This document shows, piece by piece, positions 1-64,000 of a stretch of DNA of 64,000 bases. The position numbers and the translations under genes are program-made. Origin of the DNA: an uncultured cyanobacterium (GTDB taxonomy: Bacteria > Cyanobacteriota > Cyanobacteriia > PCC-6307 > Cyanobiaceae). Position 1 is the first letter of the stretch. Each line of letters begins with the position of its first letter. The notes under the pieces are model-generated. The model was not told where the DNA came from, ran no database searches, and worked only from the letters and a program-made list of their open reading frames with translations. The DNA lies in NCBI GenBank assembly GCA_903871775.1, contig CAIQIA010000007.1, positions 62,001 through 126,000 on the forward strand, written 5' to 3'.

Positions 1-129
1 CTTCTCGAAGCCGCTCACCACATCGCCACCGATGTAGCGGCCACTGCGCAGAACGTCGAGCACGGCCTGGTCGAGCTCGTCCCCCAGGGCAGCCAGCTGG
101 GAGCTCAGATCGAAGGGTGGGATCACCAT
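1..129 (-). CDS. DegT/DnrJ/EryC1/StrS-family aminotransferase, N-terminal part only
   Basis: Only the first 43 codons lie in the window; the gene runs off the left edge. It starts with ATG at 129 and reads MVIPPFDLSSQLAALGDEL, followed by a segment containing SGRYIGG. That opening is typical of PLP-dependent sugar aminotransferases of the DegT/DnrJ/EryC1/StrS family, which transaminate nucleotide-linked keto sugars for surface polysaccharides. The PLP lysine is outside the window, so activity and substrate cannot be judged. It is divergent from the lipoprotein gene that starts at 240. Confidence 0.75.
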   Translation of the reverse strand, partial: MVIPPFDLSSQLAALGDELDQAVLDVLRSGRYIGGDVVSGFEK

Positions 130-239
130 GGGTCCCACCTTAAGCCGGGTCTTTACAGAAGCTGCAGAATCAGCCGGTCGCGGCACCGGCCGGCCGCGCA
201 GAATCCCATCAGGCACAACAGCGCGAGCCAGGGTCTGCG

Positions 240-779
240 ATGGCGACGGGGGGGTGGCGACGGGTCCCACAGGGGCTGGCACTGCTGCTGACGGCTGCCC
301 TGGCGGGTTGCGGCGGCGCCGGCCACCAGCCCCTGGCCTGGCGCATCTATCCCCTCAGCCGCAACGGCCCCCACGACGGGCTGGCGGTGGTGAACCAGCC
401 CGACGGCTACGGGCTGCACATCTGGATCGACACCGACACCCGCCGCCCCGGCGAATGCCGCCCGCGCTGGACCCCCGATGCCGCCCGCCTGTTCAACGGC
501 AACGGCAGCGCCCCGTTCAGTTCGGGCCTGGCCGGTCGCAACGAGTTCTTCCAGGCGGTGGGCCGCTGGGATGTGGGCCGTCAGCTGCGCCGCGAGAGCG
601 AGGCCCTCTGCCGCCTGCGGGCGCCGTCGGCACGGTTCGTGTGGGTGGCACCGCCCCGCAACGAGACCGAGGTGGTGCTCGAACCGCTGCCGCCGCTGAA
701 GGAGAAAGACCTGCTGCCCGACCCCAGCAAACTCAAGGAGGAGGAGAAGCGGCTGCTGGGGGTGCCCCGGGAGCGCTGA
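240..779 (+). CDS. Conserved cyanobacterial lipoprotein of unknown function
   Basis: A 179-residue protein with an N-terminal hydrophobic stretch ending in LLTAALAGC, a lipobox that predicts lipidation of Cys24 and membrane anchoring outside the cytoplasm. The mature part contains HIWIDTDTR and RFVWVAPPRNETEVVLEPLPP and a lysine/glutamate-rich C-terminus. I do not recognise an enzymatic motif. Its last 47 bases overlap the 3' end of the convergent phosphopantetheinyl transferase gene. ATG at 240 is preferred because the signal peptide begins there. Confidence 0.75.
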   Translation: MATGGWRRVPQGLALLLTAALAGCGGAGHQPLAWRIYPLSRNGPHDGLAVVNQPDGYGLHIWIDTDTRRPGECRPRWTPDAARLFNGNGSAPFSSGLAGRNEFFQAVGRWDVGRQLRRESEALCRLRAPSARFVWVAPPRNETEVVLEPLPPLKEKDLLPDPSKLKEEEKRLLGVPRER

Positions 780-1446
780 CGAGGGCCGCGGCCCCCACGT
801 AGCCCGCCGGCAGCGCCAGGCGCCAGCGGCGCAGGGGGGGCCAGCCATCGGCCGGCGGGGCAGCGGCCAGGCCCCAGCCGCCGGCCTTGAGCCCGGCCTC
901 GTGGTGGCACCACAGCTGCAGAAACGCGGCCGGCTGCTCGGCCTCGGGCAGGGCGGCGAGGGCCCTCTGCTGCCCTTCCGGCAGCACCCGCCGGGCGATC
1001 GGCGGCCAGTCGAGCCGTGGCCGCAGCCGCTCCACATCCACCCCCACGGAGCCATGGCGATGCAGGGCGACCACGATCAGACCGCCTGAATGGCTGAGGT
1101 TGAAGGCCGGCCCGCCGGGGCAGTGGGGCTTGCCATGGGCCCCCATGGCGATCGGCACGGCGGCGGCGGGGCAGCCCAGCTCGGCCGCCAGCAGGCGGCG
1201 CAGGCCCCCGCGACCCCGCAGAAAACGGTCCTGGTCGTCTGGCCGCCGCAGGGCCGCCAGCTGCTGCCGCTCCGCCGGCGCCAGGCTGGCCCGCAGGGCG
1301 GCGGCGAGGGGCGGCGCCAGGGCCTCGCGGCGCTCGATCAGCAGCACCAGGGGGGCCGCCGGGGAGGAGGGCGCGGGGGGGGGCGGCTCCGGCAGGTGCC
1401 AGGGGCGGGGACAGAGCACGGGGTCCTCATCCATCGGCGGCGCCAT
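733..1446 (-). CDS. 4'-phosphopantetheinyl transferase (Sfp type)
   Basis: The enzyme would transfer 4'-phosphopantetheine from CoA to a serine of acyl or peptidyl carrier proteins, activating fatty-acid ACP. The 237-residue protein shows GKP (about 105-107), NLSHS (116-120), GVDVE (135-139) and WCHHEAGLKA (179-188). These correspond to the CoA-binding region, the metal-binding Asp/Glu pair and the WxxKEA motif, here with His in place of Lys. In-frame ATGs lie at 1446 and 1434 and either could be used. The gene is divergent from the MntA-like gene and convergent with the lipoprotein gene, overlapping it by 47 nt. It is probably the only such transferase in this neighbourhood and shares the fatty-acid theme with fabI nearby. 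Confidence 0.85.
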   Translation of the reverse strand: MAPPMDEDPVLCPRPWHLPEPPPPAPSSPAAPLVLLIERREALAPPLAAALRASLAPAERQQLAALRRPDDQDRFLRGRGGLRRLLAAELGCPAAAVPIAMGAHGKPHCPGGPAFNLSHSGGLIVVALHRHGSVGVDVERLRPRLDWPPIARRVLPEGQQRALAALPEAEQPAAFLQLWCHHEAGLKAGGWGLAAAPPADGWPPLRRWRLALPAGYVGAAALVSAPGAPPAAASPPP

Positions 1447-1482
1447 CGACCGGGCTGGGAACACCCCACCTAGCCTGAGCCC

Positions 1483-1884
1483 ATGCCCGCCCTCGACCCC
1501 CACCACGCGCTCCTGCGGCGGCAGTGGGCCCTCGAGTGCGACGCCCTCGAACGCCGCCGCCAGCGGCTGCTGGCCGCCGCCGCCACGGCCGCCCTTGGCC
1601 TCAGGGAACGCTGGCCCATGCTGGAGGCGGTGTGGCTGTTCGGCTCGACCACCACGCCCCCCACCGCGACCCAGGGCTTCCGCCGCCATTCGGATCTGGA
1701 TCTGGCCGTGGCGGGGCTGCCGGCCGAGGCGCACATCGCCGCCATGGCCGTGGTGGAGCGGCAGGTGGATGCAGCCCTGGCCGCTGACGGGGAAGCGGGG
1801 GTGGCCATCGATCTGGTGCGCGTCGAAGACCTCGAGCCCCACTGGCAGAACCGCATCCGCGAGCAGGCCTGCCGGCTCCTGTGA
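1483..1884 (+). CDS. MntA-type minimal nucleotidyltransferase (probable antitoxin)
   Basis: A 133-residue protein of the DNA polymerase beta superfamily. Gly54-Ser55, Asp71-x-Asp73 and a third carboxylate at Asp110 (AIDLVR) form the expected metal site. In characterised MntA/HepT pairs the nucleotidyltransferase AMPylates a tyrosine of the HEPN ribonuclease and so neutralises it. The partner-like gene follows 18 nt downstream on the same strand, which supports the pairing. The spacing between GS and DxD is 15 residues rather than the usual 10, because of a TTTPPTATQGFRRH segment. The ATG at 1483 leaves 36 nt to the divergent transferase gene. Confidence 0.8.
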   Translation: MPALDPHHALLRRQWALECDALERRRQRLLAAAATAALGLRERWPMLEAVWLFGSTTTPPTATQGFRRHSDLDLAVAGLPAEAHIAAMAVVERQVDAALAADGEAGVAIDLVRVEDLEPHWQNRIREQACRLL

Positions 1885-1902
1885 GCCCTGTTCCCCACTG
1901 CC

Positions 1903-2382
1903 ATGGCGCCCCCAACCCCCCAACAACTGAACGACCTGGCCCTGGATCTTCAGGTGGAGCTCGGCAAGCTTGACCGGCTGATTGAAGGCCTCGATTCCCT
2001 CGGGCCGGTGCTGGGTGATCCTTTGCGGGTGGATGCCGCGGCGCTGCGGCTGCAGAGCCTCTACACCGGCATCGAGCGTTGCCTGGTGCAGATCTCGCGG
2101 GTGCTCAACGGCGGCACACCTGACGGCGCCGAATGGCACCGGCGTCTGCTGGAGCGGATGGGTCAGACCACAGATCAGCGCCCTGCCGTGCTCGCAGCCG
2201 ACACCATCGAATCCCTGCAGGAGCTGCTGCGGTTTCGGCATCTGGTGCGCCATCTCTATGCCTATGAGCTGCAACCCGAGCCGGTGGAGCGCCTGCGCCT
2301 GACGGCGAAGGCGCTGTGGCCCCTGGTGCAGGCCGACCTGGAGGGGTTCCGGGGCTGGCTGATGGCGATCCGCCTGGACTGA
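1903..2382 (+). CDS. HepT-like HEPN-domain ribonuclease (probable toxin)
   Basis: This 159-residue, mostly helical protein carries Arg112-x4-His117-x-Tyr119 (RHLVRHLY), the R-x4-H-x-Y motif of HepT toxins. The tyrosine is the residue AMPylated by MntA in studied systems. HepT acts as an RNase on tRNA or mRNA. The gene lies 18 nt downstream of the MntA-like gene and is presumably co-transcribed, antitoxin first. The protein belongs to the longer HepT-like class rather than the roughly 110-residue DUF86 form. Base composition matches the host, so recent arrival is not indicated. Confidence 0.75.
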   Translation: MAPPTPQQLNDLALDLQVELGKLDRLIEGLDSLGPVLGDPLRVDAAALRLQSLYTGIERCLVQISRVLNGGTPDGAEWHRRLLERMGQTTDQRPAVLAADTIESLQELLRFRHLVRHLYAYELQPEPVERLRLTAKALWPLVQADLEGFRGWLMAIRLD

Positions 2383-2463
2383 GGCCAACCAATGCCCCCC
2401 GGGCCAGCCGCTGGGGGAGAATCGCCCGATCGCCCCTCGGCGCCACTGGCGGCGCACCCTTCC

Positions 2464-3246
2464 ATGCTCCTCGACCTGCGCGGCAAGAAAGCCCTCGTCA
2501 CCGGCATCGCCAACAACAAGTCGATCGCCTGGGGCATCGCCCAGCAGCTGCATGCGGCCGGCTGCGAGCTGGGCGTCACCTACCTGCCCGACGACAAGGG
2601 CCGCTTCGAGGGCAAGGTGCGCGAGCTCACGGCACCGCTGGCCCCGAGCCTGTTCGAACCCCTCAACGTGCAGGACCCCGCCCAGATCGAAGCGGTGTTC
2701 GCCCGCGTCGCCGAGCAGTGGGGCAGCCTCGATGTGCTGGTGCACTGCCTGGCCTTCGCCGGCAAGGACGAACTGATCGGCGACTACAGCGCCATCAGCC
2801 CCGAGGGCTTCGCCCGGGCCCTGGAGGTGAGCGCCTATTCGCTGGCGCCCCTGTGCCGCCATGCCAAGCCGCTGTTCAACCCGGGCGCCAGCGTCATCAC
2901 CCTCAGCTATCTGGGGGCCGAGCGGGCGATTCCCAATTACAACGTGATGGGCGTGGCCAAGGCGGCCCTCGAGGCCTCGGTGCGCTATCTGGCGGCCGAG
3001 CTGGGCCCCGACAGGCAGGTGCGCGTCAACGCCATCAGCGCCGGGCCGATCCGCACCCTGGCCAGCAGCGCCATCGGCGGCATCCTCGACATGATCCACA
3101 ACGTCGAAGCCAAGGCGCCCCTGCAGCGCACCGTCACCCAGGAAGAAGTGGGCAGCACGGCGGCCTTTCTGGCCAGCCCCCTGGCGAGCGGCATCACCGG
3201 CCAGGTGATCTATGTCGATGCCGGCTACTGCATCACGGGGATGTGA
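2464..3246 (+). CDS. fabI: Enoyl-[acyl-carrier-protein] reductase (NADH)
   Basis: FabI catalyses the last reduction of each fatty-acid elongation cycle. The 260-residue length is standard. It has the divergent nucleotide-binding sequence VTGIANNKSIAWGIA near the N-terminus and the catalytic set Tyr149, Tyr159 and Lys166 (Y-x6-K in YNVMGVAK), as in E. coli FabI. The start is ATG at 2464, whose product begins MLLDLRGKKALVTG as expected. The gene forms the left border of the accessory island. hisB, which I recall as its neighbour in related picocyanobacteria, is 12 kb away here. Confidence 0.97.
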   Translation: MLLDLRGKKALVTGIANNKSIAWGIAQQLHAAGCELGVTYLPDDKGRFEGKVRELTAPLAPSLFEPLNVQDPAQIEAVFARVAEQWGSLDVLVHCLAFAGKDELIGDYSAISPEGFARALEVSAYSLAPLCRHAKPLFNPGASVITLSYLGAERAIPNYNVMGVAKAALEASVRYLAAELGPDRQVRVNAISAGPIRTLASSAIGGILDMIHNVEAKAPLQRTVTQEEVGSTAAFLASPLASGITGQVIYVDAGYCITGM

Positions 3247-3367
3247 GCGCGGGGGCGCCGTCGCCGCCGGCTGCTCACGGCCGGCACGCAGGCGGTCGCC
3301 CGTGCGCCTGGCGCCTGCCCATAAACTTAGTCCCTGGCTAGACCAACAACCATCCGGGTGTCGCTCT

Positions 3368-3646
3368 GTGAAGCCTCTGCGCATCGTGAACGTGCATCAG
3401 GCCAAAACGCACCTGTCGCGCCTGATCGACGACGCCCATGCCGGCGAAACAATCCTGCTGGCCAAGGCCGGCAAGCCCTGGGCGCGGCTCATGCCCCTGG
3501 CACCCCCTCCGCCCCAGCGCATTCCCGGGCGTCTGCGCAGCCAGGGCCCCCTGAGCAACCCCAATGCCCTGCTGGAGCCCATCTCGCCAGCTGAACTGGC
3601 CGAGTGGGAGAACGGCGGCCCCGTGCCTGAGGCTCCCCAGCCATGA
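3368..3646 (+). CDS. Phd/YefM-type antitoxin
   Basis: A 92-residue protein starting with GTG at 3368. Its N-terminus VKPLRIVNVHQAKTHLSRL matches the Phd/YefM DNA-binding fold, followed by AGETILLAKAGKPWARLMPL, the usual second half of the domain. The acidic C-terminal tail (SPAELAEWENG) would wrap and block the toxin. It overlaps the PIN-domain gene by 4 nt (ATGA), the standard layout of an antitoxin-toxin operon. Autoregulation through its promoter is expected from the family, but I could not pick out a convincing operator in the 120 nt upstream. An upstream in-frame ATG would add non-homologous residues and was not used. Confidence 0.85.
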   Translation: MKPLRIVNVHQAKTHLSRLIDDAHAGETILLAKAGKPWARLMPLAPPPPQRIPGRLRSQGPLSNPNALLEPISPAELAEWENGGPVPEAPQP

Positions 3647-3987
3647 GCGATGCCGCGGGCTACCTGCTCGACAGCCACGTGCTGCTCTGGTGGTGGTTCG
3701 ATCCAGATCGCCTGTCTGGGCTGGTGCAGGCCCTGATCTCTGATCCAGCCACCCCGGTGCTGGTGAGTGCGGCCACACTGTGGGAGCTGAGCCTCAGGCA
3801 CCACCAGGGCAAGCTGCCGGGTCTGCTGCAGACCCATGGGGTTCGCGCCGGCGCCTACCGCCAGCCCCACCGCGATCCCTTTGATCGCATGCTCGCCGCC
3901 CAGGCCGAACTGGAGCGGCTGGTGCTGCTCACCGCCGATCACCAGCTTTCGATGTTCCCCTGCCGCACCCTCTGGGCAGGGGCCTGA
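3643..3987 (+). CDS. VapC-like PIN-domain toxin, shorter than usual
   Basis: The product is a PIN-domain endoribonuclease, probably cleaving tRNA or rRNA. Acidic residues are in place: Asp10 (LLDSHVLLW), Glu48 (LWELSL), Asp78/Asp81 (HRDPFDRMLAAQA) and Asp99 (LTADH). At 114 residues it is shorter than most relatives of about 125-130. The missing part falls between Glu48 and the DPFDR motif, where roughly 15 residues seem absent. It may therefore be an inactive or altered toxin. It overlaps the Phd-type antitoxin by 4 nt and converges on the YgjP-like gene. Confidence 0.8.
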   Translation: MSDAAGYLLDSHVLLWWWFDPDRLSGLVQALISDPATPVLVSAATLWELSLRHHQGKLPGLLQTHGVRAGAYRQPHRDPFDRMLAAQAELERLVLLTADHQLSMFPCRTLWAGA

Positions 3988-4002
3988 ACACGTCCCAGCC
4001 GT

Positions 4003-4706
4003 TCAGAGCAGACCCTCGCCCCGTTGCTTGAGCCACTGGCGGTGGGCGGCGAACTCAACGTCGTGGCGACCCACCACCTGCCAGAACGCCTTGGAGTGGT
4101 TCGGGTGGATGAGGTGGCAGAGCTCATGGATCACGACGTAATCCACAATGCTGTGCGGTGCCTTGATGATGGCCCAGTTGAACACCAGCTGGCCGCGCTG
4201 GTTGCAGGAGCCCCAGCGCGAGCGGAACGCCCGCACCGATACCCCCGCAGGCGCCACGCCGATCTGCTGGGCGTAGCGGCTGGTTTTCTCCTGCAGGCGT
4301 TCGAGGGCACGGGCGCGATACCAGGAGTGGAGGTACTGCTGAATTCGTGCGTGCCGCTGCTCGGCCGGTTCCGCAGGGCGGATCGTGGCCTTGAAAGAGC
4401 CCCCCGCGAGGCACACCCCCACCGGGTGCCCCTCCTGCACCTTGAGGCGGTAGTGCCGCCCCAGGTAGGGGAAGGATTCTCCGCTCACCAGTTCCTTGGG
4501 GCGGTGCGGTGGCACCCGGTTCAGTTCAGCAACCTTGCCGCGGATCCAGGGGCGCTTCTGCTGGAGGATCGCGGCCACCCGCTCATCGTCCAGGTGCGCA
4601 GGGATCCGCACCTGCAGGTCACTGCCGACAATGTGGAGTGCAGCAGTTCGTCTGTTGGAGCGGACCACCTCCACCCGCAGACCCAGCACCTCCTGGGGGA
4701 TCGCCG

Positions 4707-4710
<4 letters not shown>
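4003..4710 (-). CDS. YgjP/M48-like zinc metallopeptidase, last gene of the restriction operon
   Basis: A 235-residue protein of the YgjP (DUF45) family. It has the zinc motif HELCH (195-199) and a third ligand, His205, in HPNHSKAFW. The preceding RSRWGSCNQRG is the other family signature. The biochemical role of YgjP is not settled. Relatives are often carried beside type I restriction genes, and here the start overlaps the hsdR stop by 4 nt, so it should be co-translated with HsdR. That makes it a candidate accessory factor of the restriction system, for example in HsdR proteolysis or maturation, but this is inference. Confidence 0.88.
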
Positions 4711-7682
<2,972 letters not shown>

Positions 7683-7684
7683 GG

Positions 7685-8800
7685 TTAGACGCTGACCCTC
7701 TTGCGACCTGAGAGGAGGTCTGAAGCAACAGCACTTTTCATATTTGTAAGTTGCATATTCTTTTCCATGAGCGCAAGACGAGTTCTTTGAATGCCATCAA
7801 AAATGTCTGCGACTTCTTTCTGGCGTTCCAGCGGTGGGACTGGAAGACGGTATATCTCTCGGATGACGCTAGGGTGCGCCTTGAACGAGTAATCAAAGCG
7901 CAATCTTCCGTGCTGAAATACAAGAGCAAGGTGGGCGTATCTGTAGTCAAGATGCGGTTCATTTATTCGCAGGTATCCGCAGACATTCGTAACCGAGAAC
8001 TTGTGACGCTTTCTGTGAAAAAGGCGACCGCCACCGTCTATTGACCATGTAATTAGTTCTTCGTCAAACATATGCTCTCCGTATTCGCCAAATTTCCCAT
8101 CCCCCTTTCCTGAGGAGGAGTAAATCGGGAACCCTCCAGGCAATCTTTGAATGTCTTGCTTGGAGATGATATTTCCCCGCCCAAGCGTGATAAGACCATC
8201 TGATTCAAGTTCTGAAACTGTCAGAGCATCGCCATCGGACGGGGAGAGATCAGGGGCTAGAAAAACCTCCTCAAGCAGACCCCTTTCTAGTTCTTCTGTT
8301 TTTGATATCTGAATAGTTGTCAGGCGTATATAGTTGTCAATCCCAGAGAGTATCTCGGCGATCTTCTTCTGCTCGGGGAGCGGGGGAAGGGGGAGGTGAT
8401 AAAGTTTTCTGATGACGCTAGGGTGTGCCTTTGTCTGGTAGTCAAAAGTTAGTTTTGAGTGCTGTAGTGCCAGTGAGGCATGGGCAAATCGGTAATCCAG
8501 AACTGATGTGTCTAACTTCAAATAACCAGACACATTGGTCACTGAAAACTTGTGCCGTGGTCTGTAGAAAAGGTTTCCGCCTCCATCAACCGACCATGTG
8601 ATCATTTCCTCGTCAAACATGTAGTCTCCGTATGTCCCAAAGAGACCCTCTCCCTTGGCGGAGGACGAGTAGATAGGGAATCCGCCTGGCTTGTTATTTA
8701 TGTCTATCTTTGAGATGATGTTTCCTCTACCAAGGGTTGCGACCCCTTTTTCTTCTAATTCATGAAGTGGATACTGCTCCCAGGGATAGGTGTCACTCAT
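7685..8800 (-). CDS. hsdS: Type I specificity subunit S with two homologous target-recognition domains
   Basis: A full-length 371-residue specificity subunit. The first recognition domain spans about 14-138 and the second about 197-321. They align without gaps at an offset of 183 residues, sharing LGRGNIISK, PGGFPIYSSS, MFDEE, RHKFSVTNV and KAHPSVIR. By eye about two thirds of positions are identical. Each is followed by a conserved helical spacer ([19 protein letters not shown] after the first). Two similar domains in the usual antiparallel arrangement predict a symmetric bipartite target. The gene overlaps the preceding half-size hsdS by 4 nt. It is strikingly AT-rich: I count 21 G+C in the 60 bases from 8281. 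Confidence 0.93.
   Translation of the reverse strand: MSDTYPWEQYPLHELEEKGVATLGRGNIISKIDINNKPGGFPIYSSSAKGEGLFGTYGDYMFDEEMITWSVDGGGNLFYRPRHKFSVTNVSGYLKLDTSVLDYRFAHASLALQHSKLTFDYQTKAHPSVIRKLYHLPLPPLPEQKKIAEILSGIDNYIRLTTIQISKTEELERGLLEEVFLAPDLSPSDGDALTVSELESDGLITLGRGNIISKQDIQRLPGGFPIYSSSGKGDGKFGEYGEHMFDEELITWSIDGGGRLFHRKRHKFSVTNVCGYLRINEPHLDYRYAHLALVFQHGRLRFDYSFKAHPSVIREIYRLPVPPLERQKEVADIFDGIQRTRLALMEKNMQLTNMKSAVASDLLSGRKRVSV
8337..8389. repeat. Copy 1 of a spacer repeat shared by the two hsdS genes
   Basis: This stretch encodes the [18 protein letters not shown] spacer helix that follows the first recognition domain of the full-length hsdS. Its first 44 bases (8337-8380) are identical to 8963-9006 in the neighbouring half-size hsdS. 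After one mismatch another 8 bases match. Such a repeat in the same orientation could support recombination between the two specificity genes. Confidence 0.9.
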
Positions 8801-9474
8801 ATCTCAACCCCTTCAAGAACCTGTGCCTCGCTGACCCTCTTGCGTCCTGAGAGTAGGTCCGACGCAACCGCCTTTTTTAATAATCGCAATTTTGACACCT
8901 TGCCAGAGGCGGCATTGCTTTGACTGGTGCTTGCTGAGATCTCTATTAATGAAATAAGGCGATCAATCCCAGAGAGTATCTCGGCGATCTTCTTCTGCTC
9001 GGGGAGTGGGGGAAGTGGGATCGGAAAGTCTTTCAGTTGTGATGTTTCTATGCTTTCAACAGTTGTCCCGCTCTTCATGCATGAATCAAGAATATCCTGA
9101 GAATTGCTTTTCATGTATTGAAATACATAGGAATCTTCAATTCCTGGTCTGACCGTGATCGCCTTTAGGTCCTGATTGATCGCTAGATTCCTTCCTGCAA
9201 CTGCTAGGGGAAGCGTGTGCCTAAGGATCCCGCTTCTTGTTACGACAAGAATCGCTCCTGCGGGTATCAAGGATGCCGAAGACTCGGATAAGGCAATTTC
9301 ATTTATTGAATCTTCTGAAAATCTTATGATGTCGCTTTTCATGTCTTTTGGGGACACCCAGGGTATCTCCCCTTTCCAGTAAGCAGGGTTTGCTTTTGAA
9401 GGTGTCCCTCCGCCTTTCCATTCACCAACATCTGCCAGTTTTGAAAGTCCCCAACTCACGGGAAAGTCACTCAT
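8797..9474 (-). CDS. Half-size type I specificity subunit S (single recognition domain)
   Basis: At 225 residues it is about half the normal HsdS length. It has one recognition domain opening [15 protein letters not shown] and containing [10 protein letters not shown], a common HsdS type distinct from both domains of the downstream hsdS. A single spacer follows ([18 protein letters not shown]). The C-terminus [14 protein letters not shown] is nearly the same as that of the full-length S. Half-size S subunits can dimerise to rebuild a symmetric specificity module. The start overlaps the hsdM stop by 8 nt and the end overlaps the next hsdS start by 4 nt. It could be a functional second specificity or a remnant of a rearranged gene; the intact frame and overlaps favour function. 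Confidence 0.9.
8963..9015. repeat. Copy 2 of the hsdS spacer repeat
   Basis: This segment matches 8337-8389 with 44 identical bases, one mismatch (T for C) and 8 more identical bases. It encodes the spacer helix of the half-size S subunit. A second, less exact pair encodes the shared C-terminal tail at about 7691-7733 and 8830-8872. Confidence 0.9.
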
Positions 9475-11539
9475 ATCCCAACTCCTTCAGGAACCCGTGC
9501 ATCACTGCTTCTGCTTCCTTGACCTCAGCATCAATCTGAGCGAGTGAGACCCCGTACTTCTCCCACCACCGCTCAAACTGCTGAATCACCGCATCTGAAG
9601 CGTCTCCCAGGTGCTGGCGGATCTGGGACTTCTCTTGAATGTCCTCCCGAAACTTCAGATACTCAGCATCCTTGGGAACCAGGACGCCGCTGACATCAAA
9701 ACCTTCAAGGATCTCCTGGATGTATTCGCTCTGAATTTCCTTGATAGGCACCCCACCATGAAGGATGCCCCGCACATCAAAGGGTTCAGGTGGTGGTGAG
9801 GTGTCTGCGTACCGACGGATATTTAGGTTGTGGTCGTTCTCCCGTATCTCCTCAAGCGGCACCACCCGTGAGAACCGCTTGATTTCGTTGTAGGCGTCAA
9901 AACACCCCACCACCTTCTCAATGTCATCGTCCCGTAGAAGGTTCTGGTTCTTGCCCTCTTGGTAGTCCAGTTCAGCATTGATGAAGAGCACCTTGCCACG
10001 ACGCTCCATCACCTTGTTCTTGTTGATGATCAGCAGTGCTGCAGGGATACCTGTGCCATAGAACAACCCTGATGGCAGACCGATCACTGCTTCCACCAGA
10101 TCGTCTTCCAGGATGCCTTTGCGGATCTCACCTTCCTGACCACCACGGAACAGAACACCGTGAGGCACCACCACACCCATGACGCCCTGTTGATTCAGTG
10201 AGGCGATCATGTGCTGAACGAATGCCAGGTCTCCTGCGTCCTTGGGCGGAATGCCATAGCGATACCTGCCATACCCATCGTGTTCCGCCAGTTCCCGTCC
10301 CCAGTTCTTCAAGGAGAAGGGTGGGTTGGCGATCACCCGATCAAACCGCATCAGTTCGCCGTGCTCCACATGCTGCGGTTCGCCCAGGGTGTCTCCTTTG
10401 CGAATGTCCGCATTGAAGAACCCGTGCAGGAACATATTGAGTTTGCAGATTGCCCAGGTGCTCAGGTTCATCTCCTGACCGAACAACTGAATGTTGTTTT
10501 CGTTCTCCCCGTGCGTTGCCAGGTAGTTCCTTGACTGGAGCAGCATCCCCCCTGAACCACAGGTCGGATCCAGCACCTTCATCCCCGCATGGGGTTTGAT
10601 CAGAGACACCAGCAGTTTCACGACCTGCGGTGGCGTGAAGAACTCACCACCCTTCTTGCCCGCTGAGTCAGCGAACATTTTGATCAGGTACTCGTAGGCA
10701 GCACCGAGGAGGTCAGGACGCTCAAAGTCCTCGTTCCTCAACCTGAAGGTGGAGTAGTGGGAGAGCAGGTCCCTGAGTTTGCGGTCGTTGAGTTTGTTTT
10801 TGTTGTTGAAGTCAATGGAGACCAGCACTCCCTCCAGAACGGGGTTCTGCTCTTCAATCGCTTCGGTTGCCTTGTTCAGGGCGTCCCCGATGTCGTGCTT
10901 GAGGTCCTTGAGGTTCTCCCACCTCGCCCGATCAGGCACATAGAACGCCTTGTCGTACTCGTCCTGGTCCTCTGCCAGTACTGCTGCCTGTTCCTCGGTC
11001 TTGCCCCGATCCAGGTAGTACTGGATCACGCCCTCCCGTGCCTCCTCAAAGGCATCGGACAGACGCTTGAGGAACAGCATCCCGAAGATGTAGTCCTTGA
11101 ATTCCGAGGCATCCATGCTTCCCCGCAGGATGTCGGCACTTTTCCAAAGGAACGACTCCAGTTGGGAGAGGGTCAGTTTCTGCCCGATCTGGAAGCTGGG
11201 TTCGGGGCTGGCCCCGTTGCCGCCGTTGGCGCGTGCGGTGCTGCGGCGGGTGGTGGGTGCTGAGGGTGCTTCGTAGCGAGTGCCGCCAGGGATCCCCTCG
11301 GCCAGGGCGATGGATCCACCACGCCCACGGCCCTTCACGATCAGCCCAAAGTCCAGCGCCTTCTGCCGCACCAGCTCGTACTCCTCCTCGCTGATCGGGC
11401 GCTCGGCTGCCCGCCCCAGCGCCTCCCGGGCCGCCAGGTTGCCCATGGTGCTGCCATCCGGCGGCAGCACCTCCAGCAGCAGATCCCCCAGGTCGTCGTC
11501 GCTGGCTTCAGGGGTGGTGAAGGCGGCGGAGTCGCTCAC
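9467..11539 (-). CDS. hsdM: Type I DNA methyltransferase subunit M with N-terminal winged-helix extension
   Basis: HsdM methylates adenine in the target chosen by S. This 690-residue form has the SAM-binding motif I DPTCGSGG (324-331) and the N6-adenine catalytic motif NPPF (405-408), plus [11 protein letters not shown] just before the catalytic core. Residues about 15-80 form an extra domain ending in [15 protein letters not shown]. It resembles winged-helix extensions on some other type I M subunits and is joined by a linker rich in Ala, Ser, Thr and Asn. DNA for this extension is very GC-rich (47 of 60 bases from 11401), while the methylase core is not (31 of 60 from 10801). It heads the operon M-S-S-R-YgjP. 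Confidence 0.95.
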
Positions 11540-11629
11540 GGGGTTGGGATGCCTGGGCCCATTGTTGCTGCTGCGCCAACGCCAGGGCCCCTGCTCTCCT
11601 ACTGGGGCGAAAGCCGGCCTGATCCAGTA

Positions 11630-12919
11630 TCAGTCCACCACCTCCGGATCCAGATCCAGTCCCGGGTAGAGGAAGGCGCGGCTGAGCCGCTGGCAGTCGC
11701 CGGGGCTCACCGAGGCCTCGCGCAGGGTGGCCTCCCAGCTGCTGGCCACGGTGTCGACGATCCGCGTGGCGATTGCTTCGGCTTCCGCCGGCTTGAGCAG
11801 AAAGCGACCGGCCGCGGCCAGAATCGCCCGTCGGTTGGCCCAGCGGCTGGGGCTGCGGTCCACCAGGCCGCAGGCCATGGCCAGGTCGCGGCGGGTTTCG
11901 GCTTGCAGCGGTGCGGGCGTGAGGTCGTAGGCGGGGCTGAGCTGCCAGCTTGTTGACCTGGCCAGCAACGCATGGTTGCGGGGGTGGTCGTCAGTGTTCG
12001 AGACCGCGGCGTTGAAACAGATCCGGCCGAACAGCTCCCGCAGATCCACCGCCGGCTGGGCGCTGACGCGGCGCAGCTCATCGGCGAGCAGCAGGTACGA
12101 CCACCTGCCGCGATCGGTGGCACTGTCATCCGCCTGCAGCAGGGTGACGGCGCTGACCATGCGATGGCGCCGGTATCCCGCCTCGCTCCAGTCGCGGTCA
12201 AAGCGCTTGACCAGAAGCACATCGGCATCGCCAACTCTGGTGAGGCGGCTTTCGGCCACCTGCAGCCCGCAGCGGCGGGCCAGCAGCAGCAGGCCGTGCT
12301 CCACCCGAGGCTGGTTCCAGCTGTCGGCAGGCGCTGGGAACTTGGCCAGCCAGAGGGCGTTGTCGGCCTCCACGGTGGTCTTGGGGCGGGCGCCGCCCAT
12401 CGACGTGCCGGCCTGACCAATCAGCTCCTCCACCTGCTCCAGGGCTGAGCCTGCTTGTAGGGGTTCCTCGCGGAGGATCGCATCAGCCGCCTGCTTGATG
12501 CGCTCCAGATCAAGGGTGCGGTGGAAGCGGAGCTGCGGCGCCGGTGGATCAACGCCGCGGCCAAAGCCCACCGCACCGCAGCGATCGTCCGGTCCGAGCA
12601 GCAACAGATCGAAATCGCTGGGCTCCCCCAGGCCGCCATGGCGAGCGATCACCCGGCGACCCCAGTGATCGGGCAGGGCATCGCGCAGTGCCCCGAAGAA
12701 GCCCCCCAGGCGGGCCGTCTCGAAGGGGCCCTGGCGCAGTCTCAGCTGCACCGGATCGAGCTCCACAGCGTCCGGCCGCTCGCGGTAGCGGCGGCCATAG
12801 ACAAACGTGCCCACCGGTTGGCCCTGCCGATCGCGGCCCTGCGAAAACCGGCCCGCCGTGACGAACGCCGTGCTGCCCGGCAGGACCACATAGACGTAGC
12901 ACTCGAGATCCGATGGCAT
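11630..12919 (-). CDS. hipA: HipA-family serine/threonine kinase toxin
   Basis: HipA kinases phosphorylate translation factors such as glutamyl-tRNA synthetase and induce dormancy. The 429-residue length is normal. It has the N-terminal HipA domain (LGGFFGALRDALPDHWGRRV), a nucleotide-binding region around LIGQAGTSMGGARPKTTV, the catalytic loop SNTDDHPRNHALL and the metal-binding AYDLTP. All expected motifs are present. It lies 32 nt downstream of the XRE-type gene, forming a hipBA operon, with 90 nt separating it from hsdM on the same strand. Readthrough into the restriction operon is possible. Confidence 0.92.
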   Translation of the reverse strand: MPSDLECYVYVVLPGSTAFVTAGRFSQGRDRQGQPVGTFVYGRRYRERPDAVELDPVQLRLRQGPFETARLGGFFGALRDALPDHWGRRVIARHGGLGEPSDFDLLLLGPDDRCGAVGFGRGVDPPAPQLRFHRTLDLERIKQAADAILREEPLQAGSALEQVEELIGQAGTSMGGARPKTTVEADNALWLAKFPAPADSWNQPRVEHGLLLLARRCGLQVAESRLTRVGDADVLLVKRFDRDWSEAGYRRHRMVSAVTLLQADDSATDRGRWSYLLLADELRRVSAQPAVDLRELFGRICFNAAVSNTDDHPRNHALLARSTSWQLSPAYDLTPAPLQAETRRDLAMACGLVDRSPSRWANRRAILAAAGRFLLKPAEAEAIATRIVDTVASSWEATLREASVSPGDCQRLSRAFLYPGLDLDPEVVD

Positions 12920-12951
12920 GACAGGAGAGCGCCAGGGCTGGGCGAGGAGGA

Positions 12952-13293
12952 TCAGAAGTCGTCGTCAAAACGACGGCGGCGAGGGGCCTGGCCCGGTTGG
13001 CGGGACGCCTCGAGGGCCTTGCCCTCCTCATCCCGATCGGGATCGGCCACCTCGGCCAGCTGATCAAGCAGCCCCAGCACCCAGAGAGCACCGAGGTAGG
13101 CGGCCATCGAGGTGCCGGGCTTGCCGCGCTCCACATCGGCCACGGTGAAGCGGCTCACGCCCATCCGCTCGGCCACGTCCTCCAGCCGCCAGCGGCGCCG
13201 CAACCGGGCGGTGCGGATGTTGCGCCCCAGCCGCTGCAGGGCCAGCTCCAGGGCCGCCGGGGGGTGCTGAACGATGGGACTGAGCTGAGCCAA
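12952..13293 (-). CDS. hipB: HipB-like XRE-family antitoxin and repressor
   Basis: A 113-residue protein with a lambda-repressor-type helix-turn-helix at about residues 24-70 (RTARLRRRWRLEDVAERMG, then SRFTVADVERGKPGTS). The C-terminal tail is charged and ends RRRRFDDDF. It is placed directly upstream of hipA, as for HipB, which neutralises HipA and represses the operon. Direct repeats at 13316-13327 and 13347-13358, upstream of its start, are candidate binding sites. Confidence 0.88.
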   Translation of the reverse strand: MAQLSPIVQHPPAALELALQRLGRNIRTARLRRRWRLEDVAERMGVSRFTVADVERGKPGTSMAAYLGALWVLGLLDQLAEVADPDRDEEGKALEASRQPGQAPRRRRFDDDF

Positions 13294-13315
13294 GGCTGCC
13301 GGAACACCAAGGGGA

Positions 13316-13358
13316 CGTTGCGTGATGCCAGCCTAAGCAGCTGATGTGTTGCCTGATG
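13316..13358 (-). promoter_or_regulatory. Candidate hipBA operator: two direct repeats
   Basis: CGTTGCGTGATG (13316-13327) and TGTTGCCTGATG (13347-13358) share 10 of 12 positions. Their starts are 31 bp apart, close to three helical turns, and they sit 23-65 nt upstream of the hipB start. This fits an autoregulatory HipB site, but it differs from the TATCC-type E. coli operator, so the assignment is tentative. Confidence 0.4.
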
Positions 13359-13601
13359 GCACCATCATGCACAAGCACCTGGGGGTTGTCCTGGGGCCCT
13401 GGCATTGGCGTCTGGCCGGTCCGCACGGATCCGCCAGGCTGGGTCGTCGTTCGTGGCCCCCCGCCGGTGGCCCGTTCATCGAGCCTGACTGCTCAGGTGC
13501 TGATCGCCCTTGGCCCCGAGCGCCTCGCGGAGCTGCTGCTGGATCTGGCAGACAGCGACCCAGCGATCAAGCGCCGCATCATCAATAGAGAGCAGGATTA
13601 G
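13344..13601 (+). pseudogene. Possible gene remnant (C-terminal part resembles DUF6880-like proteins)
   Basis: An open frame of 85 codons whose first half does not look like protein. Its end, AQVLIALGPERLAELLLDL followed by ADSDPAIKRR, resembles the leucine-rich helical segment of DUF6880-type proteins. It stops soon after. It is probably a truncated leftover of an earlier insertion between hipB and the CopG-type antitoxin. Bases 13602-13757 hold nothing I can assign. Confidence 0.3.
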
Positions 13602-13757
13602 TCCGTCGTGGGCAACTTGCTTGGCCTGTCAATCGGTTGTGCAAGACTTTCTCTTGCCCATTCCATGTGAATTAGTTGCCGCTGCGCCAGCTCGATCAGG
13701 TGCAGGCGATCGTGGGCCAGATCCTCGCCTTGATGGCAGATCGGACCTGAGCAAGGT

Positions 13758-13795
13758 GCCCATCGAAGTATTATCGGGTTAATACGTCGATGGGC
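13758..13795. promoter_or_regulatory. Long palindrome immediately upstream of the CopG-type antitoxin
   Basis: The left arm GCCCATCGAAGTATTA (13758-13773) and the right arm TAATACGTCGATGGGC (13780-13795) are inverted copies with one mismatch, separated by TCGGGT. The palindrome ends 5 nt before the ATG at 13801, so it covers the Shine-Dalgarno region and probably the promoter. Ribbon-helix-helix antitoxins bind such operators, which makes autoregulation the simplest reading. A hairpin at the mRNA start is the alternative. Confidence 0.7.
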
Positions 13796-13800
13796 AGGCG

Positions 13801-14064
13801 ATGCGAACCATTTCCGTGCGTCTCGACGACGCCAGCGAGGCAACGCTCGAGCATCTCTGTCAGACGCTCGGCCTCTCCCAGACGGATGTGGTGAAGGCAG
13901 GGCTGGAGCTGCTGCAGCACCAACGCCAGAGTCCCGCCGCGCTGGCGGAATCCCTCGGGCTGGTGGGCTGTTTCGCCAGCGGTGAGCGGGCTCGGGATCA
14001 TTCCAGTCGTCTGAAGCAGAAGCTGCGCCAGCAGCACCTCCAACAGTCCAAAGCCAGGCCATGA
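13801..14064 (+). CDS. Ribbon-helix-helix (CopG-type) antitoxin
   Basis: An 87-residue protein. The N-terminus MRTISVRLDDASEATLEHL gives the beta strand and first helix of a ribbon-helix-helix domain. LGLSQTDVVKAGLELL is the second helix. The C-terminal half is basic and would contact a toxin. It is preceded by a 16-bp-arm palindrome and overlaps by 4 nt (ATGA) a small frame that encodes only the end of a PIN-domain protein. The antitoxin therefore seems to have kept its regulation while losing a full toxin. Confidence 0.8.
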   Translation: MRTISVRLDDASEATLEHLCQTLGLSQTDVVKAGLELLQHQRQSPAALAESLGLVGCFASGERARDHSSRLKQKLRQQHLQQSKARP

Positions 14065-14216
14065 GCCCCCGGGTCAGCCGAACCGAGCGCCCCCTCAGCC
14101 TGGTGGTGCTCTCGGAACGGTTGAACATCGCCGCCATCCTCAGCCTCGATTCCGACTTCGACGTCTACCGCCGCTTCCGCCGTCAGCCTTTCCAGCGCGT
14201 GCCGCTGCAGCCGTGA
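14061..14216 (+). pseudogene. Truncated PIN-domain toxin (C-terminal part only)
   Basis: A 51-codon frame starts at ATG 14061, overlapping the antitoxin stop in the usual ATGA arrangement. Its sequence SERLNIAAILSLDSDFDVYR then RRQPFQRVPLQP matches the last third of PIN toxins, including the C-terminal Asp. The first conserved Asp and the middle Glu are absent. The original start codon followed directly by the C-terminal part points to an internal deletion of the toxin gene. Ribonuclease activity is not expected. It might still be expressed and bind the antitoxin. Confidence 0.6.
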
Positions 14217-14286
14217 GACAGTGCCGCCACGCCAGACGCGACGGCCAGATCGAGGTGACACCTGATCCTGCGGGTCCCGCCAGGTC

Positions 14287-14397
14287 TCACATGGGGTCCA
14301 GCCGGAATGTCGGGTAGGCCAGCACCCGCAGCAGTTCGCGGGTGGTGGGTTCTGCCAGAACGGGAGTGAAGCAGCGGCTTTCTGGAGTGAAGGCCAT
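14287..14397 (-). pseudogene. Fragment of a PIN_3-family toxin
   Basis: On the minus strand a 36-codon frame contains FTPVLAEPTTRELLRVLAYP, close to a conserved stretch in putative PIN-family (PIN_3) toxins. The expected LDTNV start is lacking, and the frame stops shortly after TFRLDPM. No antitoxin lies beside it on this strand. It is best read as decay of another toxin gene. The bases between 14217 and 14286 show nothing else. Confidence 0.5.
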
Positions 14398-14460
14398 GGG
14401 AACGCGCCCTGATCGCCCCATCAGCCCCTCACCGTGCGCCTCGATCCAGGCACGGAGCGT

Positions 14461-15090
14461 TCACACCGCCCAGAGCTCCGCCAGCTCGAGCCGCAGGCCT
14501 GGCAACGCCTCACCGCCATCCAGCACGGCGGGGTGATCGAGCCGCTCCACCTTTGGCGCCGCTGACTGTGGCGCCGCTGACGGTTCACCCGCCCGCCAGA
14601 CCTCGACCGCCCGCTGCTCAGGGAACAACAGCCAGCCCAGGCGGGCGCCATTGGCCAGGTAGGCGGCCAGCTTGCTGCGCAGGGCCGTCTCACCCCGCGG
14701 CCCCCCATCGGAGGGGCTCGCCAGTTCGATCACCAGATCGGGGCACAGCGGCGGAAAGCCGCGGCGTTGTTCGGCCGTGAGGGCCTGCCAGCGGTCTTCA
14801 CGCACCACTGAGGCATCGGGGCTCAGCACAGAACCATCGGCCAGGCGGAAGCCGCCGGAGCTGTCAAACACCCGCCAGCCACCGCAGCCGAGGGCCCAGA
14901 TCTGCAGCCGGGCGATCAGGAGGCTGTTGCGTGCGCTGGTGTCACCTCCGGTTGGGGTCATCGTGATCAACTGACCGTCGGCCGTCAGTTCGAGCACCGC
15001 CTCGGGGTTGGCCGCACACACCAACGCGAACTGCTCAGGCGAAAGCCGCAGCTCAGGCGGCAGCAGCAGCGGCGATGGGGCGAGCGTCAT
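14461..15090 (-). CDS. Uma2-family (DUF820) PD-(D/E)xK protein
   Basis: From ATG 15090 this gives 209 residues; an in-frame ATG at 15132 would add 14 residues without family character. The order of conserved elements fits Uma2: LRLSPEQF near the start, ELTADGQLITMTPTG, SGGFRLADGSVLSPDASVV, then PDLVIELASPSD, a lysine (RSKLAAYL) and GWLLFPEQRAVEVWR. The fold is that of a restriction-like nuclease. The family is greatly expanded in cyanobacteria and its function is unknown. It is the last gene of the island before hisB. Confidence 0.85.
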   Translation of the reverse strand: MTLAPSPLLLPPELRLSPEQFALVCAANPEAVLELTADGQLITMTPTGGDTSARNSLLIARLQIWALGCGGWRVFDSSGGFRLADGSVLSPDASVVREDRWQALTAEQRRGFPPLCPDLVIELASPSDGGPRGETALRSKLAAYLANGARLGWLLFPEQRAVEVWRAGEPSAAPQSAAPKVERLDHPAVLDGGEALPGLRLELAELWAV

Positions 15091-15209
15091 CTCCCCGGAG
15101 CAGCGATGAACCCACGCTAGGGCCGAAACCATGGGGTTCCCCCATCCGGCGGTGCGGCTGGCGATGATCAGAGCAGTTGCAGCGGGCGCCGACCCCGGCG
15201 CCGTCGTCC

Positions 15210-15809
15210 ATGCGCACCGGCACCATCCACCGCGTCACCGGCGAGACCGATGTGCGCGTGAACCTCAACCTCGACGGCACGGGCCGTTGCCAGGCCAGCA
15301 CCGGCGTGCCGTTTCTGGACCACATGCTGCACCAGATCAGCAGCCACGGCCTCATCGACCTCGACATCCAGGCCACGGGCGACACCCACATCGACGACCA
15401 CCACAGCAACGAAGACGTGGGCATCGCCGTCGGCCAGGCCCTGGCCCAGGCCCTGGGCGACCGCCGCGGCATCCACCGCTTCGGCCACTTCACCGCCCCC
15501 CTCGACGAAGCGCTGGTGCAGGTGGTGCTCGACTGCAGCGGCCGGCCCCACCTGAGCTGGGGCCTCACCATCCCGGCCCAGAAGATCGGCACCTACGACA
15601 CCGAACTGGTCAAGGAGTTCTTCGTGGCGGTGGCCAACAACAGCGGCCTCACGCTGCACGTGCGCCAGCTTGATGGCGTCAACTCGCACCACATTGTCGA
15701 AGCCTGCTTCAAGGCCTTCGCCCGGGCCCTGCGGCAGGCCACCGAACCCGACCCCCGCCGCGCCGACAGCATCCCCAGCAGCAAGGGGGTGCTGGAACGG
15801 GCGGGCTAA
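15210..15809 (+). CDS. hisB: Imidazoleglycerol-phosphate dehydratase
   Basis: HisB dehydrates imidazole glycerol phosphate in histidine synthesis. The 199-residue length is that of the stand-alone enzyme. The two manganese-binding motifs are [13 protein letters not shown]-like (seen as [11 protein letters not shown]) and [27 protein letters not shown] is also present. ATG 15210 is chosen over 15177 because [13 protein letters not shown] is the normal N-terminus. The last 4 nt overlap the convergent DUF1796 gene. It lies between two accessory clusters. Confidence 0.96.
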
Positions 15810-16507
15810 CGGTGGTAATCGGGGCTGAGGGGCAACCGTGCCAAGGCCAGATCCCAGTCACGATGGTTGCCCTGCCAGGCCGGATGGGGGAGGCCCCTGG
15901 CCAGGTCGTCAACGAACAAGGTGATGAGCCTGTCATCACTCACGGCCCGCGTGGCGTCTTCTGGAGTCAGCAGATTGACCAGGAGGCGCCGCTGACCATC
16001 GACAGCAAGACATCTGCTCAGTTCTTGCACGTCGTCGGGCGTCAGAGGCCCGAAGTACGCGCAGGTCAGAGGGCGGTCAGACCTCAGTGTTGATCGCGTG
16101 CGGGCCGCCAGATACCGGAACTTGCTGAGCCCAGCATCTAGAGCCTGGCTCAATCTGACCCGGGCGGTCTCGCCATCCTCCGAAGCACCTCCGAAGTCAT
16201 GGTGGAAGACAAACCCACTCGGGTCATGCAGCGGCACAAAAGGCGTCCACGGTGCAGGGCGGTGCACCGTGAAGTCATCGGCGCAGAGGGCAAAATCAGT
16301 CTTCAGACACCAGATCACACCCTTGGCTCCACCACCATCGAGCCAGTCCCAGAAGAAGGTGGGATACGACACATCCGGGTAGCGAGCGCGGAGAACTCTC
16401 TCGATATGAAACCGTGTCCGGCAGTTGGAACCGAGGCTGATGATGTTCGGCAAGACGTCTGATCGATCCACAGGAGCACCCCAGACCACCATCAACCGGC
16501 TGGTCAA
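15806..16507 (-). CDS. DUF1796 putative papain-like cysteine peptidase
   Basis: A 233-residue protein opening [19 protein letters not shown]. This matches the SLGxxC start of DUF1796, which has been proposed to be papain-like with the Cys as nucleophile. [18 protein letters not shown] and FVFHHDFGG provide the FDWL-like and His-containing parts. Enzymatic activity is not established for the family. It begins 13 nt after the stop of the upstream subtilase gene on the same strand, so it is probably the last gene of the peptidase operon. ATG 16507 is used; ATG 16492 is a possible later start. Confidence 0.75.
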
Positions 16508-16520
16508 GGATGCCAGACGA

Positions 16521-18383
<1,863 letters not shown>

Positions 18384-18445
18384 TGAGTATCAGCTGAGAG
18401 CTCGCTTAAATCATCGATGGCGGGCTGTCCAGCGTCAAGCCATCC

Positions 18446-18832
18446 TCAGAACACCGCCCCCCGGTCGTCGACGAGGCGCACGGGCGCCAGGCCGGGCTGC
18501 ACCTGCAGGCTGGCGAAATCGCCGCGGCCGTCAAAACGGTTGAGCCAATACCCACCGGGCACCGCGATCAGCAGGGTCGCGGGGCCGGGGGGCAGCAGCA
18601 GCCGAAACCGGCCCTGTCCATCGGTGCTGGCCTGGCCCAGGAGCCGATCCGCCGGCAAGGGTGCGGTCCAGAGGGGCTGGGCCGCGGCCGGCAGGGTGCC
18701 GCCGATCGCCAGCACCTGACGCCCCGGGCCGGCTGTCGTGGCGGCAGGCGCCGGGGCCGGACCAGGCATCCGGTTGCCATCCACACGCTCAAGCCAGCCC
18801 TCCACCGGCACCAGCCCGTCGGGACGGGTCAC
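18446..18832 (-). CDS. Small carboxypeptidase-regulatory-like (beta sandwich) protein
   Basis: A 128-residue protein between the two subtilases. Its start overlaps the upstream peptidase stop by 4 nt, so it is translated from the same message. VEGWLERVDGNRMPG and STDGQGRFRLLLPPGPATLL followed by IAVPGGYWLNR look like the beta sandwich of the carboxypeptidase regulatory-like family. A Pro/Ala-rich stretch lies between the two parts. No signal peptide or catalytic motif is visible. By position it may be an inhibitor, chaperone or partner of the adjacent peptidases; that is inference. Confidence 0.65.
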   Translation of the reverse strand: MTRPDGLVPVEGWLERVDGNRMPGPAPAPAATTAGPGRQVLAIGGTLPAAAQPLWTAPLPADRLLGQASTDGQGRFRLLLPPGPATLLIAVPGGYWLNRFDGRGDFASLQVQPGLAPVRLVDDRGAVF

Positions 18833-20637
18833 GCCGTGAACACACCGCTGCCGTGGGATGCCGACGCCGTGATCAGGGCTTCGACCTGGGCCGCAGAGAG
18901 GGTGGGTCGATAGCTCAAAATCAGGGCCGCCAGACCGGCCAGGTGGGGCGTGGCCATCGAGGTGCCACTGAGATACCCGAAGGTGTTGGCGAGCAGGGTC
19001 GAATAGATGTTCACCCCAGGGGCCGTGACGTAGTCCAGCGGTGTGCTGCCGGCACGGTTCGAGAAGCTGGCCATCGTGCCATTGAGATCAACAGCCCCCA
19101 CGGCCATGCCCACCGAGGCGGCATAGGCGGCCGGATAGCCGACGGTGGCGGCGCCGTCGTTACCGGCGGCCATGACCACCACCACCCCACGGGCGGCCGC
19201 ATCCTGGATGGCCGCCTGCAGATCGGGGCTGCCCGTGCCACCACCGAGGCTCAGGTTGATCACCCGGGCCCCGTTCGCCGTGGCGTACCGCACACCGTTG
19301 GCGATGGCGGCATAGGTGCCGCTGCCGGCGGCATCGAGCACCCGCACCGGCATGATCCGGGCGCCGTAGGCCACACCGGTCTGGCCGCTGCCGTTGTTCT
19401 CGGCGGCGATGGTGCCCGCCACATGGGTGCCGTGGCCATTGAGATCCATCGGATCGTTGTCATTGGAGACGAAATCCCAGCCCCGGCTGTCGTCGATGAA
19501 GCCGTTGTTGTCGTCATCGATGCCATTGCCGGCAATCTCCCCCGGGTTGGTCCAGAGGCTGGCGTCCAGGTCTGTGTGCAGGGTGTCCACACCGGTGTCG
19601 ACCACGGCCACGGTGATGCCGGCCCCGGTCACCCCCGCCGCCCAGGCGGTCGGGGCACCGACGCGATCCAGGCCCCAGAAGACCCCGCCCAGGGGGGCCT
19701 GCCGCGCCAGGGGCTGGCCGGTGAGCAGATCGAGCGCACGGGCGACGCTGGCCTCGCCATAGCCGTCGACACTGCTGAAGCCCACGGGCGGTGGTGGCGG
19801 CGTCTGATCTGTGGCCACCACCGTGTAGGTGCCGGTGTAGCCATCGGCGAAGGCCCCGGCATCCAGGTAAAGGGTCGTCGTCGCCGACGCCGTGTACGTG
19901 ATCAGCGCATTGCGGGTGGTGCTGCCGGCGTCATCATTCGCCGCCAGCTGCACCCCCGCGCCATCCCGCAGCACCAGCGCCGGATCGGCCAGAGAGGTGC
20001 CGTTGAGCTGAAAGTCGTAGGTGCGGCCGGCGGTCACCGCCACCGAGAACCAGTCGTGGTCGCCCAGCACTTCGAGGGTGCCCGTGCGGCTGCCGCCCAC
20101 CGGCACACTGCCCGTGGTCGTGGGGGCGGCGGCGAAATCATCCGGCGGCGGTGCGGGCGTCACATCCGCCACCGACACGCGATAGCTGCCGGTGAGGGAA
20201 TCCCTGAAGGCCCCGGCTTCGAGGTAAAAGCGGCCGCTGGCGGTCGGGGTGTAGAGGATCAGCGAATGGCGGGTGCCTTCGGCATCGTCATTGGTGGCCA
20301 GCAGGGCACCGCTGGCACTGCGCAGCCGCAGCAGCGGATCACTCAGGGTCACGCCCGTTTCCCGCAGGGCATAGGTGCGGTTGGCGGTCAGGTCGACGGC
20401 GAACCAGTCGCGGTCGCGGCGGACCTCGAGCACACCGGTGCTGCTGCCGCCCACCGCCACCCTGCCGGTGGTGCCGGTGTTGGCGGCATAGTCATCGACC
20501 GCCAGGGCCTGGGCCAGACCATGGGCCTCAGGCAATCCGTAGGCCTGGGCGGCCCAGGGGCCGTAGGCAGCCCCGAGGCGCTCGAGCCCCCCCAGGCGCC
20601 GGGCCAGACCATCGCGTTCGACCACAGGCATCGTCAA
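18829..20637 (-). CDS. Subtilisin-like serine peptidase (S8), paralogue of the next one
   Basis: A 602-residue protease with the same layout as the protein at 16521-18383. Two N-terminal beta domains lie at about 60-160 and 178-278 (DWFAVDL, DWFSVAV, NDDA), followed by a catalytic domain with Asp347 (VVDTGVD), His402 (NGHGTHVAGT) and Ser560 (SGTSMATPHLAG). The acidic insert NGIDDDNNGFIDD is conserved. It has no Sec signal and ends soon after the catalytic domain. It is the first gene of the four-gene minus-strand run and starts 66 nt from the divergent YciI-like gene, so the promoter should lie in 20638-20703. Confidence 0.94.
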   Translation of the reverse strand: MTMPVVERDGLARRLGGLERLGAAYGPWAAQAYGLPEAHGLAQALAVDDYAANTGTTGRVAVGGSSTGVLEVRRDRDWFAVDLTANRTYALRETGVTLSDPLLRLRSASGALLATNDDAEGTRHSLILYTPTASGRFYLEAGAFRDSLTGSYRVSVADVTPAPPPDDFAAAPTTTGSVPVGGSRTGTLEVLGDHDWFSVAVTAGRTYDFQLNGTSLADPALVLRDGAGVQLAANDDAGSTTRNALITYTASATTTLYLDAGAFADGYTGTYTVVATDQTPPPPPVGFSSVDGYGEASVARALDLLTGQPLARQAPLGGVFWGLDRVGAPTAWAAGVTGAGITVAVVDTGVDTLHTDLDASLWTNPGEIAGNGIDDDNNGFIDDSRGWDFVSNDNDPMDLNGHGTHVAGTIAAENNGSGQTGVAYGARIMPVRVLDAAGSGTYAAIANGVRYATANGARVINLSLGGGTGSPDLQAAIQDAAARGVVVVMAAGNDGAATVGYPAAYAASVGMAVGAVDLNGTMASFSNRAGSTPLDYVTAPGVNIYSTLLANTFGYLSGTSMATPHLAGLAALILSYRPTLSAAQVEALITASASHGSGVFTA

Positions 20638-20703
20638 CTCCCTGTTGGAGCCAACCTAGGTGCGGTGGCGGCGCCAGGCTGACGGTCGGCGCCCTGCACC
20701 CCC

Positions 20704-21000
20704 ATGCCCTGGTTCGTGAAGACCGAAACCTTCAGCCGCCCCGCCGCCACGCTGCACGAGGCCCTGGCCGCCCACCGCGCCTGGGTCGATGGGTTGCGGG
20801 CCCGGGGGGTGCGCATCAGCAGCGGCTACCGGGTTGACGGGGCCGGGCAACCCGGCGGCGGCGGGCTGCTGCTGCTCGAAGCCGACGACCACGCCAGCGC
20901 CGAGGCGCTGATCCGCCAGGACCCCATGCTGCAGAGCGGCGGGGTCGACTGGCAGCTGCACGGCTGGCGGCCGGTGGTCGGCAACCTCGACGTCACGTAA
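20704..21000 (+). CDS. YciI-family protein
   Basis: A 98-residue protein beginning MPWFVKTETF, with HRAWVDGLRARG, GGGLLLLEADDHASAEALI and QDPMLQSGGVDW. These are the conserved parts of the YciI-like ferredoxin-fold family (HxxW/H near residue 24, DPF-like near the end). The biochemical role is unknown; some relatives are fused to metabolic enzymes. It ends 14 nt before the carotenoid oxygenase gene on the same strand, so the two are probably co-transcribed. Confidence 0.85.
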   Translation: MPWFVKTETFSRPAATLHEALAAHRAWVDGLRARGVRISSGYRVDGAGQPGGGGLLLLEADDHASAEALIRQDPMLQSGGVDWQLHGWRPVVGNLDVT

Positions 21001-21014
21001 CAGTCTGTGACGTC

Positions 21015-22541
21015 ATGATGGGCGGCAGCTTCCGGCCCGCCCCCATGACCGTCGCCCCCACCCCCGCCGCCGCCCGCGGCTACGACCGGGCCGACTGGGC
21101 CAGCGGCTTCCGCAACGTCGGCCAGGAGCTGAACGCCGTGCCCCTGCGCCCCAGCCGCGGCAGCCTCCCCGCCGGCCTGGTGGGCAGCCTGTATCGCAAC
21201 GGGCCGGGCCGTCTCGAACGGGGCGGGCAGTGGGTGCACCATCCGTTCGATGGCGACGGCATGGTGTGGGCGCTGCGCTTCGACGGTGATGGCGGCGCCC
21301 TGCTCAGCAACCGCTTCGTGCGCACCGAGGGCTGGCAGGCCGAAGAACAGGCCGGCCGCTTTCTCTACCGCGGCGTCTTCGGCACCCAGAAACCCGGCGG
21401 CCCGCTGGCCAACGCCTTCGACGTGCGGCTCAAGAACATCGCCAACACCCATGTGGTGCGCCTGGGGGATCGGCTGCTGGCCCTGTGGGAGGCCGCCGGC
21501 CCCCATGAGCTCGACCCCGACAGCCTCGACACCCGCGGCCTCACCACCCTCGACGGCGTGCTCAAGCCCGGTGAGGCCTTCAGTGCCCACCCCCGCTTTG
21601 ACCCGGGCCACCAGGGCCGTCCGCGGATGGTCACCTTCAGTGTCCGCACCGGCCCCCGCAGCAGCCTGCGGCTGCTCGAGTTCGCCACGGCCGACGATCC
21701 GGCCAGCGGCGAACGGGCCGGCCAGCTGATCAGCGAACGGCGCGACAGCTTCGCCGGCTTCGCCTTTCTGCACGACTTCGCCATCACCCCCGACTGGGCG
21801 GTGTTTCTGCAGAACGCCGTGCGCTTCAACCCGGTGCCGTTCGTGCTGGGCCAGAAGGGGGCCGGCCAGTGCCTCACCTCAGACCCCGGCGGCCAGGCGA
21901 AGTTCTGGCTCGTGCCCCGGGCCGGTGGTCGCCATGCCGGCAAGCCGCCGCGCATCATCGATGCCCCCGACGGCTTCGTGTTCCATCACCTCAATGCCTG
22001 GCAGGACGGCGAGACCGTGGTGGTCGAGAGCATCTACTACAGCGATTTCCCCGCCATCGGCCCCGACCAGGACTTCCGCTCGATCGACTTCGACCTGATC
22101 CCCGAGGGCCTGCTCGAGCAGTGCCGCATCGACCTGGCCAGCGGCACCGTGACGACCACACGGCTGAGTGAACGCTGCTGCGAATTCGCGATGGTCAACC
22201 CCAACTGCGAGGGGCTGCCCAGCCGCTACGGCTGGATGGCCGTCGCCGAACGCGAGAGCGGCAATGATCCGCTGCAGGCGATCAAGAAGCTCGACCTGGT
22301 CAGCGGTGAACGGCGGGTCTGGAGCGTCGCTCCGCGTGGCTTCGTCAGCGAACCGCTGATGGTGCCGGCCCCGGGGGCCACCGCCGAAGACGAGGGCTGG
22401 CTGCTGGTGCCGGTCTGGAACGGGGCCCGCTGCGCCAGCGACCTGGTGGTGCTCGATGCCGCCAGCCTGGCCGAATGCGCGGTGCTTGAGCTGCCGCTGG
22501 CCATTCCCTACGGGCTGCACGGCAGCTGGGTGCCGACCTGA
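21015..22541 (+). CDS. Carotenoid oxygenase (RPE65/CCD family)
   Basis: The family uses a four-histidine-bound Fe(II) to cleave or isomerise carotenoids or apocarotenoids. The four histidines are visible: His192 (SAHPRFDP), His253 (FLHDFAITPD), the FVFHHLNAW pair at 324-325, and His502 (YGLHGSW). LVGSLYRNGPG and HHPFDGDGM are the usual N-terminal signatures. It is 508 residues from ATG 21015; ATG 21045 is a plausible alternative start. The product cannot be predicted from sequence. The last 34 nt overlap the convergent rdgB gene. Confidence 0.93.
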   Translation: MMGGSFRPAPMTVAPTPAAARGYDRADWASGFRNVGQELNAVPLRPSRGSLPAGLVGSLYRNGPGRLERGGQWVHHPFDGDGMVWALRFDGDGGALLSNRFVRTEGWQAEEQAGRFLYRGVFGTQKPGGPLANAFDVRLKNIANTHVVRLGDRLLALWEAAGPHELDPDSLDTRGLTTLDGVLKPGEAFSAHPRFDPGHQGRPRMVTFSVRTGPRSSLRLLEFATADDPASGERAGQLISERRDSFAGFAFLHDFAITPDWAVFLQNAVRFNPVPFVLGQKGAGQCLTSDPGGQAKFWLVPRAGGRHAGKPPRIIDAPDGFVFHHLNAWQDGETVVVESIYYSDFPAIGPDQDFRSIDFDLIPEGLLEQCRIDLASGTVTTTRLSERCCEFAMVNPNCEGLPSRYGWMAVAERESGNDPLQAIKKLDLVSGERRVWSVAPRGFVSEPLMVPAPGATAEDEGWLLVPVWNGARCASDLVVLDAASLAECAVLELPLAIPYGLHGSWVPT

Positions 22542-23134
22542 AGCAGCTGCCGCAAAGGCGGTTCGAGCAAGGCGAAGGCCCGGCCCCGATGGCCGACGCA
22601 CCCCTTGATGTCGCGATCGAGCTCGGCGAAGGTGAGCCCCAGGTCGGGCACCAGAAACACCGGGTCGTAGCCGAAGCCCCCCTCCCCCCGCGGGGCCTGC
22701 AGGATCTCGCCTGGGCAATGGCCCTCCACCTCCAGCAGCACCCGGCCATCGGGGGCAGCCAGGGCGAGGGCCGCCACGAAGCGGGCCCCACGGCCGGCCC
22801 CGGGATCGGCCGCCAGGGCCTGGGCCAGTTCGCGCAGCAGACGGTCGATGCGGGCCCCGTCAGTGGCGGCGTAGCGGGCCGAGTGGATGCCCGGGGCGCC
22901 CCCGAGGGCAGCGACGCAGAGGCCCGAATCATCGGCCAGGGCCCAGGCGCCGCTGGCCCGGGCCACCGCCACCGCCTTGAGCCGGGCGTTCTCGGCGAAG
23001 GTGCTGCCGGTCTCCTCCACCTCGAGCCCCGGGGGCTGGGGCCGCACCTGCACCGGCAGGGCCGCCAGCAGCCCCGCAAACTCGCGCACCTTGCCGGCGT
23101 TGCCGCTGGCGATCACCAGATCCACCACCGCCAT
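22508..23134 (-). CDS. rdgB: Non-canonical purine NTP pyrophosphatase (RdgB/HAM1)
   Basis: The enzyme hydrolyses dITP, dXTP and XTP to monophosphates and keeps damaged purines out of DNA. The 208-residue protein has IASGNAGKVREF at the start, ADDSGLCVAALGGAPGIHSARYA and GFGYDPVFLV, all family hallmarks. GAPG-IHSARY and the GFGYDP loop contain the base and phosphate contacts. The gene is 5 nt downstream of the phosphohexomutase gene on the same strand and likely co-transcribed with it. Confidence 0.95.
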   Translation of the reverse strand: MAVVDLVIASGNAGKVREFAGLLAALPVQVRPQPPGLEVEETGSTFAENARLKAVAVARASGAWALADDSGLCVAALGGAPGIHSARYAATDGARIDRLLRELAQALAADPGAGRGARFVAALALAAPDGRVLLEVEGHCPGEILQAPRGEGGFGYDPVFLVPDLGLTFAELDRDIKGCVGHRGRAFALLEPPLRQLLQVGTQLPCSP

Positions 23135-23139
23135 CGCCC

Positions 23140-24591
23140 TCAGGCCGCCAGGGCCAGTTCGCGGGCCCAGGCCAGCACCTCGGCCACCCGGCCCTCGTCC
23201 GGTGCCTCGCAGTAGAGGCGCAGCAGGGGTTCGGTGCCCGAGAAGCGCAGCATCAGCCAGTGGCTGGGGCCCAGCCGCAGCTTGACGCCATCGGTCGCGG
23301 TCACCTCCTGCACCGGCGCCCCGGCCACCACCGTCGGCGGCGCCTCCTGCAGCAGCCGCTCGAAGCGGGCGCGGGTCTCCATGTCGGGCAGGCGCAGGTC
23401 GAGGCGGTCGTAGTGGCTGGCGCCGCCGCAGCGGGCCTGCAGGGCGTCGAGGCGCGCCCCCAGGGGCTGGCCGCCCTCCACCAGGGCCTCGAGCAGCAGC
23501 AGGGCCGCGAAGCTGGCATCCCGCTCGGGCAGGTGCATGCCGAAGCCGACCCCGCCCGATTCCTCACCCCCCACCAGCACGCCGCCGCTGAGCATTTCGC
23601 TGGCGATGTACTTGAACCCCACGGGCTTCTCGATCACCTCGCGGCCCACGTCTTCGGCCACCAGCCGCATCAGGTCAGAACCGCTCACGGTCTTGATCAC
23701 GCTGCCGGCCAGCCCCCGGGCCCGCGCCAGATGGTCGATGAACAGCGGCATCAGCAGCTGGGTGCTGCAGAACCGGCCCCGCTCATCAACGGCGGCGATG
23801 CGGTCGCCATCACCGTCGAAGACGATGCCCACCGCCGGCCGGCCGGCGGCCGTGGACGCCTGCACCTCGGCGATCAGCTGGCCCAGGTAGGGGGCCAGGG
23901 GTTCGGGGGGGTGGCCGCCGAAGAGGGGATCCCGCTGGGAGCGGATCTCGCGCACCGCATCACCCAGCAGGGCCGGCAGGCCACCGGCGGCCGACCCGTG
24001 CATCGGATCAACGATCACCGCCAGGCCCAGCTGCTCGAGGCCCCGGCGCAGGGCGCCGGTGTCGACCCGGCCCCGCAGGCCGTCGAGGTACTCGGCCATG
24101 CCTTCGAAACAGGGCGTCTCGCCCGGTTCGGGCACGCTCACGCCCCCGGCCTGCAGCCGGCGCTCCACCCGGGCGGTGAAGTCGCCCTCCACCGAACCAC
24201 CGAAGTGGCCCTTGATCTTCAGACCCAGCCATTCGGGCGGGTTGTGGCTGGCGGTGATCACCAGGGCCCCCAGGGCCCGGCGCTGCACCACAGCCCAGCT
24301 GCAGGCGGGTGTCGGCACCGGATCGGGGGCCAGCAGCGGCTCGAGCCCCACCCCCCGCACGGCGGCGGCGATGGCGGCGGCCAGTTCGGGGGCCAGAAAA
24401 CGGCGGTCACAGCCGATCACCACCGTGCGGCTGTCGAGCCCGTCGGGGGCCGAATGGGCCAGCTCGGCGGCGGCGGCGGCGGCCACGGGCAGCAGCCGCT
24501 CGAGGGTGATGTCAACCCCGAGCACCCCCCGCCAGCCGTCGGTGCCGAAGGCGATCGGGGCCGGCCGCAGCGGCAGGGGAGCGGAACCCAT
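23140..24591 (-). CDS. Phosphoglucomutase/phosphomannomutase family protein
   Basis: A 483-residue alpha-D-phosphohexomutase. It shows the N-terminal GTDGWRG, the phosphoserine loop TASHNPP with Ser115, the metal loop DGDGDR, the sugar-binding loop GGEESGG and the phosphate-binding RFSGTEP. All four active-site loops are intact. It would interconvert hexose 1- and 6-phosphates for glycogen or nucleotide sugars; which hexose cannot be told from sequence. Its start codon touches the stop of the MBL-fold gene by 1 nt. Confidence 0.95.
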   Translation of the reverse strand: MGSAPLPLRPAPIAFGTDGWRGVLGVDITLERLLPVAAAAAAELAHSAPDGLDSRTVVIGCDRRFLAPELAAAIAAAVRGVGLEPLLAPDPVPTPACSWAVVQRRALGALVITASHNPPEWLGLKIKGHFGGSVEGDFTARVERRLQAGGVSVPEPGETPCFEGMAEYLDGLRGRVDTGALRRGLEQLGLAVIVDPMHGSAAGGLPALLGDAVREIRSQRDPLFGGHPPEPLAPYLGQLIAEVQASTAAGRPAVGIVFDGDGDRIAAVDERGRFCSTQLLMPLFIDHLARARGLAGSVIKTVSGSDLMRLVAEDVGREVIEKPVGFKYIASEMLSGGVLVGGEESGGVGFGMHLPERDASFAALLLLEALVEGGQPLGARLDALQARCGGASHYDRLDLRLPDMETRARFERLLQEAPPTVVAGAPVQEVTATDGVKLRLGPSHWLMLRFSGTEPLLRLYCEAPDEGRVAEVLAWARELALAA

Positions 24592-25343
24592 CAGCGTGGC
24601 GAAAGCTCATAGCAGTGTCCCGGATCGGGGTCCACGAACCGGGTCGGGGGGTGCCGGCGGGCCAGCTGCGCCTCCAGGTCGGCGGGGGCGGGTTCGGCTC
24701 GCAGCAGCCGGTCGATCAGGCCGCTGAAGCGCACGCCGCCCCCGGCACTGCTGGCCAGCAGCCAGGCCGGCGCGAACCGCTCCAGCAGCTCGGGCACCAC
24801 GGCCCGGCCCCGCACGAAGGGCCCACCCAGCGGCAGCGACAGGTCAATGACGGGGGTGATCACGGCCGTGAGCGGCCGCTGGGGCAGCGACCGGTCCAGA
24901 AACCCGTGGGGCTCCACGTAAAGGCTGGCGCCGCCGGCGCCCGTCTCGTGCAGCAGATAACCGTTCTCGACCTGGGGCACCGCAGCGCCGGCGCTGGCGC
25001 GCACCTCAAGGCCCTGGCCCTGCCACACCTCCCCGGGCCGCAGCACGGTGGTGTCGCTGAAGCCGATCCGCCGCGCCACCACCACCGCCCCGGCCGACCC
25101 CAGCACCGGCAGGGTCTTGGGCAGCTGGGCCAGGGTCTCGGGATGGGCGTGGTCGGCCAGGCCCTGGGTCAGCAGCAGCAGGTCGAGGTCGGCGGGGATG
25201 GGCCACTCCCGCGGCTGCCGCCCCTCGATCAGCCAGGCGGCGCCCCCGAAGCGCAGGGGACCCACCAGCCAGGGATCGAGCAGCACCCGCAGGCCGGCGA
25301 TCTCGAGCAACCAGCCGTTGGCTCCGAAGTAGGTGGCCTTCAC
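24591..25343 (-). CDS. MBL-fold protein with degenerate metal-binding motif
   Basis: A 250-residue protein starting with GTG 25343 (product VKATYFGANGWLLEI), chosen because the family begins there and it clears the divergent gene; an ATG at 25400 would overlap that gene. WLLEIAGLRVLLDPWLVG is a typical lactamase-like beginning. The usual HxHxDH is QGLADH (in LLTQGLADHAH), so the first two metal ligands are missing. This degeneracy is, as I recall, shared by plant and cyanobacterial relatives. It may be a non-canonical hydrolase or a binding protein. Confidence 0.82.
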   Translation of the reverse strand: MKATYFGANGWLLEIAGLRVLLDPWLVGPLRFGGAAWLIEGRQPREWPIPADLDLLLLTQGLADHAHPETLAQLPKTLPVLGSAGAVVVARRIGFSDTTVLRPGEVWQGQGLEVRASAGAAVPQVENGYLLHETGAGGASLYVEPHGFLDRSLPQRPLTAVITPVIDLSLPLGGPFVRGRAVVPELLERFAPAWLLASSAGGGVRFSGLIDRLLRAEPAPADLEAQLARRHPPTRFVDPDPGHCYELSPR

Positions 25344-25384
25344 CGCGCTGCAACCGGGGGTCGGCCCCCTTCTAGCCTGGGCCG

Positions 25385-26812
25385 ATGGCGGATGACGCAC
25401 TGCTCACCGACCGGCAGCTGCGGGGCTGGCTGCGCTGCCGCCGCCGGGCCTGGCTCGACCGCCATGGAGACCCCGCCATCCCCCGCTGGAATCCCCACCG
25501 GGAGCTGCAGCTGGTCGACCGGGAGCGCCGCCTGGCCCCCTGGCCGGCTTCAGCCCGCGGCGACCGGCGCAGCGCCGGCGAACGCCTGGCCGCCGGGCCC
25601 GAAGCCGTGCGCCAGCTGCTGCTGCGCCGGGACCACTGGCGCGGCCGGCCGACGCTGCTGCTGCGGCGCCCCGGCGCCAGCCGCCTGGGCCCCTTCGGTT
25701 TCGTGCCGGTGCTGCTGCAGCCAGGCCGCCACGGCACCCGCGAACACCGGCTCACCCTGGCGTTCTGGGGGCGGCTGCTGGAACCCGCCCTGGGCCGCAG
25801 CCCCGGCGAAGGCCTGCTGCTCGACGACCGCGGCGGCCGCGAACGGGTGCGGCTCGACGGCAGCCTGCAGCCCCAGCTCGACCAGGCCCTCGAGCGGCTG
25901 CGGCGGGACCGGGATCTGACGGAACCCCCCGACCTCACCAGCGACCGGCGCAAATGCGTGCTCTGCCGCTGGCGCAGCGCCTGCGACCGGGTCGCCGAGG
26001 CCGAAGGCCACCTGAGCCAGGTGAGCGGCATCGGCGGCAAGCGGCGCGAACAGCTGCAGGGGCTGGGCATCGTCGACCGGGCGGCCCTGGCCGCCACCGA
26101 TGGCCCCTGGCTGATGGACCGCCTCGAGCAGCAGGGGGAACGGCGGCCCGAACTGGCCCTCGAGCTGATCGCCCAGGCCCGCTGCCAGGAACTGGGCCAC
26201 GCCGACCACCTCGATCCCGCCGATCCCCTGCCCGAACTGACAGAAGCCCCCGGGGTGCTGATCTACGACATCGAATCGGACCCCGACGCCCGGGAGGATT
26301 TTCTGCACGGGTTTCTGGTGTTGCCGCGGGGCCCCGATGGCCGCCTGGTGGATCCGGCCGCGGGCCGCTACCTGCCGCTGCTGACCCTGAAGGAGCAGGG
26401 AGAGGCCCGCGGCTGGCAACGATTGCAGGGGCGGCTGGCCCGCCATCAGGGCTGGCCGGTGCTGCATTACGGCGAGACCGAGGCCATCGCCCTGCGGCGG
26501 CTGGCCCAACGCCAGGGGAGCCCCGGCCCGGCGGGGCTGATCGATCTGCACCAGCGGCTGCGGCGCCACTGGCGGCTGCCGGTCGACAGCTACGGCCTCA
26601 AGGCGGTGGCCGGCTGGCGCGGCTTCCGCTGGAGCCAGCCCGCCGCCGAGGGGGCCCGCTGCGTGCTGTGGTGGCGCCGCTGGCGCCAGCGGGGCGACCG
26701 CCGCGATCTGCAGCGCATCTTCCGTTACAACCACGACGACTGCCTGGCCACCTGGGCCGTGGCTCAGTGGCTGCTCGGCGACGACAGCAGCAGCCCGCCG
26801 AGTTCGGGCTGA
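25385..26812 (+). CDS. TM0106-type RecB-like nuclease with C-terminal RNase H-like domain
   Basis: A 475-residue protein. The N-terminal half is RecB-like and ends in the cysteine cluster KCVLCRWRSAC, probably two or three ligands of an iron-sulfur cluster. A short helix-hairpin-helix-like segment follows (QVSGIGGKRREQLQGLGI). The C-terminal part has YDIESDPD and YNHDDCLATW, the conserved acids of the RNase H-like exonuclease fold. The biological substrate is unknown, with DNA repair most likely. Its last 49 nt overlap the convergent ygfZ. Confidence 0.85.
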   Translation: MADDALLTDRQLRGWLRCRRRAWLDRHGDPAIPRWNPHRELQLVDRERRLAPWPASARGDRRSAGERLAAGPEAVRQLLLRRDHWRGRPTLLLRRPGASRLGPFGFVPVLLQPGRHGTREHRLTLAFWGRLLEPALGRSPGEGLLLDDRGGRERVRLDGSLQPQLDQALERLRRDRDLTEPPDLTSDRRKCVLCRWRSACDRVAEAEGHLSQVSGIGGKRREQLQGLGIVDRAALAATDGPWLMDRLEQQGERRPELALELIAQARCQELGHADHLDPADPLPELTEAPGVLIYDIESDPDAREDFLHGFLVLPRGPDGRLVDPAAGRYLPLLTLKEQGEARGWQRLQGRLARHQGWPVLHYGETEAIALRRLAQRQGSPGPAGLIDLHQRLRRHWRLPVDSYGLKAVAGWRGFRWSQPAAEGARCVLWWRRWRQRGDRRDLQRIFRYNHDDCLATWAVAQWLLGDDSSSPPSSG

Positions 26813-27588
26813 TCCAGGGCCTCGCGACGCACCATCGCCAGGCCGACGGCACCGCCGGCCCAGGGCACGACGGTGGTGACACGGCCGAGCCGGCGGCCCT
26901 CGGGGCCCGTGAGCTCATGGCCGGCCTCGGGCACCGGCCCGCCGGGGGGGCACCACCAACGCCGCAGCCGCTGGCGCACCCCATCGCGCGACTGCAGCTT
27001 GGCCAGGGTCTCCTGGCCCAGGTAACACCCCTTGCTGAGGCTCACCCGCTCATCCAGCCCCAGCTCGAAGGGGTTGTGGTCGTCGTTGAGTTCGGCCGGC
27101 GCCGCCGGGATGCCCTGGCGGCAGCGCAGCCACGCCCACAGCAGCGGATCGGGGGCCGCCGTCGTGCCGTCGGGTCGACGGTGATGGCAGCGGGCCGGCA
27201 GCCCCCAGAAGTCGTCGCCGGCGGCCGCATCGCCCGTCGGCAGCAGCTCCACCACCAGCTCCAGGGGCTCGAGGGCCCCGAGGGTCACCCGATCGGCGGG
27301 GAACAGCACCCGGTCAAGGGCCTGGCGCACCGCAGCGGCATCGCCGGCCTCCACATCCAGCAGGGCCCCGTCGCTGGTGGCCTCCACCGTGGCCAGGGCC
27401 CGCAGCCGCGCCGTGGCCGTGACGCAGCAGGTGGGCCGGCGCTCGCCCGGCGCCAGGTCCAGCAGCGCCTGGGTGGTCTGGCCATGCAGCACCCGCAGGG
27501 CATCGGGACCCTGGAGCGGCAGCCGCCAGAGGGGCAGGGTCAGGGCCAGGGGCAGGGGCGGCAGGGCCCAGGGATCGGCCGTGGTCAT
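26764..27588 (-). CDS. ygfZ: Folate-binding YgfZ/GcvT-like protein
   Basis: YgfZ-type proteins use tetrahydrofolate in the assembly or repair of iron-sulfur enzymes. The 274-residue protein contains the diagnostic KGCYLGQET, with the conserved Cys, together with [14 protein letters not shown] and [12 protein letters not shown]. Its start overlaps pyrE by 4 nt (the pyrE stop), giving a pyrE-ygfZ operon. The 3' end overlaps the convergent nuclease by 49 nt. Confidence 0.92.
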
Positions 27589-28133
27589 GGCGCCGCCGCG
27601 GCAACCTCGGCGAGACGCACCAGGGCGCAGAGTTCGAGGCCGGCGGCGGCGAAGGCGGCCGCACCCCCCTCCTCCCGATCGACGATCGTCACCACCCGCT
27701 GCACGCGGTAGCCGGCCTCCCGCAGCTGGGTCACGGCCTTGAGGGCCGACCCGCCGCTGGTGACCACGTCTTCGAGAACCGTCACCAGCGCCCCGGGGGC
27801 GGGCAGCGGGCCCTCCAGCCAGGCACCGGTGCCATGGCCCTTGGCCTCCTTGCGCACGATCAGGGCATCGAGGTCGCGGCCGGCCTGGGCGGCGACCAGG
27901 GCGACGCTGCTCACCAGGGGGTCGGCCCCCAGGGTCAGCCCCGCCACGGCCAGGGCCTCGGGCTCCACCAGGGCCAGCAGCCGGGGGGCGAGCAGGGCCG
28001 ACCCGCGGCCGCTGAGGGTCACCGGCTTGCAGTTGACGTAATGGGAACTGGTGCGACCCGACGCCAGGGTGAAGCTGCCACGGCGGTAGGCCCGTTCGGC
28101 CAGCATCGCCAGCAGAGGGTCAAGGGCGGTCAT
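27585..28133 (-). CDS. pyrE: Orotate phosphoribosyltransferase
   Basis: PyrE makes orotidine 5'-phosphate from orotate and PRPP in pyrimidine synthesis. The 182-residue protein has [19 protein letters not shown] at the start, [13 protein letters not shown] for the flexible catalytic loop (Lys and His), and the PRPP motif [11 protein letters not shown]. All key elements are present. It leads the pyrE-ygfZ pair; the promoter should lie in 28134-28199, shared with a divergent secreted protein gene. Confidence 0.95.
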
Positions 28134-28199
28134 GCGGCTGGCACGGCGGTGGTTCCGTTTCTACCGTGCTGGGCACAACCCTGTATCTCTTTCCGGGCG

Positions 28200-28685
28200 A
28201 TGCCGATGCGCCTCCTGGCCCTGATGGCACCGGTGCTGGTGCTCGGCCCGGCGATGCAGGTGCTGGCGGGCCCGGTGGTCTGCCGCACCGGGTACGAAGC
28301 ACCGCTCGATCGCGATGGCCGCCGGGAGGGGCCGCCCGTGGAGGTGACGCGCTGCGGTGCCGTGCAGACGGTGCCTGAGCTGCTCGAACGCCGCTACGCC
28401 AGCTGGACGGCGCCCTATGCCCGCGGCGTTGACCTCACCCACCAGATCACCGATCTGTTCGGCATCGCCATGGGCGGCGGCAACGGCAGCCGGGTGATGG
28501 GGCTGGGCTTCACCGATCAGACGATCGTCTGGGACGGCTCAGCCATCGAGAACACCTACCGCACCCTGCTCGAAGAACAGAGTCCCCCGCTGCCCCTGCG
28601 GGTGGCCGACCGCTTCAGCGGCGATGGCAGCCCCGGCGCCCTGCCGAACCTGTCACGGCCCCAGGGGATCCGTGGGCTCTGGTGA
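28200..28685 (+). CDS. Secreted cyanobacterial protein of unknown function
   Basis: 161 residues from ATG 28200 (MPMRLLALMAPVLVLGPAM), a Sec signal peptide with likely cleavage after VLAG. The mature part has CRTGYEAPL, TRCGAVQTVPELLERRY, DLTHQITDLFGIAMGG and ENTYRTLLEEQSPPLPL. The two cysteines could form a disulfide. I recall similar small proteins in other picocyanobacteria but know no function. It is divergent from pyrE and followed by a tRNA gene. Confidence 0.75.
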   Translation: MPMRLLALMAPVLVLGPAMQVLAGPVVCRTGYEAPLDRDGRREGPPVEVTRCGAVQTVPELLERRYASWTAPYARGVDLTHQITDLFGIAMGGGNGSRVMGLGFTDQTIVWDGSAIENTYRTLLEEQSPPLPLRVADRFSGDGSPGALPNLSRPQGIRGLW

Positions 28686-28740
28686 GCGGCGGGTCAGGGC
28701 CTGGTGATCGGCGGGCCCGCTGGTCAACAATGGCGATGTC

Positions 28741-28813
28741 GGGGGTCTAGCAATCTGGTGAATGCAGCGGACTCATAATCCGCCTTAGGTGGGTTCGATC
28801 CCCACGACCCCCA
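28741..28813 (+). tRNA. tRNA with CAU anticodon (elongator Met or Ile2)
   Basis: A complete cloverleaf. The acceptor GGGGGTC (28741-28747) pairs with GACCCCC (28806-28812), with discriminator A at 28813. The anticodon arm is GCGGA-CTCATAA-TCCGC, giving CAU. The T arm is GTGGG-TTCGATC-CCCAC. The G1-C72 pair argues against initiator tRNA. Elongator Met and lysidine-modified Ile2 cannot be separated with certainty by eye. CCA is not encoded. Confidence 0.93.
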
Positions 28814-28831
28814 TCGAGACGGCCCCCATCG

Positions 28832-28848
28832 AGCCAGCACAGCTGGCT
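28832..28848 (+). terminator. Hairpin downstream of the tRNA
   Basis: AGCCAGC (28832-28838), loop ACA, GCTGGCT (28842-28848) form a perfect 7-bp stem 18 nt after the tRNA. No run of T follows directly, so intrinsic termination is not certain; it may instead be a processing or partial termination signal. Confidence 0.4.
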
Positions 28849-28923
28849 TGAATGACAAAACGCTCAGATTATTTTTATTCGAGGCTGGAGTGAGCACTTC
28901 TTTCCGTTGGAATTAGGCTTGTT

Positions 28924-30294
28924 TTGACATTGAGCTGGTCTCCCCCCGACGTGGTCACCCTGTCCGCCACCTCCCGAGACCAGATCCTCAAGACCCCTGG
29001 CCTGCTCACAACCGCCGAGCACCAGGCCCCCAGCGCCGAAAGGCAGCGCATTCTTGACCTGGTCAACCTCTACGGCATCCTGCCGCTGCGGGCCTTTCTG
29101 TGCGTCGTCTACGCCAGCAACGGCGCGGTGGCCGCTGCAGCCCTGATGGCCGCGGCCTTCGTCAGCGTCTCCCTGCTGATGCTGCTGCGGCACATCGGAC
29201 GGCTCCCTTACAACGTCTACCGCTTCACGACCCTGCTGTTCACCCTGATCTGCCCGGTGCTGCTGACCGGAATCCTGGGGGGCTTTCTGGGCAGCAGCAT
29301 GGTCATCGGCTGGTCGCTGCTCTCGCCCATCCTGGGTCTGCTGCTCTACGAACGGCGCACGGCCGAGCGCTGGTTCGGCTTCTTCATGGCTTGCATCGTG
29401 GGCAACCTCGCGTTCGACTGGCTGATTCCTCCCCACCGCAGCGTTCCCAACCACGGCTGGCAGGACAACCTCACCGTTGTCAACATCATCGGCGTCAGCA
29501 CGCTTCTCTTTCTGGTGCTGCGCTGGTTCTTCATCCGGCGGCAACAGTTTGAAGAGCGCCTCGAGCTGTTCGCCAGTCAGGTCTCCCACGAGCTGCGCAA
29601 TCCCCTGGCCACCATCAGCCTGGGCATCTCCCATGCGATCCGCCTCGATGCCGCCGATCCGACCCGCAGCCATCAGCAGCAGATCCTCGTCATGGTGCAG
29701 CACGAGGTCACCCACTGCAGCGCACTGCTGAGCTGCCTGCTCGACCTGAGCCGCAGCAATGGCGATGGCATCCGCCGCAATCTGGTGGTTCTTGATGTGC
29801 TCGACAGCTGCCGCTCAGCGGTTGACGCCTGCCTTGAGCCCTGCGGCGGCCGTCTCCGGCTCGACTGCAGCCTCGAGGAGACCGACCGGCTCGCTGTGGC
29901 CCATCCCCAGTACCTCACCCAGAGCGTTCGCAACCTGATCGAGAACAGCTGCAAGTTCTCAGCGGGCACTGCACCGGTGGAGGTGATCCTCGATCGCATC
30001 GAAGGGCCGCTGCCCCTGCGCATCCGCGTCGCCGACCGGGGCATCGGCATTCCCGCAGACGAACTCGACAAGATCTTCGAGCACCATTACCGGGCGAGCA
30101 ACAGCGGCCGCACCCACGGCAGCGGCCTGGGCCTGTCGCTTGTGCAGGCGATGGTCGAGACCATGGGCGGCGACATCCGTGCAGCAAACCGCAGCGAAGG
30201 CGGTACGGTGATCAGCATCCTGCTGCCTGCCGCACCTGCGGGCACGCCATGGCCGCCCACCGCTGCCGGGGCCTCCGACGCACGCTCACGCTGA
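28924..30294 (+). CDS. Membrane sensor histidine kinase
   Basis: A transmitter protein with several hydrophobic segments in the first 210 residues (for example LMAAAFVSVSLLMLL and LFTLICPVLLTGILGG). A HisKA H-box follows (SHELRNPL, His222 from the TTG start), then the HATPase N-box NLIENSCKF, G1 ADRGIGIP and G2 GSGLGLSLV. It should autophosphorylate and signal to a response regulator not found nearby. The start is uncertain: TTG 28924 and GTG 28951 are both in frame, with no ATG in this part. Its 3' end overlaps the CAP-like gene by 46 nt on the same strand. Confidence 0.88.
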   Translation: MTLSWSPPDVVTLSATSRDQILKTPGLLTTAEHQAPSAERQRILDLVNLYGILPLRAFLCVVYASNGAVAAAALMAAAFVSVSLLMLLRHIGRLPYNVYRFTTLLFTLICPVLLTGILGGFLGSSMVIGWSLLSPILGLLLYERRTAERWFGFFMACIVGNLAFDWLIPPHRSVPNHGWQDNLTVVNIIGVSTLLFLVLRWFFIRRQQFEERLELFASQVSHELRNPLATISLGISHAIRLDAADPTRSHQQQILVMVQHEVTHCSALLSCLLDLSRSNGDGIRRNLVVLDVLDSCRSAVDACLEPCGGRLRLDCSLEETDRLAVAHPQYLTQSVRNLIENSCKFSAGTAPVEVILDRIEGPLPLRIRVADRGIGIPADELDKIFEHHYRASNSGRTHGSGLGLSLVQAMVETMGGDIRAANRSEGGTVISILLPAAPAGTPWPPTAAGASDARSR

Positions 30295-30746
30295 GTGTCT
30301 GCTTCGTTCTGGTGGTGGGCCTGCAGCCTCGGCCCGCCGCCGCCGACCGCGACCTCTACGCCGAAGCGGTCAACGCCCTGCGCCTGGAGCAGGGCAAGCC
30401 CTCTCTGCAGCCCCTGCCCGACCCGCTAGAGACCGAGAACGTGCTGTACCAGGCCCGCCTCGCCCGCCAGATTCTGCTCGGCGGCACCTGCGACCACGAC
30501 GCCAGCCGCTGGTCGGCCTTCCAGACCACCATGGCCCGCCAGGGGCTGCAGCCCCTGGGGGAGGTGATCGCCTGCCCCGGCTGGGCCGGCACCTGGCAGC
30601 CCGGCGCCCTCGCCAAGAAGTGGTTTGAATCAGATGTGCACCGGCGGGTGCTGATGGAACGGGCGGCGGCAACCCACATCAGTTGCAATAGGTTTCTGGA
30701 GGGCACGCTTGAGGTGGTGCTCTGCACGACCTGGCGCCGGCCCTGA
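30249..30746 (+). CDS. Secreted CAP/SCP-like domain protein
   Basis: A 165-residue protein with an N-terminal signal peptide (LTLSVCFVLVVGLQPRPAAA, cleavage about residue 32). The mature part has YAEAVNALRLEQGKPSLQPL, LARQILLGGTCDHD, ALAKKWFESDVHRRVLM and a final CNRFLEG. These match the order of conserved parts in bacterial CAP (SCP/PR-1) proteins, with cysteines that may form disulfides. Function is unknown. It starts inside the end of the histidine kinase gene, suggesting coupled expression. Confidence 0.65.
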   Translation: MAAHRCRGLRRTLTLSVCFVLVVGLQPRPAAADRDLYAEAVNALRLEQGKPSLQPLPDPLETENVLYQARLARQILLGGTCDHDASRWSAFQTTMARQGLQPLGEVIACPGWAGTWQPGALAKKWFESDVHRRVLMERAAATHISCNRFLEGTLEVVLCTTWRRP

Positions 30747-30776
30747 GCCCTCCCCCGCCCTATTCCCGCCCTGCCC

Positions 30777-31352
30777 ATGACCCTGACCCTGTACGGAGGG
30801 GCCCGCTCGCGGGCCTCGATGCCCCGCTGGTACCTGGAGGAGCGCGGCATGCCCTACGCGTGGGTGCAGCTCGACATGGCGGCCGGCGAGCATCGCGGCG
30901 AGGCCTTCCGCGCCATCAACCCGTTCGCCAAGGTGCCGGCCCTGGTGCACGACGATCCCTCCCTGCCCGGCGGACGGCTGCAGCTGTTCGAAAGTGGGGC
31001 CATCCTGCTGTACCTGGCTGAACTGTCGGGCCAGGAGAACCAGAGCGCCGCAGACCGGGCCCAGGCCGCCCAGTGGGTGCTCTTCGCCAACGCCACCCTG
31101 GCCACGGCCCTGTTCGTTCCCTCCAGCCGCGAGCGCGAGTTCAGCCCGCTGATGACCGTGCTCGACCAGCGCCTCGCCGACGGTCGCCCTCTGGTCGGAG
31201 ACGCCTGGGGGGTCGCCGACTGCGCCGTGGAGGCTTACCTGGCCTACCTGCCGGTGTTCTTCCCCGACCTCGACCTGTCGGCCTGGCCGGCGGTGGTGCG
31301 CCGCATCGCCGACGTCCAGTCGCGCCCTGCGTACCGCAGGGTCATGGGGTGA
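30777..31352 (+). CDS. Glutathione S-transferase family protein
   Basis: A 191-residue GST. The N-terminal thioredoxin-fold domain has MTLTLYGGARSRASMPRWYL, INPFAKVPALV (cis-Pro) and LFESGAILLYLAEL (the Glu-Ser that binds glutathione). The helical C-terminal domain follows, with WGVADCAVEAYLAYL. The substrate cannot be inferred. The stop codon overlaps the start of the CNNM-like gene by one base (TGATG), so the two are translationally coupled. Confidence 0.92.
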   Translation: MTLTLYGGARSRASMPRWYLEERGMPYAWVQLDMAAGEHRGEAFRAINPFAKVPALVHDDPSLPGGRLQLFESGAILLYLAELSGQENQSAADRAQAAQWVLFANATLATALFVPSSREREFSPLMTVLDQRLADGRPLVGDAWGVADCAVEAYLAYLPVFFPDLDLSAWPAVVRRIADVQSRPAYRRVMG

Positions 31353-32653
31353 TGGGTCTGCCCCTGCGCCTCCTCACCCTTGGTCTGCTGCTGGCCCTGC
31401 TGGCCTTCTTCGCCGCCGGCGAACTGGCCCTGATCCGCCTGCGCCCCACCCGCGTCGAGGAACTGGCCGCCACTGGACGGCCCGGCGCCCGGGCGGTCGA
31501 ACGGCTGCAGCGCCATCTGCGGCGTGCCCTGGTGGCCACCCAGCTGGGGGCCGTGCTGGCGCTGCTCGCCCTGGGCTGGGGCAGCCACAGCCTGCTGCTG
31601 CAGCTGCGTCCCGCCGAGGCCGAAACCGTCCTCGACCTGGCGATCTTTCTGGCGCTGGCGGTGCTGGCCAGCCTGCTCGGGGGGATCCTGCCCAAGGCCT
31701 GGGTGCTGAGCCAGCCCGAGGAATCGGCCCTGCGACTGGCGCCCTTGCTCGAGGCCGTCAACCGCAGCCTCGGGCCGGTGCTGGCGGTGGTCGAGCACCT
31801 GGCCGACCAGCTGCTGCGGGTGACCGGTCTGCCACGCCAGTGGGACCGCCTGGTGCCCGCCCTGTCGGCCGGCGAACTCGAAAGCCTCATCGAGAACGAC
31901 GCCGTCACCGGCCTCGAACCCGACGAACGCAACATCCTCGAGGGGGTGTTCTCGCTCCGGGACACCCTCGTGCGCGAGGTGATGGTGCCCCGGGCACGCA
32001 TGGAGACCCTGCCCCTCGACGTGCGCTTCGGCGAGCTGATGCAGGCGGTGCTCAGCACCCGCCATGCGCGCTTTCCGGTGATCGGTGATTCCCTCGATGA
32101 CGTGCGCGGTGTGCTCGACCTGCGGCTGCTGGCCGAACCCCTGGCCCAGGGCTGCCTGCAGCTCGACTCCCCCCTGGCGCCCTTCCTGCGGCCCGTGGCG
32201 CGCATCCAGGAGAGCGCCTCCCTGGCTGATCTGCTGCCGGTGATCCGCAGCGGTGAACCGTTGCTGGTGGTGGTCGACGAGCACGGCGGCACCGAGGGCC
32301 TGGTGACGATCGCCGACCTCACCGGCGAGATCGTCGGCGACGAACTCGAGAACGACGGCGGTCCGCCGGACCTGCAGGCCATCGGCGATGACCTCTGGCT
32401 GGTGGCGGCCGATCTCGAGATCTTCGAGCTGAACCGTCAGCTGGGGCTCAAGCTGCCCGAAGCCGAGAACCACCACACCCTGGCGGGCTTTCTGCTCGAA
32501 CGGATGCAGCACATCCCGGCCCCGGGCGAGTCGCTGCACTGGAACGGGATTCAGTTCGAGGTGGTGACCATGGACGGCCCCCGCATCCAGGAGGTGAAGC
32601 TGCGCATCGGTCGCAGCGGCACGTCACCGATAATGCAGCCTCCGACGGACTGA
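31352..32653 (+). CDS. CNNM/CorC-type membrane protein with CBS pair
   Basis: A 433-residue protein. The N-terminal DUF21/CNNM membrane domain has several hydrophobic helices (LLALLAFFAAGELALIRL, IFLALAVLASLLGGILPKA). Two CBS domains follow (VREVMVPRARMETLPL and EPLLVVVDEHGGTEGLVTI), then a C-terminal CorC_HlyC domain (LWLVAADLEIFELNRQL). Relatives take part in magnesium or cobalt efflux. The ATG at 31352 shares a base with the GST stop. Confidence 0.9.
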   Translation: MGLPLRLLTLGLLLALLAFFAAGELALIRLRPTRVEELAATGRPGARAVERLQRHLRRALVATQLGAVLALLALGWGSHSLLLQLRPAEAETVLDLAIFLALAVLASLLGGILPKAWVLSQPEESALRLAPLLEAVNRSLGPVLAVVEHLADQLLRVTGLPRQWDRLVPALSAGELESLIENDAVTGLEPDERNILEGVFSLRDTLVREVMVPRARMETLPLDVRFGELMQAVLSTRHARFPVIGDSLDDVRGVLDLRLLAEPLAQGCLQLDSPLAPFLRPVARIQESASLADLLPVIRSGEPLLVVVDEHGGTEGLVTIADLTGEIVGDELENDGGPPDLQAIGDDLWLVAADLEIFELNRQLGLKLPEAENHHTLAGFLLERMQHIPAPGESLHWNGIQFEVVTMDGPRIQEVKLRIGRSGTSPIMQPPTD

Positions 32654-32689
32654 ACCCTTGATCGCACCGCTGCCGCTGCGAGGCCGTCG

Positions 32690-33724
32690 ATGAAACCCGT
32701 CAAGGTCGGCGTGGTCGGCATCGGCAACATGGGCTGGCACCACGCCCGCGTGCTCTCGCTGCTGCGGGACGCCGAACTGGTGGCCGTCGCCGATCCCGAC
32801 GCCGCCCGCGGGGCCCTGGCCAGTGAACAGTTCGGCTGCCGCTGGGTCGCCGACTACCGCGACCTGATCCCGATGGTCGAGGCGGTGTGCATCGCCGTCC
32901 CGACCCTGCTGCACCACCGGGTGGGGATGGCCTTCCTGGAGGCGGGGGTGCACGTGCTGATCGAGAAGCCGATCGCCGCCAGCCAGGCTGAAGCCGAGGA
33001 GCTGATCAGCGCCGCCGATGCCGCCGGCCGCCTGCTGCAGGTGGGTCACATCGAACGCTTCAACCCCGCCTTCCGCGAGCTGCTCAACGTGGTGGCCGGC
33101 GAGGAGGTGGTGGTGCTCGAGAGCCGGCGCCACAGCCCCCATGCCGACCGGGCCAACGATGTGTCGGTGGTGCTCGACCTGATGATCCACGACATCGACC
33201 TGGTGCTCGAACTCGCCGGGGCCCCCGTGGTGGGCTTCGCCGCGGCCGGCGGCCGCAGCGGCGACGGCCCGATCGACTACGTCACCGCCACCCTCAACTT
33301 CGCCAACGGTGTGGCCGCCTCCCTCACGGCCAGCAAGATGAGCCATCGCAAGGTGCGCAGCCTCAGTGCCCACTGCCGCGGCAGCCTGATCGAGGCCGAC
33401 TTTCTGCATCGCAACCTGCGCATCCACCGCCGCGCCCACGCCTCGTACTCGGCCACCCGTGGCGAGCTGCTCTACCGCCACGACGGCGTGATCGAGGAGG
33501 TGAGCATCACCCCCACCGAGCCCCTCTATGCCGAGCTCGAGCACTTCCTGCAGTGCGTGCGCGGCGAGGAGACACCCACCGTCGACGGACTGCAGGCCTC
33601 ACGGGCCCTGCAGCTGGCCGACCTGATCGAGCGGGCGGTCGACGATCCCCGCGGCAGCGGGCTGCTGGCCCCGGGTCAGGCGCTGCAGGGCCTCGATGAA
33701 CAGTTCGCGGCAGCGGGTGGGTGA
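32690..33724 (+). CDS. Gfo/Idh/MocA-family oxidoreductase
   Basis: A 344-residue NAD(P)-dependent sugar-type dehydrogenase. The Rossmann motif GVVGIGNMGWHHARVL is at the start, EKPIAASQAEAEEL carries the conserved EKP, and HIERFNPAFREL and LMIHDIDLVLEL hold the catalytic-site region. Substrate is unknown. The frame stays open 126 nt into the convergent GH15 gene. Whether both proteins really use this DNA is uncertain; the C-terminal end here (ALQGLDEQFAAAGG) is less family-like. Confidence 0.9.
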   Translation: MKPVKVGVVGIGNMGWHHARVLSLLRDAELVAVADPDAARGALASEQFGCRWVADYRDLIPMVEAVCIAVPTLLHHRVGMAFLEAGVHVLIEKPIAASQAEAEELISAADAAGRLLQVGHIERFNPAFRELLNVVAGEEVVVLESRRHSPHADRANDVSVVLDLMIHDIDLVLELAGAPVVGFAAAGGRSGDGPIDYVTATLNFANGVAASLTASKMSHRKVRSLSAHCRGSLIEADFLHRNLRIHRRAHASYSATRGELLYRHDGVIEEVSITPTEPLYAELEHFLQCVRGEETPTVDGLQASRALQLADLIERAVDDPRGSGLLAPGQALQGLDEQFAAAGG

Positions 33725-36700
33725 ACAGCGGTAAAAGGCATCCCAGGCCTGGGCCTTGTGGGCGCCGTACTGCTCCAGGCCCTCCCCCGGATGGGCCTGC
33801 TGCCAGCCCAGCCGCACCGCGTGGCCGATCAGCACGTCGAGGGCCAGGTGGTCGCTGAAGTGCACAGCGGGGTTGGCCTCGACGAAGGCCATCAGTGACA
33901 GCAGGGCCTCGATCGACAGCTGCCGATACTCGGGCGCCTCGATCTTGCTGAGCAGGTGCTCCACCAGGGCGGCGAAGTTGTGCTCACCGGGGGTCTTCTC
34001 CGCCAGCACGTCGCTGTCGAGCCGGTTGCGGCGTTCGAGCTTGTCGCCGATCAGCAATCCGCGGCAGTGGCGCAGCAGGCCCCAGACGCCGGGGTGAAAA
34101 TCCCGCGGGATGCGCTGCAACGCCCCCTGCCGCAGCCGATGCTGCAGCCAGCAGCCCCCCATCGGCGTTTCAGCCGCCGGTGGTGGGGCCTTCCAGAGCA
34201 CCTGGCCGCTCACATGCAGCTGTTCGCAGCGGTCGAGGCTGGCCCGGGCATGGTCGAGGTCAGCGAGCACCACCCCCAGACGGCGGGAGATGCCATGGGG
34301 CGGCAGGGCGCAGAGGGCTTCGAAGGCTTCCGAGGGGCTCAGCCGCCGCTCCAGGGCCAGCTCACTGGTCAGCAGCAGCAGCAGCTGCCCCAGCTGAAAG
34401 GTGAGCGTTCCATGCAGCAGCGACGGCTGCTGACGGGCGATCTGCTCTAGGGCCAGCAGCAGCTCCTGCTGCAGGATCGCCTCACGACCGTCCTCGCCGC
34501 CGAACCGGCGCATGCGCTCGACGATGGTGGCGCTGTCGAGGGGTTCGCGGATCCGTGACTGGTCGGTGTAGTTGCGGCCCACCACCAGCTGCCGCTGGCG
34601 GGCGAGCAGGTCATCGAGGGCATCCTCCAGGTGCGGATGCACCAACCCCAGCAGGCCGGCGCAACGCCGCACCGGCTCCCAGTCGCCGGCTTCGAGGCTG
34701 CGGCGGTACACCCCGTCGATCAGTTCACTGAGGGCGATCGGCAGGCCCCGGTCCGGCGCCTGCAGCTGGGCTTCGCTGCCGAGCCGCCCCTGCAGCTGCT
34801 CCAGCAGCTCGGCCTGCTCCCGCAGGGAGGTGCTGCTCCAGAGGGCCGCCGCCAGATCGAGCACCGAACGGCTCTCGAGGGCCTGTTCCTCGCTGACGCT
34901 CAAGGAGCGATGGCCGCGGGCCTCGTCGAGCCGCAGGGGCAGGGGTGCCGCCGGCCGCCCCGGCGCCAGCGCCGGCAGGGGCAGGGGCTCCAGCCGCAGG
35001 TGGGGTCGATGGTCGGCGAGGGTGCCCAGCACCACCTCCACCCCCCCCAGCTCGCCCTGCTGCAGCTGCTGCAGCAGGCCCAGAAAGGCCTCCGCCGACC
35101 GGCGGAAGGGGGCCCCGGCCACCGGCAGCAGCAGCAGGGGGTCGGCGGACGGGTCGGGCCAGTGGCGCTGCAGCAGTCGCAGCTCACCGAGCACCGCATC
35201 GGCCAGCTGTTCGGGGTCATCGGCCAGGTAGAAGATCCCCTCCTCCAGGGCCGGCGACAGAAAGGCGGTGTCGACGCCGCCGCAGGCATAAAGGTGACCG
35301 TGGGCCAGGGTGGCCAGACCGCCCGGTGGGGGGCCGCTGAGCCCCAGATCAGGCCAGGAGCCCAGGTCGGCCAGGGCTTCGGCCAGCCGGGCCGACGGGG
35401 CCACCGCCACCACGCCGCCGCGCTCGATCGGCAGACCTGCATCCTCGAGGGCGGCGGCGACGGCGTCATCACCCGGCACCAGGGCCACCCGCACCCGCCG
35501 GCAGCCCAGGGGCCGCTCGAACCGCCGGCCGGCCGGATCAAGATCATCGGGCAGCAGCAGACCGTCGAGCAGCAGCTGACCCAGCACCCAGAGGCTCTGG
35601 GTCCAGAGCAGGGGCACGTTCTCGTTGGGTTCGCGGCGCTGGCTGCCCGGGTAGCGACGCTCGGCCTCCACCAGATCGGCGGGCACGCGGTAGAGCTCGG
35701 GCTGCAGGGCCTCGCCGTCCACCACCACCGCCAGGCCCTGCAGCCGCGCCTCGAAGCCGCGGGCGTCGTCCCAGCGCTCCTCCAGACAGGCGGTGACCAG
35801 TTCAAAGGCCAGGAACAGGGGCCACTGGCACTCGATGCCCTCGAACAGCGCCAGCTCCTCGGGCTCGTAGTGCAGCCGGGTGCTGTCTTCGACCACCGTC
35901 TGGTGGCCATCGCGGCGGAACCGTGCATAGCCGTAGCTGCCCCCCAGCCGTTCACGGATGGCCTCGAGGGTGCGCCGGCGCAGCTCGGGCTGCTCAACGG
36001 CCCAGGCCGGATAGCCGATCACCGTCAGACAGGCACTGTCGACCTCCTTGCTGGCCGATTCCCGCGGCAGCAGCGCCTGCAGGGCACGGCGCAGGCGCAC
36101 GAGGGCATCGGGGGGCACCCACAGCCGGGCACTGCCATCGCCGTGGGGGCCATAGAGATCCAGGCCGCTCAGCACCTCCAGGGCCGCCTTCACCAGGCCG
36201 ATGGAGCTGGCATTGCGCTCCGGGGCACCGTTGTTGCCCTTGTCCCCCCGCTCCCAGATGCCGTAATCGGGCAGTCGGTAGGCCCGGCTCACATAGAAGA
36301 CGAGGTTCTGAACGAAGGCCACCTCACCGGCACCGCACACGAGCGGCAGCCCGGCGCGGGTGATCTGGCCCAGCTGCAGCAGAAACAGGGCCGTGGCATC
36401 GAGCTGCAGATGGCCCCAGGCGTTGTCGGCCACCACGGGCTGCCCCGTGGCGGTGTCGACCTTGGCGTGCAGGGCATCGAGGGGGTCGCCGCTGACCTTG
36501 AAACGCTCGACCTTGGTCGCCTGGCCCATCATCGCCCGCAGCAGACCACGCATCAGCGCCCGCACGCTGCCCTCAAGCTCATACACCCGCCGCGGCTGGC
36601 CGCCGAGCCGCAGCCAGGCCTGGCGCAGGCCCCAGACCGCCTGGATCGTGTAGACCCCGTCGCGCACCCAGGCGTCGCCGTAGTTGCCGTGCACGGTGTG

Positions 36701-36817
36701 GGCCGTGCTGGCGGGCATCAGCCCCGAGAGGGGATGCTGGCGCCGCAGCAGCACCCGCTCCACGTGGGCATCGAGGGCCTGCAGGCGGGCCAGGCGATCA
36801 GGGGGGGGAACAGCCAA
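33599..36817 (-). CDS. Phosphorylase-kinase alpha/beta-like GH15 protein
   Basis: A 1072-residue protein of the glycoside hydrolase 15-related family. The N-terminal half is an (alpha/alpha)6-barrel type domain (HTVHGNYGDAWVRDGVYTI, DYGIWERGDKGN, ASKEVDSACL, YEPEELALFEGIECQWPLF). These segments contain the acidic residues of the glucoamylase-like site. The C-terminal half resembles the regulatory part of PhK alpha/beta (FHPGVWGLLRHCRGLLIGD, FHPGVW). Bacterial members are poorly studied; a glucan-binding or regulatory role in glycogen metabolism is plausible. It overlaps the Gfo/Idh gene by 126 nt at the 3' end. Confidence 0.85.
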   Translation of the reverse strand: MAVPPPDRLARLQALDAHVERVLLRRQHPLSGLMPASTAHTVHGNYGDAWVRDGVYTIQAVWGLRQAWLRLGGQPRRVYELEGSVRALMRGLLRAMMGQATKVERFKVSGDPLDALHAKVDTATGQPVVADNAWGHLQLDATALFLLQLGQITRAGLPLVCGAGEVAFVQNLVFYVSRAYRLPDYGIWERGDKGNNGAPERNASSIGLVKAALEVLSGLDLYGPHGDGSARLWVPPDALVRLRRALQALLPRESASKEVDSACLTVIGYPAWAVEQPELRRRTLEAIRERLGGSYGYARFRRDGHQTVVEDSTRLHYEPEELALFEGIECQWPLFLAFELVTACLEERWDDARGFEARLQGLAVVVDGEALQPELYRVPADLVEAERRYPGSQRREPNENVPLLWTQSLWVLGQLLLDGLLLPDDLDPAGRRFERPLGCRRVRVALVPGDDAVAAALEDAGLPIERGGVVAVAPSARLAEALADLGSWPDLGLSGPPPGGLATLAHGHLYACGGVDTAFLSPALEEGIFYLADDPEQLADAVLGELRLLQRHWPDPSADPLLLLPVAGAPFRRSAEAFLGLLQQLQQGELGGVEVVLGTLADHRPHLRLEPLPLPALAPGRPAAPLPLRLDEARGHRSLSVSEEQALESRSVLDLAAALWSSTSLREQAELLEQLQGRLGSEAQLQAPDRGLPIALSELIDGVYRRSLEAGDWEPVRRCAGLLGLVHPHLEDALDDLLARQRQLVVGRNYTDQSRIREPLDSATIVERMRRFGGEDGREAILQQELLLALEQIARQQPSLLHGTLTFQLGQLLLLLTSELALERRLSPSEAFEALCALPPHGISRRLGVVLADLDHARASLDRCEQLHVSGQVLWKAPPPAAETPMGGCWLQHRLRQGALQRIPRDFHPGVWGLLRHCRGLLIGDKLERRNRLDSDVLAEKTPGEHNFAALVEHLLSKIEAPEYRQLSIEALLSLMAFVEANPAVHFSDHLALDVLIGHAVRLGWQQAHPGEGLEQYGAHKAQAWDAFYRCSPTRCRELFIEALQRLTRGQQPAAAGIVDRPLDQVGQLQGP

Positions 36818-36874
36818 CGGCGTTGTCAGGGTCGGCGTGATCCGTCAGATTCTCCACCGTCGCCCGTGCCCCCC

Positions 36875-37648
36875 ATGGTTCAGTCCGAGATGGACGTGCA
36901 GCGCCACAGGGTCCTGGGGCTGCCCATCGACGTCTGCCGCGACGTGCTGGCGGCGGCCCTGGCCCTCCACGACCGCGGCGGCGGCCAGGTGGTGACCCTC
37001 AACGCCGAGATGAGCATGGCCGCCCTGGCGCAGCCCGACCTCGAGGCGGTGATCCAGGCGGCCGAACTGGTGATTCCTGATGGTTCCGGGGTGGTGGGGG
37101 CCCTGGCGCTGCAGGGGGTGCGGGTGCGCCGCTGCCCCGGCATCGACCTGGCCCGGGCCCTGCTGCAGGCGGCGGCGGATCGGCACTGGCGGGTCGCCCT
37201 GGTGGGGGCCTCACCGCAGGTGATGGCGGCGCTGCAGCAGCGGTTGCCCGACGAGATCCCGGGGCTGCAGCTGGTGCTCGCCAGCCATGGCTTCCAGCCC
37301 GCCGAGGCCTGGCCGGGCCTCGAGCAGCATCTGCAGGAGCTGCGACCCGACCTGGTGCTGGCGGCCCTGGGGGTGCCGCGGCAGGAGACCTGGATTCGCC
37401 GGCTGCGCCAGGGCCAGCCGGGGCTGTGGATGGGGGTGGGGGGCAGCTTCGATGTCTGGTCGGGCAACAAGAAAAGGGCCCCCGGCTGGATGGGAGCCCT
37501 TCACATCGAATGGTTGTACCGGCTGCTGCAGGAACCGGCCCGCTGGCGGCGGATGCTGGCCCTGCCCCGTTACGCCCTGGCCGTGCTCAGCGGAAACCGA
37601 CCGAGGCCTGCCACACAAACGCCAGCAGCAGGAAGAACAGGGGAATGA
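36875..37648 (+). CDS. WecG/TagA/CpsF-family glycosyltransferase
   Basis: A 257-residue glycosyltransferase that would transfer a sugar (typically ManNAc or ManNAcA) onto a lipid-linked intermediate. The conserved [23 protein letters not shown] and [12 protein letters not shown] match the family. [13 protein letters not shown] and [20 protein letters not shown] form the typical C-terminal end. ATG 36875 gives [12 protein letters not shown] 36890 is an alternative start. The gene is divergent from the GH15 gene, and its last 62 nt overlap psbK on the other strand. Confidence 0.93.
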
Positions 37649-37730
37649 TCGGCAGGATGTCGACGATGGGCGCAAAGGCGCGGTAGGCCTCGGGAAGCTG
37701 GGCCAGAAGCGGCAGAACAGCATTCACCAT
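37587..37730 (-). CDS. psbK: Photosystem II reaction centre protein K
   Basis: A 47-residue protein found on the minus strand beneath the end of the glycosyltransferase gene. It reads [19 protein letters not shown], then [20 protein letters not shown] and a C-terminal QASVGFR. This is PsbK, a single-helix subunit in the peripheral part of photosystem II near CP43. The N-terminal residues before LPEAY are the propeptide removed in the mature protein. It lies 28 nt downstream of tgt, a linkage known in cyanobacteria. It overlaps the convergent glycosyltransferase by 62 nt. Confidence 0.96.
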
Positions 37731-37758
37731 CGTCGGGCAGTCGTGCGGTGGTCGGACG

Positions 37759-38934
37759 CTACCACGTGTGCGCGGCGGGGGAGTCGGGCTCCCAGGGAGC
37801 GAAACGCTCTGAAAAACAGCCGTCGGCGATGGCCTGGGCCATGGCCCGGGTGAAGCGGATCAGCTGCGTCAGGTTGTGGAGGCTGAGCAGCGTCAGCCCC
37901 AGCAGTTCGCCGCTGCGGATCAGATGGTGCAGATAGGCGCGGCTGTGGTGACGGCAGGCGCCGCAGGGGCAGCTGGCATCGAGGGAGCGGTGGTCATGGC
38001 GGAAGGCCGCGTTCTTGAGGTTCCAGCGTTCCCCACCCACAAGGGCCGCCCCGTGGCGTCCGAGGCGGGTGGGCAGCACGCAGTCGAACAGGTCGATGCC
38101 CTGGGCCACGGCCTGGGCCATCTCGGGCAGGGTGCCCACCCCCATCAGGTAGCGGGGCCGGTCGTCGGGCAGCAGGGGCGTCACCCAGCGCACCACCTCG
38201 TGCATCGCCGCCGCCGGCTCACCCACGCTCACCCCACCGATGGCGCAGCCGGGCAGATCAAAGGCCACCACCGCCTCCGCCGACCGCCTCCGGAGGTCTT
38301 CATGCACGCCCCCCTGAACGATGCCGAACAGGGCCTGGTCGGCCCGGCGGCGGGCCGCGACGCAGCGGGCCAGCCAGCGGTGGGTGCGCTCACAGGCCTC
38401 CGCCACCTCCCCATGGCCGGCGGGGTAGGGCGGACACTGGTCGAAGGCCATCACCACATCGGCGCCGAGGGCCTCCTGAATCGCCATCACCCGCTCGGGG
38501 CTGAGCTCGACCACCGATCCGTCGCGGGGAGAACGGAAGGTGACACCGTCGTCATGGATGGCATTGAGGTCGGCGAGGCTGAACACCTGAAAGCCGCCCG
38601 AATCGGTCAGCAGCGGGCCGCTCCAGCCCATGAACCGGTGCAGGCCCCCCGCATCGGCGACGATCCCCTCGCCGGGCTGCAGGTGCAGATGAAAGGTGTT
38701 GGCCAGCACCATCTGGGCGCCGGTGGTCGCCAGCTGCTCGGTGCTGACCCCCTTGACCGTGGCGGCCGTGCCCACCGGCATGAAGCGGGGCGTCTCGACC
38801 ACCCCGTGGGGGGTGTGGAACCGGCCGGTGCGGGCGCGGGTGCTGGGGCAGCGCCGGTCCACCTCGAAGCGGAAGGGCGCAGGGGAGGCGCTGGTCACGG
38901 GCCGCAGGGCGGGGCTGTGAGCGCACAATGCCAT
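37759..38934 (-). CDS. tgt: Queuine tRNA-ribosyltransferase
   Basis: Tgt exchanges guanine for a queuine precursor at the wobble base of GUN-anticodon tRNAs. The 391-residue protein has the catalytic Asp in [11 protein letters not shown], the second Asp in [17 protein letters not shown], and the zinc site CPCGAC with a following His (RHHSRAY). ATG 38934 is used; ATG 38946 and GTG 38898 are alternatives. psbK follows on the same strand and should be co-transcribed. The gene is divergent from cobS with only 16 nt between starts. Confidence 0.96.
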
Positions 38935-38950
38935 CAGCCGGAGCACCGCC

Positions 38951-39706
38951 GTGCCGCCCTGGTGGCCTGACCTGGCAGGCAGCTGGATCTTCTACACCGT
39001 GCTGCCGCCCCTGCCCGGTCCGCCGGCGCAGTTCGGCCGCATCGCCCGCTTTGCGCCGCTGGTGGGCCTGACGGTGGGGGGCGGCCAGGCCGGGCTGTGG
39101 CTGCTGGGCGCCGCCCTCGACCTGCCCGTGGCCAGCCTGGCTGCCCTGGTGCTGGCCCTGGGGGTGTGGGTCACGGGGGGGCTGCACCTCGACGGGGTCA
39201 TCGACACCGCCGATGGCCTGGCCGCCGGGCCGCGACGGCTGGAGGCCATGGCCGACAGCCGCATCGGCGCCAGCGGCCTCATGGGGGCCCTGCTGGTGCT
39301 GCTGCTTAAGGGAGGTGCCCTGCTGGCCCTGGCCTCCCTCGCGCCGGCGGCCCTGGTCTGGAGTGCCGTGTGGGGGCGGGTGGCCCCGCTGCTGGCGATC
39401 GACCGGTTCCCGAGCCTGCGGCCCCAGGGCAGCGGCGACCACCACCGTCAGCAGCGCCGGAGCCTGGGGCGTGAACTGCTGCCGGCGATGGTGCTGCTGG
39501 GCTGGCTGGCGGGGCTGGCCCTGGTCCAGGGGGGCACCACAGGGCTGATGGCGGGGCTGGCCGGGGTGGTGCCCTGCCTGCTGGTGCCCTGGCAGCTGGG
39601 GCGCCGCCTCGGCGGCCACAGCGGCGACAGCTATGGCGCCTGCGTCGAATGGACCGAGGCGTTCAGCCTGTGGCTGGCCTGGCTGGTGCAGCTGCACTGG
39701 GGCTGA
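38951..39706 (+). CDS. cobS: Adenosylcobinamide-GDP ribazoletransferase
   Basis: CobS joins the lower ligand to adenosylcobinamide-GDP in the last steps of cobalamin synthesis. It is a membrane protein, here of 251 residues, with the metal-binding [15 protein letters not shown] (DGxxDxxDG) and hydrophobic helices after it ([19 protein letters not shown]). [13 protein letters not shown] is another family motif. The start is GTG 38951. No cobalamin riboswitch fits between it and tgt. Its last 44 nt overlap the convergent histidine kinase. Confidence 0.94.
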
Positions 39707-40808
39707 GGGGCAACCGCAGCACAAAGGCGTTGCCGGTGGCCGGCAGGGCGGGATCGAGGGCGGCCGCCGGCACCAGCAGATCCAGGCTGCCGCCGCAGGC
39801 CTCGGCCTGGTCGCGGGCCAGGGCCAGCCCCAGTCCCGTGCCGCTCAGGCCGGCGCCCCGGGTCCCCCGCACACCGCGCTCAAAGATGCTGGCGCGCTCG
39901 CCCGGATCGATGACGGGGCCGCCGTCCCAGACGGCCAGGGTCAGACCTTCGGCGGCGGGGCGGCACCAGAGCCCGACGGGACCGCCGGGGGCGCTGTAGC
40001 GGAAGGCATTTTCGAGCAGGTTGGCCAGGATCTCGGCCACGGCCGCCGCCGGCCCCTCCCAGACGGGCAGCGCCCCGGGGGCGACCCAGGCCCGCCCCTG
40101 GAGGGCCGCCGTGGCGCCGGCCCGCTGCAGCAGGGGGCCCAGCCGTGCCGCCAGGGGCTCGGGCTGGCTCGGCAGCAGGGCCGGCGGCAGCAGCAGCGGC
40201 GTGTCGCCGGCGGCGGGAAGGCCGCGCACGGCCCCCGGACCGGCCAGCACCTCGAGGTAACGGTCCAGCTGCAGCTCCTCCTGCAGCAACTGCTCCACCA
40301 GGGTGCGGCGCTCATCGCCGGGCTCGAGTCGCCGCAGCAGCAGTTGCGTGAAGGTCCGCAACGCCGCCAGCGGATTGCGCATCTGATGCACAAGCACCCG
40401 ACGCTGGTCCTGCTCGTGATCCAGCTGCCGCTGCAGCCGCTGCTGCTCAAGATCAAGCGCCCGCGCCTCGCTCAGCACCGCTGCGGCCGCCTCAAGACGG
40501 CGGCGCAGGTCGGTGGACCAGGGCAGGGTGCGGGTGTCGACCCTGAGGGCACCGATGATGACCGCCTCCCGCCGCAGGGGCAGCCAGCGGCGCTGGCGAC
40601 CATCGAGCAGCAGCGGCTCATGCTGCTGGGGGTCAGCGGGGGCGAGGGGATCGGCGGCGGTGGGCCAGGCGGCCACGGGGCGCAGCTGCAGGTCGTCCCC
40701 CTCCACCAGCGGCACCGCCACGTAGACCCCGAGACCCAGCAGGTCCTCGCGGTCACTGAACTGATCCAGCTGACAGCGGGACAGCTGCTGGAAGCGCTCG
40801 GAGATCAC
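39663..40808 (-). CDS. Soluble GAF-type sensor histidine kinase
   Basis: A 381-residue kinase without membrane segments. Residues about 1-110 look GAF-like (LLGLGVYVAVPLVEGDDLQL, IIGALRVDTRTLPWS). A coiled coil leads to the H-box VHQMRNPLAALRTF with His141, then N-box NLLENAFRYS, G1 WDGGPVIDP and G2 GTGLGLALA. The HxMRNP form of the H-box is one I associate with cyanobacterial kinases. No response regulator lies beside it. The C-terminal end overlaps cobS by 44 nt. Confidence 0.88.
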   Translation of the reverse strand: MISERFQQLSRCQLDQFSDREDLLGLGVYVAVPLVEGDDLQLRPVAAWPTAADPLAPADPQQHEPLLLDGRQRRWLPLRREAVIIGALRVDTRTLPWSTDLRRRLEAAAAVLSEARALDLEQQRLQRQLDHEQDQRRVLVHQMRNPLAALRTFTQLLLRRLEPGDERRTLVEQLLQEELQLDRYLEVLAGPGAVRGLPAAGDTPLLLPPALLPSQPEPLAARLGPLLQRAGATAALQGRAWVAPGALPVWEGPAAAVAEILANLLENAFRYSAPGGPVGLWCRPAAEGLTLAVWDGGPVIDPGERASIFERGVRGTRGAGLSGTGLGLALARDQAEACGGSLDLLVPAAALDPALPATGNAFVLRLPLSPSAAAPARPATG

Positions 40809-41211
40809 AGGCGACGGTGGTGCGGCAAGGGCAGGGGGCGCCGCCCGACCGGGGGCTTGTCAAATCCCAGAAAAGTCTTAAGCTTGTTGTTACGACCAAT
40901 ACCTCACAGCCCCGGTCGGGGTGGTGGGCGCGGGTCAGTCCTGGGACCAGCCCGGGTGGCGTTTTCCTGCCAGCCAGGCTACAGCAGAGGAAGTTCCACT
41001 CCCATCGCCTCCATCAGGCGGTGGGCCCCAGGTCTGATCCCTGCGCCGGTGTTCCTCAGGGACCGCCGACCGCCGGGGCTCAAGCGTTGGGCGAAGCAGG
41101 TTCTCCTGCTCAGACGCGGCCGGGTTCGTTCCGACGGATCCGGCCGACGTCTCCCTGTCCAGTTCCGTCCAGTCCCGTTCCCGTCCCGCCCGCCCCTCAG
41201 GGGTTCTGCCC
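40809..41211 (+). other. 403-bp intergenic region and probable long leader of the DUF3155 gene
   Basis: No protein frame of merit lies here on either strand. An AT-richer patch at about 40858-40911 (AAAAGTCTTAAGCTTGTTGT, then TACGACC) is the most promoter-like part of the region. It is followed by a small CCCCG-GTC-GGGG hairpin at 40910-40922. The last 60 bases before the ATG are rich in pyrimidines (CCGTCCAG, CCCGTTCCCGTCCCGCCC). If transcription starts near 40900 the DUF3155 mRNA would have a leader of about 300 nt. Confidence 0.4.
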
Positions 41212-41580
41212 ATGTCCAAGAAGCGCAAGCGCGTCAGCCGTCGACGCCTCGCCGGCCAGCGCGTTCTGGCCCACGTTCCCACCTTCAACCTCGACACCGG
41301 CAACCTCAAGCCGGTGACCGCGGCCCGCCGCTACATCGCCGCCTCCTCCCTGGTGCCCCCGGCGCTGATCAACGTGCGCCGCAATGAACACACCACCGAT
41401 CGCTTCTTCTGGGGCGAGAAGGGGCTGTTCAGTGCCCAGTACGCCGAAGAGAACCACTTCCTCTTCCCCTCCCTGCGCCTGATCGTCGACCGGGTGGGTG
41501 AAGAGACCCTGTTCGCCGGCCTCGAGGCCATGGGCGACGAGTGGGAAGAGATCGAGGAGTACGAGTACGCCTTCGTCTGA
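41212..41580 (+). CDS. DUF3155-family protein
   Basis: A 122-residue cyanobacterial protein. It begins with a basic segment (MSKKRKRVSRRRLAGQR), continues with TAARRYIAASSLVPPALINV and FFWGEKGLFSAQYAEENHFL, and ends in a strongly acidic tail (EWEEIEEYEYAFV). I know no function for the family. The basic and acidic ends suggest nucleic-acid or protein contacts. It stands alone behind a 403-bp intergenic region. Confidence 0.88.
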   Translation: MSKKRKRVSRRRLAGQRVLAHVPTFNLDTGNLKPVTAARRYIAASSLVPPALINVRRNEHTTDRFFWGEKGLFSAQYAEENHFLFPSLRLIVDRVGEETLFAGLEAMGDEWEEIEEYEYAFV

Positions 41581-41609
41581 AGGCGCCGGACCACGGCCGG
41601 GCGGCGCGG

Positions 41610-42215
41610 TCAGGACCCCGCCGCCTCCGTGATCCGTCCCAGGAACACCGCCATCGCGTCGACCGCTTCCGCAGGGATCGTGTGGTCACAGGCGAACACG
41701 GCCGTTTCCACCGGCACGCCCGCCGATCGCAGGCTCTGCTGCAGCTGATCGAGCGCCCCCACCGGCACCACCGGATCGTGGCGCCCGTGCAGCAGCAGCA
41801 CCGACGGCAGCGGGGCGTCGGCTTCGGGAAGCCGCAGACCCCGGGCATGGGGATAGCCGCTGCACGACACGATCGCGGCCACCGGCAGGGCCAGGGCCGC
41901 CTCCAGGGCCATGGCTCCCCCCTGGGAAAACCCGAGCACCGCCACGGGGTCACCGTCGGCCACGTCCAGCTCCGTCTCGAGCCGCCGGCGCAGGTCCAGG
42001 CGGGCCCCATCCGGGCAGTCGGGCCAGCCCGGTCGGCCCAGATCGAGGGGGTACCACTGGCGGGCGCCACCGCCGGCCGGATGGACGTCGGGTGCCTCCA
42101 GGCAGCGCACCGTGACCCCGGCGCCCCGCTGGGCCAGCCGCTGGGCCAGCGCATCGCCGAGCGGGGCGAGATCATCGCCCGTCGCCCCCCAGCCGTGGAG
42201 CAGCAGCAATCGCAT
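41610..42215 (-). CDS. Alpha/beta hydrolase of the phospholipase/carboxylesterase family
   Basis: A 201-residue hydrolase starting at ATG 42215 (MRLLLLHGWGATGDDL); an in-frame ATG at 42242 would add residues without family character. The nucleophile Ser lies in GFSQGG, the acid in LLHGRHDPVVPV, and the His in CDHTIPAEAV, so the triad is complete. LHGWGATGDDL is the oxyanion-hole region. Substrate is unknown; esters or acyl-proteins are typical. It is convergent with DUF3155 and divergent from purH. Confidence 0.9.
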   Translation of the reverse strand: MRLLLLHGWGATGDDLAPLGDALAQRLAQRGAGVTVRCLEAPDVHPAGGGARQWYPLDLGRPGWPDCPDGARLDLRRRLETELDVADGDPVAVLGFSQGGAMALEAALALPVAAIVSCSGYPHARGLRLPEADAPLPSVLLLHGRHDPVVPVGALDQLQQSLRSAGVPVETAVFACDHTIPAEAVDAMAVFLGRITEAAGS

Positions 42216-42313
42216 GGTGCAGACGCGGAGGGTTCGACCCATACCATCAGAGCCGTGGGGTCCGCGTCCAGAACGTCCCGGTCCCCCACCCCCATCGCCT
42301 GCCTGCCCACGCC

Positions 42314-43867
42314 ATGGCCCGCCACGCCCTGCTGAGCGTCTCCGACAAACGCGGCCTCGACGACCTGGCCCGCTGCCTCGTCGATCAGCACGGGTTCACG
42401 CTCCTGTCGAGCGGCGGCACGGCCCGCAGCCTCGCCCAGGCCGGACTGCCCGTGATTCCGGTGGCGGAGCACACCGGCGCCCCCGAAATCCTGGGGGGTC
42501 GCGTCAAGACCCTGCATCCCCGCATCCACGGCGGCATCCTGGCCCGGCCCGATGACGCCGCCGACCGGGCCGACCTCGAGCGCGGGGCCATCCCGCCGAT
42601 CGAACTGGTGGTGGTGAACCTCTACCCGTTCCAGGCCACGGTAGCCCGCCCGGGGGTGACCTGGGACGAGGCCATCGAGACCATCGACATCGGCGGCCCT
42701 GCGATGGTGCGGGGGGCGGCCAAGAACCATCGCCACGTGTCGGTGCTCACCGACCCCGACCAGTACGGGCCCTACCTCGAAGCCCTCGCCGCCGGCGGTG
42801 TCGATGCCGCCTACCGCCGGCGCCTGGCCCTCGCCGCCTTCCGCCACACCGGCAGCTACGACGCCGCCATCGCCGGCTGGCTGGCGGCACAGCCTGAACT
42901 GGCCGACGACACCGACGCCGACACCGCCCCCCTGCTGCTGAGCCTGCCCCGGCGCCAGAGCCTGCGCTACGGCGAGAACCCCCACCAGCCCGCGGTCTGG
43001 TACGGCCATGACGACCGCGGCTGGGGGGCCGCACGGCAGCTGCAGGGCAAGGAGCTCAGCTACAACAACCTGCTCGACCTCGAGGCGGCCCTGAGCACCG
43101 TGGCCCGCTTCCCGGCGACGGAAGCCATGGCAGCGGTCGTGGTGAAACACACCAACCCCTGCGGCGTCGCCGTCGGCACCAGCGCCGGCGAGGCCCTGGC
43201 CCGGGCCATCGCCGCCGATTCGGTCTCGGCCTTCGGTGGCATCGTCGCCCTGAACGGCCCCCTCGACGGAGAGGCCTGCGCTGCCCTCGAGGGGCTGTTC
43301 CTCGAATGCCTCGTGGCGCCGGCGATCACGGCCGATGCCCGCGAACAGCTCCAGAGCCGCACCAACCTGCGGTTGCTGGAGCTGCCGACCGCCGGCGCGG
43401 TGCCGGCAGGGGAGCGGCAGCTGCGCTCGATCCTGGGGGGCGTGCTCGCCCAGCAGCGCGACGACGATGACGACGATCCCGAGTCGTGGCAGGTGGTGAG
43501 CCAGCGGGGGCCGACCACCGAGGAATGGGCGGATCTGCGCTTCGCCTGGCGGGTGGTGCGGCACGTGCGCTCGAACGCGATCGTGGTGGCCCGGGGGGGC
43601 TGCACCCTCGGCATCGGCGCCGGTCAGATGAACCGGGTCGGCTCAGCGGCGCTGGCCCTCGACGCCGCCGGCGACGGGGCCCGGGGGGCGGTGCTGGCCA
43701 GTGATGGCTTCTTCCCCTTCGACGACACGGTGACCGAAGCCGGCCGCCGGGGCATCACCGCGGTGATCCAGCCCGGGGGCAGCCGCCGCGACGACGAATC
43801 CATCGCCGCCGCCGATGCCGCCGGCATGGCCATGGTCTGCACGGGGAGACGGCACTTTCTGCACTGA
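42314..43867 (+). CDS. purH: Bifunctional AICAR transformylase/IMP cyclohydrolase
   Basis: PurH does the last two steps of IMP synthesis. The 517-residue length is standard. The cyclohydrolase part begins [16 protein letters not shown] and has [16 protein letters not shown] and [16 protein letters not shown]. The transformylase part has [21 protein letters not shown] (with the catalytic Lys and His) and [11 protein letters not shown]. Everything expected is intact. It is followed 50 nt later by the DUF4079 gene. Confidence 0.97.
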
Positions 43868-43917
43868 AACCGTGGCGGCCGGCCCGTTAGCGTCGGCCGG
43901 ACCTCACCCTTCCACCG

Positions 43918-44376
43918 ATGCCCGAGGCCCTGGCCTTCAACCTCAATTTCCTGCATCCGCTGCTGATGGCGGTGCTGCTCGCCGGATCCGGCTATGCGCT
44001 GGTGCTGGGCATCCGCGCCAAGAAGACCCGCACCGGCACCCCCGAGCAACGCAAAGAGCTGATCAAGGGCCGCTACGCCCAGCGCCATTACCTGGCGGGC
44101 AGTGCCGTGCTGGCGGTGATGGTGCTCGGCACCCTCGGCGGCATGGCGGTGACCTTCCTCAACAACGGCAAGCTGTTCGTGGGGCCCCACCTGCTGGTCG
44201 GGCTGGGCATGACCGGTCTGATCGCCATCGCCGCAGCCCTGGCGCCCCTGATGCAGCGGGGCAACGAGCTGGCCCGCAAGGCCCACGTGGGCCTGAACAT
44301 GCTGGTCATGACCCTGTTCCTGTGGCAGACGGTCTCCGGTCTGCAGATCGTGGGCAAGATCCTCGGCCAGGCCTGA
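43918..44376 (+). CDS. DUF4079-family membrane protein
   Basis: A 152-residue protein with about four membrane helices ([78 protein letters not shown]). Histidines at helix starts (HPLL, HYLAG, HLLVG, HVGLN) resemble the haem-ligand pattern of cytochrome b561-type proteins, so haem binding is possible but not shown. The family is typical of cyanobacteria and plastids. It follows purH on the same strand and converges on the DUF1997 gene. Confidence 0.85.
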
Positions 44377-44385
44377 GGCCCGGCG

Positions 44386-45003
44386 TCAGAAGCGTGCCCG
44401 CCGCCGCGGTGGGCACGCCACCCCTGCCTGGGCATGAAAGTCTTCCTGCACCTTCCAGGTGAGCCGCCGTGACACCTGGCGCACGATCTGGCGCAGCAGA
44501 TGGTCACCACTCGACTGGACAAGGGATTCGGGCAGCACACCGATGAAGGCCGGCAGACGGATGCCCACCTCGAGGTCCAGCTGCCAGTTCACCTCGGTGG
44601 CGGCGGGCTGGTCAGGGGCGGCAGCCAGTTCCAGGCAGGCCCTGAAATCAACGGTGTACACATCAGCCATGGCCCCGCGGGGCTCGGGAATGGTGTCGAT
44701 GCGGTACACCCCCTGGTTCTGGGGGAGCAGCTCGAGGGCGATGGTGGGCTCGACCTCGAACCCGAAGTTGCCGAACCGCCCGAGGGTGAGCCGATAGCCC
44801 TGATCGCCGACGGGCTCCACCTGCATCGGCGCCGCGCAGCGGCTGAACCAGTGCTCGTGGGCGTCGAGGTACGCGGCCACCTGGGAGACCGGGGCCCGCA
44901 TCTCCATCACATCGGAGAAGCAGCTCCGATAGGTGCGCCAGAGGGACTCATCCACACCGGACCGGGGCTGACGCGGCGCTCGTTGGGCGAGGGCGAGGGT
45001 CAA
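44386..45003 (-). CDS. DUF1997-family protein
   Basis: A 205-residue protein of a family found in cyanobacteria and plants. The conserved order is RSCFSDVMEMRAPVSQVAAY, HEHWFSRCAAPMQVEPVGDQ, YRLTLGRFGNFGFEVEP and LPAFIGVLPESLVQSSGDHL. The fold is likely START/SRPBCC-like, a lipid- or pigment-binding cup, but no function is known to me. It follows ispH on the same strand with a 49-nt gap. Confidence 0.85.
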   Translation of the reverse strand: MTLALAQRAPRQPRSGVDESLWRTYRSCFSDVMEMRAPVSQVAAYLDAHEHWFSRCAAPMQVEPVGDQGYRLTLGRFGNFGFEVEPTIALELLPQNQGVYRIDTIPEPRGAMADVYTVDFRACLELAAAPDQPAATEVNWQLDLEVGIRLPAFIGVLPESLVQSSGDHLLRQIVRQVSRRLTWKVQEDFHAQAGVACPPRRRARF

Positions 45004-45052
45004 AGCGGAGGATGGGTCTCATCTGGCGCCAATGTAACGGGTCGTTAACGGC

Positions 45053-46249
45053 CTACCGGCTGGCCAGGTCCAGCACACGATCAATCACACCCTCCACCAC
45101 ACGGTCAGGGGTGGAGGCTCCGGAGGTGATCCCGATGCGCAGCTCGCCCTCGGGCAGGAAGGGCTCAAGGCGCTCGAGGTCGCGGCCCAGGGGCTTGTGT
45201 TCGACGCTGTTGCCGGGCCCGATGCGCTCAGGCGCATCGATGTGCACCGAGGGGATGCCGCGGTGCACGGCGATCTCCTGCAGATGGGTGGTGTTGGAGG
45301 AGTTGTACCCACCGATGACCACCATCAGATCCAGGGGTTCATCGACCAGGGAGAACATGGCATCCTGCCGCTCCTGGGTGGCGTCGCAGATGGTGTTGAA
45401 CGCCAGAAAGTGCTCATTCAGTGCTGCCGGCCCGTAGCGCCGCAGAAGCGTGCGCTCGAAGAGGCGGCCGATCTCTTCGGTCTCACTCTTGAGCATCGTG
45501 GTCTGGTTGGCGACGCCGATCCGCACCAGGTCGCGGTCCGGGTCGAAGCCCGGCGAGGTGGCTGCGGCAAAGCGGCGCAGGAAGGCCTCCCGATCACCAC
45601 CCTGCAGGATGTAGTCGCAGACGATCTGCGCTTCGGCCAGGTCGAGCACCACCAGATAGGTGCCGGCGAATGAGCTGGTGGCCAGGGTCTCCTCGTGCTT
45701 GACCTTGCCGTGGATGACCGAGGTGAACGATTCCTTCTTGTGTTTCTCGACCGTGTTCCACACCTTCGAGACCCAGGGGCAGGTGGTGTCAACGATGTGG
45801 CAGCCGCGCTCATTGAGCAGCTGCATCTCCTGCACCGTGGCGCCGAAGGCCGGCAGGATCACCACGTCATTGCTGAGAACCTCCGAAAAATCCTTGACGC
45901 CTCCGTCGACGGGGATGAACGACACGTCCATCTCGCGCAGGTGGGCGTTCACCGACGGGTTATGGATGATCTCGTTGGTGATCCAGATCCGCTCGCTGGG
46001 GTAGTGGCGGCGGGTCTCATAGGCCATCGCCACCGCCCGCTCGACGCCCCAGCAGAAGCCGAAGGCCTGGGCCAGGCGGATGATGACCCGGCCCTGCCGG
46101 TACTGGTAGCCGTCCTCGCGGATGCGCTGGATCAGCGGGCTGGTGTACGCCTCCTCAAGGCTGGCGGCCACCTCGTCGGCACGGCCGAAGCCCCGGCGGT
46201 TGTAGCGGTCGGAATGGTGCAGCGACCGCTTGAAGGCACGGGTGTCCAT
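45053..46249 (-). CDS. ispH: 4-hydroxy-3-methylbut-2-enyl diphosphate reductase
   Basis: IspH makes IPP and DMAPP in the last step of the MEP isoprenoid pathway, feeding carotenoids and chlorophyll. The 398-residue length is the long cyanobacterial/plant type. The three cluster cysteines are in [24 protein letters not shown] and [23 protein letters not shown] and [15 protein letters not shown] are also conserved. The start is ATG 46249 ([18 protein letters not shown]). It lies 66 nt downstream of the PII gene on the same strand. Confidence 0.97.
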
Positions 46250-46315
46250 GGCAGGGCGGGGCGCCGGGGCCGGTCCAATCTATGGGGAGGACGCAGCCCC
46301 GGGGGTCCCGGTGGC

Positions 46316-48185
<1,870 letters not shown>

Positions 48186-48242
48186 GAACGTGGAAGGCCA
48201 AGAAACCCTGTCCAACACTGCGGGCCATCAGACGCCAACGAG

Positions 48243-48256
48243 GTGCGCGTCGTTAC
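48243..48256 (-). promoter_or_regulatory. Possible imperfect NtcA site upstream of amt
   Basis: On the minus strand the sequence is GTA-N8-CAC, five of six fixed positions of the NtcA consensus GTA-N8-TAC. It lies 58 nt before the ATG at 48185. Ammonium transporter genes are usual NtcA targets in cyanobacteria. No clear -10 element was found at the right distance, so this is a weak call. Confidence 0.25.
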
Positions 48257-48259
48257 CGA

Positions 48260-48289
48260 ATCATGAGTTTCCAAGGTTTCCCTCATGAT
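48260..48289. repeat. Perfect 8-bp inverted repeat at the sfsA 3' end
   Basis: ATCATGAG (48260-48267) and CTCATGAT (48282-48289) are perfect inverted copies with 14 bases between them. The sfsA stop codon lies in the left arm. It could terminate sfsA transcription ahead of amt or serve as a protein site; no T run follows. Confidence 0.5.
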
Positions 48290-49058
48290 CCGGCTGCCGG
48301 GGCAGCACCGGCACCACCCCTGCGAACCGGACGCCATCCGCCGCGAAGGCAAAGCGGCAGGGCAGCACCTCGACCCCGGCGGCCAGGGCCTCGCGGAACA
48401 ACGCCCCGTAGCGGGGGTCGGCACTGTCGCCGGGGGCGAAGGCCGTGACGTCAGCGCGGCTGAGGCAGGGGATCAGCAGCGCCCGGGCCCCCGGCAGCAC
48501 CGCCATCAGATCCTGGAGATGCTTCTGGCCCCGCTCGGTCACGGTGTCGGGGAAGAGGGCCAGGGAACCGTCGGTCCAGGTGGTGTTCTTGATCTCGACG
48601 TAGATCGGCCGGGGGTCGCTGGCCCCTTCGCCGGGGGTGAGCAGCAGGTCGATGCGGCTGCGATCGCCGTGGCCGTAGGCCACTTCAGGGCGCAGGCCGG
48701 CCACGGGGCCCAGCCAGGGCTCCAGCAGGCCCGCCTCGATCGTGGCCCGCAGCAGGCGGTTGGGCAGGGCCGTGTTCACCCCCACCCAGCAGTGGCCGCC
48801 GGTGGCCGCCGGCACTTCGGCCTGTTCCCAGGTCCAGGCCAGCTTGCGGCTGGGGGATGGATCGTGGCGCAGCCGCACCCGCCCGCCAGGGCGCAGCACC
48901 CCGGTCATCGGGCCGGTGTTGGCGCAGTGGGCCGTGACGAGCGTGCCGTCGTCGAGTTCGACTTCGGCGAGGAAGCGCTTCCAGCGGCGGCGCAGCACCC
49001 CCTCCACCAGCGGAGCGCAGGCCAGCACCGGAGCTTCGGCCAGGGGTGCGTCAGACAT
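48261..49058 (-). CDS. sfsA: Sugar-fermentation-stimulation protein family (SfsA)
   Basis: A 265-residue SfsA protein. RRRWKRFLAEVELDDG and VTAHCANTGPMTGVL are the N-terminal OB-like signatures. The second half has a nuclease-like fold with RSRIDLLLTPG and YVEIKNTTW, containing the PD-(D/E)xK-type Asp, Glu and Lys. It was named for maltose regulation in E. coli; its true role is unclear and DNA binding has been proposed. ATG 49058 (MSDAPLAEAPVL) is preferred over 49115, which would add unrelated residues. Confidence 0.93.
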   Translation of the reverse strand: MSDAPLAEAPVLACAPLVEGVLRRRWKRFLAEVELDDGTLVTAHCANTGPMTGVLRPGGRVRLRHDPSPSRKLAWTWEQAEVPAATGGHCWVGVNTALPNRLLRATIEAGLLEPWLGPVAGLRPEVAYGHGDRSRIDLLLTPGEGASDPRPIYVEIKNTTWTDGSLALFPDTVTERGQKHLQDLMAVLPGARALLIPCLSRADVTAFAPGDSADPRYGALFREALAAGVEVLPCRFAFAADGVRFAGVVPVLPRQPDHEGNLGNS

Positions 49059-49138
49059 CGGGGCAGGCCAGGGACCGGGCCATGGTGGCCGATGCCGCCG
49101 GCGGCCATCGCCCACAATCCCCCTTTCACCGCCAGCCG

Positions 49139-50770
49139 ATGGCCGAAACCCCGTCCCGCAGCGGCAACCTGCGCCGGATCGCCCTGGTGGTGGCCCTGGC
49201 GACGGCCCTCAGCAAAGTGGCCGGCCTCGTGCGACAGCAGGCCATCGCCGCCGCCTTCGGCGTCGGCGCCGCCTACGACGCCTACAACTACGCCTATGTG
49301 CTGCCCGGCTTTCTGCTGATCCTGCTCGGCGGCATCAACGGGCCCTTCCACAGCGACATGGTGAGCGTGATGGCCCGCCAGGAGCGGCAGCAGAGCGCCA
49401 GGCTGCTGGCGGCCATCAACACGCTGGTGGGCCTCGGGCTGCTGCTGGTGACGGTGGTGCTGGTGCTGCTGGCCGATCCGCTGATCACCCTCGTGGGGCC
49501 GGCCCTTGACCGCGGGATCCACGACCTGGCGGTGGTGCAGCTGCGGCTGATGGCGCCGATGGCCCTGTTCGCCGGCCTGATCGGCCTGGGCTTCGGTGCC
49601 CTCAACGCCGCCGACGAGTACTGGCTGCCGTCGATCAGTCCGCTGCTCTCGAGCGTGGCGGTGCTGCTGGGCCTCGGCCTGCTCTGGCTGCAGGCCGGCC
49701 CAGACATCGGCAACGCCTCGTGGGCCTTCTGGGGCGGCGCCGTGCTGGCCCTCTCGACCCTGGCGGGGGCGGTGCTGCAGTGGCTGATCCAGCTGCCGGC
49801 CCTGGCCCGGCAGGGGCTGGGGCACATCAGCCTCAGCTTCGACTGGCGCCAGCCCGGGGTCGCCGAGGTGCTGCGGGTGATGGGCCCGGCCACCCTGGCC
49901 TCGGGGATGCTTCAGATCAACGTCTACACCGACCTGTTCTTCGCCAGCGGCATCGCCGGAGCGGCGGCGGGGCTGGGCTACGCGGGCCTGCTCGTGCAGA
50001 CGCCCCTGGGGATCCTGTCGAACATGCTGCTGGTGCCGCTGCTGCCGGTGTTCTCGCGGCTGGTGGCCCCGCACCAGCGCGACGAGCTGATCCAGCGGAT
50101 CCGCCAGGGCCTGATGCTCAGCAACGCGAGCATGCTGCCGCTGGGGGCCCTGATGATCGCCCTGGCCGGCCCGATCGTGGCGCTTGTCTACGAACGGGGT
50201 GCCTTTGACGGGCAGGCCGCCCGGATGGTCGGTTCGCTGCTGATGGCCTATGGCTTCGGCATGCCGGCCTACCTGGGCCGCGACGTGCTGGTGCGGGTCT
50301 TCTACGCCCTCGGTGACGGCAACACGCCCTTTCGCATCTCGATGGCCGGCATCGGGCTCAACGCGCTCTTCGACTGGCTGCTGGTGGGCAGCCCGGTGCC
50401 GGGCGGCCTGCTGTTGCCGCAGCTCAACTTCGGCGCCCCGGGGCTGGTGCTGGCCACCGTCGCCGTCAACGTGATCAGTGCCGTGCTGCTGCTTGGGGCC
50501 CTGCAGCGGCGGCTGGGTTCCCTGCCGATCGGGGCCTGGACCCGCGACACGGCGCTGCTCGCCCTCGCCGCCGTGGTGGGGGGGCTGCTGGCCTGGGGCA
50601 TGGCCAGGGGGCTGCACTGGCCCGCCGGCCTGCTGGGCCTGCTGCTGCAGACCAGCCTCTGTGGTCTGGGGGGAGCCGCGGTCTACGGGCTGCTGGCCGG
50701 AGGGCTGGGGGTGCCGGAGGCCCGCCAGCTGGGGCGGCGGCTGCGCGAGCGGTTGCCCGGGGGCGCCTGA
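49139..50770 (+). CDS. murJ: Lipid II flippase
   Basis: MurJ carries the peptidoglycan precursor lipid II across the plasma membrane. The 543-residue protein has about 14 helices. Typical sequences are LRRIALVVALATALSKVAGL with the conserved arginines, LPGFLLILLGGINGPFHSDM, VVYERGAFD-like LVYERGAFDGQAA, and YLGRDVLVRVFYALGDGNTP. The start ATG 49139 gives MAETPSRSGNLRRI. It is divergent from sfsA and converges on a small conserved gene. Confidence 0.93.
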   Translation: MAETPSRSGNLRRIALVVALATALSKVAGLVRQQAIAAAFGVGAAYDAYNYAYVLPGFLLILLGGINGPFHSDMVSVMARQERQQSARLLAAINTLVGLGLLLVTVVLVLLADPLITLVGPALDRGIHDLAVVQLRLMAPMALFAGLIGLGFGALNAADEYWLPSISPLLSSVAVLLGLGLLWLQAGPDIGNASWAFWGGAVLALSTLAGAVLQWLIQLPALARQGLGHISLSFDWRQPGVAEVLRVMGPATLASGMLQINVYTDLFFASGIAGAAAGLGYAGLLVQTPLGILSNMLLVPLLPVFSRLVAPHQRDELIQRIRQGLMLSNASMLPLGALMIALAGPIVALVYERGAFDGQAARMVGSLLMAYGFGMPAYLGRDVLVRVFYALGDGNTPFRISMAGIGLNALFDWLLVGSPVPGGLLLPQLNFGAPGLVLATVAVNVISAVLLLGALQRRLGSLPIGAWTRDTALLALAAVVGGLLAWGMARGLHWPAGLLGLLLQTSLCGLGGAAVYGLLAGGLGVPEARQLGRRLRERLPGGA

Positions 50771-50783
50771 GGCGGGGCGCCGG

Positions 50784-51035
50784 TCAGTCGACGACCCGCT
50801 GTTCGCGGACCTGCAGCGGCATCTCGATGTGGGTGCGGCCCACCATCCGCGGGCCACTCACCGAGTAGATGCGCGCCTCGATGCCGAAATCACGGAAGGC
50901 CGTCTCCAGCTCCTGCAGCAGGGCCCGCTCCACCTGGGCCTCGGGGTCGACGACGGTACCGATCAGCCGCTGGCCCAGGCGACCGACCCGCTGACGCACG
51001 ACCTCGCGGGCATTGGTCACTTCGATGACAAGCAT
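50784..51035 (-). CDS. Small conserved protein of unknown function (83 residues)
   Basis: An 83-residue protein, MLVIEVTNAREVVRQRVGRL followed by GQRLIGTVVDPEAQVERALL, ELETAFRDFGIEARIYSVSG and HIEMPLQVREQRVVD. The alternation of beta strands and helices reads as a compact soluble domain. I do not recognise a family function. Codon pattern and its own frame support a real gene. It lies 55 nt downstream of the DUF3181 gene on the same strand. Confidence 0.65.
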   Translation of the reverse strand: MLVIEVTNAREVVRQRVGRLGQRLIGTVVDPEAQVERALLQELETAFRDFGIEARIYSVSGPRMVGRTHIEMPLQVREQRVVD

Positions 51036-51090
51036 CCGCAGCCAGCGGGAGTTGTTCAGTATCGCCGGGGAGCAGCCCGATCACCGGAGA

Positions 51091-51381
51091 TCAGCCCACG
51101 AAGGGCTGCAGCAGCTCTTCGAGGTCGGTCAGCAGTCCGGGCGGCATCAGCCGGGCCAGGGGAAGCCGGGTGCCGCCACCGCCGATGGGCACCTGCAGAC
51201 GCTCGACGGCCTGACGGGCGGCGGCGGCCGCCCCCTGGTCGAGCAGGCCGGCCAGCTCCTCGGCAAGGGGCTGGGCCAGATGGGCATCCCCCAGGTAGAG
51301 GTGCCAGCCGGCCACCTGCAGATAGATCCGATCGGCCAGGGCCTGGCTCAGGTCTTCGAGCTCGCTGGAGGACAGGGACAC
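51091..51381 (-). CDS. DUF3181-family protein
   Basis: A 96-residue cyanobacterial protein. LEDLSQALADRIYLQVAGWH followed by LYLGDAHLAQPLAEEL is the family signature. The second half has LQVPIGGGGTRLPLARLMP. Function is unknown. It sits between the two-helix membrane protein gene and the 83-residue protein gene, all on the minus strand, which suggests a three-gene unit. Confidence 0.85.
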   Translation of the reverse strand: MSLSSSELEDLSQALADRIYLQVAGWHLYLGDAHLAQPLAEELAGLLDQGAAAAARQAVERLQVPIGGGGTRLPLARLMPPGLLTDLEELLQPFVG

Positions 51382-51429
51382 GGGATCGGACGGCAGGGGG
51401 ATGGGGCAGGCGGAAGCGGTGACCGGTGC

Positions 51430-51669
51430 TCAGGTCGAGAGCCGCGGACGGCGGCCGACCACGACGGCCAGGTGCAGCAGCAGCAGCGCCGCCCACCCCA
51501 GGGAGATCAGCGGCAGATGACTGAAGGGATGGCGCAGCCCCTGGATCACCCAGAGACCGGAGTTCACGGCAGCGAAGAAGGCCGCGTGGAGCGCCAGGTT
51601 GACCAGGCGTCCCAGATGCCGGTAGGCGGGGTCCGCAGGGTCGGGGGGACCGGACCAGACCAGGGGCAT
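51430..51669 (-). CDS. Small two-helix (2TM-domain) membrane protein
   Basis: A 79-residue protein from ATG 51669: [20 protein letters not shown], then two hydrophobic helices ([20 protein letters not shown] and [20 protein letters not shown]) and a short basic tail. The short loop between them (GLRHPFSH) matches the 2TM domain found in small bacterial membrane proteins. A possible partner or regulator role cannot be specified. It is divergent from tRNA-Arg. Confidence 0.7.
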
Positions 51670-51712
51670 GGTTGACGCTCGGGGGGGTGATGCCCTCAAA
51701 TTAGAAGCTCAG

Positions 51713-51786
51713 GCGCTTGTAGCTCAGCGGATTAGAGCATCTGACTACGGATCAGAGGGTCGGGAGTTCGAATCTCTCCAGGCGCG
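51713..51786 (+). tRNA. tRNA-Arg (ACG anticodon)
   Basis: The acceptor GCGCTTG (51713-51719) pairs with CAGGCGC (51779-51785), with one T-G pair. The D arm is AGCTCAGCGGATTAGAGC. The anticodon arm is TCTGA-CTACGGA-TCAGA, giving ACG, read as ICG after deamination. The T arm is CGGGAG-TTCGAAT-CTCTC-like. The discriminator is G51786 and CCA is not encoded. A strong terminator follows. Confidence 0.97.
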
Positions 51787-51799
51787 TACCACCCACCAG

Positions 51800-51827
51800 C
51801 CCCTCCGCTCTGCGGGGGGGCCTTTTT
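51800..51827 (+). terminator. Intrinsic terminator of the tRNA-Arg gene
   Basis: CCCCTCCGC (51800-51808), loop TCT, GCGGGGGGG (51812-51820) form a 9-bp stem with one T-G pair. CC and then TTTTT follow at 51823-51827. This is a textbook rho-independent terminator 13 nt after the tRNA. Confidence 0.85.
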
Positions 51828-51913
51828 CTTGGGCTGTCGCCGCCGCCGGACTGACCGACGGACCGTGGCGCTTCGTACGATCCAGGGGCGCCCCCAACGC
51901 CCCCGGAACCGCC

Positions 51914-53215
51914 GTGCCCGAGACCCGCCTGGTTGCCCAGCCCGCCCTGGAGCAGACCGATCCCGATGTGGCCCGACTGATCGGCCTTGAGCTGCAGCGT
52001 CAGCAGACCCACCTCGAGCTGATCGCCAGCGAGAACTTCGCCTCCGCGGCGGTGATGGCGGCCCAGGGCTCGGTGCTGACCAACAAGTACGCCGAGGGCC
52101 TGCCCCACAAGCGCTACTACGGGGGCTGCGAGCACGTCGACGGCATCGAGGAGCTGGCGATCGGGCGGGCCCGGCGGCTGTTCGATGCCGCCTGGGCGAA
52201 CGTGCAGCCCCACAGCGGCGCCCAGGCCAATTTCGCGGTCTTCCTCGCCCTGCTGCAGCCCGGCGACACGATCCTGGGCATGGACCTCTCCCACGGCGGG
52301 CACCTCACCCACGGCTCCCCCGTGAACGTGAGCGGCAAATGGTTCCGGGCGGTGCACTACGGCGTCAGCCCCGAGACCGAGCGGCTCGACATGGACCGGA
52401 TCCGCGACATCGCCCTGGCCGAGCGGCCGCGGCTGATCGTCTGCGGCTATTCGGCCTACCCGCGCAGCATCGATTTCGCCGCCTTCCGCTCGATCGCCGA
52501 TGAGGTGGGTGCGCTGCTGCTGGCCGACATGGCCCACATCGCCGGCCTGGTGGCCGCCGGCGAACACGCCAACCCGGTGCCCCACTGCGACGTGGTGACC
52601 ACCACCACCCACAAGACCCTGCGAGGCCCCCGCGGCGGCCTGATTCTCTGCCGCGACGCCGAGGCGGGCCGGGCCTTCGACAAGGCCGTCTTCCCCGGCA
52701 CCCAGGGGGGACCGCTGGAGCACGTGGTGGCGGCCAAGGCGGTGGCCTTCGGCGAGGCGCTGCAGCCTGCCTTCCGCACCTATGCCCGCCAGGTGGTGGT
52801 CAATGCCCAGGCGCTGGCGGCACGGCTGCAGGAGCGGGGGCTGCGGGTGGTGAGCGGCGGCACCGACAACCACATCGTGCTGGTCGACCTGCGTTCGGTG
52901 GGCCTCACCGGCAAGGTGGCCGACCTGCTGGTGAGCGATGTGCACATCACCGCCAACAAGAACACGATCCCCTTCGATCCCGAATCCCCCTTCGTGACCA
53001 GCGGCCTGCGCCTGGGCAGCGCTGCCCTCACCAGCCGCGGCTTCGATGCCGATGCCTTCACGGCCGTGGCCGACGTGATCGCCGACCGGCTCCAGAACCC
53101 AGGCGACAGCAGCATCGAGGAGCGCTGCCGGCGCCGGGTCGAGGATCTCTGCAGCCGGTTTCCCCTCTACGGCCAGCCGGTGCCTGCGGCCAGCACCCCT
53201 GGACCGGCCGCCTAG
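51914..53215 (+). CDS. glyA: Serine hydroxymethyltransferase
   Basis: GlyA interconverts serine and glycine with tetrahydrofolate, feeding one-carbon metabolism and photorespiration. It is 433 residues from GTG 51914. The protein has [38 protein letters not shown] and the PLP-lysine motif [14 protein letters not shown]. All key residues are present. The GTG start is chosen because the product then begins [20 protein letters not shown], as expected, and no ATG is near. Confidence 0.97.
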
Positions 53216-53242
53216 ACTCAGGTTGAACGTCCGGACTGCCCC

Positions 53243-54403
53243 ATGCCCCCCGGCGCGCTGGCTGCCATTCCGATCCTGCCGGCGGCCCTGACCCTGGGGA
53301 CGGCGACGCTGTTCACGGCGCTGATCGTGCCGGTGGTCCGTCGCCTCGGCCTGCGCTGGGGCCTCACCGACCAGCCCGACCCACGCAAGCAGCACCTGAC
53401 GCCGATGGTGCGCCTGGGCGGCGTCGGCATCGTGCTGGGCTTCTGCCTGGCCCTGCTGCTGACCTGGTCGCTGGGGGGGTTCGGCGAGCTGGAGGCCTCC
53501 CGCGACCACCTGATCTGGAGCACCCTGCTGGGCAGCCTCGGCTTCTTCGCCATCGGCCTCAGCGACGACCTGTTCCAGCTCCCCCCCCTGCCCCGGCTGG
53601 CCCTGCAGATCGGCGTGGCCATGGCGGTCTGGAGCCAGGGGGTGCGCATCGGCGCCGTCACCCTTCCCTTCGACAGCGGCCTCTCCCTCCCCCTGCCTGC
53701 CCTGATCAGCCTGCTGGCCACGGTGGTGTGGCTGGTGGGCATCACCAATGCCATCAACTGGCTCGACGGCCTCGACGGCCTCGCGGCGGGCGTCAGCGGC
53801 ATCGCCGCCATCGCCCTCCTGTCGGTGAGCTTCAGCCTTCACCAGACCGGGGCCGGGCTGCTGGCGGCTGCCCTGGCGGGGGCCTGTCTCGGGTTCCTGC
53901 GCCACAACTTCAACCCGGCCCGCATCTTCATGGGTGACGGCGGGTCCTATTTCCTGGGCTTCTCCCTCGCCGCCATCAGCCTGGTGGGCCCGGCGAAGGA
54001 GCTCACGACCGTGAGCCTGCTGCTGCCGCTGCTGATCCTGTCGCTGCCCCTGGCCGACATGTCGGCGGTGATCATGGGCCGCGTCAGCGACGGCCGTTCA
54101 CCCTTCTATCCCGACCGGCGCCATCTGCACCACCGGCTGCTGCGGGCCGGCTTCAGCCATCGCCGCACGGTGGTGCTGATCTACGCCTTCACCCAGTGGC
54201 TGGCCTCCCTGGCCCTGGTGGCCGCCAATGCCGAGATGCGGTTCCTCTGGCTGGCGCTGGCCACCGCGGTGCTGGTGTGGGTGGTGGTGCGCAGCCAGCG
54301 GGCCCTGCGGCGCGACGCCGAGGAGGCTTCTGAGGAGCCCTTGCTGCCGGCCGTCGGCAGCGACGAAGCCGACCGCCTGCCCCAGACGGCCGGGCGGCCC
54401 TGA
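53243..54403 (+). CDS. WecA/TagO-type polyprenyl-phosphate glycosyl-1-phosphate transferase
   Basis: A 386-residue membrane enzyme that would load a sugar phosphate (GlcNAc-type) onto undecaprenyl phosphate to start a surface glycan. It has about 11 helices. Conserved cytoplasmic motifs are TDQPDPRKQHLTP, GLSDDLF, NAINWLDGLDGLAAG, NPARIFMGDGGSYFLG and DRRHLHHRLL. The position near murJ fits cell-envelope work. The start is 28 nt after glyA; the stop is 6 nt before cinA, giving a probable glyA-wecA-like-cinA run. Confidence 0.92.
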   Translation: MPPGALAAIPILPAALTLGTATLFTALIVPVVRRLGLRWGLTDQPDPRKQHLTPMVRLGGVGIVLGFCLALLLTWSLGGFGELEASRDHLIWSTLLGSLGFFAIGLSDDLFQLPPLPRLALQIGVAMAVWSQGVRIGAVTLPFDSGLSLPLPALISLLATVVWLVGITNAINWLDGLDGLAAGVSGIAAIALLSVSFSLHQTGAGLLAAALAGACLGFLRHNFNPARIFMGDGGSYFLGFSLAAISLVGPAKELTTVSLLLPLLILSLPLADMSAVIMGRVSDGRSPFYPDRRHLHHRLLRAGFSHRRTVVLIYAFTQWLASLALVAANAEMRFLWLALATAVLVWVVVRSQRALRRDAEEASEEPLLPAVGSDEADRLPQTAGRP

Positions 54404-54409
54404 CGGCGG

Positions 54410-55693
54410 ATGGCCATCGAGGGCCACAGCGGCATCGACGGCCAGGGCGGCGGTGCCGAGATCCTCTGCATCGGCACCGAGCTGCTGCTGGGCAACATCC
54501 TCAACGGCAACGCCCGCTGGCTGGCCGAAGAACTGGCGGCCCTCGGCATCGCCCACTACCGCCAGACCGTGGTGGGCGACAACAGCGAGCGCCTGCGGCA
54601 TGCCGTGCTCGAGGCGGCCGGTCGCTGTGAGCTGCTGATCTGCACCGGCGGCCTGGGGCCCACCCCCGACGACCTGACCACCGCCACCCTGGCTGACGCC
54701 TTCGGTGCACCTCTGGAGGAACGTCCCGAGGTGATCGAGACCATCGCCACGCGCCTCGCCCAGCGGAACCGGGCCCTCGACCCCGGCAGCCGCAAGCAGG
54801 CCCTGCTGCCGCGGGGGGCCGCCGTGCTGCCCAACCCCACGGGCACCGCCCCGGGGATGATCTGGAGCCCGCGGCCGGGGTTCAGCCTGCTCACCTTCCC
54901 GGGGGTGCCTTCCGAGATGCAGGCCATGTGGCGGGCGACGGCGGTGCCATGGCTGCGGCAGCAGCCCTTCAGCCGGGGGGTGCTGCGCAGCCGCACCCTG
55001 CGCTTCTGGGGCATCGGCGAGGGCCGTCTCGCCGATCGGGTCGCCGACCTGCTCGCCCTCGACAACCCCACCGTCGCCCCCTACGCCGGAGCAGGCGAGG
55101 TGACCCTGAGGCTCACGGCCCGGGGCGCCGACGCCGACACCGCCGAGGCGCTGCTGGCACCGGTGGACCAGGAGCTGCGCCAGCGCCTGGGCCACCATTG
55201 CTTCGGCGCCGATGACGCCTCCCTCGCCTCGGTGGTGCTGGAGCTGCTGCGGCAGCGGGGCCAGACCCTGGCGGTGGCCGAATCGTGCACCGGTGGCGGG
55301 ATCGGCGCCGCCCTGGCCGCGGTGCCCGGTGCCTCGGACGTGTTCCTGGGGGGGGTGATCGCCTACGCCAACTCGGTCAAGCAGGGCCTGCTGCAGGTGC
55401 CGGGGGAGGACCTGGCACGCCATGGGGCGGTGAGCGATGCCGTGGCTCTGGCCATGGCCGAGGGCGTGCGGCGCTGCACCGGCGCCGACTGGGGGGTGGC
55501 GGTGACGGGCATCGCCGGCCCCGGAGGGGGCAGCGTCGACAAACCCGTCGGCCTGGTGCACATCGGCCTGAGCGGTCCTGGCGGCAGCCAGAGCGAGGGG
55601 GTGCGGTTCGGTGAGAGCCGCGAGCGGCGCTGGATTCAGACCCTCACCGTGGGCGAGGCCCTCAACCGGCTGCGACTCGAGCTGACGGGCTGA
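54410..55693 (+). CDS. cinA: CinA-family protein
   Basis: A 427-residue CinA. The N-terminal molybdopterin-binding-like domain has [20 protein letters not shown] and [11 protein letters not shown]. The C-terminal nicotinamide-nucleotide amidohydrolase domain has [19 protein letters not shown] and [17 protein letters not shown]. The full two-domain form is present. In bacteria it recycles NMN and is linked to competence in some. Start ATG 54410 gives [19 protein letters not shown]; the first dozen residues are not conserved. Confidence 0.93.
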
Positions 55694-55806
55694 CGGCTGA
55701 ACGGGCGTGGCACGCCTTGCCAGAGATGGTCGATCTTGCCCATCGGCTTCCCCACACCCGTGAGGTTGCGTTGACAGCCTGAAGCTGATGGCGATGATCA
55801 AAAGGC

Positions 55807-56622
55807 ATGATCCCCGCCATGAGCTTCGATCCCAACCTCCTTCCCGGTCTGATTGTTCCGTTCCTGTTCAAGATCGCCGGGGCCATCGCCCTCTGGGTGA
55901 TCGGCGGCTGGGTGATCGGCTTTGTCGTGAGCCTGTCGCGCCGGTCCCTGTCGCGCGGCGGCATGCAGGCCGGGCTGGTGGCCTACCTGGCCTCGATCAT
56001 CAGCACCACCCTGCGGGTGCTGCTGCTGCTGGCAATTTTGGGTCTGTTCGGCGTTCAGACCACCAGCTTCGCCGCCCTGATCGCCGGTGCCGGCCTGGCC
56101 GTGGGCGCCGCCGTCAGCGGTCTGCTGGGCAACTTCGCCGCCGGTGCCTTCCTGCAGGGTCTGCACCCCTTCAAGGTGGGTGACTACGTGCTGGCCGGCG
56201 GTGTTGAAGGTACCGTCGAAGAGATCGGCATGATCGTCACCACGATCATGACCCCCGACAGCGTGCGCACGATGGTGCCCAACGGCAAGCTGTTCGGCGA
56301 CACCCTCAAGAACTTCTCCTCGCATCCGTTCCGTCGGGTCGAGCTCGTCGCCCAGCTCGACAACAGCGCCGATGTGGGCCGTGCCATCGCCCTGCTCAAG
56401 GAAGGCCTGGCGGCGGTGCCCAACCAGTACCCCGGCAAGCCCGCCGATGTGGAGGTGCTCGAGTTCAGCGAGCGCGGCCCCCGGCTGGCCGTGCGCCCCT
56501 ACACCCACACCGACCACTACTGGCAGGTGTACTTCGACACCAACCGCACCATCGCCGAGGTTCTCGGTCGCAACGGCTTCCCCGTGCCCCGCATCCCGGT
56601 GCAGATGGCCTCGGCCAGCTGA
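55807..56622 (+). CDS. Small-conductance mechanosensitive channel (MscS family)
   Basis: A 271-residue MscS-type channel. Three hydrophobic helices are followed by the pore helix LAVGAAVSGLLGNFAAGAFL with the Gly/Ala pattern of TM3. Next come the beta domain (HPFKVGDYVLAGGVEGTVEE and PNGKLFGDTLKNFS) and a C-terminal domain ending YWQVYFDTNRTIAEVLGRNG. It releases solutes at osmotic downshock. ATG 55807 is used; ATG 55819 is an alternative. It stands 113 nt after cinA, where an AT-richer patch (GATGATCAAAAGGCATG) may hold its signals. Confidence 0.93.
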   Translation: MIPAMSFDPNLLPGLIVPFLFKIAGAIALWVIGGWVIGFVVSLSRRSLSRGGMQAGLVAYLASIISTTLRVLLLLAILGLFGVQTTSFAALIAGAGLAVGAAVSGLLGNFAAGAFLQGLHPFKVGDYVLAGGVEGTVEEIGMIVTTIMTPDSVRTMVPNGKLFGDTLKNFSSHPFRRVELVAQLDNSADVGRAIALLKEGLAAVPNQYPGKPADVEVLEFSERGPRLAVRPYTHTDHYWQVYFDTNRTIAEVLGRNGFPVPRIPVQMASAS

Positions 56623-56685
56623 AGCCCCCTGCAGGGAAGATGCCGTCCGGTCCTAGGGTGACCAGTCCCTCCGGCCCGGGATCCC

Positions 56686-58092
56686 TTGAGCACCGGCACC
56701 CTCTACGACAAGGTCTGGGAGCTGCACCGGGTGGCCGAGCTGCCCGGTGGCTCCACCCAGCTCTTCATCGGTCTGCACCTGATCCACGAGGTCACGAGCC
56801 CCCAGGCCTTCGCTGCCCTCGCTGACCTGGGCCTGACGGTGCGCCATCCCGAACGCACGGTGGCCACCGTCGACCACATCGTGCCCACCACCAGCCAGCA
56901 GCGGCCCTTCGCCGATCCCCTGGCCGAGGAGATGCTCAGCACCCTCGAACGCAACTGCGCCACCCACGGCATCACGCTGCATGGCATCGGCAGCGGGCGC
57001 CAGGGCATCGTCCACGTCATCGCCCCCGAACTGGGCCTCAGCCAGCCCGGCATGACCGTGGCCTGCGGTGACTCGCACACCTCCACCCACGGCGCCTTCG
57101 GCGCCATCGCCTTCGGCATCGGCACCAGCCAGGTGCGCGACGTGCTGGCCAGCCAGAGCCTGGCGATGACCAAGCTGCGCGTGCGGCGGATCTGGGTCGA
57201 AGGGGCGCTCCAGCCGGGCGTCTATGCCAAGGACCTGGTGCTGCACATCATCCGCCGCCTGGGGGTGAAGGGCGGCGTCGGCCATGCCTACGAATTCGCC
57301 GGGCCCACCATCGACGGCCTGTCGATGGAAGAACGCATGACCCTCTGCAACATGGCCATCGAAGGCGGCGCCCGGGTCGGTTACGTGAACCCCGACGCCA
57401 CCACCTTTGCCGCCCTGCGCGGCCGGCCCGCGGCCCCGAGCGGCGAGGCCTGGCAGCGGGCCTTGGCCTGGTGGAGTTCCATCGCCAGCGATGCCGACGC
57501 CGTCTATGACGATGAGGTGCGCATCGACGCCAGCGCCATCGCGCCCACCGTGACCTGGGGCATCACCCCGGGGCAGGGCATCGGCGTCGACGAACACGTG
57601 CCCACCCTTGAGCAGATCGACCCCCAGGAGCGCCCCCTGGCAGAGGAGGCCTACCGCTACATGGACCTGCAGCCCGGCACGCCGATCGCCGGCCTGCCCG
57701 TGGATGTCTGCTTCATCGGCAGCTGCACCAACGGCCGACTGTCGGATCTGCAGGCGGCGGCGGCCGTCGCCCGCGGCCGCCAGGTGGCGCCTGGCCTGCG
57801 GGCCTTCGTGGTGCCCGGCAGTGAACAGGTGGCCGCCGCCGCCGAAGCCGAGGGGCTCGACCGGATCTTCCGCGAGGCGGGCTTCGAATGGCGCGCCCCC
57901 GGTTGTTCGATGTGCCTGGCCATGAATCCCGACCGGCTCGAGGGCCGCGAGATCAGTGCCAGCTCCAGCAACCGCAACTTCAAGGGCCGCCAGGGTTCAG
58001 CCTCTGGACGCACCCTGCTGATGAGTCCGGCGATGGTGGCCGCCGCCGCCGTCACCGGCGTGGTCAGCGATGTGCGTCAGCTGCTGCCCTGA
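56686..58092 (+). CDS. leuC: 3-isopropylmalate dehydratase large subunit
   Basis: LeuC with LeuD isomerises isopropylmalate in leucine synthesis. The 468-residue length is standard. The three cluster cysteines are in [15 protein letters not shown] and GCSMCLAMN. Also present are [28 protein letters not shown] and [12 protein letters not shown]. The start is TTG 56686 (product [14 protein letters not shown]), since this is the normal N-terminus and no ATG is near. leuD follows 65 nt after the stop. Confidence 0.97.
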
Positions 58093-58157
58093 ACCCTCCA
58101 GCGCGTCAGTCCTTCCCCTCCGCCCTTCCCCTCCACCGTCGCCCTGCTGCCCCATCG

Positions 58158-58766
58158 ATGGACTTCCCCTCCGGTCCGATCCCCCTGGTCACCGGCACGG
58201 CCCTGCCCCTGCCGGGGGATGACATCGACACCGACCGCATCATCCCGGCCCGCTTTCTCAAAGGGGTGAGCTTCGCCGGCCTCGGGGAGCAGGCCTTCGC
58301 CGACGACCGCCGGGAGCTGGCGGGCCAGCACCCGTTCGACCGTCCTGACCACGCCGGCGCCCGATTGCTGCTGGTGAACGGCAACTTCGGCTGCGGCTCC
58401 AGCCGCGAGCATGCCCCCCAGGCCCTGATGCGCTGGGGGATCAGGGCCCTGGTGGGGGAAAGCTTCGCCGAGATCTTCTTCGGCAACTGCCTCGCCCTGG
58501 GGCTGCCCTGCCTGCAGGCCCCGCGGGCCGTGATGCACGAGCTGCAGGCCCTGGCGACAGCGGCACCCACCGCCGCCTGGGAGCTTGATGTGATGGCCCG
58601 CGAGCTGCGGCAGGGAGACCGGCGCTGGCCCCTGACCCTGGCCGACGGCCCCCACGGGATGCTGCTGAGCGGGCGCTGGGACGCCACCGGCCAGCTGCTG
58701 GCCCATGACGCCGAACTGCGGGCAACGGCGGCGCGACTGCCGTACCTCTCGGGCTTCCGGGGCTGA
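58158..58766 (+). CDS. leuD: 3-isopropylmalate dehydratase small subunit
   Basis: The 202-residue small subunit contains the swivel-domain signatures GDDIDTDRIIPARFLK, NFGCGSSREHAPQAL and FAEIFFGNCLALGLP. The substrate-binding residues in the GSSREHAP loop are kept. ATG 58158 (MDFPSGPIPLVTG) is the start. It is co-transcribed with leuC by position and is followed by the pentapeptide-repeat gene 57 nt later. Confidence 0.96.
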   Translation: MDFPSGPIPLVTGTALPLPGDDIDTDRIIPARFLKGVSFAGLGEQAFADDRRELAGQHPFDRPDHAGARLLLVNGNFGCGSSREHAPQALMRWGIRALVGESFAEIFFGNCLALGLPCLQAPRAVMHELQALATAAPTAAWELDVMARELRQGDRRWPLTLADGPHGMLLSGRWDATGQLLAHDAELRATAARLPYLSGFRG

Positions 58767-58823
58767 TTCGCAGCCACCGACAGAAAACAGGTCTAGAACA
58801 GAGACAGCTTCGAGACCCATGCG

Positions 58824-59291
58824 ATGGGCTATTCCCTGCGTCGTCGCCCCGGACCCTGGGCCCAGCGGCTGCTGCTGCTGGCTTCACTCACCCCGCTGGC
58901 CCTGCTCAACCCCGGCCTGGCCAATCCGCTGCAGGAGCTGCAGAGCGGCTTCTGCAGCGGCTGTGCCCTGCAGGGGGCCGATCTGCGCGGCCGTGACCTC
59001 CGCGGTGTGCATCTGATCGGCGCCGATCTGCGCGGGGCTGACCTGCGGGGCGCCGATCTGCGGGAGGCCAACCTCGAGGGGGCTGACCTGAGCGGCGCCG
59101 ACCTGCGCCAAGCCCGGCTGCAGGGCAGCCGCCTCACCAATGCCGACCTCAGCGGTGCCGACCTGCGCCAGGCGGATCTGCGGGAAGCCGTGGTGATCCA
59201 GGCCCTCACCCACGGAGCCCGGGTGGAGGGTCTGCAGTTCGCCGGGGCCGATCTGTACCGCAGCAACCTGATCGTGGGCGGTCCCGACTGA
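58824..59291 (+). CDS. Secreted pentapeptide-repeat protein
   Basis: A 155-residue protein with an N-terminal signal peptide (LLLLASLTPLALLNPGLA, cleavage about residue 34). QELQSGFCSGCALQGADLRG leads into a run of pentapeptide repeats with the A(D/N)LxG/x pattern, from about residue 48 to 123. They would form a right-handed quadrilateral beta helix. The Cys pair before the repeats is typical of thylakoid-lumen or periplasmic members in cyanobacteria. Function is unknown. Confidence 0.9.
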   Translation: MGYSLRRRPGPWAQRLLLLASLTPLALLNPGLANPLQELQSGFCSGCALQGADLRGRDLRGVHLIGADLRGADLRGADLREANLEGADLSGADLRQARLQGSRLTNADLSGADLRQADLREAVVIQALTHGARVEGLQFAGADLYRSNLIVGGPD

Positions 59292-59303
59292 GGTGCGCCG
59301 ACC

Positions 59304-62300
59304 TCAGGGTTCCGGCATCTCTCCCCGCCGGGGCTCCCAGGGCACGAACGGCACCCCGGGGCCGCGGAAGCCGAAATCGTTGAGGCGGATGCGCAGGCCG
59401 CCGATGCCGGTGTAAGGGCTGTAATAAGCACCGATGTCGTAGGCGCGCCGCTGCCAGCGCAGTTCGACGTACGAGTTGGTGGTCTTGCCGTACTCGCCTG
59501 AACTGCCGGACACGTTGTATTCAATGCCGCCGTTGACCACCAGCGGACCCACCAGCTGCTGGGTCAGACCGACGCCGAGGGTGGCGGTGTCGACATAGCG
59601 ATCAAAGGCCAGGGGACTGTCGCCACCTTTGGCCGTGACACTGCCGAACACCGACAGGCGGGTGAAATCGAACAGCGGCCGGTTGAAATGACCCAGGGTG
59701 AGGGTCGGTCCGCCTGAGATGCCCAGCAATGTCTGGCTGTCACCGTTGCCGTAGGCCGCCAGGTTCGTGAACGGCACCAGGCTGAGGGTGAGCCCCGGAA
59801 CCACCGGCACCGGCGAGTAGCGGTAGGCCCCCTCCGAGGTAAGCGGCAGCGACTGGCCGGTCCAGAGGGGCAGGCGCAGGTTGGCGGAGGCGTAGAGGTT
59901 GCCGCGCCACAGGGCGGCGAGGTCGACGCTGTCCTGGTTGCCCTGGGCGAAGAGGTTGCTCTCGTAGTTGCCCACGCCGACCCGCCAGATGTACGAGGCC
60001 GAGACCCCTGGCGGGGCCGGCAGCAGGCCCTGCTTGCCCAGGAAGCCGCCGTAGGCGGCATAGATGTCCTGCTGGCCGAGGGAGCCGTTCCAGACGCGGT
60101 AGCGGTAGGCGCCGAACAGCCGCGCCTGGGCATCTCCGATCCAGGGCAGCGACACCGGCTGGCGCAGTTCACCGTTGGCGCGGGTGGCATTGGCCAGATG
60201 CTCGGAGGCGAAGCTGGAGATGTCGAGGTTGGCATTGAAGCCCCCCAGCCCCAGGGGTCCCTCGAGCTGGGCCTCGACGCCGAACAGGTCCCCCAGGGTG
60301 TTGGGCTGGCTGACGGCATCGGACCCCGCCGAAGCCCCGGGGGCCGGGTAGGCGTCGTTGCTGCCGTTGAAGGCCCGCTGCACCATGAACTGGGGTCGGA
60401 CGGTGAGGCTGGCGCTGCCCAGCTTCTGCTCGGGCAGCGTGTACTGGATGTAGAGACCGTCGCGGTCGTCGCGGTCGTTGAGCAGGGCCCAGCGGTTCTG
60501 CACGTCCTTGTCCTGCTGAAGCTTGACCCGCAGGGTCGACGGCAGCGGCAGCGGCAGCTTGTTCTCGAGCAGCAGGCGGTTGCCCCGGGAACGGATCACC
60601 GTGGTGCCGTCAGCCTCCTGCCACGACGTCACCTCGTCGGCATCGACCCACACCTGGGCCGGCGTGAAGGGGTCGTTGGTGAAGCTGGCCCGCGGGGCGC
60701 TCCAGCCCTCAGGGGAGAGGCGCATGGTCGGGGCCTGGAAGCGCCAGTGGGTGATCGAACCGGTGATCAGCCGGCGGTTCTTGGTGGCCCGCAGTTCCTG
60801 CAGCTGCTCAGGCGCCACGACACCGAACTGCCCCTCCTCTGTGGTCAGGGCATCGGTGTTGGTGGTGCCGAAGCGCCGGTCGATGACGAGCCCTTGGCGG
60901 GGCTGCACATCCCGCACCCGCTGGTCGATGGCGGCGATGGCCCGGCGGCGGCTGCCGACACTGGCGCGGCTGGGGGCCGGCGGCGGTGGGGCCGCCACCG
61001 TCACCGGCTCCTCCTCCGCCGGCGGATCCATGGCCGCGGCCTCGAGCTGTTCGGCCAGGGGTCGCCGCCGCAACGCCTGGTCGCCGTCGGCCTGGGGGCA
61101 TCCCAGGGGAGGCGGATCCTCGGCCTGGGGCCGGCGCGGACCGTTGCGCCCGAAGCGGTAGCGAGCCCCGAGCATGTAGCCGTTGCTGCCCTCGTACACG
61201 CCGGCATAGGTGCCATAGGCCCCGGAGCGGTGGTGGATGCGACCCACCACCGTCCACTGGGGGGAGACATCCACCGCCAGTTCGGCCCCCAGGTAGTTGA
61301 GAAACTGGGTCGACCGCTGCCAGGAGACGGTCTCGTAGTTGCTGAGCTGCGACAGCAGACTCACCCCCTCCACCGCCTGCAGGCTCAGCCAGGGGCGGAT
61401 CCACCAGCGCAGACCCAGGCCGACGGTGACCTCGGCAAAGGTCTGGGGGTCGGTGACGGCCCGGCTCGCCTGTTCCGGCGGAACACCGGCGGTGTAGCGC
61501 AGGTCAGTGTTGCGGCCGGCCACATGCAGCAGCAGGTTGCTGTCGACCTCAAGGGCAAAGGGGTCGGCCTCAACCAGCCGGTGGATGTAGCCCAGGCCGC
61601 CGAAACCCTCGGGACGCAGGGCCCCCTGGAAGATGAAGGTCTCCCCGAAGGTGGCATCGGTCATCTGACCGCCCCAGAGGGTAACGGCCTGGGGGTAGGG
61701 CTGGCGCGGCAGGGGCGGCAGCACCGGTGGGCAGCTCAGGGGCTCGGGCTCCGCCAGGGGCGCGACGGTCGCCGGCGGCACCGGTTCACCGGGACGGGGG
61801 GGGTTCTGGAGCAGGGCCTGGCGCTGGCGTTGCTCGGCGGCCTGGCCCTCGGGGGTGCCGGCGAGGGGGGCGTCGGGGTTGAGATCCAGCTCGCTGCTGA
61901 GCAGATCGACGACGCCATAGACGTCTTCGAGCTCGCCTTCCTTCTGCAGCAGGCTGTAGCGCAGGCTGCTGGCCTGGATGCGCTGGCGACCGCGCTCGAA
62001 GCGCACCGACCCCCGGGCCCAGAGGATGCGGGTGCGGCTGTCGTACTCGACGGCATCGGCCTGGAGCCGCCCCCCGGCCACGGTCACCCTGACGTTGCCT
62101 CGGGCCGTGAAGCGGCCGGTGGCCTGGTCAAATCCCTGTTCATCGCCCCGGAGGTCGATGTCCAGGGGTGGCAGGGGCGCGGTGTCAGCCGGGGCGGCAG
62201 GGGTCTGGTCCGGTGCCGTGGCCGGGGCGGGTGGCATCCCAGGCTCGGCGGTCCCAGCAGAACCCTCGGGGAGGGCAGAACCGTCGGGGAGGAGGCCTGC

Positions 62301-62405
62301 AGGGTTGGGGTCGGCAACAGGGATGCCGAGGTCATCGGATCGGCCCGGCAGAGCCCAGCCGACGAGGAGAACCGCCGGGATCAGGAGGCGTGAGCGGATC
62401 CGCAA
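59304..62405 (-). CDS. DUF3769/LptD-like outer-membrane protein
   Basis: A 1033-residue protein with an N-terminal signal peptide (LLIPAVLLVGWALPG), a Pro/Ala-rich linker, an OstA/LptA-like domain at about residues 80-180 (QATGRFTARGNVRVTVAGGR, LQADAVEYDSRTRILWARGS) and a long C-terminal beta-barrel part matching DUF3769. This is the cyanobacterial counterpart of LptD, which inserts lipopolysaccharide into the outer membrane. The start is TTG 62405, as no ATG precedes the signal peptide. It is convergent with the pentapeptide gene, with 12 nt between stops. Confidence 0.88.
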   Translation of the reverse strand: MRIRSRLLIPAVLLVGWALPGRSDDLGIPVADPNPAGLLPDGSALPEGSAGTAEPGMPPAPATAPDQTPAAPADTAPLPPLDIDLRGDEQGFDQATGRFTARGNVRVTVAGGRLQADAVEYDSRTRILWARGSVRFERGRQRIQASSLRYSLLQKEGELEDVYGVVDLLSSELDLNPDAPLAGTPEGQAAEQRQRQALLQNPPRPGEPVPPATVAPLAEPEPLSCPPVLPPLPRQPYPQAVTLWGGQMTDATFGETFIFQGALRPEGFGGLGYIHRLVEADPFALEVDSNLLLHVAGRNTDLRYTAGVPPEQASRAVTDPQTFAEVTVGLGLRWWIRPWLSLQAVEGVSLLSQLSNYETVSWQRSTQFLNYLGAELAVDVSPQWTVVGRIHHRSGAYGTYAGVYEGSNGYMLGARYRFGRNGPRRPQAEDPPPLGCPQADGDQALRRRPLAEQLEAAAMDPPAEEEPVTVAAPPPPAPSRASVGSRRRAIAAIDQRVRDVQPRQGLVIDRRFGTTNTDALTTEEGQFGVVAPEQLQELRATKNRRLITGSITHWRFQAPTMRLSPEGWSAPRASFTNDPFTPAQVWVDADEVTSWQEADGTTVIRSRGNRLLLENKLPLPLPSTLRVKLQQDKDVQNRWALLNDRDDRDGLYIQYTLPEQKLGSASLTVRPQFMVQRAFNGSNDAYPAPGASAGSDAVSQPNTLGDLFGVEAQLEGPLGLGGFNANLDISSFASEHLANATRANGELRQPVSLPWIGDAQARLFGAYRYRVWNGSLGQQDIYAAYGGFLGKQGLLPAPPGVSASYIWRVGVGNYESNLFAQGNQDSVDLAALWRGNLYASANLRLPLWTGQSLPLTSEGAYRYSPVPVVPGLTLSLVPFTNLAAYGNGDSQTLLGISGGPTLTLGHFNRPLFDFTRLSVFGSVTAKGGDSPLAFDRYVDTATLGVGLTQQLVGPLVVNGGIEYNVSGSSGEYGKTTNSYVELRWQRRAYDIGAYYSPYTGIGGLRIRLNDFGFRGPGVPFVPWEPRRGEMPEP

Positions 62406-62451
62406 GCCCGGCGGGAATCAGGGGCGCAGATCCTCCCACGCCCGGGAACGG

Positions 62452-62571
62452 TCAATCCTCAAGGTCCTTCCGGCTGGGCGTCCGGCTGGGATCGCTGGCC
62501 AGGAAGCCGAACATGAAGATGCCGATGAAGAAGAAGACGACGGAGTAGACGGAAATCTTGAGGGCGAGCAT
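62452..62571 (-). CDS. psbI: Photosystem II reaction centre protein I
   Basis: A 39-residue protein: [20 protein letters not shown] followed by [19 protein letters not shown]. This is PsbI, a single-helix subunit beside D1 that is needed early in photosystem II assembly. The C-terminal [12 protein letters not shown] is diagnostic. It lies 46 nt upstream of the LptD-like gene on the same strand and is divergent from the GH38 gene. Confidence 0.97.
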
Positions 62572-62597
62572 GGTCCAGCCGGAGGGGGTCGGGTAGG

Positions 62598-62628
62598 GCG
62601 CCGCACCCGTAGCGGCGCGATCATCCTA
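62598..62628 (-). promoter_or_regulatory. Probable psbI promoter -10 and 5'-end hairpin
   Basis: On the minus strand TAGGAT (62628-62623) resembles a -10 box. Just after it GCGCCGC (62618-62612), loop TACGGGT, GCGGCGC (62604-62598) make a perfect 7-bp hairpin. Transcription should start near 62616, so the hairpin would lie at the very 5' end of the psbI mRNA, where it could stabilise it. Confidence 0.45.
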
Positions 62629-62651
62629 TGGGTCACGTGCGGGGATGACGG

Positions 62652-64000
62652 ATGACCCAGGCGCTTCCCGGGTCGGTTGAGGGGTGGATTGAAACGTTTT
62701 CCCCCCGGCTGGAGCTCGATCTACTGCCCCTGCTGCGCCGTCCCGACGGGCAGCCGGCCCTGGGGGATCCCTGGGGACGCCGGCACCGCCCCGACTGGCA
62801 TGCCCGCGGCCTGGTGATCTGGCCCCGGGGCGGCGGCTGGCTGACCCTCACCCAGGCGCTGCTGCGTCCTGCGGCCTGGGGTGATGGCCGGGGCAGCCGG
62901 GCGCGGCTGGTGCTGCGCTGGTGGGCCGAGGCCGCCGAGGTGCTGATCGACGGCCAGCCGGTGGTGATGGGCGACCTGTTCGATGCCGCCTGCCGCTGGG
63001 AGCTGCCGCCGGCCTTCTGGCAAGGCACGCCCCTGGCGCTGACCCTGCGGCTGCGCAGCCCCCGCCACGACGACGGCGCCCTGCTGCTGGCCCGGGTGGA
63101 ACGGGAACCGCTGGACCGGGCCGATCCCGAGGGGCTGCTGCGGCTGGGCCAGCTGCGGCTGCTGCGGCAGCGGCTGGAGGCCGACCCCACCGCCCCTGCC
63201 CCGGCACTGCCCACCGACGAAGCGACCCTCGCCAGGGTGCTGGCCCAGGAGCCGTCTGAGGGGCAGCTGCTGCTGGTGAGCCACGCCCACCTCGACCTGG
63301 CCTGGCTCTGGCCGGTGGCCGACACCTGGCAGGCGGCCGAACGCACCTTCCGGTCGGTGCTGGGCCTGATGGACCGCTGGCCGGCCCTGCGCTTCGGCCA
63401 CTCGACCCCGGCCCTCTACGACTGGCTGGCCCGCCACCGCCCCGCCCTGTTCGCCGCGATCGTGCAGCGGGCCGCCGAAGGCCGCTGGGAACCGCTCAAC
63501 GGCCCCTGGGTGGAGACCGACTGCGTGCTGGTGGGCGGCCCGTCGCTGCTGCGGCAGTTCGAAGAAGGCCAGGCCTGGAGCCGCCAGCACTTTCCGGGCT
63601 GGCGCCACGACCTGGCCTGGCTGCCCGACAGCTTCGGCTTCGGCGCCGGCCTGCCGGCCGTCTGTGCCGCCACCGGTGTGCGCTGGTTTCTCACCCACAA
63701 GCTCTTCTGGAACGCCGACAACCCGTTCCCCCATCGGCTGTTCCGCTGGCGCGCCCGCGGCGGCGCCGAGGTGCTGGCGCTGATGACCGCCCCGATCGGC
63801 ACCGATGGTGATCCCCTGGCCATGGCCCGTGAAGCCCGCGCCTGGACCGCCGCCACAGGTCTGGAGGAGGGCCTCTGGCTGCCCGGGGTGGGGGACCACG
63901 GCGGTGGCCCCAGCGAGGAGATGCTGGCGCAGCTGGCCCTCTGGAACGGCCAGCCCCTGGCGCCGCAGCACCGCTTCGGCAGCGTGCGCGAGCACCTCGA
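62652..64000 (+). CDS. Alpha-mannosidase (glycoside hydrolase family 38), N-terminal part
   Basis: The frame opens at ATG 62652 (MTQALPGSVEGWIETFSPRL) and is still open at the right edge, so about 449 codons are seen. GH38 enzymes are about 1000 residues. The zinc motif HAHLDLAWLWP contains His211, His213 and Asp215, and the catalytic nucleophile is Asp326 in WLPDSFGFG. WETDCVLVGGPSLLRQ-like WVETDCVLVGG is another conserved part. It probably trims mannose-containing glycans. Codon use matches the host. It is divergent from psbI by 80 nt. Confidence 0.93.
   Translation, partial: MTQALPGSVEGWIETFSPRLELDLLPLLRRPDGQPALGDPWGRRHRPDWHARGLVIWPRGGGWLTLTQALLRPAAWGDGRGSRARLVLRWWAEAAEVLIDGQPVVMGDLFDAACRWELPPAFWQGTPLALTLRLRSPRHDDGALLLARVEREPLDRADPEGLLRLGQLRLLRQRLEADPTAPAPALPTDEATLARVLAQEPSEGQLLLVSHAHLDLAWLWPVADTWQAAERTFRSVLGLMDRWPALRFGHSTPALYDWLARHRPALFAAIVQRAAEGRWEPLNGPWVETDCVLVGGPSLLRQFEEGQAWSRQHFPGWRHDLAWLPDSFGFGAGLPAVCAATGVRWFLTHKLFWNADNPFPHRLFRWRARGGAEVLALMTAPIGTDGDPLAMAREARAWTAATGLEEGLWLPGVGDHGGGPSEEMLAQLALWNGQPLAPQHRFGSVREHL

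Follow-up and report, generated by a model that had tools for sequence, protein, structure and literature searches.

Does an HsdS protein whose two recognition domains (TRDs) are similar, but not identical, read the same half-site twice, and is its target consequently symmetric? The question is raised by a full-length hsdS gene located in the window, the stretch of 64,000 nucleotides that was analysed here, where it belongs to an operon encoded entirely on the minus strand in the order hsdM, half-length hsdS, full-length hsdS, hsdR:

9467..11539, minus strand: hsdM, an N6-adenine methylase with an NPPF motif (Pfam N6_Mtase and HsdM_N).
8797..9474, minus strand: half-length hsdS, 225 aa, with one TRD (H), unrelated to the W domains of the full-length protein, and a conserved region (Pfam Methylase_S).
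7685..8800, minus strand: full-length hsdS, 371 aa, arranged as TRD1-CR1-TRD2-CR2 (two Pfam Methylase_S stretches; whole-length match to HsdS structures).
4707..7682, minus strand: hsdR, with a nuclease and a SWI2/SNF2-type motor (Pfam HSDR_N, SWI2_SNF2 and T1R_D3-like).

Consecutive reading frames overlap by 8 nt (hsdM and half hsdS) and by 4 nt (half and full hsdS), and a gap of 2 nt separates full hsdS from hsdR; the plus strand across 7685-8800 holds many stops, the hsdS ORF being that of the minus strand. As judged from the predicted domains of hsdR, hsdM and hsdS, which are those expected, the locus is a type I restriction-modification system. Its G+C content is 47% in the S genes and 58-60% in hsdM and hsdR, that of the window being 69%. 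HsdM carries an N-terminal extension of approximately 115 aa before HsdM_N, which is present in most close orthologues and absent in two genomes, G302 and G603. Immediately upstream of the operon, 11630-13293 encodes a HipA-like kinase and its HTH partner; on the other side, a YgjP-like metallopeptidase (4003-4710) overlaps the end of hsdR.

Within the full-length S protein, two TRDs (W1 and W2) alternate with two conserved regions (CR1 and CR2):

8387..8761, minus strand: TRD1 (W1), residues 14-138, sharing 68% identity with TRD2 and 79% with the TRD that is N-terminal in the S protein of G390, a genome of the same taxonomic family.
8231..8386, minus strand: CR1, the central conserved region with a long helix, residues 139-190 (secondary structure of the model; nucleotide block common to orthologues).
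7838..8212, minus strand: TRD2 (W2), residues 197-321 (alignment to TRD1; model of TRD2 with CR2).
7688..7837, minus strand: CR2, the C-terminal conserved region with a long helix, residues 322-371 (models).

The earlier note had described the two TRDs as aligning without gaps at about two thirds identity, and this is borne out by the count: residues 14-138 and 197-321 agree at 85/125 positions (68%), and the halves of full HsdS give a BLOSUM62 local score of 522 against each other, the best of 300 shuffles being 54. At the nucleotide level W1 and W2 are 65% identical, with 70, 82 and 44% at codon positions 1, 2 and 3, respectively; with a dN of 0.25 and synonymous sites too saturated for an NG86 distance to be computed, the similarity is judged to be old and to have been kept by selection on the protein. 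A recent intragenic duplication of one TRD was also considered, and was ruled out by the saturated synonymous sites and the third-position identity of 44%. The full-length S is the most self-similar by TRD alone among 47 two-TRD S proteins, and also ranks first by whole repeat unit among 78 S-like ORFs, both samples being mostly cyanobacterial, with ORFs picked by simple motif rules. The proteins that follow reach 53-54% (L100 and L111) and approximately 40% (L095, L117 and L122). The suggestion that such an arrangement is unusual for a full-length S thus holds in part: the protein belongs to a minority class, of which it is the extreme in the sample, but homologous TRD pairs occur elsewhere and form an accepted category. 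The two cyanobacterial S proteins with TRD pairs at 53-54% identity (L100 1478-2671 and L111 1306-2733) are further candidates for symmetric targets. In another S protein (L078 107-1408, from G080), residues 3-117 match residues 287-407 at 54%, an offset that looks permuted with respect to normal TRD repeats.

Relatives of the W TRDs were recovered from a contig scan with both TRDs (seven), a viral scan (three) and a plasmid search (one, from Sulfitobacter), and their hosts are Chloroflexota, Thermodesulfobacteriota, Parcubacteria and Pseudomonadota, as well as viral contigs. In 11/11 relatives the W TRD is present once per S, beside an unrelated partner TRD, being N-terminal in L024-26, L028-30 and L032 and C-terminal in L022, L023, L027 and L031; since the family is found at both locations, position does not define a W TRD. 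The identity of these relatives to W1 or W2 is 53-68%, a range that includes the value between W1 and W2 themselves (68%), and by these alignments W1 and W2 are assigned to one widespread TRD family. Across 400 genomes from the taxonomic family of the window, a search for further W copies yielded only one, the N-terminal TRD of the G390 S (79% identical to W1). In the TRD tree W1 and W2 are joined at 84/85, and placing W1 with the G390 TRD instead costs only 0.48 lnL (p-AU 0.457).

The branch leading to W2 in this tree is long, at 0.68 changes per column, and 40/125 residues differ between W1 and W2, several of them non-conservatively; differences of the latter kind fall in possible contact loops, at residues 122-123 (QT versus SF) and also at 53, 76, 81 and 118. 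Few residues can set the specificity of a TRD, and W1 and W2 could have diverged in contact residues such that their half-sites differ wholly or partly, the target being asymmetric or quasi-palindromic only. This possibility must be weighed against the fact that W1 and W2 each keep 48/48 of the columns that at least 90% of the 11 relatives conserve, and that the differences lie at columns varying freely among the relatives, whose mean column entropy is 2.01 bits at the 40 columns where W1 and W2 differ versus 0.63 at the shared ones. Such a column pattern is what two domains of one specificity would look like, and divergent half-sites are regarded as distinctly unlikely, although, with 40 residues differing, the half-sites could still depart from each other by one base or in degeneracy. 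The search for a solved homologue from which to take the half-site gave a TRD profile match to 1yf2 only, covering just its C-terminal part and the conserved region, and the phage and plasmid matches searched for a characterised homologue were distant or, in the case of Sulfitobacter, uncharacterised. Since no W-family member encountered here has a known motif, the specificity that W1 and W2 are proposed to share is deduced from sequence.

The model of full S (pLDDT 68, pTM 0.65) matches complete HsdS structures end to end, namely 1yf2 (Z 20.0, 321 residues aligned), 1ydx and 7bst; its confidence in TRD2 is low because the partner TRDs of the relatives are unrelated. Modelled alone, TRD2 with CR2 reaches a pLDDT of 84.8, and its matches are to 1yf2, 7vru, 5ybb and 1ydx, in their C-terminal halves. 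According to these models, long conserved helices connect the two TRDs of full-length S, and in HsdS the two TRDs are known to sit in inverted orientation (PMC3874165). We favor a reading in which the operon is a complete type I operon and TRD shuffling has put two members of one TRD family into one S, and hold it to be probable. Full S would sit in the M2S methylase and in the R2M2S nuclease, its coiled-coil would hold both TRDs in inverted orientation, and W1 and W2 would each read the same half-site, the target being a symmetric bipartite N6-methyladenine motif of the form X-Nn-X'. Since both TRDs come from one conserved family, this family occurs at either position, and there are proven precedents (see below), a symmetric bipartite target is likely for full S. 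The prediction of one symmetric motif from a diverged pair (68%) within one S provides a cheap and clean test of position-independent reading by TRDs, and a palindromic m6A motif in a strain of this kind may have a source other than a type II enzyme. Across a genome, avoidance of a type I target is expected to be weak.

The presence of a second S gene in the operon evokes the question of whether it also contributes a target. The half S is intact, its overlaps with neighboring genes look translationally coupled, and it keeps the CR1-type and C-terminal conserved blocks; in addition, the single-TRD JHP0785 of H. pylori J99 has been linked to the palindromic motif RTAY-N5-RTAY (PMC3936762), and engineered half-S subunits have been found to form active dimers (PMC6158711). 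Half S and full S could thus both be active with the same HsdM, generating an H-H palindrome through a half-S homodimer and a W-W palindrome through full S. However, the conserved region of the half S is longer by approximately 12 residues of low complexity ([12 protein letters not shown]), which other S proteins lack, TRD1 alone of JHP1422 is inactive (PMC3936762), and in the SpnIV system the downstream hsdS is silent and a palindrome at first ascribed to a dimerising TRD of HsdS proved to stem from another enzyme (PMC6265443); the last two cases call for caution both on the functioning of the half S and on the assignment of motifs without single-gene expression. Activity of both S proteins is considered unlikely; it would add to the symmetric reading of full S by twin W domains and does not exclude it. 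The half S may be inactive, or may act as a homodimer with a palindrome of its own. The hsdM 3' end recurs, out of frame, as the tail of the half S, which is probably the remnant of a first, once full-length hsdS, left after the slot was duplicated in tandem and one TRD was lost.

Orthologous operons (n=13, all from the same taxonomic family, with hsdM 76-95% identical) place this arrangement within a series. One full S is found in G270, G625, G607-C3, G578, G572, G449, G561, G603-C6 and G390, and probably in G603-C2, where hsdR was not seen, while G302 (L057) and G607-C13 (L145 3368-5859) have a tandem pair of full S genes flanked by a single hsdM and a single hsdR. In G495 (L146 3289-4452) a 387-aa S reads as two fused half-S units, which meet internally at [17 protein letters not shown], and is possibly a natural fusion of two single-TRD S genes. 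The TRDs of the orthologues are mutually unrelated, their CR1 block shows 84-100% identity across 22-58 nt, and similarity is also usual at their 3' end; a homologous TRD pair was found in 0/15 of the other full-length S proteins of orthologous operons. The H domain, which is N-terminal in the half S of the window, occurs at 59% identity in C-terminal position in the G449 S. Furthermore, the first S of G607-C13 ends in VLEGVGI and the half S of the window in VLEGVEI, both endings being the duplicated hsdM 3' end read out of frame, and the tandem-S junction of G607 repeats the hsdM 3' end almost exactly. In G390 (L147), hsdM is broken by a TAA stop, the S with the W1-like TRD is open, and S and hsdR are separated by approximately 2.7 kb containing small ORFs. 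These comparisons indicate that the locus is a TRD-shuffling slot that happens to hold a like pair. The simplest history, whose steps and order we infer, would be that the slot was duplicated in tandem, the first S lost one TRD and the second S exchanged a cassette. The series of orthologues (one S, two S, half plus full, fused halves) shows hsdS slots gaining, losing and swapping domains in picocyanobacteria.

The TRD cassettes of the window are bordered by three pairs of direct repeats (D1-D3):

8337..8394, minus strand: D1, copy in CR1 of full hsdS; 58 nt, matching the second copy at 56/58 positions (97%), both in one frame.
8963..9020, minus strand: D1, copy in the conserved region of half hsdS; 58 nt, the spacing between copies being 626 nt.
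7690..7738, minus strand: D2, 3' end of full hsdS ([14 protein letters not shown]); 49 nt, 86%.
8829..8877, minus strand: D2, 3' end of half hsdS; 49 nt, 86%.
8792..8826, minus strand: D3, stop of half hsdS and start of full hsdS, a copy of the hsdM 3' end in another frame; 35 nt, 31/35 (89%).
9466..9500, minus strand: D3, hsdM 3' end and start of half hsdS; 35 nt, 31/35 (89%).

These repeats raise the possibility that the locus switches specificity, in that recombination at D1 would delete 626 bp and fuse H to W2, and recombination at D3 or D2 would leave full or half S alone. The D1 copies are nearly identical (56/58), direct and in the same frame, and the computed deletion product is an uninterrupted in-frame H-CR1-W2-CR2 protein, so that recombination would give an ordinary asymmetric S such as those of the orthologues; orthologues include both single-S and two-S alleles, and the loss, gain and movement of TRDs via repeats have been described in H. 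pylori (PMC3077401). On the other hand, a deletion could be reversed only with a second copy at hand, 0 pairs of inverted repeats of at least 25 nt, on which an invertase of the SpnIII/SpnIV kind would act, were found in 7600-9500, and a Pfam scan of seven neighboring proteins identified no recombinase. No second strain of the same species carrying the operon was found, the comparison being between species; because the observed divergence is between species, shuffling is demonstrated on an evolutionary scale only. Switching is considered unlikely, and is compatible with a symmetric reading of the locus in its present form by W1 and W2. It is very unlikely that all three states exist with the single HsdM, namely a W-W palindrome, an H-H palindrome from a half-S dimer and, after D1 recombination, an asymmetric H-W target. 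In view of the half hsdS and the cassette repeats, both overlooked in the earlier note, the methylome of the strain may display a second motif that does not stem from full S.

Several known systems provide a frame for these observations. It is a commonly accepted rule that homologous TRDs lead to palindromic sites and non-homologous ones to non-palindromic sites (PMC3936762). M.BstXI, described as [CCA]~[CCA], carries two similar, non-identical TRDs and targets CCA-N6-TGG (PMC3874165), and thus resembles the S of the window in being a full-length S with two similar, non-identical TRDs; however, M.BstXI is listed with type II systems that have a type I-like modification part, whereas in the window a type I hsdR is present and the full hsdS is accompanied by a half hsdS. 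In H. pylori, JHP1422 carries one unique and two identical TRDs (TRD2 and TRD3), the like pair recognizing AAG-N5-CTT and the unlike pair AAG-N6-TAAAG (PMC3936762). JHP1422/JHP1423 (M.Hpy99XV) and the window share the presence of three TRDs per HsdM, one unique and two alike (PMC3936762), but in JHP1422 a single ORF encodes all three and the two alike do not differ, while the window distributes them over a half S and a full S, with 68% identity and an ancient divergence between the two that are alike. From M.BstXI and JHP1422 it follows that the principle of a palindrome read by like TRDs is already known.

The remaining likenesses concern the construction of the locus. With its single TRD and conserved region, the half S is similar in layout to JHP0785, the M.AhdI class and engineered half-S subunits (PMC3936762, PMC3874165, PMC6158711). 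The SpnIV tvr locus likewise contains hsdS cassettes between direct repeats (PMC6265443), but differs in that no TvrR-like recombinase was seen next to the hsdS genes of the window, among the seven neighboring proteins scanned. The domain-movement (DOMO) loci of H. pylori (groups 2 and 3) also display x-(TRD)-y repeats, TRDs at either position and alleles with one, two or three TRDs (PMC3077401); their shuffling takes place within one species, whereas the evidence here is between species of one cyanobacterial family. The locus in the window is thus a new and instructive member of a known arrangement.

Follow-up and report, generated by a model that had tools for sequence, protein, structure and literature searches.

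Half-size specificity (S) subunits of type I restriction-modification systems have been described to act as dimers that read palindromic sites, as available accounts report for EcoR124I-NT (GAAN7TTC), for the EcoDXXI deletions (TCAN8TGA and GAAYN5RTTC) and for NgoAV (PMC2877798, PMC3874165), as well as for an engineered S. aureus system (ACCN5GGT). Loci in which a shorter S gene accompanies a longer one are also known. In the hsdRSMS locus of S. xylosus, the available text states that the short S is required for the motif of the long S and not for a second motif, and that the N-terminal half of the long S gave no modification (PMC10030836). BlihIA, in the presence of its two S genes, showed a single type I methylation motif, and the accessible part of that paper states that a model for two HsdS proteins sharing one HsdM is lacking (PMC12429846). 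Our searches of the open-licence literature, when aimed at tandem or half-size HsdS proteins of cyanobacteria, yielded largely unrelated papers, and no mention of the operon described here was found there, BlihIA and the S. xylosus system being the nearest.

The operon lies on the minus strand of a window of 64,000 nucleotides from an uncultured cyanobacterium of the Cyanobiaceae, and all positions given here are window coordinates. It runs from hsdM (9467-11539; 690 aa, N6 adenine methyltransferase, GTG start) through a half-size hsdS (8797-9474; 225 aa, ATG start, one recognition domain, or TRD, of a type here called B; its product is referred to as half-S) and a full hsdS (7685-8800; 371 aa, two TRDs of one type) to hsdR (4707-7682; 991 aa, nuclease/translocase subunit), the sole hsdR of the operon. 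The hsdM and half-S frames overlap by 8 nt and the half-S and full hsdS frames by 4 nt, while a gap of 2 nt separates the full hsdS from hsdR; the sequence-only reading had placed a 225-residue S between hsdM and the full hsdS with these same two overlaps, and the frame coordinates agree. HsdM, HsdS and HsdR are encoded together, as in a type I restriction-modification operon, and all have family-level matches (N6_Mtase, E 3.7e-105; HSDR_N, E 2.3e-40; HsdM_N; Methylase_S), in addition to TIGR00497 and TIGR00348 matches above cut-off. The HsdM and HsdR frames are uninterrupted and similar to solved type I subunits: HsdM matches the M subunit of EcoR124II (E 4.7e-59) and, more closely, that of PacII (E 1.8e-113), and the best match of HsdR is EcoR124 R. 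No terminator-like site was found on the minus strand between 8797 and 11539, and one minus-strand match lies within the full hsdS (8035-8023). HsdM also bears an N-terminal extension of about 115 residues without a Pfam match (HsdM_N starts at residue 127), which occurs in Cyanobium/Synechococcus relatives and missing in Prochlorococcus orthologues, where matches start at residue 115-120. A HipA-like gene (11630-12919) immediately precedes hsdM in the same orientation, and locus L145 likewise has a HipA-like fragment before hsdM.

We then focused our attention on the half-size gene. A single Pfam Methylase_S match was obtained for half-S (residues 5-177, E 1.3e-24), above the cut-off, and two for the full S, as expected if half-S has the single recognition domain attributed to it earlier. 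Its structure model matched 1yf2 (Z 19.6) and 7bst (Z 19.3), so that half-S combines the TRD fold and conserved spacer helix of an HsdS with the one-TRD, one-spacer make-up of dimerising half-HsdS proteins. Its best homologue in 400 searched genomes is part of another HsdS, at 52% identity; searches of plasmid and viral sequences gave no close orthologue, returning only relatives below 60% identity. As the S fold was modelled with confidence (mean pLDDT 94.1, with 205 of 225 residues at 90 or more), and considering the 52% homologue and the 41% identity to the EcoR124 HsdS chain 7bst_A over 169 columns, half-S is not a chance reading frame. Its 225 codons contain neither frameshift nor stop, even though the junction copy described below has drifted at 6 of 42 nt; such an intact frame is compatible with selection on the protein and, just as well, with selection for translation through it up to the full hsdS start, as a relay. 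A single hsdS that has been split or frameshifted was ruled out, because both frames are intact, their TRDs differ and the full hsdS has its own start signal. Overall, half-S is a genuine second S gene, similar ones having recently been reported from other systems, and it probably is translated and serves as a second specificity subunit that binds HsdM.

Regarding the recognition domains, half-S aligns with the full S over the spacer alone (24 of 38 and 30 of 53 aligned residues identical), which confirms that its domain differs in type from those of the full S, as had been proposed. The half-S TRD is unrelated to that of the full S, and its nearest counterpart in the clade is TRD2 of locus L057 (59% over 135 residues). 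Among solved structures, the C-terminal TRD of EcoR124II is a close match (phmmer domain E 5.9e-36), and the available part of a review tabulates this domain as reading CGAY/RTCG; a half-site CGAY/RTCG for half-S, derived from about 41% identity, is a guess. The two TRDs of the full S share 69% identity, the sole such case among 39 two-TRD HsdS proteins compared, and a symmetric site for the full S is therefore plausible, in support of the earlier suggestion that the full S is itself symmetric. This TRD type was found again as TRD1 in loci L055 (78%) and L079 (71%).

An unusual feature of half-S is its spacer. Full S proteins of this clade carry a 17-residue block after TRD1 and, C-terminally, the block DLLSGRKRV; most S proteins of the clade have both signatures, and Prochlorococcus has variant forms. 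In half-S, the start signature of the central helix, an 18-residue stretch of the central conserved region (residues 154-171; 8962-9015) that in this clade is typical of the end of TRD1, is joined to the end signature of the C-terminal helix, a 17-residue stretch of the C-terminal conserved region (residues 199-215; 8830-8880), and both are kept. As the two blocks follow in succession, half-S looks as if a full first S had lost everything in between. Spacer length was taken as the distance between two anchors in 120 aligned S-halves of the loci examined, and was 35 residues in 87 of them, 39 in 16, 36 in eight and 32 in two, with six unmeasurable. The 47-residue helical spacer of half-S is unique among the 114 measurable S-halves, the other 113 falling between 32 and 39, and it lies outside the usual spacer length, a criterion set by this analysis and not a formal definition of HsdS. 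A Ser-rich stretch (residues 180-192; 8899-8937) occupies the site of the 12 extra residues. Other S frames with one TRD (L091, L095, L140, L141, L142 and L143) have spacers of 35 or 39 residues where measurable, two pieces of L140 and one of L095 being unmeasurable, and the short S of L139 has a spacer of 32. The main clusters at 35 and 39 are separated by a step of four residues, like the TAEL step of EcoR124I/II.

The AlphaFold model of half-S places helices at residues 157-184 and 187-209, with a break at 185-186, whereas the model of the full S (mean pLDDT 75.2) has two continuous spacer helices of 41 residues. The fold search was run on the half-S model, and the weaker full-S model was left out. 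In the VIA-align results, most matches to HsdS chains stop at half-S residue 187-188, though the 1yf2 chain continues. In two cases the match reaches the far end of the chain, namely in EcoKI HsdS (2y7c; half-S 1..225 on chain 1..437) and in M. genitalium HsdS (1ydx; half-S 2..210 on chain 1..372), so that the second helix is put on the other chain end, as expected of a hairpin. Moreover, matches to CamA, M.BseCI, BpuSI and BREX PglX extend to half-S residue 210-213. Foldseek alignments to 1yf2, 5ybb and 3okg covered 214-219 columns at an rmsd of 12.5-13. Based on this model and these alignments, the break is probably a hairpin that returns the end signature beside the start signature, in the position that the partner half takes in a full S. 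Two weak matches of residues 156-213 to the short helical chains 8ij9 and 8szz might also suit a straight, kinked helix, and AlphaFold, which was given a single half-S chain, may have bent back a helix whose true partner lies in a second chain. Esub1 was a further structural match of half-S, and no paper naming it was found in the open-licence literature.

The sequence around the start of the full hsdS indicates where the second S gene came from. The junction between half-S and the full hsdS (8792-8833) is identical at 36 of 42 nt to the original junction between the hsdM 3' end and the half-S start (9466-9507), the source of the copy; the next-best site in the operon reaches 22 of 42, and the best of 40 mononucleotide shuffles 25 of 42. 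A ribosome-binding-like site and the start of the full hsdS lie inside this copy. The same is seen in locus L053, where the junction between two full-length S genes equals 37 exact nt of its own hsdM end. Read in another frame, the copied stretch gives similar C-terminal tails in both operons, namely the 11-residue tail of half-S and GDARVLEGVGI in the first S of L053. The junction copy therefore points clearly to a duplication of the hsdM tail together with hsdS as the source of the second S gene, which thereby received its own start signal. Two Prochlorococcus loci, L060 and L083, have tandem hsdS genes and no stretch of at least 8 nt in common with the hsdM-tail junction, so the tandem arrangement arose otherwise there and not every case in the clade goes back to this mechanism. 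Four features are plain in the window: the copied junction, the fusion of the two spacer signatures, a spacer longer by 12 residues and overlapping frames without interruption. The proposed history would have begun with a tandem hsdS duplication inside the operon, yielding two S genes; the last ~40 nt of hsdM, copied along, would have provided a ready-made translation-coupling signal, and the first S gene would then have lost one TRD in frame.

To place the operon among its relatives, HsdM was searched against 300 genomes of the family, 62 of which gave a match at E 1e-50, and against GTDB contigs, which gave 31 loci. The comparison set consisted of 18 separate operons whose hsdM is some 75% identical or more, same-contig loci of both sets being merged; L063 (broken hsdM) and the fragments L085 and G063:C68 were left out, and L055, with a stop inside hsdM, was kept. 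Fourteen operons have one full hsdS and four have two tandem S genes on the same strand: the window, L053 (416 and 414 aa), L060 (391 and 432 aa) and L083 (389 and 412 aa). Two S genes working at once in one operon had been called rare, a view weakened by the four same-strand tandem cases among the 18 operons of this hsdM clade; a half-size S was found in the window only. On a tree of 17 HsdM proteins (without L055) and one outgroup, the four tandem operons are scattered, requiring four changes of which at least three are forced, and no clustering beyond that of shuffles was detected.

Within the family more widely, 55 of the 121 genomes that are at least 90% complete have Methylase_S matches. 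Open S frames below 280 aa number at least seven among the matches listed (the window, G008, G083, G076, G079, G044 and G156). The six outside the window comprise three S pieces in G008 (L140), a single 190-aa S downstream of hsdM in G083 (L141), two overlapping tandem half-S genes of 213 and 178 aa with no full S found alongside in G076 (L142 3752-4926; contig C9), an S locus interrupted by the contig end in G079 (L143) and two loci that appear broken, in G044 (L144) and G156 (L145). Half-size S genes thus occur in the family, and none of the six listed cases outside the window adjoins a full S as half-S does. Farther afield, a half-size S of about 195 aa stands before hsdM in six of six Campylobacterota loci (L091, L092, L093, L095, L096 and L097), four of which have more S frames after it, full-length or in pieces, the order of the S. 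xylosus hsdRSMS locus; a viral contig (L139) carries S frames of 193 and 394 aa. The genome of the window itself has further hsdM/hsdS sets on contigs C4(/C27), C10, C11 and C21, and so two type I motifs alone would be no proof of a second specificity from half-S. Contigs C4 and C27 each begin with an hsdS (short on C4, truncated on C27), and probably represent one type I system split by assembly.

How half-S would act can be read in several ways. We tentatively favour, at somewhat short of an even chance, a duplication within the operon followed by the loss of one TRD, with half-S translated, binding HsdM and sharing the HsdM pool with the full S. Binding would take place through the retained signature patch, where the start of one spacer helix lies beside the end of the other, so that the full S, with an A-A specificity, and a complex bearing the B TRD would draw on one pool of HsdM, and perhaps of HsdR. 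Given that its spacer is able to fold back, half-S may start out as a closed half, in which one TRD and a two-helix hairpin bind one HsdM, and this half may then open and exchange helices to form a symmetric dimer. In a further reading, half-S would be a monomer that stays closed, its hairpin replacing the partner half, and one HsdM with one half-S would make up a 'half' type I methyltransferase; we regard this as distinctly unlikely. The same low likelihood applies to the proposal that such a closed half-enzyme has the shape of the methyltransferase-TRD parts of CamA, M.BseCI or BREX PglX, operates alongside the full M2S enzyme of that cell and competes with it for HsdM. The sequence-only reading had proposed instead that half-S could dimerise and give the same HsdM and HsdR a second, symmetric specificity. 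In its favour are a second S that is intact and has a TRD type of its own, with a frame overlapping those of its neighbours, a single adjoining hsdM and hsdR, and the retained spacer signatures, as are the half-S dimers known from EcoR124I-NT, the EcoDXXI deletions, NgoAV and the engineered S. aureus system. In its canonical form, an antiparallel homodimer, M2(S-half)2, would read a palindromic site, e.g., CGAY(N)xRTCG, which the same HsdR would restrict. However, with the 12 extra residues and the Ser-rich stretch, such a homodimer would come at an unusual spacing: the accessible part of the review gives four residues per extra bp and characterised methyl intervals of 6-9, and 12 extra residues per helix would surpass known spacing unless looped out. 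Moreover, the model breaks the spacer helix, BlihIA showed a single motif and no modification was obtained with an N-terminal half of the long S from S. xylosus, as far as those two reports are available (PMC12429846, PMC10030836). Considering the spacing, the single motif of BlihIA and the role of the short S in S. xylosus, a second symmetric specificity is possible and not the default; the canonical dimer is only one of several readings and is made doubtful by the unusual spacer, and we consider it rather unlikely.

It is also conceivable, and in our view rather unlikely, that half-S is what remains of a former full-length first hsdS. Its frame would then survive either owing to a recent deletion or through a role as a translational relay. 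Half-S is unique among the 18 related operons, its spacer length is unlike that of the other measured S-halves, as an untuned deletion would give, its tail is out-of-frame hsdM sequence, and overlap coupling alone would be expected to select against stops; nevertheless, the frame has outlasted the drift of the junction copy, both signature blocks are intact and nearly the whole protein is modelled with high confidence. In turn, half-S could serve as a cassette that donates its TRD to the full hsdS by recombination through common spacer DNA, shifting specificity over time. A 58-nt spacer block is 97% identical in the two genes, and TRD types reappear in other combinations among relatives, but over 60 nt there the identity of the pair is 92%, the S genes of L049-L058 reach 82-92% to half-S, the two genes share one orientation and lack the inverted repeats that mark phase-variable loci, and no recombinant was seen; we consider this very unlikely. 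As the spacer block is common to the L049-L058 relatives at such identities, it was ruled out as a special feature of this pair. Between 5500 and 12500 no pair of inverted repeats of at least 20 nt was found between the two S genes, the common blocks being direct, and an inverting phase-variable cassette was thus also ruled out. Overall, the locus is a defined case of two HsdS proteins with one HsdM, with a traceable origin, in a cyanobacterial hsdM clade with recurrent tandem hsdS, and its 47-residue spacer is a testable structural oddity by which a dimer can be told from a closed half-enzyme. Should the closed form prove active, it would represent a naturally occurring intermediate linking type I enzymes with single-chain methyltransferases.

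Compared with the systems described so far, on the parts of their reports available to us, half-S resembles the type IC half-S proteins of EcoR124I-NT, the EcoDXXI deletions and NgoAV in having one TRD and one spacer helix and in the fold family of its HsdM, but those proteins replace a full S, whereas half-S accompanies one. Phase-variable loci with duplicated hsdS (PMC7394358) also have more than one hsdS per hsdM; they carry inverted repeats and silent genes, in contrast to the same-strand, overlapping intact frames in the window. With the hsdS_short and hsdS_long genes of S. xylosus (PMC10030836), the window has in common a half-size-like predicted short-S fold and an 8-bp hsdM/hsdS overlap. 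However, in S. xylosus the short S precedes hsdM, is conserved throughout and has no homologous regions with the long S, while half-S lies after hsdM and has spacer blocks in common with the full S. The G279:C13 operon of a Synechococcaceae MAG (L053/L070) has the order hsdM-hsdS-hsdS-hsdR, the same hsdM-tail junction copy and a 4-nt overlap, and differs in its two full-length S genes. Among published systems that combine a full and a half-size S, BlihIA from Bacillus licheniformis (PMC12429846) comes nearest; compared by gene content, it has, like the operon described here, one hsdM, one hsdR, a full hsdS and a one-TRD hsdS per locus.
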